Below are positions 1 through 46,616 of a stretch of 46,616 nt of DNA, in pieces. Source of the stretch: Prochlorococcus sp. AG-363-J23 (GTDB lineage: Bacteria > Cyanobacteriota > Cyanobacteriia > PCC-6307 > Cyanobiaceae); the NCBI GenBank assembly GCA_003280245.1, contig QCFN01000010.1, positions 1 to 46,616 of the forward strand, in the 5' to 3' direction. The notes under the pieces are model-generated. The model did no database searches. It saw nothing but the letters and a program-made list of their open reading frames with translations, and was not told the DNA's origin. Every line of letters begins with the position of its first letter. The first letter of the stretch is position 1. The position numbers and the translations under genes were made by a program.

Positions 1-78
1 GTTAAGCAACGTCCTGATTCTGTGAGTGCAGATGCTTTTATGAAATTGACTCGTAAGGTCGTGGAATTTGTCTCTTAA
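1..78 (+). CDS. C-terminal end of a probable Mrp/ApbC-type P-loop ATPase (partial)
   Basis: An open frame enters from the left edge in frame 1 and stops at 76-78 (taa), leaving 25 codons. The tail has a P-D-S-x-S-A-x-A-F pattern followed by L-x-x-x-V, which resembles the C-terminal tail of Mrp/ApbC iron-sulfur carrier ATPases. No catalytic motif lies in the visible part, so the family call is inference from a short stretch. The stop is 11 bases before rodA on the same strand, so the two are probably co-transcribed. Confidence 0.45.
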   Translation, partial: VKQRPDSVSADAFMKLTRKVVEFVS

Positions 79-89
79 ATTGTGGACCA

Positions 90-1364
90 ATGAATTCACT
101 TGCTGGCCAGAAAGGGAAAAGAAAGTCTTGGAGAAATTCGCAAAATAATAATAAGGAAATCAGTTTTATCCTTTGGGGTGTGCCTTTGGGTATGGTGTTT
201 GTATCAAGTGTGCTGATAGCAAGTACACAAAGGCAGGCTAATTTTGCAGATTGGCAGAATCATACGACTACAGCATGTATAGGCGTGTTTATCGCTCTTT
301 GTCTTGAAAGGGTCCCTATTCAGAGATTGAGATCATTATTATTCCCGATATATTTGATTACAGTTTTCAGCCTTATTGCTGTTCAATTTGTAGGTGTATC
401 TGCTCTTGGCTCTCAGCGATGGCTAAATGTTGGAGGGCTCAATATTCAGCCTTCAGAATTTGCAAAACTAGCTGCAATAATGCTTTTGGCTTCAATTTTG
501 GAGCGATATCCTGTTGAACGCCCTGTAGATCTTCTTAGACCTTTGGCTGTTATTTGCGTCCCATGGGCTTTAGTTTTTGTGCAACCTGATTTGGGAACTT
601 CTTTAGTATTTGGGGCTGTATTACTAGTGATGCTTTATTGGTCAGGTATGCCGTTGGAGTGGGTGTTCTTGGTTATCTCTCTTTTGGTTACGGCTGTTTT
701 AGTTGGTGTTTTGCCATGGAGTTTGATCCTCTGGGTACCTTTGATGGGATTTTTGGCATATAGATCATTCCCATGGAAAAAGTTGGCAACTCTTTTCACA
801 ATTTCTTTGCAGACTTTTATTGTTTTCATTACTCCATGGTTTTGGAAATTTGGCTTAAAGGATTATCAAAGAGACCGATTAGTGCTTTTTATTGATCCCT
901 CGAAAGACCCCCTTGGAGGTGGATATCATCTTCTTCAAAGTACTGTAGGTATTGGTTCTGGTGGCTTTTGGGGTACAGGCTTGCTTCAGGGACAATTAAC
1001 TAAACTTCGCTTTATACCAGAACAACATACGGACTTTATTTTTAGTGCCTTAGGGGAAGAAGCAGGATTTTGCGGATCCATCTTGGTTGTATTTGGATTT
1101 TCATTGTTAATGTTTCGATTGCTTACTCTTGCACAAGAAGCACGTACTGATTTCGAATCTCTTTTGGTAGTTGGCGTGTTGACAATGTTGGTTTTTCAGG
1201 TGGTTGTAAATATTTTCATGACGATTGGTCTTGGCCCAGTTACCGGAATTCCGCTACCTTTCATGAGTTATGGGCGTTCTGCTTTGATTGTTAATTTTGC
1301 AGGTCTTGGGTTGTGTTTGTCTGTAGCTCGTCGGAGTTTGAAAAAGTTAAAAACTGGTGAGTAA
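90..1364 (+). CDS. rodA: Peptidoglycan glycosyltransferase / rod-shape protein RodA (SEDS family)
   Basis: A 424-residue polytopic membrane protein with about ten hydrophobic segments. SEDS-family signatures are visible: QPSEFAK at about 120-126, QPDLGTSL near 165, PEQHTDFIFSALGEE near 311-325, and a C-terminal GIPLPFMSYGRSAL. The PEQHTDFIF form favours RodA over FtsW. RodA polymerises lipid II into glycan strands during cell elongation, together with a class B penicillin-binding protein. The N-terminal 20 residues are basic and Asn-rich and precede the first membrane helix. It overlaps the next gene by 8 bases, which suggests translational coupling to the histidine kinase. Confidence 0.93.
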   Translation: MNSLAGQKGKRKSWRNSQNNNKEISFILWGVPLGMVFVSSVLIASTQRQANFADWQNHTTTACIGVFIALCLERVPIQRLRSLLFPIYLITVFSLIAVQFVGVSALGSQRWLNVGGLNIQPSEFAKLAAIMLLASILERYPVERPVDLLRPLAVICVPWALVFVQPDLGTSLVFGAVLLVMLYWSGMPLEWVFLVISLLVTAVLVGVLPWSLILWVPLMGFLAYRSFPWKKLATLFTISLQTFIVFITPWFWKFGLKDYQRDRLVLFIDPSKDPLGGGYHLLQSTVGIGSGGFWGTGLLQGQLTKLRFIPEQHTDFIFSALGEEAGFCGSILVVFGFSLLMFRLLTLAQEARTDFESLLVVGVLTMLVFQVVVNIFMTIGLGPVTGIPLPFMSYGRSALIVNFAGLGLCLSVARRSLKKLKTGE

Positions 1365-2730
1365 TCAAATCACTCATAAGGAGATTCAACAAAGAATGCT
1401 TGAAGGTTTTCCGCCTGGGCAGTCAGATGAATCTACTGTGAGAAGGCTTTGGTGGGCAGCTTTAGATACCCTGCAATACGACATTATTTTGCCAATGCGG
1501 CCTCCAAGGGGATTGTGGTTGGCTTCACCTTTACCAGCTTTGTATGAAACTAAATTGTTAGATCGTTTGCAGGGTTGGGTTTGGACTCCAGATGAATTTG
1601 AAACCTTGCAATCTTTTAGTGGGAGTTTTCTTCCTCCGAGTCAAGTAATCAGTAAAACTTCCTGCAAAAGTTTTAGAAACAACTGTTATAACCGTCTTTC
1701 CCTTAAGAAGGAAGATGGAAATGATCCTTTCCTTTTGATAATTACTCCTGAGGTACAGGTTGCAATTGCATTAGAAGGTTCTGAAGGGAGGCGTAATTTT
1801 CTAATGAGGAGTGATCCTCAGACTCTAGGAGATGTATTGAAGTTGGTAGATACAAGGCTCAGTTCAGATGATCCAGGACAGGCTATTGAGCTTCGTAAGG
1901 AATTAGGGAATCTAGGCCAATTGAAAATCAATAAGGATCTTGAAAAGTTTTTTTGGTTAAGACTTTCGGAGAGGCTGGCGCAAATGGCTCCTAGTCTCAC
2001 GCTTCAGTCAAACATTGATAATTCGAAAGCAAAAAATCCAGTTAATGATATGCACGGAGAACTCAGTCTTTTAGAGGCCCTAACGCATGAGGTTCGTACA
2101 CCTTTAGCAACAATTAGAACTCTTATTCGGTCAATTTTACGTAGGCAAGATCTTCCGAGACAGGTTTATAAAAGGCTTAGGCAGATTGATGATGAATGTA
2201 CAGAACAAATAGATAGATTTGGGTTGATATTTAAAGCTGCAGAGTTGCAGAGAAGGCCTCCAGATCAATCAAGGCTTGCAAGCACGGACCTAGGGAGCAT
2301 GCTGAAAATTTTATATCCCGGATGGTGTCAACAGCTCGAGAGACGAGGGGTTTGCTTGCATTTGGACGTTACACCTGAGTTGCCACAAGTGCTTAGTGAT
2401 CCTGAGAGTCTTGAGCCAATGTTGGGGGGATTAATTGACCGAAGTAGCAGAGGGGTCCCAAAAGGTGGCACTCTTTCTTTGCAGTTGCGAGCTGCCGGTT
2501 CCAGGTTGAAGCTTCAGATTATTAGCAAGGCATTGAATGATCAGCGAAACTCTGCGTTCGAGGGGCATTCCAAGTTAGGTCCGGTACTTAGTTGGAATCC
2601 AAATACTGGCAGTTTGCAGTTGAGTCAAGCTGCCACACAACAATTATTGGCCAGTCTTGGTGGGTGGTTAACACATCGGAGAGATAGCCGCCTAACCGTT
2701 TTTTTCCCAATCGCAGATGGAAAACATTGA
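1357..2730 (+). CDS. Sensor histidine kinase with intact H-box but degenerate ATP-binding domain
   Basis: A 457-residue soluble protein with no membrane segment, started by GTG inside the end of rodA. The middle carries a clear HisKA dimerisation helix with H-E-V-R-T-P-L, giving His244 as the phosphoacceptor, followed by a second helix to about 300. The C-terminal third occupies the position of a HATPase_c domain. The N-box asparagines are replaced (MLGGLIDRSSRG at about 355-366) and no DxGxG G1 box can be found. The first 230 residues match no sensor domain I recognise. It may be a receiver of phosphate from another kinase, a pseudokinase, or a very divergent enzyme. No response regulator is adjacent. 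Confidence 0.75.
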   Translation: MSNQITHKEIQQRMLEGFPPGQSDESTVRRLWWAALDTLQYDIILPMRPPRGLWLASPLPALYETKLLDRLQGWVWTPDEFETLQSFSGSFLPPSQVISKTSCKSFRNNCYNRLSLKKEDGNDPFLLIITPEVQVAIALEGSEGRRNFLMRSDPQTLGDVLKLVDTRLSSDDPGQAIELRKELGNLGQLKINKDLEKFFWLRLSERLAQMAPSLTLQSNIDNSKAKNPVNDMHGELSLLEALTHEVRTPLATIRTLIRSILRRQDLPRQVYKRLRQIDDECTEQIDRFGLIFKAAELQRRPPDQSRLASTDLGSMLKILYPGWCQQLERRGVCLHLDVTPELPQVLSDPESLEPMLGGLIDRSSRGVPKGGTLSLQLRAAGSRLKLQIISKALNDQRNSAFEGHSKLGPVLSWNPNTGSLQLSQAATQQLLASLGGWLTHRRDSRLTVFFPIADGKH

Positions 2731-2847
2731 ACTTTTAAGGTCTTAGATTGTTGACGGGTGTGAAGGTTGTCACCCTTAAGTGCCATAGGACACAAAAGCC
2801 AGTGCTACTTTTCACTTGTAACGGCATGCCGATTTTCAAGAAAAGCC

Positions 2848-3276
2848 ATGACAGACCAGGCCCTAAAAGGAAATCTTCCTCAATGCATCGGCAGTACCGG
2901 TGGACTTCTTAACTCTGCCGAGACAGAGGAAAAGTACGCAATTACATGGTCAAGCACGAAAGCACAGGCTTTTGAGCTTCCCACAGGCGGTGCGGCAATT
3001 ATGAATGAGGGTGACAACCTCATGTACTTTGCTCGTAAGGAGCAATGCCTAGCACTTGGTACCCAATTGCGGACATTCAAACCCAGGATTGAGGATTACA
3101 AGATCTATCGCATTTTTCCTGGTGGAGATACTGAGTTTCTTCATCCCAAGGATGGGGTTTTCCCTGAGAAGGTGAATGAAGGACGTCCTATCGTTAATCA
3201 CAATCCTCGCCGAATAGGTGAAAATTCAAATCCTGCCAGCCTTAAATTCACTGGAAGGAATACTTACGACAGCTGA
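2848..3276 (+). CDS. psaD: Photosystem I reaction centre subunit II (PsaD)
   Basis: 142 residues from the ATG at 2848. PsaD is a stromal-side peripheral subunit of photosystem I that binds PsaC and docks ferredoxin. The core is typical: an ITW-S segment, [31 protein letters not shown], a basic [14 protein letters not shown] stretch, then [13 protein letters not shown] and a basic NPRRIGEN tail. The frame stays open upstream to 2767, but the family begins at the MTDQ-like start, so the later ATG is chosen. It stands alone between the kinase gene and trpE, with a 117-base upstream spacer that presumably holds a strong promoter. Confidence 0.96.
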
Positions 3277-3297
3277 GACTTTTCTCAAGCTATTAGT

Positions 3298-3345
3298 AAG
3301 GGATCCTTAAGTTCGATTGCATCGCGCAAGTTGCGAGGATCCCTT
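3298..3345 (+). promoter_or_regulatory. Inverted repeat abutting the trpE start codon
   Basis: Perfect 9-base arms AAGGGATCC (3298-3306) and GGATCCCTT (3337-3345) enclose a 30-base loop that itself contains a small cgc/gcg hairpin. The right arm ends one base before the trpE ATG at 3347. In RNA the stem would cover the ribosome-binding region. There is no T-tract, so it does not look like a psaD terminator. A regulatory role is inference. Confidence 0.35.
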
Positions 3346-3346
3346 C

Positions 3347-4870
3347 ATGCTTATTCCTGATCGTGCTGCTTTTTTAACTGCAGCCAAGAAAGGTTTAAAT
3401 TTTATTCCGCTTGCTAAAAGTTGGCCGGCCGATCTTGAGACGCCTTTAACTGCCTGGTTAAAGGTGGGTCAACAAAAAAAACCGGGAGTTTTGCTTGAAT
3501 CTGTTGAGGGAGGTGAAACTCTTGGCAGATTGAGTGTTGTTGCTAGTGATCCTTTATGGACAGCAATTTCACGTGGAGATCGGTTGGTAAGACATTGGCG
3601 AGATGGAAGAGAAGATGAATTTTTAGGAAATCCTTTTGTGGGACTTAGAAAATGGTTGTGTGAATATCAAATATCTTCTTTATCTGGTTTGCCTCCAATT
3701 GGTCAGTTTTATGGGGTTTGGGGTTATGAAATGATTCAGTGGATAGAACCTTCGGTCAAGGTTCATGAACGTTGTGAGAGTGACCCTCCTGATGGTATAT
3801 GGATGATGATGGATACCATATTGATTATTGATCAAGTTAAGCGCTCAATGACAGCTGTTGCGTATGGTGATTTAACAACTAATAAGACTGCAGAATCGGA
3901 ATTAGATAAGGCTTTTATGCGAATTGAAGAACTTGAACATCGCATTTCTCTTCCGCTTGATCCTATTAAGCCTCTTAGTTGGCACCAGGCAATTCCGTCA
4001 TTGGATCAAGTTGAGAGTAATTTTAATCAGTCAGATTTTGAACTAGCTGTTTCTCAGGCAAAAGATCATATTGTTTCAGGCGATGTATTCCAACTTGTTT
4101 TAAGTCAACGCTTTGAGGCGCAAGTTCATCAAGAACCTCTTGAGTTATATCGAAGTCTAAGAATGGTTAATCCTTCCCCATATATGGCTTTCTTTGATTT
4201 TGGAGATTGGCAATTGATTGGCTCTAGTCCTGAAGTAATGGTTAGAGCTGAACCTGCAAGTGATGGAATTAGAGCAAGTTTACGCCCAATTGCTGGAACA
4301 AGGCCAAGAGGCAAAACTAACTCGGAAGATCTCAGACTAGAAAAGGAATTACTAGAAGACCCAAAAGAAAGGGCCGAGCATGTCATGTTGGTTGATTTAG
4401 GTCGTAATGATTTAGGTCGTGTATGTCAGCCAGGAACAGTTACTGTTAAAGATCTAATGGTTATAGAGAAGTATTCTCATGTCATGCATATTGTTAGCGA
4501 AGTTGAGGGCCGATTATCAAAAGGTATGGATGTATGGGATTTGTTGATAGCGTCTTTCCCTGCTGGAACTGTAAGTGGAGCACCAAAAATACGAGCTATG
4601 CAACTTGTGAATCAATTGGAGCCGCAGGCTAGAGGACCTTATTCAGGGGTTTATGGCGCTATTGATTTGAGGGGCGCATTAAATACTGCGATTACGATTC
4701 GTACAATGCTTGTGAGTAATCATCCTGATGGTGGTTTAAGAGTGCAAGTTCAGGCAGGTGCTGGCGTGGTAGCTGATTCTGAGCCCGTTTCTGAGTATCA
4801 AGAGACCTTGAATAAGGCCAAAGCCATGCTTACTGCTATTGCTTGTCTTGACGCGATTGATGAAGAATAG
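3347..4870 (+). CDS. trpE: Anthranilate synthase component I (TrpE)
   Basis: 507 residues from the ATG at 3347. The frame is open 10 codons further upstream, but that stretch lies in the inverted repeat and matches no family N-terminus. TrpE converts chorismate, with ammonia from TrpG, to anthranilate, the first step of tryptophan synthesis. Visible features are the LLES motif near residue 30, typical of feedback binding of tryptophan, and the chorismate-binding core: QLVLSQRFE, PIAGTRPRGK, DPKERAEHVMLVDLGRNDLGRV, SFPAGTVSGAPKIRAM and the final VQAGAGVVADS-P-E. No trpG is adjacent. It overlaps gshA by 11 bases. Confidence 0.96.
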   Translation: MLIPDRAAFLTAAKKGLNFIPLAKSWPADLETPLTAWLKVGQQKKPGVLLESVEGGETLGRLSVVASDPLWTAISRGDRLVRHWRDGREDEFLGNPFVGLRKWLCEYQISSLSGLPPIGQFYGVWGYEMIQWIEPSVKVHERCESDPPDGIWMMMDTILIIDQVKRSMTAVAYGDLTTNKTAESELDKAFMRIEELEHRISLPLDPIKPLSWHQAIPSLDQVESNFNQSDFELAVSQAKDHIVSGDVFQLVLSQRFEAQVHQEPLELYRSLRMVNPSPYMAFFDFGDWQLIGSSPEVMVRAEPASDGIRASLRPIAGTRPRGKTNSEDLRLEKELLEDPKERAEHVMLVDLGRNDLGRVCQPGTVTVKDLMVIEKYSHVMHIVSEVEGRLSKGMDVWDLLIASFPAGTVSGAPKIRAMQLVNQLEPQARGPYSGVYGAIDLRGALNTAITIRTMLVSNHPDGGLRVQVQAGAGVVADSEPVSEYQETLNKAKAMLTAIACLDAIDEE

Positions 4871-6005
4871 TTCACTGCTACTTAAAGGTTTTGAGGTTGA
4901 GCTCTTTACTGGACGCTCAACTGGTCAACATGTTGGAGTTGCGGTAGCGGTCACAAAGGATCTTCCGGAGTTTGTGAAAGAACCGGATCACCGCAACTTG
5001 GAATACATAACTTCTCCTGAAGCAAATTATGCAAAGTTAAAAGAGGATTTGTTGGCGCCAAGAAGACGGCTAAGAAGTTGGCTAGCCAAAAAGCATTTAA
5101 CCCTTTTACCTTGCAGTACTCTTAGCTTGGGAGATAGCTCAATTTTTGAAAGATCAGATCCTGGTAATCCTTATCACGATCTGATTGAGTCTCTTTACGG
5201 AACTAAGGTTGTTACTGCGAGTGTTCACATTAACTTAGGTATAACGGACTTAAATAAACTCTTTGCGGCATTACGGTTGGTTAGATGTGAGGCAGCAATT
5301 TTTCTAGCCTTAAGTGCTAGTTCTCCTTTTTTGGATGGTGAGCTCACTGGAGCTCATTCTCAAAGGTGGTTGCAATTTCCGCGGACTCCCAAGAAAGTTC
5401 CATTTTTTCGAGATCATGATCATTATGTTGAATGGGTGCAAATGCATTTAGCTAATGGCACGATGCAGAATGAAAGACATCTTTGGACATCAGTCCGCCC
5501 TAATGGACCTAGTCGCCCTTATGATTTAAATAGGATGGAATTGCGAATATGTGACTTGATTACAGACCCGTCAATGTTGTTGGCTCTTACAGCTCTCTTG
5601 GAACTCCGAGTGATTAATCTTTTAAGAAATCCTGAGAAATTTGATCCATTTCATGTTAGTGATTTAACTTCTGAAGAATTAGTCGAAATAAGCGATAGTA
5701 ATGATATAAAAGCTGCAAAAGATAGTTTGAATGCCTCTTTAGTTCATTGGAAAGATGGTAGAACAATAACCGCTATTGACTGGGTTCAGGAACTTTTGAA
5801 TGAGACAATACCTTTGGCTGAAGAATTGAATTTAACTGAACAACTTGAGCCTCTCCGGGACGCTTTAGAAGAAGGAAATCAGGCTATGAAATGGCTGAAA
5901 TCTTTTGGTCTTGGTTTTACCGTGCAATCAGTTATTGAAAAGGCTATTTCGAGTATGGCTGCTGAGGAAATGCTTGATTCAAATAGAGAGGTCCTTTTGG
6001 GATGA
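4860..6005 (+). CDS. gshA: Glutamate-cysteine ligase, cyanobacterial type (GshA)
   Basis: 381 residues from the ATG at 4860, which overlaps the trpE stop; a TTG 21 bases upstream is a less likely start. The sequence begins [13 protein letters not shown] and contains [29 protein letters not shown] and a conserved [21 protein letters not shown] block. These are characteristic of the cyanobacterial glutamate-cysteine ligase family that makes gamma-glutamylcysteine for glutathione. The assignment rests on recognising that family rather than on mapped active-site residues. It overlaps ppc by 4 bases, so trpE-gshA-ppc is probably one transcript. Confidence 0.88.
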
Positions 6006-9000
6006 TTATGCCCAAACCTGATTGCACTCAAGCTGATCAAAAAAACAGTCATTCCTCTTTAAATCAAGTGGTGGCTGGAGTGAATGGGGGGGGGAGATTG
6101 CTTAGACAGCGATTGGAATTGGTGGAGGATTTATGGCAAACAGTATTGAGAAGTGAATGTCCTCCTGAGCAAACAGAGCGATTATTGCGTTTGAAAAAGT
6201 TAAGCGATCCTTGGGCTCTCGAGAGTGCCGACGAAAAAGGAGCAAGTAATGCGATTGTTTTGTTGATTCGAGAGATGGATCTTGCAGAGGCAATAGCAGC
6301 TGCAAGAGCTTTTTCTCTTTATTTTCAGTTGGTCAATATTCTTGAGCAACGGATTGAAGAGGATAGTTATTTAGAAAGCATGAGTATCGGGCAAGAAGAC
6401 GGTACCCAGGAGCATTTAGATCCATTTGCTCCACCATTAGCAAGTCAGACAAATCCAGCAACCTTTCGTGAACTTTTTGAACGTCTTAGAAGATTGAATG
6501 TTCCTCCTGCCAAGTTGGAAGGACTATTACAGGAGATGGATATAAGGCTCGTTTTTACTGCACACCCTACAGAGATTGTTCGACATACAGTTAGACATAA
6601 GCAAAGAAGAGTAGCAAGTCTTTTGCAGCAACTTCAATCTGAAACTGGAAGTTCTGCATCTGAGAGTGAAAGCTTGAGACTTCAATTAGAGGAGGAAATA
6701 AGGCTTTGGTGGCGAACTGACGAACTACATCAATTTAAACCCTCAGTTTTAGATGAGGTGGATTATGCGCTTCATTATTTTCAGCAAGTTTTATTTGATG
6801 CAATGCCTCAATTAAGACGTCGAATTACTTCTGCTTTGTCTTCAAGTTATCCAGATGTTCATTTGCCACAGGCCGCCTTTTGTACCTTTGGCTCATGGGT
6901 TGGCTCTGATCGTGATGGTAACCCTTCTGTGACGCCTGAAATCACATGGAGGACTGCGTGTTATCAACGTCAACTGATGCTTGAAAGATATATATCAGCA
7001 GTACAAGATTTAAGAGACCAGTTAAGTATTTCTATGCAATGGAGTCAAGTTGGAGCTCCTCTTCTTGAATCGTTAGAAATGGATAGGCTGCGTTTCCCTG
7101 AAGTGTATGAGGAGCGAGCCGCACGATATAGATTAGAACCTTATCGTTTGAAATTAAGGTATACATTAGAACGATTAAAACTTACTAAATATAGGAATAA
7201 ACAACTAGCTGATGCTGGTTGGCAAACTCCTCCCGACGGTATTTCTAATGCTTCTGTTAATTTACCTTCTTCTGGAGAATTGCTCCATTACGGTTCAGTA
7301 GCAGAATTTAGAAGTGATTTAGAATTAGTACGCAATAGTTTGGTTAGTACTGATTTAAGTTGTGAGTCACTAGATACTTTGCTCACCCAAGTTCACATTT
7401 TTGGTTTTTCACTTGCTAGTCTTGATATCCGTCAAGAGAGTATTCGTCATAGTGATGCAATTGATGAACTTACCCGTCATCTAAATCTGCCTAAAGCTTA
7501 TGGAGCGATGGAAGAAGATGAGAGAGTGCAATGGTTAACGGCTGAACTTCAAACTAGACGACCTTTAATTCCTTCAACTGCTATTTGGTCTTCAACAACC
7601 GAAGAGACTATTTCTGTATTTCGTATGCTTCATCGTCTCCAAGAGGAATTTGGAAGTCGTATCTGCAGAACATATGTGATTTCTATGAGTCATACGGTTT
7701 CAGATTTGTTAGAGGTATTACTACTGGCCAAGGAGGTTGGACTTGTTGACCCTACTGCTCGACATTCAGAGCTATTGGTTGTTCCTCTTTTTGAAACTGT
7801 TGAAGATCTTCAGAGAGCACCTTCGGTAATGGAGCAGTTATTTCAAATGCCCCTTTATAGGCATTTGTTGCCTCGCGTGGGTCAGCAGGCTCAACAATTG
7901 CAAGAGCTCATGCTTGGTTATTCCGATAGCAATAAAGATTCTGGTTTTTTGTCTAGTAATTGGGAGATTCATCAGGCTCAAATTGCACTGCAAAACTTGG
8001 CTCGCAGGCATGGGTTTGCATTGCGTTTATTCCATGGTCGTGGTGGTTCTGTTGGCAGAGGAGGAGGACCTGCTTATCAAGCAATCTTGGCTCAACCAAG
8101 TGGTACTTTGCAGGGACGAATTAAAATTACTGAACAAGGAGAGGTACTTGCCTCTAAATACAGCTTGCCAGAATTGGCTCTATATAATTTAGAAACGGTT
8201 ACTACTGCTGTTCTGCAAAATAGTTTGGTAACTAATCAATTGGATGCTACGCCTAGTTGGAATGAATTAATGGGCAGACTGGCAGCAAGGTCTCGTGAGC
8301 ACTATCGAGCATTAGTTCATGACAACCCTGACCTTGTCGCTTTTTTTCAAGAGGTTACGCCAATTGAAGAGATAAGTAAGTTGCAGATTTCTAGTCGGCC
8401 TGCACGTCGAAAAAGTGGTGCGAAGGATCTTTCAAGTCTGCGAGCTATTCCTTGGGTGTTTGGTTGGACTCAAAGTAGATTTCTTCTGCCAAGTTGGTTT
8501 GGAGTTGGAACCGCATTAGCGGCGGAACTTGAACAAGATGCTGATCAGTTAATTCTTCTTCGCAGGCTCCATCAACGATGGCCATTCTTCAGAATGTTGA
8601 TCTCGAAAGTTGAAATGACACTTTCGAAAGTTGATTTAGATTTAGCAAATCATTATGTAAATAGCCTTGGTCGTGAAACTAATCGAGAGGCATTTGAAAA
8701 GATTTTCGACGTTATTGCAAGTGAATATGATCGGACAAAAAGTTTAATTATGGAGATAACAGGTCAGAGCAGATTGTTGGGAGCAGATCCTGCGTTGCAA
8801 CTCTCGGTTGATTTGCGCAATCGTACGATTGTTCCATTAGGTTTTTTACAAGTTGCTTTGTTGCGAAGGTTACGTGATCAGAATAGGCAACCTCCTATGA
8901 GTGAATCGCCAGGAACTCATGGAGATGGGCGCACCTACAGCAGGAGTGAATTGCTTCGAGGTGCTTTGTTAACTATTAATGGTATAGCCGCTGGTATGCG

Positions 9001-9013
9001 TAATACAGGATGA
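6002..9013 (+). CDS. ppc: Phosphoenolpyruvate carboxylase
   Basis: 1003 residues. It carboxylates phosphoenolpyruvate to oxaloacetate, the anaplerotic input to the incomplete TCA cycle in cyanobacteria. Family motifs are intact: FTAHPTE with catalytic His188, [15 protein letters not shown], the glycine-rich [14 protein letters not shown] loop near 674-688, [17 protein letters not shown], and the C-terminal MRNTG. An ATG at 6008 is an alternative start two codons in. The first 35 residues are variable and include three GGG glycine codons that form a nine-G tract. Overlaps the end of gshA. Confidence 0.97.
6086..6094 (+). repeat. Nine-base poly-G tract inside ppc
   Basis: Nine consecutive G bases encode Gly29-Gly31 of ppc. 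A G9 homopolymer is unusual in an AT-leaning genome and is a typical site for slipped-strand mispairing or for sequencing error. A one-base change would frameshift ppc early. The reading frame is intact as given. Confidence 0.9.
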
Positions 9014-9020
9014 ATTACTT

Positions 9021-9515
9021 GTGCTTTCTTTTCGCAACTCTTCATTGCCTCGTCTTCCAGATGGCTTCTTTTTAGAAAGATTCAAGGCTCCTGCCCCAGA
9101 AGCTCTGAATAGGTTATTTGCACGTTGTCGAGAGAGTACATATGCGCCAGAAAAAATAGCTCTTGCGTTAAAACATAGTGATTGTCATTTGAGTATTTAT
9201 GAAAAGAAAACAAAACTCTTGGTAGGTTTTGTGAGAGTTACTAGTGATAAGGGTTTAAATGCTAATTTGTGGAATTTAGTCGCACTTCCTGGACCTTTTC
9301 ATAGGCAGTTAGTAGCAGTTCTTGTTCATCAGGTTCTTGAGATTTTACGTCGTGAAATGCCTGGATGCAGTGTTTCTGTATCTGCTTCTCAGTCAAATCT
9401 AGCTGCTCTTGAGGCGCAGGGGTTTTTAGTAGACCCAGGAGGCATTAGAGCCATGGGCTATAGGCTACGAAAAGGGCCTCTAAGTAGGTGGAGGTGGTCT
9501 TCTGTTAGGAGATAA
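9021..9515 (+). CDS. GNAT-family N-acetyltransferase-like protein
   Basis: 164 residues from a GTG start. The order of elements fits a compact GNAT fold: an N-terminal helix pair, a central strand LVGFVRVTSD, a V-A-L-P-x-x-x-x-R-x-L segment at the acyl-CoA site, and a C-terminal E-A-Q-GF-x-V-D-P-G-G-I-R-A-M-G-Y ending. The usual Q/RxxGxG/A loop is replaced by PGPFHRQLV, so acetyl-CoA binding is likely but not certain. Substrate unknown. Seven bases separate it from ppc, and it is followed by a convergent tRNA. Confidence 0.65.
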   Translation: MLSFRNSSLPRLPDGFFLERFKAPAPEALNRLFARCRESTYAPEKIALALKHSDCHLSIYEKKTKLLVGFVRVTSDKGLNANLWNLVALPGPFHRQLVAVLVHQVLEILRREMPGCSVSVSASQSNLAALEAQGFLVDPGGIRAMGYRLRKGPLSRWRWSSVRR

Positions 9516-9534
9516 GTTGTTTTTAAAAAAATAA

Positions 9535-9608
9535 CGAGCATGGAGGGACTCGAACCCCCGACTCTCAGAACCGGAATCTGATGCTCTATCCAACTGAGCT
9601 ACATGCCC
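9535..9608 (-). tRNA. tRNA-Arg (anticodon CCG)
   Basis: The minus strand folds into a full cloverleaf of 74 bases. The acceptor GGGCATG pairs with CATGCTC, the anticodon stem is TCAGA/TCTGA around TTCCGGT, and the T-arm is GGGGG-TTCGAGT-CCCTC. The discriminator base is G. The anticodon CCG reads CGG codons. The 3' CCA is not encoded. Confidence 0.95.
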
Positions 9609-9690
9609 TTGAATTGACCAAATTTGGTCAGGACTAGAGGTCCAAAAACCTCACTTTAAAGTTACCTTATTCTTATGCTGCTCAGGACAG

Positions 9691-10809
9691 ATTCGTCTTT
9701 CTAGGCTTCGCCTTACTGGTTTTAGGAACTATGTTCAGCTTCAGTTGGAGCTGACAGAGAAGCGTTTGCTTGTTATTGGTAGTAATGGAACAGGAAAATC
9801 AAATTTACTGGAAGCTGTTGAGTTATTAGGAAGCTTGCGGTCGCATCGTTGTAGGAGCGATAAGGATTTGATTCATTGGGATGAACAACGAGCAACTTTG
9901 CTAGCAATTAATAATGAGAATGAAAGCCTTGAATTAGAACTTCGAAGATCTGGCGGAAGACTTGCTCGTAGGAATGGAAAACCTTTAGTGCGTCAACTCG
10001 ATTTAATTGGTCCGATGCGCTGTGTTGGATTTAGTGCACTGGACCTTGCTCTTGTTAGAGGTGAGCCGTCATTGAGACGTCAGTGGCTTGATCGAGTTGT
10101 TCAACAGCTTGAGCCAATTTATGGGGATCTAATTACGCGCTATAGCAGGCTTTTGCGACAACGTAGTCATCTATGGAGAAAATTAGTGCATGTGCCTTCT
10201 AAGGAACGGAATTCCTTATTAGATGCCCTTGATGTTCAGATGGCATTAGTTAGTACTCGCATTCATCGGCGACGTTCAAGAGCATTGGCTCATTTGCAGC
10301 CTTTGGCGGCTAATTGGCAAAAACGTTTGAGTGAAGGTAAAGAACATTTAGATCTGCACTATCTTCCTGGAAGCACTTTGGAGGGAGAAGAAGCAGAAGA
10401 GCCTTGGAGACTTGCAGTGGAAAAGCAACTCTTGTCCCAGAGGGATGATGAGGAACGATTGGGAATTTGCAAGGTGGGCCCTCATCGTGATGAGGTTGAG
10501 TTTCTGGTAAATGGTGTGGCAGCACGTCGTTTTGCCTCGGCTGGTCAACAGCGGACTCTAGTGTTGGCGTTGAAGATGGCCGAATTACAGTTGGTTGGAG
10601 ATATTTATGGAGTCCCTCCCCTGTTGCTGCTTGATGATGTCTTTGCTGAGCTGGATCCCATTCGTCAGTTATTGCTTTTAGAAGCTGTTGGTGAAAAACA
10701 TCAATGTCTTGTAAGTGCTACTCATATTGATGCTTTTGAAGGCGCTTGGAGGCATGAATCTCAAATAGTGGAGCCTGAATTTCTCGAGACTTGCAGGAGA
10801 GTCAGTTAA
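9691..10809 (+). CDS. recF: DNA replication/repair protein RecF, apparent AUU start
   Basis: RecF is an SMC-like ATPase that loads RecO-R/RecA at gapped DNA. Walker A GSNGTGKS, signature [11 protein letters not shown] and Walker [13 protein letters not shown] are all present. The typical N-terminus, R-L-x-x-L-x-L-x-x-F-R-N-Y, is encoded from 9691, but the frame has no ATG, GTG or TTG between the upstream stop at 9610 and TTG 9745. That TTG would delete the RLxxLxLxxFRNY strand. ATT at 9691 gives a family-typical length of 372 residues and places the initiator directly before RL. A weak AGGA lies at 9684-9687. Alternatives are an error or frameshift after ATG 9675, or a shortened protein from 9745. 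Confidence 0.85.
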
Positions 10810-10833
10810 GGTGGTCAGCTATTTTGCAAACTT

Positions 10834-11289
10834 ATGGAAAAGAACTTCTCTTGCCTCCATCCAAACCCAGGATGGGGAGAATTAAATCCTTCGAAAGTCT
10901 CTCATGAAGTTGAGCCAATAATTACTGATATCACTGGGAAGCATTGCATTCTTGAGCTTTATGATTGTGACCGATTGAAGCTTAATGATGAAGCTTTCTT
11001 AAGGACATGTATTACCAATGCCGCGAAAAATTCTGGTGCCAATCTATTGAATCTGATTACTCATAAGTTTGAGCCTCAGGGAGTCACTGGACTTGCTCTT
11101 CTAGCAGAATCACATATATCTATTCATACATGGCCAGAACATGGATATGCAGCAGTTGATGTTTTTACTTGTGGGGATCATACAATGCCAGAAAAAGCAT
11201 GTGAATTCTTGAGTAAAGTCTTGTGCTCGAAAAGATTTTCTTTAAAGAGTTTTCAAAGACAAACCCCCGCTTCGCTAGTTGCCAGCTAA
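10834..11289 (+). CDS. speD: S-adenosylmethionine decarboxylase proenzyme (SpeD/SpeH type)
   Basis: 151 residues. The self-cleaving pyruvoyl enzyme makes decarboxylated SAM for spermidine synthesis. The processing site is clear: L-A-E92-S93-H-I-S-I-H-T-W-P-E, where cleavage before Ser93 would create the pyruvoyl group. The downstream [12 protein letters not shown] provides the catalytic cysteine. The first 30 residues are longer than in many bacterial SpeH proteins and may be an extension. It lies 24 bases after recF on the same strand. No spermidine synthase gene is in the window. Confidence 0.93.
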
Positions 11290-11341
11290 AATATTTTTAG
11301 GAAATAAATAAATTTATTAAATATAATTATGAGCTATTCTC

Positions 11342-12211
11342 TTAGGATAAGTGATTGAGTTTGCCGCTTATCAGCCCTTCTAGATCTAGACTTATAGAGC
11401 GATATCCGATGGATGAAAAATAACAAACTAATTTTTTCCTATCGCATTTATTTATGAATTCTTTGATCTTTTCTTCTGGTAGTTCAATACTTGCTGCAAA
11501 TCCGTTACTTCGTACTCTTATTTCCTTAAATCCTTGTTGCTTTAACCATGCTTCTGCTTTGGCAACTTGTTTAAGTCGAGCAGCATTGATGGATGTTCCA
11601 TAAGGAAACCTTGATGCTAAGCAGGGCTGAGCAGGCTTATCCCACCATGGAAAACCTAATGCGCGTGAAATTTGTCTAATTGAAGTTTTTCCGATATTGA
11701 GTTCAGCTAAAGGAGAACGCACACCTGCTAGTTGAGCAGCTTTGATGCCCGGCCTGTGGTCGCCAAGATCATCTTTATTTACTCCATCTAGGACTATTGC
11801 TTCTCCTGCTTCTTTTGCAATTACAATCAGATGATCATGGAGTTCTCTTTTGCAGGCAAAGCAACGATCTCTGGGATTTAAGGCGTAAGAAGGGTCCTCT
11901 AATTCATTGGTGAGGCATTTTTTATGGGTAACTTTGAGCCAGGCAGCCTGATTTTCTGCTTCTTTTAATAGGTCGTGCGAAAGGGAAGGTGATACACCTG
12001 TCACGGCAAAAACTCGATCTCCTAATTGTTCTTTTGCTATTGCTGCGACCAAGGTACTGTCAACACCTCCTGAGTAGGCCACGCATACTCTTTGAAGGCC
12101 TGACAAATATTTGCGTAATCGCTCTAAATCATTTTGAACTTGATCCGACAGGACTTCTTGTTGTGTAAAAGACTCCACTTCATCATTTCCCAAAATACTG
12201 CTCTTGTTCAT
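11342..12211 (-). CDS. larE: LarE-like ATP-dependent sacrificial sulfur transferase (PP-loop)
   Basis: 289 residues. A PP-loop pyrophosphatase motif SGGVDS lies at 47-52, then RCFACK with Cys117/Cys120, DGVNKDDLGDHRPG, and KPAQPCLASRFPYG with Cys197. In LarE the cysteine in the C-L-A-S-R segment donates sulfur to the nickel-pincer precursor of lactate racemase, so the protein has the expected sulfur-donor residue. No larB, larC or larA is nearby, so the cofactor acceptor in this organism is unknown. It is divergently transcribed from the CobO-like gene with 39 bases between. Confidence 0.82.
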   Translation of the reverse strand: MNKSSILGNDEVESFTQQEVLSDQVQNDLERLRKYLSGLQRVCVAYSGGVDSTLVAAIAKEQLGDRVFAVTGVSPSLSHDLLKEAENQAAWLKVTHKKCLTNELEDPSYALNPRDRCFACKRELHDHLIVIAKEAGEAIVLDGVNKDDLGDHRPGIKAAQLAGVRSPLAELNIGKTSIRQISRALGFPWWDKPAQPCLASRFPYGTSINAARLKQVAKAEAWLKQQGFKEIRVRSNGFAASIELPEEKIKEFINKCDRKKLVCYFSSIGYRSISLDLEGLISGKLNHLS

Positions 12212-12250
12212 GACTCTAGTTAAGCTCCAACCTTAGATAGGCCATATTTC

Positions 12251-13453
12251 ATGGCGTCACAAAAGGAAAGGCCTCAGACAAACAATAAGAGCAAGTCCTC
12301 ACGTGGAACACGTGGGATAGGGATTGTTACGGCTTCGGATAGCCAAGAAAGGTCTCTTGGACAACTACACATATATGACGGCGAAGGCAAGGGAAAAAGC
12401 CAAGCTGCACTAGGTGTTGTTTTAAGAACAATTGGCTTGGGAATCTGTGAGAAAAGACGCACGAGAGTGCTTTTGCTTCGGTTCTTAAAAGGTCCAGGAC
12501 GTGCTTACGATGAAGATGCTGCTATAGAGGCATTGCAAAACGGCTTTCCTCACTTGATAGATCAAGTGAGGACAGGGCGAGGAGAGTTTTTCACTGCTGA
12601 TGAATCTCTACCTTTTGATTCTCAGGAAGCTCGGCGCGGTTGGGATATTGCTAAAGGAGCTATAGCTAGTGAGTTGTATTCGGTAGTTGTTCTGGATGAA
12701 CTAAATCCTGTGTTGGATCTTGGTCTATTGGATGTTCAAGATGTAGTTCATACTTTGCGGAATAGACCTTCAGGGATGGAAATTATTATTACTGGCAGAG
12801 CTGCCCCTCAAGAAATAGTAAAGGTTGCTGACCTTCATTCTGAAATGAGAGCTCATAGGAGGCCAACTAAAGAACAAACTAATTTGACAAGTGTCAATTC
12901 TAAAGGTGGAATTGAGATTTATACGGGAGAAGGTAAAGGAAAATCAACCAGTGCATTAGGTAAAGCTCTGCAAGCTATTGGAAGAGGAATTAGCCAAGAT
13001 AAAAGTCATAGAGTTTTAATACTTCAATGGTTAAAAGGAGGTAGTGGATATACAGAGGATGCAGCAATAGCTGCATTGCGAGAAAGTTATCCTCATTTAG
13101 TTGATCACTTGCGTTCAGGTCGAGATGCAATCGTATGGCGAGGCCAACAAAAACCCATTGATTATGTTGAAGCAGAAAGAGCTTGGGAAATTGCTAGAGC
13201 GGCAATAGCGAGTGGTCTTTATAAGACGGTGATACTTGATGAATTAAATCCAAGTGTGGATTTAGAGCTGTTACCTGTAGAACCAATAGTGCAGACCTTG
13301 CTAAGAAAGCCTGCAGAAACTGAGGTTATTATTACCGGTAGATGTAAGCATCAGCCGGCATATTTTGATTTAGCAAGTGTTCATTCTGAAATGGTTTGTC
13401 ATAAGCACTATGCAGAGCAAGGAGTTGATTTAAAAAGGGGTGTTGATTACTAG
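12251..13453 (+). CDS. Tandem-domain CobO/BtuR-like P-loop protein (corrinoid adenosyltransferase family)
   Basis: 400 residues made of two homologous halves, about 36-200 and 218-400. Each has a BtuR/CobO P-loop (GEGKGKSQAALG at 44-55, GEGKGKSTSALG at 227-238), an ED-A-A-I-x-A-L segment, a V-x-LDELNP Walker B-like motif, an I-I-I-TGR strand and an HSEM segment. The second half keeps the complete C-terminus KHYAEQGVDLKRGVDY, while the first lacks it. Members of this family transfer adenosine from ATP to cob(I)alamin or cobyrinic acid diamide. The duplicated form seems typical of cyanobacteria and its exact role is not established. The first 35 residues are basic and probably disordered. Confidence 0.8.
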   Translation: MASQKERPQTNNKSKSSRGTRGIGIVTASDSQERSLGQLHIYDGEGKGKSQAALGVVLRTIGLGICEKRRTRVLLLRFLKGPGRAYDEDAAIEALQNGFPHLIDQVRTGRGEFFTADESLPFDSQEARRGWDIAKGAIASELYSVVVLDELNPVLDLGLLDVQDVVHTLRNRPSGMEIIITGRAAPQEIVKVADLHSEMRAHRRPTKEQTNLTSVNSKGGIEIYTGEGKGKSTSALGKALQAIGRGISQDKSHRVLILQWLKGGSGYTEDAAIAALRESYPHLVDHLRSGRDAIVWRGQQKPIDYVEAERAWEIARAAIASGLYKTVILDELNPSVDLELLPVEPIVQTLLRKPAETEVIITGRCKHQPAYFDLASVHSEMVCHKHYAEQGVDLKRGVDY

Positions 13454-13461
13454 GTTGAATG

Positions 13462-14619
13462 TTAATTGTCGAACTGATTTTCCCATGCTTGGGATCCACC
13501 CGTTATATTTATTGCTTGAATACCGTATTCTTGAAGTTTTGCAATCGCCTGCATTGAGCGTAAACCAGTTTGACAATATATATATAGTTTTTTATTTGTA
13601 ATTAGTTCTCTTATTCTGTTTATAGCCGAACCATTGTCAATAGTACTTAGAGGAATTAGCTCTGACCCAGGTATTTTATTTATTCTGGCTTCGTTAGGAG
13701 TTCTTACATCAATTATTTGCACATCAACTCTTCCACTTTTAAGTAGATCCTGTAATTCTGTTACCGAAATTTCGATAACGTTAAAGTTTTCTGATTTATT
13801 TTCAGACTTCGTCTTTATTCCGCAAAAGTCTTCATAGTCTATTAATTTATTTATGATTTGGTCGTCATTACTTTTCTGAAGATTTAAATGCTTGAAATTC
13901 ATTGACAAAGCGTTGAAAACTAATACTTGACCATCTAGTGGTGACCCTGCCTTTGTTATTATCTTAATAACTTCTGTGGCTTGAATTATCCCTATGATGC
14001 CTGGAAGGACTCCAAGTACTCCCCCTTCTGAACATGATGGTGTTAATCCTAGCGGAGGTGGGGTTGGGACAAGATCTCTATAGTTAGGACTTTGCTCATT
14101 TAAATTAAATACAGAAACTTGACCTTCGAAGCCTTGAATTGAGCCATAGATATTAGGCTTTTTAAGAATTACGCAAGCATCATTAATTAAGTATCTGCTT
14201 GGGAAATTATCCGTACAGTCACAGATGATTTCAAAATTTTCTATTATTTTTAATGCATTTTTGCTGGAGAGCTTTGTGTTGAAGAGTTCGACTGTGCAAT
14301 TTGGATTAATATCAAGAATCCGCTCTTTTGCGGAATTGGTTTTGAGCTCACCTATTGAATGAGTGCCATGAATTATTTGCCTTTGAAGGTTAGAACATTC
14401 GACAATATCAAAGTCCACGATTCCGATTCGACCTATTCCTGCAGCTGCTAAGTACAAAAGAAGTGGTGACCCTAGTCCGCCAACCCCTATACAAAGTACC
14501 GAAGCAGATTTGAGCTTCTTTTGTCCAGAAATGCCTATTTCTGGCAGAGCTATATGCCTGGAAAAACGAGTTAACTCGTTTTCGCATAATTTGTTGCTGT
14601 CAAGTACTGGTGAATCCAT
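13462..14619 (-). CDS. MoeB/ThiF-type E1 enzyme with C-terminal rhodanese domain (MoeZ-like)
   Basis: 385 residues. The N-terminal adenylation domain has an ATP-binding GVGGLG (45-50), DFD-x-V-E-x-SNLQRQ (69-81), D-C-T-D-N-F-P-S-R (134-142) and PSCSEGGVLGVLPG with Cys196. A rhodanese domain follows from about 283, with the active-site loop CQTGLRS (Cys349). The protein would adenylate a ubiquitin-like sulfur carrier (MoaD, ThiS or CysO type) and transfer sulfur to it. The substrate carrier is not in the window. It lies 31 bases downstream of the JAMM protease gene on the same strand, so the pair is probably co-transcribed and functionally linked. Confidence 0.88.
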   Translation of the reverse strand: MDSPVLDSNKLCENELTRFSRHIALPEIGISGQKKLKSASVLCIGVGGLGSPLLLYLAAAGIGRIGIVDFDIVECSNLQRQIIHGTHSIGELKTNSAKERILDINPNCTVELFNTKLSSKNALKIIENFEIICDCTDNFPSRYLINDACVILKKPNIYGSIQGFEGQVSVFNLNEQSPNYRDLVPTPPPLGLTPSCSEGGVLGVLPGIIGIIQATEVIKIITKAGSPLDGQVLVFNALSMNFKHLNLQKSNDDQIINKLIDYEDFCGIKTKSENKSENFNVIEISVTELQDLLKSGRVDVQIIDVRTPNEARINKIPGSELIPLSTIDNGSAINRIRELITNKKLYIYCQTGLRSMQAIAKLQEYGIQAINITGGSQAWENQFDN

Positions 14620-14650
14620 TCAATGCTTGGAATAGTGGATCATTGTTGAT

Positions 14651-15190
14651 TTAGATGGTTAGATTTGTGACTTCAATTTTTTGATTAGGGTTAGGGCCCT
14701 CTATCCACCACGATCTCACTAAACCTGACCCTGAGACAATTACCATTAATTTTGGAGAGATGCCAAGCAAATGATCTATTGCTGAGGGTGTTGCTGGACC
14801 TCCAGGATGTGAATGTGCAGACCCTAAGACTTTCCAGTTTCGTTTTCTTGCCCAACGTTGTGCATGAATCTGTTCACGAGGGTCTAAAGCAAATCGATTG
14901 CGTTTTGATTGTGACTCTTCATTGGATACAACTATGCCCGTTGATTCTTTGAAAACCTTGAAGAAGTTTGGCTTCCAAATGTTGCAGCAAGGCCAGATAA
15001 ATTTGATATTCCATAATTCACCTCTAGCAAAATCGACTTTTTGATTGTCATCGCCTAGCAGTAATGCACACCCTTCAAATGGGGAAACTGCAAGAAGGCT
15101 CTCACGGAGAACTATCAGGCAATCGCCATCGAACCTCAGAAAAACTGGCATTAAATTGATGCATTCGATACGCTCACCGCATACTTGCAT
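14651..15190 (-). CDS. JAMM/MPN+ metalloprotease (M67 family)
   Basis: 179 residues. The zinc-protease motif is complete: Glu39 in P-F-E-G-C-A-L-L-L-G, then H126-S-H128-P-G-G-P-A-T-P-S136-A-I-D139. Prokaryotic JAMM proteins trim or deconjugate ubiquitin-like sulfur carriers, for example releasing cysteine from CysO-cysteine. The adjacent E1-rhodanese gene supports such a role by context, not proof. An ATG at codon 14 (15151) is a plausible later start, giving 166 residues and more room for the divergent promoter of the CAAD gene. The upstream start leaves only 14 bases to that gene. Confidence 0.85.
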   Translation of the reverse strand: MQVCGERIECINLMPVFLRFDGDCLIVLRESLLAVSPFEGCALLLGDDNQKVDFARGELWNIKFIWPCCNIWKPNFFKVFKESTGIVVSNEESQSKRNRFALDPREQIHAQRWARKRNWKVLGSAHSHPGGPATPSAIDHLLGISPKLMVIVSGSGLVRSWWIEGPNPNQKIEVTNLTI

Positions 15191-15204
15191 TATTCGTTGT
15201 GTTC

Positions 15205-15612
15205 ATGAGTGACGAAATTCCTGAAGTGAAAACAGATTCAACCAGTGATTCAAGTTCATCTGGTGCCTCGAATTCTGTTGGAAATGCTTCTAATTCTGAT
15301 CAGACCGCTAGTTTTTCTGATCGATATAGCGATGTCATGGGTCAAATCAATCAAACCCTTGGCAAGATTGATTGGAGTCAAATGGGTAAGTATGGAAAGG
15401 CTGCGGGAATTCTCGCAGTTGTAATTCTTGCCCAAGTTTTTATTAAAGGGATTTTGGATACAATCAACCTCCTTCCGTTGATTCCAGGATTACTAGAACT
15501 TCTTGGCGTTGTAGTAGTTGTGCAATGGAGTTGGCAGAACCTAACAACTAGTGATAAGCGAACAGCTGTTCTAGAGAGGGTTCAGAACCTTAGGCAAGAG
15601 TATTTGGGTTAA
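15205..15612 (+). CDS. CAAD-domain thylakoid membrane protein (CURT1-like)
   Basis: 135 residues from ATG 15205. A Ser/Asn/Asp-rich disordered N-terminus (about 1-45) is followed by an amphipathic helix, two hydrophobic helices (about 68-85 and 89-112) separated by a short turn, and a C-terminal amphipathic helix TSDKRTAVLERVQNLRQEYL. This is the layout of the CAAD/CURT1 family, whose plant and Synechocystis members curve thylakoid membranes. It is transcribed divergently from the JAMM gene and convergently with the kinase gene. Confidence 0.8.
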   Translation: MSDEIPEVKTDSTSDSSSSGASNSVGNASNSDQTASFSDRYSDVMGQINQTLGKIDWSQMGKYGKAAGILAVVILAQVFIKGILDTINLLPLIPGLLELLGVVVVVQWSWQNLTTSDKRTAVLERVQNLRQEYLG

Positions 15613-15640
15613 AACAATAACTTTTAATCTTGATTATTGA

Positions 15641-16537
15641 CTAGGCAACTAGCTTATTAGCTAGTAATTGCATGCTTTTTATGCATTGTTGCTTATATGA
15701 ACCTCCAAATAGGTTTGCATGATTTAGAAGATGGTAAAGATTATATATTTGAATTCTTGTTTTTAGGTTTCTCTTATTGGTTGGCCAAGTATTTTCATAG
15801 GATTTATAAAACTCTGAGGAGAAGCCCCCAAATAGCTGTGTCATTGCAATATCAACTTCTCTGTCTGCCCACCAAACCGCAGGATCTATTAATACGCCTA
15901 AGCCATTGTCAGTAACTGATGCATTACCACTCCATAGATCTCCATGGACAAGACTAGGTTTTGGTTTGTGAGAATTTAATAAGGAAATTATTTTAGAAAG
16001 TAATGGCTTATAATCAGTAAAAACAATACCCCATTTTTCAGCAATCTTTAATTGGGGAGATAAACGTAGATCAACAAAGCATTCGCCCCAATTAATTCTC
16101 CACCCTTGTGGCTGTAAGCCGGCTCCTATAAATCCATCTGACTCCCACCCAAATTTGCTAGGGCTAAGTTTGGTTGATTCTTTATGCAATAATGCTAAAC
16201 CTTGCCCCAGTAATTTTTGTGAGCAATTAGTAAATTTTAGCCAGGGCAAGATTAAAATAGATTCTTCCTTAATAGTCTGAATATGTAATGGCTCAGGTAT
16301 CATTAGTAATTCTTTGTTTGCAAACTCTTTAAGTTTAAGTAGGCCTTTCGCTTCAAATTGAAGTCTTTTGAGATTTCTTTTTCGTGTAGTTTTTGCAAAG
16401 ATTTCTCGTCCATCTTCTAACAGAATCTTCCATGACTCATTGAGAACTCCTTTGCCTAATAATGTGATTTTATTTGGTTGACACCCTTCTAGAGATTCTA
16501 GTGTTGATGTTATTAATTCGGAGATTACTGAATCCAT
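15641..16537 (-). CDS. Fructosamine-3-kinase family protein
   Basis: 298 residues with an aminoglycoside-kinase-like fold. Visible are an ATP-contacting lysine in I-F-A-K-T (Lys49), the catalytic loop VHGDLWSGN (197-205) and the Mg-binding I-D-P-A-V-W-W-A-D-R-E-V-D (217-229). Family members phosphorylate ketosamines or ribulosamines on glycated proteins as a repair step; the bacterial substrate is often unknown. The WWADREVDIAMTQLFGGF segment is diagnostic of the family. Divergent from the carotenoid gene with 35 bases between. Confidence 0.85.
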   Translation of the reverse strand: MDSVISELITSTLESLEGCQPNKITLLGKGVLNESWKILLEDGREIFAKTTRKRNLKRLQFEAKGLLKLKEFANKELLMIPEPLHIQTIKEESILILPWLKFTNCSQKLLGQGLALLHKESTKLSPSKFGWESDGFIGAGLQPQGWRINWGECFVDLRLSPQLKIAEKWGIVFTDYKPLLSKIISLLNSHKPKPSLVHGDLWSGNASVTDNGLGVLIDPAVWWADREVDIAMTQLFGGFSSEFYKSYENTWPTNKRNLKTRIQIYNLYHLLNHANLFGGSYKQQCIKSMQLLANKLVA

Positions 16538-16572
16538 TATTCAATTGCTGATTTTTTTGTAATCATGGTTCT

Positions 16573-18096
16573 ATGAAAGATAAATCTGTAGTTGTTGTTG
16601 GAGCTGGCGTAGCAGGTCTTACTGCAGGTGCTCTTTTGGCTCATGAGGGTTATGCCGTAAAGGTGTTAGAGGCTCATAGTCAAGTAGGTGGTTGTGCAGG
16701 AACATTTAAACGCGGTTCCTATGTATTTGATGTTGGAGCAACGCAGGTTGCTGGTTTGGAGCATGGAGGCATCCATGAACGAATCTTTCGTCACTTGAAT
16801 TTACCTCTGCCATCGGCAGAGCTTCTTGATCCTGCTTGTGTTGTTGATTTGGCTGATGGATCTGATCCGATTTGCTTATGGCATGATCAAAAAAAATGGG
16901 TAGAAGAGAGAAGCAAACAGTTTCCAGGTAGTGAGAAGTTTTGGGATTTGTGTATGAGATTGCATCAAATAAGCTGGTCGTTTGCTTCTAAAAATCCTGT
17001 AATTCCACCTCGGAATTTTCATGACTTGTGTACTGTTTTTAATGCGATGAGTCCTGAGACTCTGTTGCTAACTCTTTGCACATCTCTTTCAGTAGAAAAT
17101 CTTCTTCAAATATCTAATTGTGCAAATGATCGGAGGTTAAAACATTTTCTTGATTTGCAATTGCGACTTTTTTCTCAGGGAACTTGTGATAAGACCGCGG
17201 CCTTATATGGAGCAACAGTCTTGCAGATGGGTCATTCTCCATTAGGACTTTGGCATTTGCATGGATCTATGCAGAAATTGAGTCAAGCTTTGGAAAAAGC
17301 CTTAATTAGAGATGGCGGCCAACTGTTTCTACGTCATCGTGTAATTGACCTTGAACCTGGAAGGAGTTGGAGAGTAAAGGTTGTCGGGATTAATGGAATG
17401 CAGACAGAATTTCATTCATCTGATGTTGTTTTTACGTTGCCACCGCAATGTCTCGGCCAATTGATTTCATCAGAATTAGGTATTCCTATTTCATATAGAA
17501 AACGCTTAGAAAGCCTACCTAAACCAACTAGTGCTTTGGTGTTTTATGGAGCACTTAAAAGACCTGCTTTGCCAGTTAATATTCCATCTCACTTGCAATT
17601 TGATGCAGAAACTCTCGGATCATTATTTGTGTCGATAAGTTGCGATGGAGATGGTCGAGCACCGTTGGGAGAGGCAACTATAGTCGCAAGCTTATTTGCT
17701 AATCCAAATGATTGGAGTACCCTTTCGCCATTAGATTACAAAAAACGCAAAAAGGAAGTATTAAAAGCCATTCGAAATTGTCTTGATAGACATCTCAATT
17801 GTTCTTCAGATGATTGGTTACACCAAGAGCTTTCTACTCCTAGAAGTTTTGCAAAATGGACAGGTCGACCTCAGGGAATTGTTGGAGGTTTGGGACAGCA
17901 CCCTTCAGTATTTGGACCATTTGGACTTGCAAGCCGTACTCCAATTTCAGGCCTTTGGTTATGCGGAGACTCTATTTATCCCGGCGAAGGAACAGCGGGC
18001 GTTAGTCAATCAGCTGTTGTGGCTTGCAGCCAACTTCTAGCTAAGAATGGAGAATCGTTGAAGTTACTAAATTCTGATTATATTAATCACTTATAA
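16573..18096 (+). CDS. crtD: CrtD-like FAD-dependent carotenoid desaturase/isomerase-family oxidoreductase
   Basis: 507 residues. An N-terminal dinucleotide motif VVGAGVAGLTAG (about 8-19) binds FAD, then LEAHSQVGGCAGTFKRG and FDVGATQVAGLEHGGIHERIF. The C-terminus has the FAD-binding LWLCGDSIYPGEGTAGV. The VGATQVAGLE-GGIH form matches cyanobacterial CrtD (C-3',4' desaturase) better than CrtH carotenoid isomerase or CrtP/CrtQ. In other cyanobacteria CrtD acts on the myxol branch, which marine picocyanobacteria are not known to make, so the substrate here is open. Its last 14 bases overlap tyrA tail to tail. Confidence 0.75.
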   Translation: MKDKSVVVVGAGVAGLTAGALLAHEGYAVKVLEAHSQVGGCAGTFKRGSYVFDVGATQVAGLEHGGIHERIFRHLNLPLPSAELLDPACVVDLADGSDPICLWHDQKKWVEERSKQFPGSEKFWDLCMRLHQISWSFASKNPVIPPRNFHDLCTVFNAMSPETLLLTLCTSLSVENLLQISNCANDRRLKHFLDLQLRLFSQGTCDKTAALYGATVLQMGHSPLGLWHLHGSMQKLSQALEKALIRDGGQLFLRHRVIDLEPGRSWRVKVVGINGMQTEFHSSDVVFTLPPQCLGQLISSELGIPISYRKRLESLPKPTSALVFYGALKRPALPVNIPSHLQFDAETLGSLFVSISCDGDGRAPLGEATIVASLFANPNDWSTLSPLDYKKRKKEVLKAIRNCLDRHLNCSSDDWLHQELSTPRSFAKWTGRPQGIVGGLGQHPSVFGPFGLASRTPISGLWLCGDSIYPGEGTAGVSQSAVVACSQLLAKNGESLKLLNSDYINHL

Positions 18097-18955
18097 ATTT
18101 CTCTCTAAGAGATTTTGTATGTTTCAATTCTTCCTGAAGTTTAGACCAATTTTTATTGGTAATTGTTGCTTCTAACTCTTCAAGACTTAATCTAAATGAT
18201 GCAAGACCTTTTATTAGCTCGGAGGTATTTGTTATTGCCATTGATGTTCCTAGTTGTGGATTTCCACCGCCAACTCGTGTGGTATCAGTAAATCCTGATG
18301 AGGCCAGTTGCTTAGAAAGTTCTATAACAGACTGATTTTTCTCTTGTCCTATTGTTCTTAGTAATGCTGCACTTATTATTACTGGTAAGTGAGAGATCAG
18401 TGCAACTGCTTGGTCATGAGTATCGGCATCGGAAATGAGCCATTGGCTTCCTAGGGATGTTGCAACTTTCTTTACGGTATCTAGAGCATATTGATTTGTA
18501 TCTTTTGTAGGTGTTCCTATCCATGCTTTTCCTTTGAACAATCCTTTGAGTCCTGCATCTACTCCTGCTGAGGTTGTACCTGCCATTGGATGACTGGCAA
18601 TAAATAACGGATGGATTTTTTCCCAAACTTTGAGAACTGGACTTTTCACGGAACCAACGTCAGTAATAACAGCATCCTTAGGTAATGCTTCAATTAGTGA
18701 GAGATCTGGCGTGATCAATTGGTCTAAGGGCAAAGCAAGAATTACTAGATTGCAATCGGAAAGTATCTTTGGATCTGTGCTTATGAAATGGGCCAACCCT
18801 CTTGCCTTGGCTTTCTCGGCAGTAGTCTCTCGATTTACCAGACCATAGACTTCCCAGTCTTTGTCTTGGAGGTCCAGTCCTAGCGAGCCACCTATAAGGC
18901 CTAGACCAACAATTCCCACACGGTTTGAGGATGCTTCTCTTTCTTTGTGAACCAT
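18083..18955 (-). CDS. tyrA: Prephenate/arogenate dehydrogenase (TyrA)
   Basis: 290 residues. An N-terminal Rossmann fold has GIVGLGLIGGSLG (about 14-26), then VILALPLDQ, ITDVGSVK and ASHPMAGTTSAGVDAG. The helical C-terminal domain has the HDQAVALISHLPVIISAAL segment of the TyrA family. It oxidatively decarboxylates arogenate or prephenate in tyrosine synthesis; cyanobacterial members usually prefer arogenate and NADP, and sequence alone cannot decide here. There is no fused chorismate mutase or ACT domain. Convergent with crtD. Confidence 0.93.
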   Translation of the reverse strand: MVHKEREASSNRVGIVGLGLIGGSLGLDLQDKDWEVYGLVNRETTAEKAKARGLAHFISTDPKILSDCNLVILALPLDQLITPDLSLIEALPKDAVITDVGSVKSPVLKVWEKIHPLFIASHPMAGTTSAGVDAGLKGLFKGKAWIGTPTKDTNQYALDTVKKVATSLGSQWLISDADTHDQAVALISHLPVIISAALLRTIGQEKNQSVIELSKQLASSGFTDTTRVGGGNPQLGTSMAITNTSELIKGLASFRLSLEELEATITNKNWSKLQEELKHTKSLREKFISD

Positions 18956-19044
18956 TTTTGATCTTTTTCTTTTACTTGTCTTTCATGTTGGTATATCAAT
19001 CAACATAGAAGACTTAGTTGCTTTTATTTCTTAGTTTTAGCCAA

Positions 19045-20490
19045 ATGTTGGAAGCAAGCTCTCATAAGCATCTGAAATTAATGCTGAAGAAGGCTTCTTT
19101 GCCTTGGCCTCATAGCCTTACTCTAAGCCGTTTAGTTGCTAGAAGTTTGCGAAGAAATGACCATACTTGGATTCAAATGGGTGTTGGGAGTCATGATTTG
19201 TGGTGGTTAGGTTTATTAATTCCAGTTTGTTTGGCAAATAATTCTTTAGTAATAGTTCTTTCTGAGCCTCAGAGAAGAAGGTTGGTAAAGAAAGAGCTTC
19301 CTATTCTTAATTCAGAGGGATTTGATTTGAATTATTCGGAAGGATGTACTCCTCCTCCAAATGATCATTTGTGGCTGTTGAGTTCTGAGGAGCTTATAAC
19401 TGCTCATCGTATGGGTTATTTAGAATCTAAGCAATTGATTATTTTAGAAGCAGAGAAACTAAGTCAGAAGCTTCGAAAAACGATGGCTATTGTAGTTGAA
19501 CCTAATGATTGGGAGGTTCTTTTTAAATCAGAATCTCCTTGCTCTAGAAACGCGATTAGTTTATATCAACGATTAACTAAAAGACTTTTTGGTCAATGCG
19601 CTAGTCCTGACGGGACATTTTTGATTGATGCTACGGAGATTTTTCTAGTAAAAAATTTACTTAATTCTCTAGATGATTATCCAGATCCATGGCGCAAGTT
19701 ATTAACTATTAATCCTACTTTATGGGCAAGCTGGGCAAAGCTTGATTATAAGAGTTTGCGATGGAATTGGCATTTTGAGCCTATTGAACCTTTTGAAAAT
19801 CTTGTAAACCTTTTTACTAAAAGACCAGTTATATTTCTTACCGAATCTGATGAGACTAGTTTTTTCGAATTTCAACTTAGAGAGATTAAATTATCCTTAG
19901 ATGTTGTTGTTAAGTTAAATAATCCGAATGTTCAAGAACCGATACCAATTTTTACCCCGAGGTCTCAACCCTTGCCAAATACAGAGCTTTTTTCAAAGCA
20001 TCTCTTAGATCAATGTCGGAGATTAATTATTGGTCTTTCTGGATTAACAATTGTTTTATTAGATGATTCTCAATTGCGAATATCTTTAACGGCTTCTTTA
20101 GCGGCAGAGTTTGGTAGAAGGGTTTCGCATGAAAAAATTTCGTCTGATATCAACGGAATTATTTGTTGTAGTTGGGATTGGTGGATCCATTCTCAGCATG
20201 AGTTGCCTTTGCCTCGGCAAGTGATTTTTGCCCTTCTTCCTTTGGCTAGTTTGGAATTACCTCTTACTGCCGCCCGAGTTGATGCTATGAAGCGTAAGGG
20301 TCGTGATTGGTTTCGTGAGTTTCTTTTGCCAGAAGCTCTTACGTTTATTCCTCTTGCCGTGGCTCCGATTAGAAAGAGTGGAGGGAGGTTGGCTATTCTT
20401 GATGGCCGTGTGCGTTCACGTAGTTGGGGTAAGCAAATTCTTCGTAGTCTTGAGCCATGGATTCCTTTATATCGTTTGCTACCGAATTAA
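19045..20490 (+). CDS. DinG/XPD-like helicase-related protein lacking a recognisable Walker A
   Basis: 481 residues from ATG 19045. The layout suggests a superfamily 2 helicase of DinG type. A segment at the Walker A position (IQMGVGSHD at 43-51) is followed by a strand that would hold motif Ia (LVIVLSEPQRRRLVKKEL) and a HLWLLSSEEL strand. A C-terminal region has LPEALTFIPLAVAP-x-x-x-SGGRLAILDGRVRSRSWG, recalling the helicase C2 motif Q-x-x-GR-x-I-R ... D-x-R. The GKT of Walker A and the DEAH box are not seen, and the terminal Q-x-x-GR-x-x-R is altered. Catalysis is therefore doubtful. The assignment is tentative. Confidence 0.5.
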   Translation: MLEASSHKHLKLMLKKASLPWPHSLTLSRLVARSLRRNDHTWIQMGVGSHDLWWLGLLIPVCLANNSLVIVLSEPQRRRLVKKELPILNSEGFDLNYSEGCTPPPNDHLWLLSSEELITAHRMGYLESKQLIILEAEKLSQKLRKTMAIVVEPNDWEVLFKSESPCSRNAISLYQRLTKRLFGQCASPDGTFLIDATEIFLVKNLLNSLDDYPDPWRKLLTINPTLWASWAKLDYKSLRWNWHFEPIEPFENLVNLFTKRPVIFLTESDETSFFEFQLREIKLSLDVVVKLNNPNVQEPIPIFTPRSQPLPNTELFSKHLLDQCRRLIIGLSGLTIVLLDDSQLRISLTASLAAEFGRRVSHEKISSDINGIICCSWDWWIHSQHELPLPRQVIFALLPLASLELPLTAARVDAMKRKGRDWFREFLLPEALTFIPLAVAPIRKSGGRLAILDGRVRSRSWGKQILRSLEPWIPLYRLLPN

Positions 20491-20529
20491 ACGTTCTAAT
20501 CTTGATCAATAACTTTCTACAATGGATTG

Positions 20530-20769
20530 ATGGGAGAAGCTAAACGTCGCGCTGAGCAAGGATTGCCTCCTCGGCAGAAGAAGGATATTCAACGAGACTC
20601 TTCTCCAAGAGTAGTACCTTGGTTGCCGATTACACAGAATCAAAAGAATCAGTTTTATGCAATTACAATTCGTGGTGGCTGGATTGGAATAGGGGTTGTT
20701 GTTTTGTTGTGGATTGTTGTTCGCTTTATAGGCCCAGCACTTGGGTGGTGGGTTCCTGCAGATATGTAA
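20530..20769 (+). CDS. DUF2839 family small membrane protein
   Basis: 79 residues from ATG 20530. It begins MGEAKRRAEQGLPPRQK, the characteristic start of the cyanobacterial DUF2839 family, and carries one C-terminal membrane helix (about 53-71, GGWIGIGVVVLLWIVVRF). Function is unknown. It follows the DinG-like gene by 39 bases and is closed by a strong terminator hairpin shared with recA. Confidence 0.85.
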   Translation: MGEAKRRAEQGLPPRQKKDIQRDSSPRVVPWLPITQNQKNQFYAITIRGGWIGIGVVVLLWIVVRFIGPALGWWVPADM

Positions 20770-20795
20770 GTAATTCGATATATAAATAACAATTA

Positions 20796-20852
20796 CTTAT
20801 TAAAAATCAAACCCAAGTCATTTGATACTTGCTTGGGTTTGATTTTAATAAG
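20796..20852. terminator. Bidirectional intrinsic terminator between the DUF2839 gene and recA
   Basis: A long inverted repeat: left arm 20796-20817 and right arm 20832-20852, complementary over about 21 pairs with one bulged A. The centre is AAACCCAAG/CTTGGGTTT, and A/T-rich outer arms act as T-tracts in either direction. The loop is 14 bases. It sits in the convergent gap and would serve both transcripts. Confidence 0.85.
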
Positions 20853-20903
20853 ACTCAAGGAGTTTAATCCTTTTAAAGTTTTAGATTCCCTATGTATTTA
20901 TTT

Positions 20904-22046
20904 TTAAGCAGCTATTTCATTGATTTCTTTAGTGTTTGTTTTAGTGGCAGCTGTACGTGCAGCTGCCACTAAAGGGCGCATTGAATTAGCGGTTACTTCA
21001 GATCCCTCGGTTAGTTTTTTGCGCACTTTTACTTCGATTTCATCTTTAGATTTTTCGTTTTGTTCTAGCCAGCTAATTGTATTATCACGCCCTTGGCCAA
21101 TGTTGTCTCCTTGATAGCTGTACCAAGCACCCTTGCGGGTAACAATTCCGGTTTCTTCTGCAAGATCTAGCAAGCAGCCCACTGTGCTGATGCCACGCCC
21201 AAAAAGGATGTCAAATTCAGCGATACGGAATGGAGGAGCTACTTTGTTTTTCGCAACTTTAACTTTTGCGCGAATGCCATATTCTTCTGTGCCGCGTTTA
21301 AGAGTTTGAATGCGACGAATGTCGAGCCTGACAGAGGCATAGAACTTCAGAGCATTTCCACCAGTGGTGGTTTCAGGATTTCCATAAGTGACGCCGATTT
21401 TTAGTCGGAGTTGGTTCAGAAAAATTACGGTACACCCTGATTTTCCTATGTTTCCGGTAATTTTCCTCATCGCTTGGCTCATTAGGCGAGCTTGACTGCC
21501 TACTGCTAGATCCCCCATTTCTCCTTCGATTTCGGATCGGGGAGTAAGGGCTGCGACGGAGTCGACAACAACTATGTCAACAGCAGCTGATCTCACTAGT
21601 TGATCGACTATTTCTAGGGCCATTTCGCCTGTATCTGGCTGGGAAACTAAAAGATTTTCAATATCAACTCCTAGTGATGCCGCGTAAACAGGATCTAATG
21701 CGTGCTCGGCATCAACAAATGCGGCTACTCCACCACGTCGTTGTACTTCAGCAATGGCATGCAAGGTTAAGGTTGTTTTCCCAGAGCTTTCTGGTCCGTA
21801 GACCTCTACAACTCTGCCTTTCGGATAGCCTCCGCCAAGGGCTAGGTCGAGTGTCAGTGCTCCTGTGGAGATTGTTTCCACCCTCATTCTGGATGCGTCT
21901 CCTAGGCGCATGATCGAGCCTTTTCCGAAATTGCGTTCGATTTGGCCTAATACAAGGTTCAGTGCTTTATCTCTTTCTTCGGGACGCTCCTCGCGGGATC
22001 GATTGGCACCATTGTTGGTTGATGATGGCTTTAGTTCGGCAGGCAT
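20904..22046 (-). CDS. recA: Recombinase RecA
   Basis: 380 residues. RecA forms filaments on single-stranded DNA, catalyses strand exchange and stimulates LexA cleavage. Walker [10 protein letters not shown] lies at 84-92, followed by [17 protein letters not shown], Walker [13 protein letters not shown], and loops L1 (EIEGEMGD) and L2 ([22 protein letters not shown]). The first 25 residues and the Ala/Thr-rich tail are lineage-variable. A candidate LexA box lies about 120 bases upstream. It is separated from the convergent DUF2839 gene by a strong terminator. Confidence 0.98.
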
Positions 22047-22164
22047 GATAATTCGTGATAAAGGGGTAGAAGATGCTTTCGCTCGTTACTTTTGACGAGG
22101 TTGTAGATGTTGTTGAGTACTGCTCTTAACGTGGAACAGACTCCTAGGCTGAGAATCTCTAAGT

Positions 22165-22178
22165 AGTACAAGCGTACG
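22165..22178. promoter_or_regulatory. Candidate LexA (SOS) operator upstream of recA
   Basis: AGTAC-AAGC-GTACG is close to the published cyanobacterial LexA consensus RGTACNNNDGTWCB, with one mismatch at the D position. It lies 119 bases upstream of the recA start and just beyond the HAD gene end. Position and sequence fit; LexA binding is inference. Confidence 0.4.
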
Positions 22179-22186
22179 CTAACGAA

Positions 22187-22960
22187 CTAATGCCAGCTCG
22201 CCAAGGGGGTCGCTAGTGTTTCTGGATCTAGTAGATGAATACTGCGTGGTAGTGACATGTGGTCAGAGGGCTTTAGGTAGCCCCAGCTAGCCAAATAGCA
22301 GGGAAGGGATGAAAGTCTTGGTGTGTTTGTGACGTTTTCAAGAGTTGCGAGTCGATCTTCTACGAATCCCATTAGGGAATACTTTGTAGCCAATTTAAGA
22401 AGGACATCCACCTTGCTACCTGATTCACGACCATGCACAAGATGAGGTTTTAGCTCAAAGTATTCAAGTAGTTCTGAGGTGAATTTAGAACCTTTGGTTG
22501 TAAGTACTGCCCAGTTAATTCCTTCGTCTTTGAAAAGATTTAAACGTTCGATCACTTTTGGAAAAGGGCGATGACGGCTGATCCAAGCTTGTTTATCTAA
22601 TAAAAGAGCTTTATGACGCACATTCTCGAGGGATTTTTGGAGTGCAGTTGGCTTCCAGTCCCTTGTCTTAAGAGCTTCCTTGATATTTGCGCTGTAATTT
22701 TCAGAGAAGACTTTGGCGTCTAGTGGGGATTGATTTTTGGGAAATAGAACTTCTGCTGCAATAACAACCATCTCCCATCCATGGTGTACCCAAGGACGTA
22801 GGAATTTAAATGATTCTGGGATTTGTTGGGGGAAAAAGTTTGGCTTGCAATGTTGCTCAATGAGTTGGAGGCAAGCTGCCTTTGAGCTCCACCAGTACTC
22901 ATTCATTCCATCGATTAGGACACCATCGAAATCGAATACCAATAAAGGACCTTTCGTCAC
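22187..22960 (-). CDS. HAD-superfamily hydrolase
   Basis: 257 residues. Motif I VFDFDGVLIDG holds the nucleophile Asp10 and Asp12. Motif II is the Thr of AVLTTKG, the conserved lysine falls near G-S-K-V-D-V-L-L-K, and a motif III-like G-F-V-E-D-R-L-A-T-L-E follows. An insertion between motif I and the core, with WWSSKAACLQLI and RPWVHHGWEMVV, is a cap domain. It probably is a small-molecule phosphatase, substrate unknown. It lies between tRNA-Gln and recA on the same strand, 140 bases from recA. Confidence 0.8.
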   Translation of the reverse strand: MTKGPLLVFDFDGVLIDGMNEYWWSSKAACLQLIEQHCKPNFFPQQIPESFKFLRPWVHHGWEMVVIAAEVLFPKNQSPLDAKVFSENYSANIKEALKTRDWKPTALQKSLENVRHKALLLDKQAWISRHRPFPKVIERLNLFKDEGINWAVLTTKGSKFTSELLEYFELKPHLVHGRESGSKVDVLLKLATKYSLMGFVEDRLATLENVTNTPRLSSLPCYLASWGYLKPSDHMSLPRSIHLLDPETLATPLASWH

Positions 22961-22976
22961 GAGGGCTTTAGAAAAA

Positions 22977-23048
22977 CTGGGCCGCTAGGATTCGAACCTA
23001 GGAATGGCGGTACCAAAAACCGCTGCCTTACCGCTTGGCGACGGCCCA
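22977..23048 (-). tRNA. tRNA-Gln (anticodon TTG)
   Basis: The minus strand gives a 72-base cloverleaf. The acceptor TGGGCCG pairs with CGGCCCA, the anticodon stem is GCGGT/ACCGC around TTTTGGT, and the T-arm is CTAGG-TTCGAAT-CCTAG. The discriminator is G. The anticodon TTG reads CAA/CAG. No encoded CCA. Confidence 0.95.
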
Positions 23049-23153
23049 TTGAGTCAGTTCCAAGCCTTTTGAGAGGTTTGTCGCTGGCCTTCACTCAAAT
23101 AGTTACACATAGCGGAGTGACTTTCGTCAATCAATCATTACTGTCTGGTTGCT

Positions 23154-24794
23154 TTAGGGTGGATAAATCCTGAGTTGTTGCTTGTCTGAATTTAGGAAAA
23201 TATCACAATTAAGACGATATCGCCTGACTAGGTCGGCTTGCATTTCAAGAATTTTTGGACTTCTGGGTAACAGTTCTACAGGTCGTCCTAGTGGGACTAC
23301 AACTTTCTCTAGGGCTAGCCGACACTCTTCAAGCGCCTCACGGGAATCGTCTTGATTGATGGCACTTGTTTTGATTTGAGCCACAACATTTTCTGCTTTT
23401 CCTTGGTGACGTGCTAGCAGTCGCTTTAGAGCACGTTCAATTTGAGGCAGTGTGTTTGATTTGATAACCATTATTGGGATGTGGCAGGTATGAGCTTGAC
23501 TCCTTATGTCTTTTTGATGGCTAAGTTCTTTACGGACACTAAGAATGGCATTTGCTTCTTTCACTGTGGTGACCCATTCAATGCTCCAGCCATGGCGACG
23601 AATGACTTCGTGCACTAGTTGAGAATCGATTCCGCAACAAAACAAATTTAAGGCGGTTGAAGCGTTCTTGTTGTTGATTGAAGGGAAAGATTTATTTTTG
23701 TAGGCAGTTTTTGATTTATTGGTTGGTACTTCTTGTAGTGATTTTTGAGGGGCTTGATTTTGAGAGATTCGAGTTTCATTGTTTGAGTTTGATTTAACTC
23801 GCATCTTTAAGGAACCATTTTCATCAAGTTCTCGCTCTTGTGGATTGAGCTTTTGTCCTCGAAGGAAAGAATCGACAGTTGATGCAACATCTTTGTAAAG
23901 GGACCAGAAATGCCTGGTATTTATCTCAACTGCAATTGAAAATGTTGGTTCACATGATCTTTCTAAAACTGTCTTTTGAGTGCGTCTTCTTCTTGCTTCT
24001 TCATCGCCAAGGGTTACTGATTGAATGCCTCCTATTAAATCACATAATGTGGGGTTTTTGATTAAATTTGCCAATGAGTTCCCATGAGCAGTTGCTATTA
24101 ATTGAACGCCTCGTTCAGCAATAGTTCTTGCTGCTTGAGCTTCTAATTCGGTACCTATTTCATCTATAACAATTACTTCTGGCATATGATTTTCTACGGC
24201 TTCAATCATGACTTTGTGTTGATATTCAGGTTGGGCTACTTGCATCCTTCGGGCATGACCGATGGCAGGGTGTGGGATGTCACCATCACCAGCAATTTCA
24301 TTACTGGTGTCGATAATTACTACTCTTTTATTTAAATCATCTGCTAGAACTCTAGCTATTTCTCTTAGTGCGGTTGTTTTTCCTACTCCAGGACGTCCCA
24401 AAAGTAATAGTGATTGGCTATTATCCAGGAGATCCCTGACCATTTCAACTGTTCCATAAATTGCTCTCCCTACTCGACAAGTAAGACCAACTATTTCTTG
24501 TTGGCGATTTCTTATTGCGCTGATTCGATGTAATGTTTTTTCGATTCCAGCTCTATTGTCAGTACTAAATTCGCCTAATTTTGAAATTGTAAATTTAAGA
24601 TCATTTTTTGTTAGACAATTGCTCCCTAAGGAAATTACTTTGTTTGTGAAACGAGCTTCAGGAATTCTGCCTAAATCCAGAACAACTTCTAGCAGATCAT
24701 GAAAATTATTTTCTTTATATAAAGCACCCTGTACTTCTTGAGGAAGTATGGCTAATAGCCGATCAAGATCATCCGTTATTTCTGTGTGCGTCAT
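23154..24794 (-). CDS. ycf45: Ycf45-type AAA ATPase with R3H domain
   Basis: 546 residues. The N-terminal half is a SpoIIIAA/Ycf45-type ATPase: Walker A GRPGVGKT (133-140), IIDTSNEIAGDGDIPHPAIG, and Walker B VIVIDEIGTE (207-216). These are followed by TIAERGVQLIATAHG and a TLGDEEARRRRTQKT basic segment. A low-complexity linker (about 315-375) leads to a C-terminal domain. This ends in an R3H-like single-strand nucleic-acid binding region with L-P-R-S-P-x-I-x-x-x-Q-x-x-L-V-x-x-Y-x-L. The role is unknown; the gene is also found in algal chloroplast genomes. Confidence 0.85.
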   Translation of the reverse strand: MTHTEITDDLDRLLAILPQEVQGALYKENNFHDLLEVVLDLGRIPEARFTNKVISLGSNCLTKNDLKFTISKLGEFSTDNRAGIEKTLHRISAIRNRQQEIVGLTCRVGRAIYGTVEMVRDLLDNSQSLLLLGRPGVGKTTALREIARVLADDLNKRVVIIDTSNEIAGDGDIPHPAIGHARRMQVAQPEYQHKVMIEAVENHMPEVIVIDEIGTELEAQAARTIAERGVQLIATAHGNSLANLIKNPTLCDLIGGIQSVTLGDEEARRRRTQKTVLERSCEPTFSIAVEINTRHFWSLYKDVASTVDSFLRGQKLNPQERELDENGSLKMRVKSNSNNETRISQNQAPQKSLQEVPTNKSKTAYKNKSFPSINNKNASTALNLFCCGIDSQLVHEVIRRHGWSIEWVTTVKEANAILSVRKELSHQKDIRSQAHTCHIPIMVIKSNTLPQIERALKRLLARHQGKAENVVAQIKTSAINQDDSREALEECRLALEKVVVPLGRPVELLPRSPKILEMQADLVRRYRLNCDIFLNSDKQQLRIYPP

Positions 24795-24859
24795 GGTTTG
24801 AAATTCCTCCCCATTATGCGATTGAAGCTTTTCGTTGGCTTTTCGTAGTTCTGTCTGAT

Positions 24860-25906
24860 TTATGTTTTATAACCTAACCACGGATTTATGAGTTCTTTGG
24901 CGAGGGAAAGTGCTTGTCTCCATCCTTCTGGCCATTCTCTAAGGTTAATTTTTTTCGTCTGTGCTTCAAGTAGCCATGGTTGTATTAGTTTGCGCGCCAT
25001 TCCTCCAAATGCAATGCCTGCAGGTTTATGACGTAGCGGAAGATTTCTGAATGTGGACGCGTTGGTTCCTCCAGCTAGTTGGAGAGGGCCTGGAGGTGCG
25101 AGTGGCCTTATTTCGCGAAAAAGTTTGATTGCAGCATGACTAGTTCCTGCACCAATATCGCCACTCATTGGTCGTCCATCGAGTTGCCAAATGGGCTTTT
25201 GGTCATAATTTCTGAGGCAGTTATGACGTTGCCAGAGTTCTGTGGCGAGTGCTTCAATTGAATAACATTTTTCTTTGAGTCCGCAACTAACAGCAACTCT
25301 TTTTAGGCTCGTATTACTTGAAGTAATTGCCTGTAAAATTTGTTCGAAGGCTTGTGATCTCCCTAAGTCAGTATGGATTTCAACTGCATCGGGTTTTAAC
25401 TCTGCAATTAATGAGCCAAGCTTTGATATCTCTAGAAGTTGTGAGAACTCACTGATTAAGCCAACTGGACATATTGGTAGGCATCTTCCACATCCATAGC
25501 AGCGTGAATTGACAACACCCTCTTTTTTATTGATTGCTTCAGCTGGACAGATCCTTTCGCATGGCCTATCGCAGGCTGGGGGGCATTTTTGAGGGTTGAA
25601 CCAAGCCTTTCGAAAATGTATATCTTCTCCATCACTAACACTTACCATTAACCAAGGCTTAATTCCTAGTCTGGTGTTTACCCATTCTATTCCTTCACGT
25701 GCTGCATGAACTACTGCTGAATCTGCAGCTAAATCAATACAGTGCACGCCAGCTGCGGAGTAAATGGCACATAGATCACTGATAAAAGGCAAGTCATGAT
25801 TACTTGCACCGCAAATAAATTTGACCCAGTTCCCTTGGGCAAGAGCTTTTTCGTTATCAGAAACTATTGTCCGTGATGTAATTGGAGTAAGAAGATTATT
25901 TGTCAA
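24860..25906 (-). CDS. ldpA: Iron-sulfur protein LdpA (light-dependent period homologue)
   Basis: 348 residues. Two ferredoxin-type 4Fe-4S motifs lie close together: Cys108, 112, 116 and 120, then Cys136, 139, 142 and 146 (C-x-x-C-x-x-C-x-x-x-CP). A TIM-barrel-like surrounding sequence includes [23 protein letters not shown] and a GGTNASTF segment. In Synechococcus elongatus LdpA relays redox or light signals to the circadian clock. The family call comes from overall layout and from coupling to ndhN, whose end it overlaps by 11 bases. Confidence 0.85.
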
Positions 25907-26357
25907 GTAAGGTCCTCATTGCCTGCCATTTCAGGCTGCGCGCACCTCCCATCTCTACGACTATTTTTAAACGCGATTCTCTTTGAGTGAGTTCACAAAG
26001 GGCATGAAGTTCAGATTTAGAGAGAACTTGTCCTTCTACTAACCAAAGAAGAATAGGTTTATTTTCGTTTAGAAAGCTGGATAGGAGGGGTTGGACTTGT
26101 TGGACCTCACCAACAGCAGCAGGACGTCCGACATTTTGGTGTCCTAAGTGTGGAGGTCTGATTCCATGAAGTTTGAGAAGAAAAGCTTCTGGATCTCCTA
26201 ATCCTCTAGCTGAAAGCAGCTCAGTTCTATATCCCGCTGCTCGCATGCGTCTAAGTAAGCGAGTCTCTGAGCCTCCTTCTAAGGGAATATGAATAGCAAT
26301 GCATCCTGAGATTTCTAGATCCTTGCGAAATTCCTTGCCAGAAAGCAGTAATGGCAT
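25896..26357 (-). CDS. ndhN: NAD(P)H-quinone oxidoreductase subunit N (NdhN)
   Basis: 153 residues. NdhN is a cyanobacterial/plastid-specific peripheral subunit of the NDH-1 complex in cyclic electron flow and respiration. It starts [15 protein letters not shown] and contains [32 protein letters not shown][12 protein letters not shown] and AAVGEV, all diagnostic. It overlaps ldpA, so NdhN and LdpA are probably made from one mRNA. It is divergent from rplC across a 394-base intergenic region. Confidence 0.95.
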
Positions 26358-26751
26358 AGATCTACGGGAAGTTGGAGATAGTCTTGCAGTTCCTCAAAAT
26401 AATTCAAAGGGTAGGTAGTGGTGTAAGGTCTTTGTTTGGTTGATGATTCTGTGCCCGTCCGCTAGCCGGGCCTCCAGTTCATCAGTCTGATTTAGCGATT
26501 GCGCTAAATCTCTAGGCCTGTACCGTTCAATCAAGGGATTTTTCCCCTGAATTGAATTGTCGAGAAACTAACCCGACTTTTTTTGTTTGGGGCAAGTCTC
26601 AGCCAGCTGAATTTCTTGCTAGCTCACTTCGAAATACCCAGCGCTGGGTCTCTACATGGCTCCAGGTAGGTATACGAAAAGGCTTGTTTAACGATTTCAG
26701 CCATCAATCAACCTCTAAAAAGAGGTTTTCCCGCTGGCGTTTCTCTCTCTC
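26358..26751. promoter_or_regulatory. Divergent intergenic region and structured leader upstream of rplC
   Basis: 394 bases without a convincing gene, between ndhN (minus) and rplC (plus). It must hold both promoters. On the plus strand it contains four inverted repeats. One is a nested hairpin at 26441-26484 (outer TGATGA/TCATCA, inner GCCCG/CGGGC). A second is a perfect 9-bp stem with ATTG loop at 26489-26510. The others are a 14-base perfect palindrome ACCCAGCGCTGGGT at 26636-26649 and a terminator-like hairpin at 26710-26727. This pattern fits a ribosomal-protein mRNA leader. An open frame from TTG 26552 runs into rplC but lacks support. Confidence 0.55.
26710..26727 (+). terminator. Terminator/attenuator-like hairpin just before rplC
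   Basis: AACCTCT-AAAA-AGAGGTT forms a 7-bp stem with a 4-base loop, and its right arm runs into TTTTCC. It lies 24 bases before the rplC ATG. The position suggests attenuation or occlusion of the start of the ribosomal operon. This is inference; the stem is short and the T-run only four. Confidence 0.35.
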
Positions 26752-27408
26752 ATGTCTATAGGCATTCTCGGGAAGAAATTGGGCATGTCCCAGTTTTTTG
26801 ATGATCATGGAAGAGCAGTTCCGGTCACCTTGATCGAAGCTGGTCCATGTCGTATCACACAGCTTAAGAACTCTCAAACTGATGGTTATTCCGCGGTTCA
26901 GATTGGTTTTGGAGATACTCGCGAAAAGCTGTTAAACAAGCCTTCTAAAGGTCATTTATCAAAATCAGGTCAAGACTTCTTAAGGCATCTTCGTGAGTAT
27001 CGAGTAGATAGCGTTGGTGATTATGAATTAGGTGCTCCCATCACTGTTGAGTCATTTGAGGCGGGACAAAAGGTTGATGTCAGTGGAGCCACAATGGGTC
27101 GTGGTTTTGCTGGTTATCAAAAGCGCCATGGCTTTAGTCGTGGTCCTATGAGTCACGGCTCGAAAAATCATCGTCAGCCTGGATCTACTGGTGCAGGAAC
27201 AACTCCTGGGCGTATTTATCCAGGGAAACGGATGGCTGGTCGGTATGGTGGCAAGCAAATTACTACTAGAGGCCTCACGATTCTCAAGATTGACAGTGAT
27301 AGAAATCTGTTGGTTGTGAAAGGCTCTGTCCCTGGCAAACCCGGGTCTTTATTGAATATAAGGCCTGCAAATCGTGTGGGCGTTCAGCCTACGAAAGGAG
27401 GTAAGTAA
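26752..27408 (+). CDS. rplC: 50S ribosomal protein L3
   Basis: 218 residues. L3 is an early-assembling 23S rRNA-binding protein near the peptidyl-transferase centre. The start [12 protein letters not shown] and the internal [38 protein letters not shown] region are typical. It is the first gene of the cluster; rpsJ (S10), which leads the operon in many bacteria, is not upstream here, as expected in cyanobacteria. Its stop shares a base with the rplD start. Confidence 0.98.
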
Positions 27409-28043
27409 TGGCTAATTGCGTTGTTCGTGATTGGAAGGGTAATGAGGCTGGTGAAGCAACTCTTGATCTGAGAGTGGCTAAAGAGACCACAGCGCTTGAC
27501 TTGCTACATCGTGCGGTACTTCGACAGAACGCACATACTCGTCAAGGAACTGCCAGCACCCTGACTAGAGCTGAAGTTCGAGGAGGAGGACGTAAGCCCT
27601 ATAAGCAAAAGGGAACAGGTAGAGCCAGACAGGGATCTATTAGAACTCCTTTACGTCCTGGTGGTGGAATCATTTTTGGGCCGAAACCTCGTCATTACAA
27701 CCTTGCTATGAATCGCAAGGAAAGGCGCCTTGCTTTGAGAACAGCCTTAATGCGACGCATAGAAGATGTAGTTGTGGTGAAGGATTTTGGTGTCAGCCTT
27801 AAGACGCCTAAAACTAGTGAGATTGCAGATGCACTTGGTCGTTTAGGTATCTCATCTGGCACTAAGGTTTTGATCATTCTTTCTAACCCTTCTGAAGTGG
27901 TGAGTAAGTCTGTTCGAAACCTTGATAGGGTCAAATTGATTGCGGCAGATCAGCTCAATGTTTTCGATTTGCTTCACGCCCACTCCTTGGTGATAGGTGA
28001 GGAAGCTCTTACTAAGATTCAGGAGGTATACGGTAATGACTGA
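27408..28043 (+). CDS. rplD: 50S ribosomal protein L4
   Basis: 211 residues, with the long loop ([20 protein letters not shown] and [13 protein letters not shown]) that lines the exit tunnel. In E. coli L4 also represses its own operon by acting on the S10 leader; whether it does so here is unknown. It overlaps rplW by 8 bases. Confidence 0.98.
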
Positions 28044-28338
28044 GCGATTCGCCAAAAGGCTGGAAGATGTAATTCGTCGTCCTTTGATTACTGAAAAAGC
28101 CACAACTGCGCTAGAGCTTAATCAGTACACTTTTGAAGTAGATCATCGTGCTGCAAAACCAGATATCAAGGCAGCGGTTGAAAAGCTGTTTGATGTCAAA
28201 GTTATTGGTATCAGCACGATGAATCCTCCACGTCGAACCCGAAGAATGGGTCGATTTTCAGGTAAGCGAGCCCAGGTCAAAAAAGCTGTGGTGCGGCTTG
28301 CTGAAGGCAACTCCATTCAACTTTTCCCTGAGTCCTGA
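28036..28338 (+). CDS. rplW: 50S ribosomal protein L23
   Basis: 100 residues from ATG 28036, chosen because the product then begins [23 protein letters not shown], the family N-terminus. A frame extension upstream overlaps rplD. L23 sits at the tunnel exit and docks trigger factor and SRP. A basic [22 protein letters not shown] segment is the RNA-binding loop. Confidence 0.97.
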
Positions 28339-28349
28339 GGTAATTAGAA

Positions 28350-29213
28350 ATGGCAATTCGTTCTTATCGTCCATACACCCCAGGCACCCGAACGAGGGTA
28401 GTTACTGATTTCCAGGAAATTACTGGTGGCAAGCCAGAGAGGTCTTTGCTGGTTCATAAACACCGTCGCAAAGGCCGCAATAATCGAGGAGTAATTACCT
28501 GTCGCCATCGTGGTGGTGGCCATAAGCGCCTATATAGGGTCGTTGATTTTCGTCGTAACAAGCATGGAATAGCTGCAAAGGTTGCAGCTATTCATTACGA
28601 CCCACACCGTAATGCTCGTCTGGCTTTATTGTTTTATTCCGATGGTGAAAAGCGTTACATACTTGCTCCTGCAGGAGTTTCTATAGGGCAAGAGGTGATG
28701 TCAGGGCCAGATGCACCTATTGAGGCTGGCAATGCACTACCCCTTTCAGCTATTCCTCTTGGTTCAAGTGTGCACAATGTCGAGCTATATGCAGGGAGAG
28801 GGGGACAGATGGCAAGAACTGCAGGTGCCAGTGCTCAGGTAATGGCTAAGGAAGGTGATTATGTTGCCTTAAAACTTCCTTCGACTGAAGTTAGATTAGT
28901 TAGGAGGGAGTGTTATGCGACGTTAGGAGAGGTTGGTAATTCAGAAGTAAGAAATACAAGCCTTGGTAAGGCTGGGCGTCGACGTTGGTTAGGACGGCGG
29001 CCACAGGTTAGGGGAAGTGTGATGAACCCTTGTGACCACCCACATGGTGGAGGAGAGGGGAGGGCCCCTATTGGTCGAGCTGGCCCGGTTACTCCTTGGG
29101 GTAAGCCAGCACTGGGACTTAAAACCCGCAAAAGAAATAAGCCTAGTAATCGACTTGTTTTGCGCAAGCGTCGTCGAACTTCTAAACGAAGTCGAGGAGG
29201 GCGTGATTCTTGA
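28350..29213 (+). CDS. rplB: 50S ribosomal protein L2
   Basis: 287 residues. L2 is needed for subunit association and peptidyl transfer. The conserved C-terminal [21 protein letters not shown] segment includes the functionally important histidine. An N-terminal RNA-binding domain has [10 protein letters not shown] and [13 protein letters not shown]. Twelve bases follow rplW; 35 bases precede rpsS. Confidence 0.98.
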
Positions 29214-29248
29214 TTTATCCAAATTTTATGACTTTTTCTTAATTCGCC

Positions 29249-29524
29249 ATGGGACGTTCTCTTAAAAAAGGCCCTTTTGTAGCCGACAGCTTGCTTCGTA
29301 AAGTTGAAAAGCAGAATTCAGATGATGACAAGTCTGTAATTAAGACTTGGTCTAGGGCTTCTACAATTTTGCCCACAATGATTGGACATACCATTGCTGT
29401 TCATAATGGCAGGACTCATATTCCTGTTTTTATTACTGAGCAAATGGTTGGTCATAAATTGGGAGAGTTTGCTCCAACTCGAACTTTTAAAGGCCACATT
29501 AAAGACAAAAAAGGAGGCCGTTGA
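29249..29524 (+). CDS. rpsS: 30S ribosomal protein S19
   Basis: 91 residues beginning [20 protein letters not shown], with [23 protein letters not shown] and [17 protein letters not shown]. These are all family-typical. S19 contacts 16S rRNA in the 30S head and the A-site finger bridge. It lies three bases before rplV. Confidence 0.98.
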
Positions 29525-29527
29525 TCT

Positions 29528-29893
29528 ATGACTACTTCATCTACAGCTTCCCCAGCAGCCAAGGCGCATGGTCGTTTTATTCGAGGCTCGGTTTCCAAGG
29601 TCAGACGTGTTTTGGATCAGATTCGGGGCAGGACATACCGAGAGGCATTAATCATGCTCGAATTCATGCCATACCGTTCCACAGGACCCATTACAAAGGT
29701 TTTGAGGTCGGCTGTGGCTAATGCCGAACATAACTTGGGCCTTGATCCAGCTTCTTTGGTTATATCAACTGCAAGTGCAGATATGGGACCATCAATGAAG
29801 CGCTATAGACCACGTGCTCAAGGTCGCGCTTTCGCGATTAAAAAACAAACATGCCATATCAGCATTGCTGTAGTGGCAAAGACTGACTCCTGA
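29528..29893 (+). CDS. rplV: 50S ribosomal protein L22
   Basis: 121 residues. L22 lines the polypeptide exit tunnel. Visible are [20 protein letters not shown], a central VANAEHN segment and the basic beta-hairpin [20 protein letters not shown] short Thr/Ser/Ala-rich N-terminus precedes the conserved core. The rpsC gene follows after 15 bases. Confidence 0.97.
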
Positions 29894-29908
29894 CCCCCGA
29901 AACATCCG

Positions 29909-30637
29909 ATGGGACACAAAATCCATCCAACTGGCTTACGCCTGGGGATCACCCAGGAGCATCGTTCCCGTTGGTACGCTCCAGCAAAGACTTATCCCGC
30001 TCTTCTTCAAGAAGATGACAGGATTCGAAGATTTATTCACAAAAAGTACGGTGCTGCCGGGATCAGTGACGTATTGATTGCTCGAAAAGCTGATCAACTT
30101 GAGGTTGAATTAAAAACCGCTCGCCCTGGTGTTCTAGTTGGCCGCCAAGGCAGTGGAATAGAGGAACTTCGAACTGGAATCCAGAAGACAATCGGTGATG
30201 GAACCAGACAAGTCAGAATTAATGTTGTTGAAGTTGAGCGAGCTGATGCTGATGCGTTCTTGCTTGCTGAGTACATTGCCCAACAGCTTGAAAAAAGAGT
30301 CGCCTTTAGAAGAACAATCAGGATGGCTGTGCAACGTGCACAGCGTGCAGGTGTTTTGGGTCTCAAAATTCAAGTAGGAGGTCGTTTGAATGGCGCGGAG
30401 ATCGCACGAACTGAATGGACTCGTGAAGGACGGGTCCCTTTGCATACACTTCGTGCAGAGATTGATTACGCCACAAAGACTGCAAGTACTACATATGGAG
30501 TTCTTGGTATCAAGGTTTGGGTCTTTAAAGGCGAGGTAATCGCCAACGAAGATCAAAAAATCCCTGTCGGGACAAGTCCAAAGCGCAGGGGTAATCGTCG
30601 CCCTCAACAATTTGAAGATCGCTCTAACGAGGGTTAA
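29909..30637 (+). CDS. rpsC: 30S ribosomal protein S3
   Basis: 242 residues starting [15 protein letters not shown] type II KH domain contains the [14 protein letters not shown] signature (GxxG) at about 76-89, and the C-terminal domain has [14 protein letters not shown]3 lines the mRNA entry channel. The C-terminal tail is basic and extended. Sixteen-base spacer to rplP. Confidence 0.98.
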
Positions 30638-30652
30638 TAAGGAGATCAAATC

Positions 30653-31138
30653 ATGCTTAGTCCAAAACGAGTCAAATTTCGCAAGCAACAACGAGGCCGT
30701 ATGCGCGGTGTTGCCACTAGAGGAAACACAATTGCCTTTGGTCAGTTTGCATTGCAAGCTCAGGAGTGTGGTTGGGTAACCTCTCGACAAATAGAGGCAA
30801 GTAGGCGTGCAATGACACGCTATGTCAAAAGAGGTGGAAAGATTTGGATACGAATCTTTCCTGATAAGCCAGTCACTATGAGGCCTGCAGAAACAAGAAT
30901 GGGTTCAGGTAAAGGTAATCCAGAGTTTTGGGTAGCCGTAGTCAAGCCTGGCCGCATTCTTTTTGAAATGGGCGGTGAAGAAATTACCGAATCCATTGCG
31001 AAGGAAGCTATGCGCCTTGCTCAGTACAAGCTTCCTGTAAAAACCAAATTCCTATCTCTAAATGATCAGGAACAGGGGCTCTCAGGAAGAGCTCAGGCTC
31101 AGTCTGAAAATGTTCAATCTGAAACTGTGGAGTCTTAA
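30653..31138 (+). CDS. rplP: 50S ribosomal protein L16
   Basis: 161 residues beginning [19 protein letters not shown], with the [42 protein letters not shown] core. L16 organises the A-site architecture of the 50S subunit. About 20 extra C-terminal residues rich in Gln/Ser/Glu extend beyond the usual length near 137 and are likely disordered. Confidence 0.97.
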
Positions 31139-31140
31139 AG

Positions 31141-31359
31141 ATGGCTGAATCTAATATCGCTGAATTGCGTCAGCTATCAGACACTGAAATCAATGATCAA
31201 ATCTGCTCTATTCGCAGAAACTTGTTTGATCTACGGTTTGAGCAAGCAACAAGGCAGCTTGCTAATTCTCACCGTTTCAAAGAGGCTCGTGTCAAGCTGG
31301 CCCAGCTTCTAACGGTCCAGAATGAGCGGTTGCGCTCCTCTAAATCATCAGCTTCCTGA
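31141..31359 (+). CDS. rpmC: 50S ribosomal protein L29
   Basis: 72 residues, an all-helical protein at the tunnel exit. [38 protein letters not shown] contains the family LFxLRFQ-A-Q-L motif in variant form. It starts two bases after the rplP stop. Confidence 0.96.
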
Positions 31360-31379
31360 TCTTCTTATCTTTAGAAAAC

Positions 31380-31646
31380 ATGGCACTTAAGGAAAGGCTA
31401 GGTACTGTCGTTAGTGACAAGATGGACAAAACAGTTGTTGTAGCGGTTGAAAACCGCTTCCCTCATCCCATCTATCAAAAAATCGTCAGTCGAACTACTC
31501 GTTACAAAGCTCACGATGCAGACAATAACTGTCGAATTGGTGATCGAGTTCGCATTACTGAAACACGGCCCTTAAGTCGATCTAAGAGATGGTCGGTAGC
31601 TGAGGTTCTTAGTCATAGCCCAAAACTAAAGGAGGTGTCTGAATGA
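31380..31646 (+). CDS. rpsQ: 30S ribosomal protein S17
   Basis: 88 residues with the OB-fold signature: [15 protein letters not shown], then [19 protein letters not shown]17 is a primary 16S rRNA binder. It overlaps rplN by 4 bases. Confidence 0.97.
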
Positions 31647-32008
31647 TCCAGCAAGAAACTTTCCTCACTGTTGCTGATAACAGTGGTGCAAAACGAATTC
31701 AATGCATTCGAGTTTTGGGTTCCAATCGCCGCTATGCCCATGTAGGGGATGTGATAGTTGCGGCTGTTAAAGATGCCATGCCAAATATGGGGGTAAAGAA
31801 ATCTGATGTTGTTAAGGCAGTAGTTGTTAGAACAAAGGCAACAATGAGACGTGAGACAGGAAATTCGATTCGATTTGATGACAATGCGGCAGTTCTTATT
31901 AATGATGATAAAAATCCACGAGGCACCAGGGTTTTTGGGCCAGTAGCACGAGAACTCCGTGAACGTAATTTCACTAAAATTGTTTCTCTAGCTCCGGAGG
32001 TGATTTAA
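31643..32008 (+). CDS. rplN: 50S ribosomal protein L14
   Basis: 121 residues. It begins [26 protein letters not shown] and ends with [24 protein letters not shown], both diagnostic. L14 forms an intersubunit bridge. It is directly followed by rplX with no gap. Confidence 0.98.
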
Positions 32009-32365
32009 ATGGCAATTCCAAATATGCAAAAGAAGCCTTCAAATCGCATTAAGATGCGAATTCGAAAGGGTGACACCGTTCAGGTGATTAATGGAAAAGA
32101 CAAGGGTAAAACCGGCGAGGTTCTTCGAACTATTCCTTTCCAAAATAGAGTTGTTGTCGAAGGAGTAAATGTTCGAACTAGACATGTAAAGCCAACTCAG
32201 GAAGGTGAAAGTGGGAGAATTGTTACCGAGGAAGCTTCATTACATGCTTCTAACGTCATGATTTATTCCTCTACAAAGAAAGTAGCTAGCCGAGTTGAAA
32301 TTTTTGTAGATAAAGATGGTGCAAAAAAACGGAGATTGAAGAAAACCGGTGAAGTTATTGATTAA
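32009..32365 (+). CDS. rplX: 50S ribosomal protein L24
   Basis: 118 residues. A KOW motif ([20 protein letters not shown]) and the downstream [20 protein letters not shown] are typical. L24 initiates 50S assembly. A 102-base spacer, one of the longest in this cluster, separates it from rplE. Confidence 0.97.
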
Positions 32366-32430
32366 ATCACTTTGCCTATTACTTTATTCTCGCCCTATTA
32401 ACCGTTCTTCTTCTTTCATTTCCATTAAGC

Positions 32431-32450
32431 CTTCTGACCAAGACCAGAAG
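32431..32450 (+). promoter_or_regulatory. Hairpin in the rplX-rplE spacer
   Basis: CTTCTG (32431-32436) and CAGAAG (32445-32450) form a 6-bp stem with an 8-base loop, 17 bases before the rplE ATG. In E. coli the repressor S8 binds mRNA at this same gene junction, so a translational operator is possible. The stem is short and I cannot show the S8-type internal loop. Confidence 0.3.
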
Positions 32451-32467
32451 CACTTTTCACCTAAGCC

Positions 32468-33007
32468 ATGACACTAAAAAAGCGCTATAGGGAGACAATT
32501 CAGCCTAAATTGCTGAAAGACTTAAGTCTCTCCAATATTCACCAAGTTCCTAAGGTGGTCAAAGTTACCATTAATCGTGGGCTAGGTGAAGCAGCACAAA
32601 ATGCAAAGTCACTAGAAGCTTCATTAAATGAACTAGCTACTATTACAGGCCAAAAAGTTTTAGTGACTAGGGCTAAGAAAGCTATTGCTGGATTTAAAAT
32701 CCGACAGGGCATGCCCATTGGATGTGCAGTTACTCTCCGTGGGGACAAAATGTATGCCTTTCTTGAAAGATTGATTAACCTTGCTCTTCCAAGAATTCGA
32801 GACTTTAGAGGTGTTAGTCCAAAAAGTTTTGATGGTCGTGGTAATTACACTCTCGGTGTAAAAGAGCAACTTATTTTTCCCGAGATTTCCTTTGACAAAA
32901 TTGATGCCATCAGGGGTATGGACATCACAATCGTTACCAGCGCCCGGACGGATTCAGAGGGTCAAGCTCTTCTCCGGGAGATGGGAATGCCTTTCCGCAG
33001 CAACTGA
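32468..33007 (+). CDS. rplE: 50S ribosomal protein L5
   Basis: 179 residues. [16 protein letters not shown], then the V-P-K-V[11 protein letters not shown] segment, [32 protein letters not shown], and the [24 protein letters not shown] block. L5 binds 5S rRNA in the central protuberance. rpsN (S14), often next, is absent; rpsH follows after 12 bases. Confidence 0.98.
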
Positions 33008-33019
33008 TCTCAATTACTT

Positions 33020-33421
33020 ATGGCTAACCACGATCCTATTTCTGACATGCTTACTCGCATTCGTAATGCTAGTGAGAAAAGACATCAAACCACAAGAGTC
33101 CCAGCCTCAAAGATGTCTCGCAGTATTGCAAAAGTTCTTCGTCAGGAAGGCTTTATTGCTGAAATAAGTGAAGACGGGGAGGGAATTCAAAAACAATTGA
33201 TCCTTGAGTTGAAATACAGCGGCAAGCATCGTCACCCAACGATTCGCTCTATGCAACGTGTTAGTAAGCCTGGATTAAGGATTTACAAGAACACAAGAGG
33301 ACTACCTAAGGTTTTGGGTGGATTGGGTGTAGCGATTATTTCAACCTCTAAGGGGGTAATGAGTGATCGCGATGCCCGTAAGCAAGGTGTTGGAGGAGAA
33401 GTCCTCTGCTATGTCTATTGA
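33020..33421 (+). CDS. rpsH: 30S ribosomal protein S8
   Basis: 133 residues beginning [17 protein letters not shown] and ending [33 protein letters not shown], both family hallmarks. S8 is a central 16S rRNA binder and the E. coli spc-operon repressor; regulation here is unproven. Confidence 0.98.
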
Positions 33422-33436
33422 CCTGGAGTTTTAACA

Positions 33437-33976
33437 ATGTCTCGTATCGGTAAAAATCCAATTCCTTTGCCTGAAAAAGTGGCAGTTGTTCTTGATGGTC
33501 TTTCAGTGACTATTAAGGGCCCGAAAGGGGAATTAAGTCGCACCCTTCCAGAGGGTGTAACTGTTTCTCAAGTTGAAAATACAATTGTGGTAGCTCCGAC
33601 TAGTGATAAACGCAAATCCAGGGAGAGACACGGACTGTGTCGTTCCTTGGTCGCAAATATGGTTGAGGGCGTTAGTCAAGGTTTCTCTCGAAATCTTGAA
33701 ATTGTTGGAGTTGGTTCACGTGCACAGGTCAAGGGAAAAACCCTAGTTGTAAGTGCTGGATATAGCCACCCAGTGGAAGTTGTTCCTCCAGAAGGAATTA
33801 CTTTTACTGTTCAAAATAATACTAATGTGACTGTTTCTGGCCCTGACAAGGAATTGGTTGGCAATGAGGCGGCAAAAATAAGGGCAATTCGACCACCTGA
33901 ACCTTATAAAGGCAAGGGAATAAAATATGAGGGTGAGAGAATTCTTCGCAAGGCTGGCAAATCTGGTAAAAAATAA
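33437..33976 (+). CDS. rplF: 50S ribosomal protein L6
   Basis: 179 residues with the duplicated L6 fold. It starts [15 protein letters not shown], has KGPKGELSR in the first repeat, and carries the signature [11 protein letters not shown] near the C-terminus. L6 lies near the sarcin-ricin loop. The rplR gene follows after 32 bases. Confidence 0.98.
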
Positions 33977-34008
33977 TGTCATCTTTAACCTCCTAATCAT
34001 TTTTAACT

Positions 34009-34401
34009 ATGTCTCTTTTATCTAGAAAACAACAGACTCAAAAACGCCACAAAAGGTTGCGGCGCAATCTTTCGGGTACCGCTAATCGCCCTCGATTATC
34101 AGTATTTAGATCTAATAACCATATTTATGCTCAAGTCATAGATGATGAGGCGCAAAATACAATCTGTGCTGCTTCTACTCTTGATAAAGATTTGAGAAAC
34201 AATTTAAAGGTACATGGAAGTTCTCAAGATGCTTCTACTGCTGTGGGAGAGTTGCTAGCTCAACGTGCTCTTCAAAAGGGTATTCAACAGGTAGTCTTCG
34301 ATCGTGGCGGCAACCTTTATCACGGACGGGTGAAAGCCCTAGCCGACGCCGCCCGGGGGGGCGGGCCTTCAATTTTGATTCCTCCTCTCAACAATGACTG
34401 A
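34009..34401 (+). CDS. rplR: 50S ribosomal protein L18
   Basis: 130 residues. A basic N-terminus ([19 protein letters not shown]) precedes [20 protein letters not shown] and the C-terminal [25 protein letters not shown]-like block. Here that block reads [11 protein letters not shown]18 binds 5S rRNA. The 3' end has a local GC spike with seven consecutive G (34355-34361). It overlaps rpsE by 8 bases. Confidence 0.97.
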
Positions 34402-35035
34402 ACAAAAAAGTAAAACCAATTCGAAGGACATGTCTTCCTCCTCAGATGTGCCAGCGGCTGCTGAAGGTCAACAGGAACCTCATCAGCAACAACGCAGAGG
34501 CGGTGGTGGCAAAGGCAGAGGTCGGCGCGGAGATCGGAGAGGTCAGGAACGTGATTCAGAGTGGCAGGAGAGGGTTGTTCAAATACGTAGGGTTTCTAAG
34601 ACTGTTAAAGGGGGTAAAAAAATGAGCTTCCGTGCAATTGTTGTTGTTGGCAATGAGCGAGGACAAGTTGGTGTAGGTGTCGGCAAAGCTGGAGATGTTA
34701 TTGGAGCAGTGCGCAAGGGAGTTGCTGACGGTAAGAAGCATATAGTCAGAGTTCCTTTAACAAGGCACAGCTCTATCCCTACCTTGTCAAACGGTCGGGA
34801 TGGTGCTGCAAGTGTATTGATTCGTCCAGCAGCTCCTGGTACAGGAGTTATTGCTGGAGGCTCTATCCGTACTGTTCTTGAACTTGCTGGAATTAAAAAT
34901 GTTCTTGCCAAGCGTTTAGGGAGCAAGACTCCTCTCAACAATGCTCGTGCAGCAATGCTTGCACTGGCAGGTCTTCGAACTCATAAGGAGACTGCCAAGG
35001 AACGGGGAATTTCCCTTGAGCAGATTTATTCTTGA
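34394..35035 (+). CDS. rpsE: 30S ribosomal protein S5
   Basis: 213 residues, longer than E. coli S5 (about 166). The first 55 residues are a low-complexity Ser/Gln then Gly/Arg-rich extension, after which the S5 core starts at [30 protein letters not shown]. The core includes [17 protein letters not shown] and [20 protein letters not shown]5 takes part in decoding fidelity and mRNA entry. rpmD (L30), often next in bacteria, is missing. Confidence 0.97.
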
Positions 35036-35047
35036 TTTTGATTCGTC

Positions 35048-35497
35048 ATGCAACTTTTATTGAATTCTCTTAAGTCAAACACTGGGGCTAGGCGCCGCAA
35101 GCTCCGCAAAGGTCGAGGAATTGCTGCTGGCCAAGGCGCAAGTTGTGGTTTTGGAATGCGAGGCCAGAAGTCTCGCTCTGGCAGGCCAACTCGACCAGGC
35201 TTTGAAGGAGGGCAAATGCCTCTCTATCGTAGGGTTCCTAAGCTCAAGCATTTCACCATTATCAATTCAAAATCATTTTCTTTAGTCAATGTTGCTGCAT
35301 TAAATGAATTAAAAGAAGGTACAATTGTTAACCTAGATTCTCTTGTTAAAGCTGGAATACTTACCAACCCAAAACATCCTTTGAAAGTGTTGGGCAGTGG
35401 AAATTTGAACGTAAAATTGACTGTGCAGGCAGCAGCCTTTACAGCTTCAGCTCGCAGCAAAATTGATTCTGCAGGTGGAACTTGTGAAATTTGCTAG
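35048..35497 (+). CDS. rplO: 50S ribosomal protein L15
   Basis: 149 residues. The glycine-rich N-terminal arm ([30 protein letters not shown]) and the C-terminal [29 protein letters not shown] segment are characteristic. L15 assembles late into the 50S subunit. An 81-base gap precedes secY. Confidence 0.97.
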
Positions 35498-35578
35498 AAG
35501 AGCAAATATTATATGCGTTTAAAGAGTAATTTTCATTTGTAGAAGATTCTCTAATTCTTAAGTCAGCTTTTTTTAGTT

Positions 35579-36898
35579 ATGTTTGTTAGTAGAGGTCGCA
35601 ATCCTAGTGCAGCTGAAGTTCTTACCCAGTTGGTCACAAACTCAGAACTTCGAGGCAGGGTTCTCATTACTTTGGGCCTTCTTCTATTAATTCGTCTTGG
35701 TATTTATATACCCATGCCTGGAATCGATCGAGAGGCATTCCAGGGATTTCTGCAGCAGGGGGGACAGTTGATTGGCTTTCTTGACATTTTTACAGGTGGA
35801 GGAATATCTACACTTGGAATTTTTGCTTTAGGGATCCTTCCGTTTATTAATGCCTCTATAATTCTTCAACTATTAACAGCATCTTTGCCTCAGCTAGAAG
35901 ACCTTCAGAAGAATGAAGGAGAGGCGGGAAGAAGAAAAATAGCTCAGATAACTCGTTATGTTGCTCTTGGATGGGGTCTTGTTCAAAGTGTGGTTTTTGC
36001 TTTGATTCTTAGGCAGTACGCGATAGAGGATCTAAGTGAGGGTGCCTTTGTTTTGCAAACGTCTTTGGCTTTGGTGACAGGTTCAATGGTAGTTATGTGG
36101 CTGAGCGAAATTATTACTGAAAAAGGAATCGGCCAAGGTGCATCTTTGGTTATATTTTTGAATATAGTTGCAACACTTCCGAAAGCCTTAAGTTCAACAA
36201 TCGAGAAAGCTCAAACAGGTGATAGAAATGATGTTGTTGGAATTATAGTTCTCCTTTTTGTTTTTCTAGTAACTATCGTAGGCATAATTTTTGTTCAAGA
36301 AGGTTCTCGAAGGTTACCTATCGTTAGCGCTAAAAGACAGATTGGGGGTTCGAATCTACTCCCTAATCGTCAAAGTTATCTTCCTTTGAAGTTGAATGCT
36401 GGTGGGGTGATGCCAATAATTTTTGCTTCAGCTTTAATATTTTTGCCAATCACAATTGCGAATTTTACTAAAAGTAGTTTTCTCATTCGCGCAGCTAGTG
36501 CGCTAAATCCAAGTGCATCTAATCCATGGCCTTATGCATTGACATTTTTTGCGCTTATTCTTGGTTTTGCTTATTTCTATGCTTCCTTAACAATTAACCC
36601 TATTGATGTTGCAACTAATTTAAAAAGATCCGGTGTAGCAATTCCTGGGATTAGACCGGGTAGTGCTACGGCAAATTACCTTTCAGGTGTCCAAAATCGA
36701 CTTACATTGCTGGGCGGGTTGTTTCTTGGATCTGTTGCAATTATTCCAGCAGCAGTTGAAAGGGCCACAAATGTTCAAACTTTTCAAGGCTTAGGAGCAA
36801 CTTCCTTATTGATTCTTGTTGGAGTTGCTATTGATACAGCTAAACAAGTGCAGACCTATGTTATTTCTCAGCGATATGAAGGATTAGTTAGACAGTAA
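35579..36898 (+). CDS. secY: Preprotein translocase subunit SecY
   Basis: 439 residues with ten membrane helices. SecY forms the protein-conducting channel with SecE and SecG in both plasma and thylakoid membranes. Visible motifs are the plug region F-L-D-I-F-T-G-G-G-I-S-T-L-G-I-F-A-L-G-I-L-P, the TM5 region ITEKGIGQGASLVIF, and RRLPIVSAKRQ in the cytosolic loop that meets the ribosome. It is followed by adk, a common arrangement. Confidence 0.98.
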   Translation: MFVSRGRNPSAAEVLTQLVTNSELRGRVLITLGLLLLIRLGIYIPMPGIDREAFQGFLQQGGQLIGFLDIFTGGGISTLGIFALGILPFINASIILQLLTASLPQLEDLQKNEGEAGRRKIAQITRYVALGWGLVQSVVFALILRQYAIEDLSEGAFVLQTSLALVTGSMVVMWLSEIITEKGIGQGASLVIFLNIVATLPKALSSTIEKAQTGDRNDVVGIIVLLFVFLVTIVGIIFVQEGSRRLPIVSAKRQIGGSNLLPNRQSYLPLKLNAGGVMPIIFASALIFLPITIANFTKSSFLIRAASALNPSASNPWPYALTFFALILGFAYFYASLTINPIDVATNLKRSGVAIPGIRPGSATANYLSGVQNRLTLLGGLFLGSVAIIPAAVERATNVQTFQGLGATSLLILVGVAIDTAKQVQTYVISQRYEGLVRQ

Positions 36899-36932
36899 AA
36901 CCTATTTATTATTTCTTTATTGATTTCTTCCC

Positions 36933-37481
36933 ATGAAAGAACGTCTTTTGTTTTTGGGCCCTCCAGGCGCTGGAAAGGGTACTCAGGCAGAATTGATATG
37001 TAGTCAATTTGAATTGCTTCATTTATCTACGGGAGATCTTCTCCGTGCTGAGGTTGCGGCGCAGACTCTGCTTGGTCAAGAAGCTGCAGAACTAATGAAT
37101 AAGGGTGAATTGGTTGGCGATGATTTAGTCCTTGCAATTGTTGAAAACAAGCTTAAAAGTCAAGCAGGTGGGTGGTTATTGGATGGATTTCCTCGAAATG
37201 TGAATCAAGCTGAAGCATTGACACCAATGCTTGAGGACTTGATGCAACCAATAGAGGCAGTTCTCCTCTTAGAGGTTAGTGATTCAGTTTTAATCGAAAG
37301 ACTTCTTTCAAGAGGTCGGGAAGATGATAATGAAGATGTGATCAGGCATAGGCTAGAAGTTTATAGAAATCAGACTGCACCTCTTATAGATCACTATCGG
37401 AAAAAGGATTTGCTTGTTTCTGTAGAGGCTCATGGAACCATTCCAGATATCTCCAAAAGAATAATGTCGGCTTTGGTCTAA
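36933..37481 (+). CDS. adk: Adenylate kinase, short-LID type
   Basis: 182 residues. It interconverts ATP+AMP and 2 ADP. The P-loop GPPGAGKGTQ lies near the N-terminus, then HLSTGDLLR and LDGFPRN. The LID is the short form (SRGREDDNEDVIRHRLEVY), without the zinc-finger insertion of longer bacterial enzymes. Neither map nor infA follows; the next gene is rpmJ. Confidence 0.96.
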   Translation: MKERLLFLGPPGAGKGTQAELICSQFELLHLSTGDLLRAEVAAQTLLGQEAAELMNKGELVGDDLVLAIVENKLKSQAGGWLLDGFPRNVNQAEALTPMLEDLMQPIEAVLLLEVSDSVLIERLLSRGREDDNEDVIRHRLEVYRNQTAPLIDHYRKKDLLVSVEAHGTIPDISKRIMSALV

Positions 37482-37526
37482 ATGGTGTAGTAAGATTGTT
37501 GTTTGGAAATTTGGAGAGCCACACCC

Positions 37527-37640
37527 ATGAAGGTGCGTGCCTCAGTCAAGAAAATGTGTGAGAAGTGCCGGGTGATTCGCCGCCACGGTCGGGTAATGGT
37601 GATTTGCACCACCCCCAAGCACAAACAACGCCAGGGATAA
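37527..37640 (+). CDS. rpmJ: 50S ribosomal protein L36
   Basis: A 37-codon gene, too short for most gene callers. It reads [19 protein letters not shown] then [18 protein letters not shown]. The zinc-binding set is complete: Cys11, Cys14, Cys27 and His32. L36 stabilises 23S rRNA folding late in assembly. It sits between adk and rpsM, its usual place. Confidence 0.98.
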
Positions 37641-37665
37641 ACCTCTCTGGATTTTGCTGGACAGA

Positions 37666-37724
37666 GATCAGATTCTTCAGGATTTGATCTTGAAATCTAG
37701 CTAAACTTTCGCCACGGAAGTGGC
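37666..37724 (+). promoter_or_regulatory. Two hairpins in the rpsM leader
   Basis: Within the 110-base spacer before rpsM, GATCAGAT/ATTTGATC (37666-37673, 37682-37689) can form an 8-bp stem with one G-U pair. GCCAC-GGAA-GTGGC (37711-37724) forms a perfect 5-bp stem capped by a GNRA-type tetraloop. The GTG start of rpsM lies 26 bases downstream. The alpha operon of E. coli is controlled at this junction by S4; an analogous site is possible but unproven. Confidence 0.35.
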
Positions 37725-37750
37725 AACTGTTCCCCTCGATAAATTCCTCA

Positions 37751-38116
37751 GTGGCACGGATTGCAGGCGTTGACATTCCACGTGACAAGCGCGTAGAAGT
37801 CGCCCTCACCTATATCTATGGTATTGGCCTTTCCCGAGCCCAAACCATTTTGGCCAAAACTGGAGTAAATCCGGACATTAGGGTCAAAGATCTTGATGAT
37901 GGCGATGTACAAAAGCTGCGAACAGCTACTGAAGGATTCACGATTGAGGGTGATCTCCGTAGACAGGAGGGCATGGCCCTCAAACGATTGCAGGACATTG
38001 GTTGTTTGCGTGGACGTCGTCACAGGATGAGTCTTCCTGTTAGAGGGCAGCGCACTCGTACCAATGCACGAACTCGTAGAGGAGCTCGTAAAACAGTTGC
38101 TGGCAAGAAGAAATAA
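37751..38116 (+). CDS. rpsM: 30S ribosomal protein S13
   Basis: 121 residues from a GTG start. [25 protein letters not shown] is the family N-terminus; the tail has [28 protein letters not shown]13 contacts the P-site tRNA and L5 in an intersubunit bridge. The upstream spacer carries two hairpins. Confidence 0.97.
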
Positions 38117-38179
38117 CCCTTGATTTTCTTCTTGCTTTGCAGGCAAATTAATCCAAACTCGCATTCCTAGGCCCAAAAT

Positions 38180-38572
38180 ATGGCCACACCCGTCAAGAAA
38201 TCAGGTTCCAAGAAGGCTAAACGCAACGTCCCTAATGGCGTTGTTCATATTCAAAGCACCTTCAACAACACTATCGTTTCTATCACTGACACTTCAGGTG
38301 AAGTTATTTCCTGGTCCTCAGCTGGTGCAAGTGGGTTTAAAGGTGCTCGTAAGGGCACTCCTTTTGCTGCACAAACTGCCGCAGAAGCTGCTGCAAGGCG
38401 TGCTTTGGATCAAGGTATGAGGCAAATTGAGGTTCTTGTCCGAGGTCCAGGCTCTGGCAGAGAGACAGCTATCCGTGCTTTGCAGGTAGCTGGTCTTGAA
38501 ATTACCTTGATCAGGGACGTAACTCCTTTGCCCCACAATGGCTGTCGACGACCTAAACGTCGTCGAGTTTGA
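38180..38572 (+). CDS. rpsK: 30S ribosomal protein S11
   Basis: 130 residues. [44 protein letters not shown] and the C-terminal [18 protein letters not shown] are diagnostic. S11 lies on the 30S platform near the E-site. A 48-base gap precedes rpoA. Confidence 0.98.
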
Positions 38573-38620
38573 TCAGCTTTTTCACTCCTGGCCCAAAATC
38601 ACCTTCCCCCGTTTCAGAAA

Positions 38621-39559
38621 GTGTTGCAGTATCAGATCGACAGGATTGAGCATCAAGTTTCCGATGATCGTGCTCAGACAGGCATTTTCCTTATTGGTCC
38701 CTTAGAAAGAGGCCAAGCAACCACTTTGGGCAATTCATTGCGAAGAGTTCTTATGGGTGGTCTGGAGGGAAGTGCTGTGACGGCTGTTCGCATTGCTGGT
38801 GTTAATCACGAGTATGCAACTGTTCCTGGAATTCGAGAGGATGTTCTTGACATTCTTTTGAATTGCAAGCAGCTAACTGTTAATAGCCGCAGTGAGGAAT
38901 TAGAAATTGGTCGTTTGGTTGCTACAGGACCAGCTGAAGTTAAAGCTAAAGATTTGCAATTTTCTTCACAGGTTCAAGTTGTCGATGGTGAGCGTCCAAT
39001 TGCTACTGTTCATGACGGACATGCCATTGAGTTGGAACTTCATGTCGAAAGAGGTGTTGGTTATCGCCCTGTAGATCGCAAGACGGAAGAGCTTGGTTCT
39101 ATTGATCTGCTTCAAATTGATGCAGTATTTATGCCCGTTCGTAGGGTTAATTTCACTATTGATGAAACCGCTGTAGCAGAAGGGGGATCAACCAGAGAAA
39201 GGCTTCGAATGGAAGTAGTTACTGATGGATCAATCTCTCCTGATGATGCTTTGGCAGAGGCAGCAAATCAACTAATAGAGCTTTTCCAGCCTTTAGCTAC
39301 TGTCACGATGGTAGAGGAGGAACCAGTAGAGCCTGAGCCGACTGCAGAAGCACAAATTCCTTTAGAGGAGTTGAATCTCTCTGTCAGGGCATACAACTGC
39401 TTGAAACGCGCTCAAGTCAATTCGGTTTCAGATTTGATGGGATTTAGCTATGAGGACTTACTCGAGATCAAGAACTTTGGATCTAAATCTGCTGATGAAG
39501 TTATTGAAGCATTGGAGCGTATTGGAATATCCATTCCTCAGAGTCGGACCTCTGCTTGA
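38621..39559 (+). CDS. rpoA: DNA-directed RNA polymerase subunit alpha
   Basis: 312 residues from GTG 38621. The N-terminal domain has [33 protein letters not shown], the dimerisation face for core assembly. A Pro/Glu-rich linker ([14 protein letters not shown]) joins the C-terminal domain [23 protein letters not shown] and [14 protein letters not shown], which binds UP elements and activators. Both domains are intact. Confidence 0.98.
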
Positions 39560-39600
39560 TTAAGTCCATTATTTTTATTCTCAAGTCACTTTAAAGAGCC

Positions 39601-39951
39601 ATGCGTCACCAATGCCGAGTTAAAAAGTTAGGTCGCCCAGCCGATCAAAGGAAAGCAATGTTGCGTGGATTAGCAACTCAATTGATTCGAGAGGGTCGTG
39701 TAACTACTACCAAGGCCAGAGCTAAGGCTTTGAGGGATGAGGCTGAACGTATGATTACCCTTGCTAAGGAAGGTAGTTTGTCTTCTAGGAGAAGAGCCAT
39801 TGGCTATATCTATGACAAACAATTGGTTCACGCCTTATTTGATAAGGCTCAAGATAGATATGGGGATAGAAATGGTGGGTATACACGAATTATTAGAACT
39901 GTTCCCAGGCGAGGTGATAATGCAGAGATGGCAATTATTGAACTAGTTTAA
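39601..39951 (+). CDS. rplQ: 50S ribosomal protein L17
   Basis: 116 residues. It begins [41 protein letters not shown] and ends [26 protein letters not shown], both family-typical. L17 sits near the tunnel exit. Spacing of 58 bases to truA. Confidence 0.98.
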
Positions 39952-40009
39952 GCAAACTTACGTTTATTTTGTGCTTGTTTTATATCAGTTTTTAGGAATA
40001 TTCTAGTTT

Positions 40010-40819
40010 TTGCCAGTGAGAAGAATTGCTATAAGTATTCAATATGATGGAACTTCCTATTGTGGTTGGCAACGTCAAATTCACAGGAAAACTGTTCAAG
40101 GAGTTATTGAGCAAGCAATTGCAGAACTTGATCCTCAAAGGCCGATAAAATTGATTGCTGCAGGTCGCACGGACGCAGGCGTTCATGCTGCTGCACAGGT
40201 TGCCCATTTTGATATTTCAGGCCCAATTCCAGTAAATAGGTGGGCATCAGCATTGAATGGAAATTTGCCTTCTTCCATACGAGTGCTTGAGGCAGTTGAG
40301 CGCCCTGACAAATGGCATGCATGTCATGCGGCTAAATATCGTAGGTATCGCTATACGATATATAACGGATTGAGACCTAATGTTTTTCTTGCGCCACTGA
40401 GCTGGCATCGCTATAAGTTTCCTTTGGATGATGCCTTGATGACAAGGGCTCTTGAGGGGATTGTGGGCTTTCATGATTTCAGAGCTTTTCAGCGCTCTGG
40501 TAGTCGAAGAGCGCATTCATTTACCACCGTGCAAGATGTTCAAATCCAACGTCATGGTGATGTTTTAGAAATTGAGATTCAAGCAAGTGGTTTTTTATAT
40601 GGAATGGTGAGACTCTTGGTTGGGCAATTAGTTGCTATAGGCGAAAAACGACTGTCTTTGGAATTATTTGACCATCGATGGCGAAATGGTCTTCGTTCTG
40701 AGGTTAAAGAAGCAGCACCTGCTCGAGGATTATGTTTTCTCCGTGCTGGTTATGAGGAGACTATGTTTTCGAAAGCCGCATGGTTTGATTGTTTCCCAAA
40801 GCACTACTTGAATGAATGA
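40010..40819 (+). CDS. truA: tRNA pseudouridine synthase A (TruA)
   Basis: 269 residues from TTG 40010, or 267 from GTG 40016; there is no ATG near the family N-terminus [20 protein letters not shown]. The catalytic aspartate is in [11 protein letters not shown]. It converts U38-40 of tRNA anticodon stems to pseudouridine. It sits between rplQ and rplM, a common cyanobacterial arrangement. Confidence 0.95.
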
Positions 40820-40882
40820 AATTTTTTTGATTGATCAGTAAAGCTTGTATTCAAGGTCGCTTAAAGTGTATGGTGGTTAGCT

Positions 40883-40917
40883 GAGCTTTTGAAAGACCTA
40901 GTTTTGGTCATAAGCTC
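40883..40917 (+). promoter_or_regulatory. Nested hairpin upstream of rplM
   Basis: Outer arms GAGCTT (40883-40888) and AAGCTC (40912-40917) enclose inner arms GACC (40895-40898) and GGTC (40906-40909). The element lies in the 152-base spacer between truA and rplM, 54 bases before the rplM ATG. It could be an L13/S9 leader element or part of a promoter region. No family is recognised. Confidence 0.35.
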
Positions 40918-40971
40918 TGAGACCAACTCTGTTGCTTTAGGCAGAGACATTTGATTCGTCATACCGGCGTG

Positions 40972-41415
40972 ATGAACAAGACCATCGTTCCCCCAATTGA
41001 TTCAATTGACCGTCAGTGGTATCTGGTGGATGCTGAGAATCAAACTCTTGGCAGGCTCGCCAGCGAGGTAGCTTCAGTGTTACGAGGGAAAAAAAATCCA
41101 AGTTTTACTCCTCATCTGGATGCTGGGGATTTTGTAGTTGTAGTCAATGCAGATAAGATCAAAGTTTCTGGAAACAAAGCCCAACAGAAGCTCTATCGGC
41201 GTCATTCTGGTCGACCTGGTGGAATGAAGGTTGAAACTTTTCAGGCTTTGCAAGATCGATTGCCCGAGCGAATTGTTGAGAAGGCTGTGAAAGGAATGCT
41301 TCCTCATAATGCTCTTGGCAGAAAGTTGTTTCGAAAATTAAAAGTTTATAGAGGCTCAACTCATCCTCATTCTGCGCAACAGCCTAAGACTCTCAAATTT
41401 GACCCTGCTTCTTGA
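40972..41415 (+). CDS. rplM: 50S ribosomal protein L13
   Basis: 147 residues from ATG 40972; a TTG start seven codons upstream is less likely. [40 protein letters not shown] and the GRPGGMK and [24 protein letters not shown] blocks are diagnostic. L13 is an early 50S assembly protein. It is followed by rpsI after five bases. Confidence 0.97.
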
Positions 41416-41420
41416 ATCAA

Positions 41421-41831
41421 ATGACAAACACTACTAACAACAAAGTTGTTTATTGGGGAACAGGTCGACGTAAAACTTCTGTTGCTCGCGTTCGCTTGGT
41501 TCCAGGTTCAGGGGTTATCACAATTAACGGTCGACCAGGCGATCACTACCTTAATTTCAATCCTGCTTATTTGGCAGCTGTAAAAGCACCACTCCAAACC
41601 CTTGGATTAAATACAGAATATGATGTTTTGGTGAATGTTCATGGAGGTGGCTTAACAGGCCAGGCTGATGCAATAAAGCAAGGAGCTGCTAGGGCTTTAT
41701 GTGAATTGTCTTCTGATAATCGCAAACCATTAAAAACTGAGGGTCATCTCAGTCGGGACCCTAGAGCAAAAGAACGTAGAAAGTACGGCCTCAAGAAGGC
41801 TCGTAAAGCCCCACAGTTCTCTAAGAGATAA
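41421..41831 (+). CDS. rpsI: 30S ribosomal protein S9
   Basis: 136 residues from ATG 41421. [21 protein letters not shown] and the C-terminal [14 protein letters not shown], whose terminal Lys-Arg reaches the P-site tRNA, identify it. Paired with rplM as in nearly all bacteria. Confidence 0.98.
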
Positions 41832-41880
41832 CTTCTGCTTCTTTTTTCATAAAAACCAAAAATTCTTTCTGTACTTTTCA

Positions 41881-42150
41881 ATGGCTAAACCTGATATCCA
41901 TCCAACTTGGTATCCAGATGCAAAGGTTATTTGTAATGGCGAGGTTGTTATGACTACTGGATCTACTCAACCTGAGATACATGTAGATGTTTGGAGCGGT
42001 AATCACCCTTTCTTTACAGGTACACAGAAGATTTTGGATACTGAAGGAAGGGTAGATCGCTTTATGAGGAAGTACGGAATGGGTAGTGCAGATTCGGTAA
42101 ATAAAGAGTCGAAATCGGCAACTGAGACTAATAAATCTAAGGAATCATAA
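41881..42150 (+). CDS. rpmE: 50S ribosomal protein L31, zinc-free form
   Basis: 89 residues beginning MAKPDIHPTWYPDAKVICNGEVV, then the STQPEIHVDVWSGNHPFFTG block and a DTEGRVDRFMRKYG segment. Zinc-binding L31 has four cysteines (for example C-x-C and C-x-x-C); here only Cys18 remains, and the VCSKCHPF-type motif reads VWSGNHPF. This is the C-minus form. A Ser/Lys/Glu-rich tail of about 20 residues follows. It lies between rpsI and prfA. Confidence 0.95.
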   Translation: MAKPDIHPTWYPDAKVICNGEVVMTTGSTQPEIHVDVWSGNHPFFTGTQKILDTEGRVDRFMRKYGMGSADSVNKESKSATETNKSKES

Positions 42151-42215
42151 ACTTTAGTTTGATTACTTTGCTAAGTATCTTGGTTGCTTGTAAGGCCTTT
42201 TTATCTTGACGGGGA

Positions 42216-43298
42216 ATGGATTCATCAACCCTCAAGACAAGGTTAGAAACAGCTGCTACTAGTTTTCAGAATCTGGAGAGGCAGCTTGCTGATCCTGATG
42301 TTGCTGTTGATCCAGTTCGATTAGAGAAGATTGCTAAAGAGCGATCAAGGCTTGAACCGCTTGTTTTAGGGTTCCAAAAATTGCAAGATCTTGAGTTAGA
42401 GCTTAAGAAGACTCGTGAGCTTCTTCAGTCAAGTAGAGGTGATCAAGATATGCAAATTTTGGCTCAGGAGGAGTTGGATTTAATTCAAGCCAATAAGGCT
42501 GATTTAGTTCAGAATCTGACTTTGGCGCTCTTACCCAAGGACCCACGAGATGAAAGGAGTGTGATGCTTGAAATCCGTGCTGGTGCAGGGGGAGATGAAG
42601 CATGTATTTGGGCTGGAGATTTGGCACGTATGTATGAAAGATACGGGCAGAAAATTGGATGGTCTGTTCACCCAATTAGTTCAACTGAAGCCGATATGGG
42701 TGGTTTTAGGGAGTTAATTCTTTCAGTAAAGGGTGATTCAGTCTTCAGTCAATTGAAATTCGAAGCAGGTGTACATCGTGTTCAGAGGGTTCCTGCGACT
42801 GAATCTCAAGGGAGAGTTCATACTTCAACTGCAACTGTTGCAGTTATGCCAGAGGCGGATCCAGTCGAAGTTCAGATAGATCCCAAAGAGATTGAGATCA
42901 GCACTGCTCGCTCTGGTGGGGCAGGGGGGCAGAACGTCAATAAGGTTGAAACTGCGGTTGATTTGCTTCATAAACCAACAGGAATACGAGTTTTTTGTAC
43001 TCAGGAACGTTCTCAATTGCAAAATCGTGAACGAGCTATGGAGATTTTGCGAGCAAAATTGTACGAAAGACAATTAGCAGAAGCAAATGCTAGGGAAAGT
43101 TCGGCTAGACGAGAACAGGTTGGCACAGGAGACCGTAGTGAAAAGATTCGTACTTATAATTATAAAGATAATCGTGCAACAGATCATAGATTAGGGCGTA
43201 ATTTTGCATTGGAATCATTACTGTGTGGTCAATTAGAAGAAGTTATAGGCGCTTGTATTGCTGATGAGCAAAAAACGTCAAATGGAAGATTTAAATAA
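42216..43298 (+). CDS. prfA: Peptide chain release factor 1
   Basis: 360 residues. RF1 reads UAA and UAG. The anticodon-like P-A-T motif (in [14 protein letters not shown], about 192-194) marks RF1 rather than RF2. The catalytic GGQ lies in [19 protein letters not shown] (about 236-238). It ends the ribosomal cluster and is convergent with the HNH gene with 15 bases between. Confidence 0.97.
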
Positions 43299-43313
43299 GG
43301 AAGAATAAGTAAA

Positions 43314-43817
43314 TTAATCCCAGCCAACTACATATTTGCTCCATTCAAGATTGCGACCAGAATTGATATACTTATTAGCCTCAAATATCATTTTATTAAT
43401 AGGTTTATGAGGACGTTTGTTTAAAGACATTTTTGCCTCTGACGGTGTTCTGTCTCCTTTGAGAATATTGCAGTCTAGACAAGCTGTTGTGACATTCTCC
43501 CAGCAATCTTCTCCACCTCTGCTACGTGGAACTACATGATCAATTGATAGTTTTTCGCCTGAATATCCACAGTATTGGCAGCAGTGATGATCTCTGTGCA
43601 ATATGTTTTTACGTGTTAATGCTGCCTCTCTAAAAGGAACTCTTACAAAATGACGTAATCGAATCACAGTTGGGAGCAAGGTTCCTTGTCTGACTAAATG
43701 ACTAGAGTCTTCTTCTATGCTGACGGCTTTACCTTTGATCATCATCACCATTGCTCGACGCCATGAGGTGATGTTCAAAGGCTCATATGAAGCATTTAAA
43801 ACAAGCACCTGGCTCAT
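43314..43817 (-). CDS. HNH endonuclease family protein
   Basis: 167 residues. A zinc-ribbon HNH domain: C80-Q-Y-C83, the catalytic I-D-H93/94-V-V-P-R-S-R-G-G, W-E-N at 106-108, and C113-L-D-C116. The first 70 residues (MSQVLVLNASYEPLNITSWRRAM) are typical of a cyanobacterial HNH subfamily that is not linked to mobile elements. The biological substrate is unknown. It is divergent from alr. Confidence 0.88.
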   Translation of the reverse strand: MSQVLVLNASYEPLNITSWRRAMVMMIKGKAVSIEEDSSHLVRQGTLLPTVIRLRHFVRVPFREAALTRKNILHRDHHCCQYCGYSGEKLSIDHVVPRSRGGEDCWENVTTACLDCNILKGDRTPSEAKMSLNKRPHKPINKMIFEANKYINSGRNLEWSKYVVGWD

Positions 43818-43889
43818 GCAAGCTCCCTAATAACAAGGCATGCTACTGCCAATGGAGGAATTGAAGCTTCTCTTGAAAAATGACTTGTT

Positions 43890-45089
43890 ATGCAAGACCT
43901 GCTTTGTGATCCTGATGATCTAATTGTAGATTCAAGGCATAGTTGGATGAATCGAGCTGATCCTAGGCAAAGAGCATGGCTTGAAGTGAGTCCAGCTGCA
44001 TTGCAGTCAAATGCAAGAAATTTGATTGGACGCCTCGTGAAAGGCTGCTCATTAATGGCAGTTGTTAAAGCTGATGGGTATGGGCATGGTGCTGTAACTG
44101 TTGCGAAAGCATCTATTGATGGAGGTGCTACTAGTCTTGGGGTAGCAACCCTTCAGGAAGGTATTGAGCTGCGACAGGCTGGGCTGCAAACACCGATACT
44201 TGTTTTAGGAAATATTACTGATGCTGAAGATCTTCGTGCTTGTCTTCATTGGCATTTAATGCCAACTATCAATGATTTAACTCAGCTTTTGTTATGTGAG
44301 AGCTTGGCTAAAGATACTGGTCGTAAATTCGATTTACAATTGAAGTTTGATACTGGTATGACAAGACTTGGTTATGATGTAAATAAAATACCTCGTCTGA
44401 TTGAAACTTTTAATGATTTAACAGAAATAAATTTGACAGGAATTTATAGTCATTTAGCTATGGCTAATGTAGATAATGGGAACGGCAAAGCTAATTCTGT
44501 GACAGAGATTCAGCAGAAAAAGTTTGATTTTGTTCTTCGAGAATTTGCCTCGAGAGATAAGGGAATTTGTCGTCATCTTGCAAATTCAGCTGGAACTTTG
44601 CGGAATGATTCACTCCATTACGATATGGTGAGAGTTGGCTTGGCTTTGTATGGTCATAATCCATTGCAGTCAAGTCCTCAGCATTTAGATTTGAAGCCCG
44701 CTTTAGCTGTTAAGGCGAAGGTAACTATGGTTAAGGATGTCCCTTCTGGAGTGGGTGTTAGTTATGGGCATCAATTTTATACAAAGCGAAAAAGTAGGCT
44801 CGCAGTTGTAGGTATTGGCTATGCAGATGGCATCAGTCGAGCTCTCTCTGGCAAAATTTCTGCCCTTTTTAAGGGCAGGTTTGTACCACAGGTTGGTTCA
44901 ATCACAATGGATCAATTGGTTTTAGATGCTACTCAATGTCCTGAACTTCGAGTTGGAAGTGTCGTCACAATGCTTGGAGAAGATGGCGGTAAATGTATAA
45001 CTCCTCAGTCTTGGAGTGATTTAACAGGCTCAATTCCCTGGGAGGTGTTGTGTGGCTTTAAGCATCGCTTGCCAAGATTAGTGGTTTGA
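43890..45089 (+). CDS. alr: Alanine racemase
   Basis: 399 residues. It makes D-alanine for peptidoglycan and uses PLP. The PLP lysine is in V-V-K60-ADGYGHGA, and the second catalytic residue, a tyrosine, is near 292 in GVSYGHQF. LGVATLQEGIELRQAG and a C-terminal TMDQLVLD-T region are typical. Met20 (43947) is an alternative start that would bring the length near the usual 370-380. Confidence 0.96.
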   Translation: MQDLLCDPDDLIVDSRHSWMNRADPRQRAWLEVSPAALQSNARNLIGRLVKGCSLMAVVKADGYGHGAVTVAKASIDGGATSLGVATLQEGIELRQAGLQTPILVLGNITDAEDLRACLHWHLMPTINDLTQLLLCESLAKDTGRKFDLQLKFDTGMTRLGYDVNKIPRLIETFNDLTEINLTGIYSHLAMANVDNGNGKANSVTEIQQKKFDFVLREFASRDKGICRHLANSAGTLRNDSLHYDMVRVGLALYGHNPLQSSPQHLDLKPALAVKAKVTMVKDVPSGVGVSYGHQFYTKRKSRLAVVGIGYADGISRALSGKISALFKGRFVPQVGSITMDQLVLDATQCPELRVGSVVTMLGEDGGKCITPQSWSDLTGSIPWEVLCGFKHRLPRLVV

Positions 45090-45156
45090 AATAGCTTCTC
45101 GAAGCGTGCTCATTTGAGTCCCCCTCTTGATAAGGTGGTTGGGTCTATCTACCTCT

Positions 45157-45245
45157 GGAGAGGTGGCTGAGTGGTTGAAAGCGGCTCCCTGCTAAGGAGT
45201 TACAGGAGGCAACTTCTGTCGAGGGTTCGAATCCCTCCCTCTCCG
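45157..45245 (+). tRNA. tRNA-Ser (anticodon GCT)
   Basis: An 89-base class II tRNA with a long variable arm. The acceptor GGAGAGG pairs with CCTCTCC, the anticodon loop is CTGCTAA, and the T-arm is GAGGG-TTCGAAT-CCCTC. The discriminator is G. The anticodon GCT reads AGC/AGT. No encoded CCA. Confidence 0.95.
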
Positions 45246-45333
45246 TTTTAAAATTTCTATAGATCATGGATTATTAATATATTATCCTAATATTCTTGCA
45301 ACATAGGTGTACAAGATTTCAAGCATATAGGTA

Positions 45334-45355
45334 GTTACTTCTTAGTAGAAGCAAC
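45334..45355 (+). terminator. Candidate terminator downstream of tRNA-Ser
   Basis: GTTACTTC and GAAGCAAC (one mismatch) form a stem with the loop TTAGTA, followed by TTTATTCCTTATTTTTT. It would end a plus-strand transcript such as tRNA-Ser. The remaining sequence between the tRNA and 45383 is AT-rich with nothing else recognised. Confidence 0.4.
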
Positions 45356-45383
45356 TTTATTCCTTATTTTTTAGTAGCAAGAC

Positions 45384-45578
45384 CTAAGCACTAGTTAGGG
45401 TTTGTTGAGGTTTTAATTCTTCTACGTTTGATTTTTTCTTGTGGGACCAGTGCATGCAGGAAAATCGTTTGACTTCATTGTGTGGAATCGGAATATTCCA
45501 CACACGGCAGATACCTCCTTGAAGAAGACATCCTTCAAAGTTGCGACAGTTGGCACAACGGGAACGTTGGAATGGCAC
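45384..45578 (-). CDS. Small cysteine-rich protein of unknown function
   Basis: 64 residues. Five cysteines lie at C8, C11, C17, C24 and C41, in the pattern C-x2-C-x5-C-x6-C-x16-C. The spacing recalls a small metal- or cluster-binding protein. Aromatic and basic residues follow (CRVWNIPIPHNEVKRFSCMHWSHKKK). No family is recognised. I favour it as a real gene because of its clear ATG, the ordered cysteines and its position as the only sensible frame in the interval. Conservation would need a search. Confidence 0.5.
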   Translation of the reverse strand: MPFQRSRCANCRNFEGCLLQGGICRVWNIPIPHNEVKRFSCMHWSHKKKSNVEELKPQQTLTSA

Positions 45579-45635
45579 GCTCTTTGCTCCTAAATTCCTT
45601 CTTATGGTCTATCACAGCAAGTGACCTTTGTATTG

Positions 45636-45664
45636 AAGAGGGGCCCCAAATCGGTGCCCCTCTT
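45636..45664. other. Strong GC-rich hairpin
   Basis: AAGAGGGGC (45636-45644) and GCCCCTCTT (45656-45664) are perfectly complementary, with two further pairs beyond one mismatch and a 5-base loop. It lies in the 212-base gap between the small cysteine-rich gene and the serine hydrolase, both on the minus strand. Neither strand has a good T-tract, so it may be a terminator for the hydrolase transcript or a leader structure. The rest of the gap shows nothing recognisable. Confidence 0.5.
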
Positions 45665-45790
45665 TCAGATGCGCGTTTAGGGTGACCCGGAGGCACCTGT
45701 CTCCTTCTTCTTGTATAGCCAATTAATTCTAGGTTTCAATAGGAAGATTCTCTTACTTTAAGAAAAACCATTTATTTGTATAGGTAGGGT

Positions 45791-46616
45791 TTAGTTATTT
45801 GAGTTAAAATTGAGTAATTCTTTTGCTATTTCCGGCAATAAAGAAATGTCTTGAGCTCTTTGCCTGCCAAGGGTAAACACTACTAATAACATTGGATTGC
45901 CAGTGTTAGTTACGATCCAAGCCGCATCATGGCGAGCTTGACTCATTAAACCTGCTTTGCTCCAAAGTCGACTTTTATAAGGCAAGCCTTCACCTAGGAA
46001 TCCATCAACTTGATTCTCTGGATCTGAATTACGTTGAGCAATATTGAGAGTTCTAGAAAGAAGTTCTTTTAGTCTTTTACAGGCTTTTGGGGAAATTATG
46101 TCATTTGTCATTATTGCTTCGAGCATTCGTGCAGTTGCTTGAGTTGATAATGAGTTTCGGTTGATATTTCCGGGTTTATAGAAATCACGTTCACGTCCAT
46201 ATGGCCCTTCTGTCCACGTCTTTTGACAACAGTTGCAAGAATTCAGTTCTGGCCAATTTAGTGATTGCAACCATTCATTGACTAGTCCTCGTTGTTTTTG
46301 CCAAATCAACCAGGGCTCCCCACTTAAAGAGGGTCCGCTTGTCGTGGCAGTAAGTAAGTCAAGAATTAGACTCGTAGCGTCATTACTTGAGTTGGTAATC
46401 ATATCTTTGAGTGATCTACGCAATTCATCGTTTTCTAAAAGCCAGTCTTTTTGGAGCCAAGCTTCAGTGGCAACTGCATAAAAGAGCTTGACTACACTTG
46501 CTGGATATATACATCTGTTTTCACTCCATCCTGCACCGAAGCCGCTTCCAGGAGTGGGGTCTTGCATTGGATATTTAATCCAACTAATTGCAATACTGTT
46601 TTTTAGTCCTGATCGT
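45791..46616 (-). CDS. Serine hydrolase of the beta-lactamase/penicillin-recognising fold (5' end beyond window)
   Basis: At least 275 residues visible; the frame stays open through the right edge, so the N-terminus lies outside. Met at 46567 is internal. The fold signatures are YPASVVKLF (S-x-x-K) and a later TNSSNDAT (S-x-N), followed by SRLWSKAGLMSQARHDAAWIV near the position of the K-S/T-G motif, here S-K-A-G. This fits a class A beta-lactamase-like hydrolase. A role in peptidoglycan turnover is more likely than drug resistance, but substrate is unknown. Confidence 0.7.
   Translation of the reverse strand, partial: RSGLKNSIAISWIKYPMQDPTPGSGFGAGWSENRCIYPASVVKLFYAVATEAWLQKDWLLENDELRRSLKDMITNSSNDATSLILDLLTATTSGPSLSGEPWLIWQKQRGLVNEWLQSLNWPELNSCNCCQKTWTEGPYGRERDFYKPGNINRNSLSTQATARMLEAIMTNDIISPKACKRLKELLSRTLNIAQRNSDPENQVDGFLGEGLPYKSRLWSKAGLMSQARHDAAWIVTNTGNPMLLVVFTLGRQRAQDISLLPEIAKELLNFNSNN

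Follow-up and report, generated by a model that had tools for sequence, protein, structure and literature searches.

A conserved RNA leader before rplC in Prochlorococcus and its relatives carries a hairpin with the S8-binding core of 16S rRNA

In Prochlorococcus sp. AG-363-J23 and its relatives, rplC, the first gene of the fused S10-spc operon, is preceded by a conserved RNA leader some 315 nt long, whose P4 hairpin (26562-26600) bears the S8-binding core of 16S rRNA helix 21, GA(A/U)ACU...AAGUC. As the leader hairpin copies the spot of the rRNA that S8 binds, S8 probably regulates its own synthesis together with that of its neighbours, and we consider it probable that S8 is the ligand of the leader and that the leader functions in feedback on the fused operon. 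A leader in this place has been predicted previously, and what is new here is its likely ligand. Positions are those of the window, i.e. the whole stretch of 46,616 nt that was analysed (contig QCFN01000010.1), which comes from a partial genome (69% complete) in the family to which Prochlorococcus and marine Synechococcus belong; the features are collected in Table 1.

The 394-base gap that the original prediction had placed ahead of rplC is there as claimed (26358-26751), between the divergent genes ndhN and rplC (Pfam NdhN and Ribosomal_L3), and the ndhN-rplC region measures 358-409 nt in marine forms and at least 435 nt in Cyanobium-like forms. The hairpins noted in the gap belong to the leader, and the conserved object exceeds them, running from a -10-like box to the rplC start codon; its most informative part, 26560-26623, had been overlooked. 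Since the GTANNNT box stands before P1 in 81 of 97 regions, transcription likely starts near 26436.

The structure of the leader, consisting of P1, P2 and a three-way junction with the arms P3 and P4, was obtained from an alignment of 46 divergent relatives. From 112 loci, 14 were dropped as identical regions and 98 were left, of which 17 were omitted from a first alignment for length; four of the 98 were dropped as they did not have all anchors, 36 of the remaining 94 were too similar or contained N and 12 of the remaining 58 were longer forms, so that the 46 members are each less than 86% identical to one another within the aligned stretch. Helix cells are paired in 96.4% of cases (two core and six loop pairs having been added by hand), and pairing falls to 21-41% when partner columns are slid by one to three. 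Covariation in the stems, which the original prediction had proposed as a check, is strong: 173 cells are changed on both sides versus 47.6 in shuffles that ignore relatedness, and 22 of the 41 modelled pairs show changes on both sides. Because of this covariation, an RNA leader of a ribosomal protein operon is well supported. The 316-nt leader also folds at -102 kcal/mol compared to a shuffle mean of -83.3 (z -3.26), a value equalled by none of 100 shuffles.

A model of this alignment, which includes the window itself (R1), matches the window at 26434-26623, the one match in its own genome. In the class, 34 of 291 genomes are matched, 33 of them inside the family; the sole match outside (G499, E 0.0063) is in a stretch with no rplC and was taken as chance. 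With Rfam 15 the window gave three tRNAs only at the gathering score and one sub-threshold match, inside rplC, at E<=10, and five related loci gave one sub-threshold match and none at the cut-off.

Two of the original hairpins were recovered, the nested one at 26441-26484, closed by TGATGA/TCATCA, and the perfect 9-bp stem-loop at 26489-26497/26502-26510. The loop of P1 reads GCTAGC in 105 of 106 regions, and the inner part of this hairpin (26449-26477, CUGUGCCCGUCCGCUAGCCGGGCCUCCAG) is nearly invariant throughout the family, beyond the needs of pairing. The 14-base palindrome ACCCAGCGCTGGGT is likewise present at 26636-26649, but it is unconserved, and as it occurs in only one of the 106 related regions, the window's own, it is probably there by chance.

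Table 1. Features of the rplC leader and the genes of its operon discussed in the text (positions in the window).
Feature	Position	Strand	Basis or remarks
-10-like box, TAAGGT	26424-26429	+	GTANNNT, at any of three neighbouring offsets ahead of the P1 loop, in 81/97 regions
P1, long hairpin with nearly invariant inner part; loop is site 1, GCTAGC (26461-26466)	26438-26487	+	Alignment, covariation
P2, 9-bp stem-loop	26489-26510	+	8/9 pairs changed on both sides among the 46 sequences
Three-way junction with arms P3 and P4	26515-26604	+	Closed by GGC (26515-26517) and GCC (26602-26604); alignment
P3, junction arm	26522-26559	+	6/6 modelled pairs changed on both sides
P4, predicted S8-binding core	26562-26600	+	GAAACT (26564-26569) corresponds to 16S 639-644; AAGTC (26594-26598) to 595-599
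Site 2, GCTAGC, a possible pairing partner of the P1 loop	26618-26623	+	Lost in high-light-like loci
14-base palindrome, unconserved	26636-26649	+	1/106 regions
3' domain: TCAGC (26697-26701), hairpin (26710-26727), site 3 GCTGGC (26733-26738)	26697-26738	+	Site 3 is 19 nt before the start codon
rplC (L3), first gene after the leader	26752-27408	+	Pfam Ribosomal_L3, E 5.6e-13
rplD (L4), second gene	27408-28043	+	Pfam Ribosomal_L4
rpsH (S8), the proposed regulator; shares its gene run with rplC	33020-33421	+	Pfam Ribosomal_S8, E 4.4e-49

The likeness of P4 to helix 21 extends to every core nucleotide, as A595, A596, G597 and U598 opposite A640, N641, A642, C643 and U644 are all present at 26594-26597 and 26565-26569, with the 16S numbering checked on the 16S rRNA of E. 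coli. The available part of PMC4176348 describes base triples and an invariant A642 in S8 sites, and these fall on the core. The organism's own 16S rRNA has the same core (CAAGUC with GGAAACUG). In E. coli, the spc operator at rplE has the sequence GCGAAACUG...CAAGUCCC, with its strands ordered as in the leader, and the triple of U+11, A+80 and A+81 described in PMC4176348 falls on this operator sequence. Outside the family a single piece of the leader remains recognisable, GGAUACUG followed by a hairpin and then AAGUCC. The S8 protein encoded in the window shares 52% identity with E. coli S8 and retains RIYK and STSKG.

Searched for by sequence alone, the core is found ahead of rplC in 78 of 89 outgroup regions, in 95 of 98 family regions and in all eight high-light Prochlorococcus-like regions (antisense controls 2, 0 and 0; reversed controls 2, 1 and 0, in the same order), and starts about 185 nt upstream of the gene (family median). 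When the flanking pairs are also required, 63 of the 89 outgroup regions retain it, compared to two in antisense and a mean of 0.92 in first-order Markov shuffles. The 89 regions derive from 94 non-family genomes with an rplC match, without G433, G437, G465 and G486 and without locus L184 (G408), which has no recognised start; L250 duplicates L172. All five further members of the class (families f35 and f36) have the core, and it was found in none of 15 genomes from other classes of the phylum; in 13 of these 15 the frame just upstream has a C-terminus like that of S10. Within the whole window a strict scan found the core at 26565 and one weak match at 19853, and on reading the spacer before rplE (32366-32467), near the position of the E. 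coli site, no such core was seen. The strand order of the rRNA (AAGUC...GA(A/U)ACU) also occurs, in 16 of the 89 outgroup regions (among L157-L249), two of 98 family regions and none of the eight high-light-like ones, and the 16 exceed the antisense control of the other order.

The helices flanking the internal loop of the core covary in the 46 family sequences as well as in 49 outgroup sequences, whereas the minimum-energy fold of the window's own leader breaks P4. The outgroup alignment (A3) holds 49 of the 52 short hairpins listed, drawn from the 78 core matches; it is 95.5% paired and has 77 double-change cells versus 19.8 in shuffles, relatedness being uncorrected. The four core pairs never vary in these hairpins, and the six flanking pairs are each changed on both sides. 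A model built from them (R2) ranks P4 first in the window, yet only with an E of 0.35; genome-wide at E<=10 the site is not among the matches listed and three other places score higher. Across the class, 140 of 194 genomes are matched at E<=0.5, not all of them at rplC, and eight of 16 R2-match stretches (L291-L295, L298, L299 and L301) have no ribosomal protein gene found beside the match and were taken as chance or unexplained. In two of these, L291 and L301 (G421 and G565, family f22), an S8-like hairpin directly precedes or overlaps the beginning of a reading frame with no ribosomal protein match. R2 has no match in 16S rRNA or in the E. coli operator, and as it failed on E. coli it was rejected as a detector across phyla.

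In E. coli the spc operon is known to be controlled by S8, and the same is presumed for Vibrio cholerae, but the phylogenetic study of S8 control has not advanced, according to the part of a review that was available (PMC10931766). The E. coli operator shares with P4 the core (GAAACUG...CAAGUC), its strand order and the presence of the S8 gene in the operon, but it is not matched by R2 and it lies across the start codon of the spc operon's third gene, whereas the cyanobacterial site is some 185 nt ahead of the gene that opens the fused operon and within a larger structured leader. With this distance and no start-codon overlap, the leader at most acts like a spc operator and is not classed as one. 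Helix 21 has the same core too, but with the strands exchanged in order, and the hairpin in the leader closes the other end of the helix. In the fused operon of Synechocystis autoregulation by S8 has been suggested, with a 91-nt spacer before rps8 as the target in the part of that paper available (PMC3925133); the regulator is thus the same as proposed here, but the site here is in the operon leader. A literature search, with most subscription papers outside it, brought up no publication recognised as describing an S8 site within the leader of cyanobacterial rplC. The portion of PMC7247131 that was available names no cyanobacterial lineage among its 20 leaders, the leader is not shown in the portions available of PMC2662882 and PMC2864571, and a term search of PMC11109978 did not find it.

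The leader itself seems to correspond to the 'rplCD operon leader' of marine picocyanobacteria, cluster 5 in Table 1 of a 2005 study (alignment length 345; PMC1242208), compared here by its description in the available part of that paper. The place before rplC-rplD is the same, but there it was listed, as a prediction only, by analogy with the E. coli S10 operon and taken as the counterpart of the S10 leader. The distinct cyanobacterial ribosomal protein leader of the original prediction therefore stands as an RNA leader, being supported by covariation, but it was already predicted in 2005 and its likely ligand site is not of a new kind. Following the 2005 listing, L4 would bind P1 or another part of the leader; L4 controls the S10 operon in E. 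coli (according to the same portion of PMC1242208), rplD is the second gene here, and the nearly invariant P1 offers a candidate site. The E. coli leader is likewise a ribosomal protein leader before S10-operon genes, but rpsJ comes first there and rplC here, and R1 has no match at E<=10 in an E. coli stretch with the S10 leader (L251). The original caution that the L4/S10 model is not simply transferable was well placed.

Genomes in which the operon is split bear on the same question. The core is missing within 650 nt of rplC in 11 of the 89 outgroup genomes. One of them (G407) has an R2 match 641 nt upstream. In seven others, five from family f13 and two from f33, the operon is split and the core is found ahead of the rpsS/rplV half, that is, before rplV in G412, G431, G444, G467 and G477 and before rpsS in G487 and G496. 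The half behind the core reaches rpsH in G412, G444 and G477, and was traced to rplN in G431 and G467 and to rpsQ in G487 and G496. Three of the 89 (G466, G482 and G495) remain with no site found. The core thus keeps company with the rpsS/rplV half of the operon, and because split operons carry it there, it goes with S8 and not with L3 or L4; in the window, rpsH is in the gene run of rplC. Together with the missing R1 match in E. coli, the position of the core away from rplC-rplD in these seven genomes led us to reject the L4/S10 leader, which we regard as improbable, although the split operons test the core and say nothing of P1, which is picked up by R1 in the family alone. In a further split operon (G457; L296 and L307) each half has a core ahead of it and rpsH lies downstream of the second one, which would suit an action of S8 on two transcripts.

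As the site in split operons precedes a run of genes (rpsS, rplV, rpsC, rplP and more) and not rpsH alone, another protein of the half from rpsS/rplV to the rpsF side could be what binds the conserved hairpin. We find this very improbable, as the core matches the S8 site of 16S rRNA and the spc mRNA position for position.

In the feedback by S8 that we propose, the RNA, which would start near 26436, folds into P1, P2 and the three-way junction, with P4 as the arm that, as sequence and covariation show, copies the S8-binding core. Whenever the synthesis of S8 outpaces that of 16S rRNA, free S8 would bind P4, as suggested by the match to two known S8 sites, and binding may stabilise the junction and reduce rplC translation and, through coupling, that of the downstream genes. 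In Synechocystis transcription starts 337 nt before rpl3 (PMC3925133, available part), and therefore a site at such a distance would lie in the RNA. How binding would reach the start codon is a guess; the link we favour, at less than even chances, is a long-range pairing that occupies site 3, for example with the GCUAGC loop of P1, which can pair with site 2 as well as with site 3. This pairing stays a guess because the invariant loop permits no covariation. Site 3 reads GCUGGC in 92, GCUAGC in 10 and otherwise in four of the 106 regions, and it can pair with an upstream 5-mer such as UCAGC in 91 of 98 regions (62.1 expected). A switch between the 5' strand of the S8 site and the last 22 nt was rejected (mean longest run 4.80 versus 4.48 in shuffled tails, 96 sequences), as was one between the outgroup 3' strand and the last 30 nt (4.45 versus 4.37, 78 sequences). 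Since these runs resemble those of shuffled tails, the GAGAAAC/GUUUCUC pairing that the fold of the window's leader contains is not conserved.

It would go further to see S8 as the master feedback regulator of the whole fused cyanobacterial S10-spc operon, replacing L4. The picocyanobacterial leader would then be a two-state RNA, in which the S8-bound junction releases or docks the P1 loop, this loop alternating between site 2 and site 3 and so shutting initiation at a start without a Shine-Dalgarno sequence, and high-light-like genomes would have kept just the pair of P1 loop and site 3, made perfect; we hold this to be rather unlikely. Picocyanobacterial rplC has an ATG start after a pyrimidine tract with no Shine-Dalgarno sequence (26739-26751 in the window), and many outgroup rplC genes have a GTG start after AAGGGAG-like purines. 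The high-light Prochlorococcus-like leaders (L140-L149 and L154-L156) are shorter, with 277-292 nt from ndhN to rplC, site 2 is lost in them and site 3 reads GCUAGC. R1 matches such leaders weakly, or not at all in three family members of the high-light-like genus g18, which are among the non-matching genomes listed (237 others not being listed).

The original prediction also described a terminator-like hairpin by the start codon, and early termination at a hairpin before rplC would make the leader a transcription attenuator. A 7-bp hairpin does exist (26710-26716/26721-26727), and at its place relatives have a hairpin of varying sequence preceding site 3, which beats shuffled segments in 40 of 46 sequences and has a T-rich tract nearby in 22 of 98 regions. 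However, it ends about 24 nt before the start codon, the T-rich tract is absent from the other 76 regions, and a consensus scan of the window stretch for intrinsic terminators (a GC-containing hairpin followed by a U tract) found none (0.9 expected), making attenuation highly improbable. Conservation at the level of DNA, as a divergent promoter shared by ndhN and rplC, which are neighbours in 111 of the 112 loci, has next to no chance given the compensatory changes and G-U pairs in the stems and the unconserved palindrome.

If S8 is indeed the ligand, the S8 site in most of the cyanobacteria examined would be one operator heading the fused operon and extending to genes that are under L4 control in E. 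coli; once the operon splits, the S8 operator would go with the S8 half. The leader of some of the most abundant phototrophs would then become directly testable, and it would provide a handle on how ribosomal proteins are matched to rRNA in cells with very small genomes.
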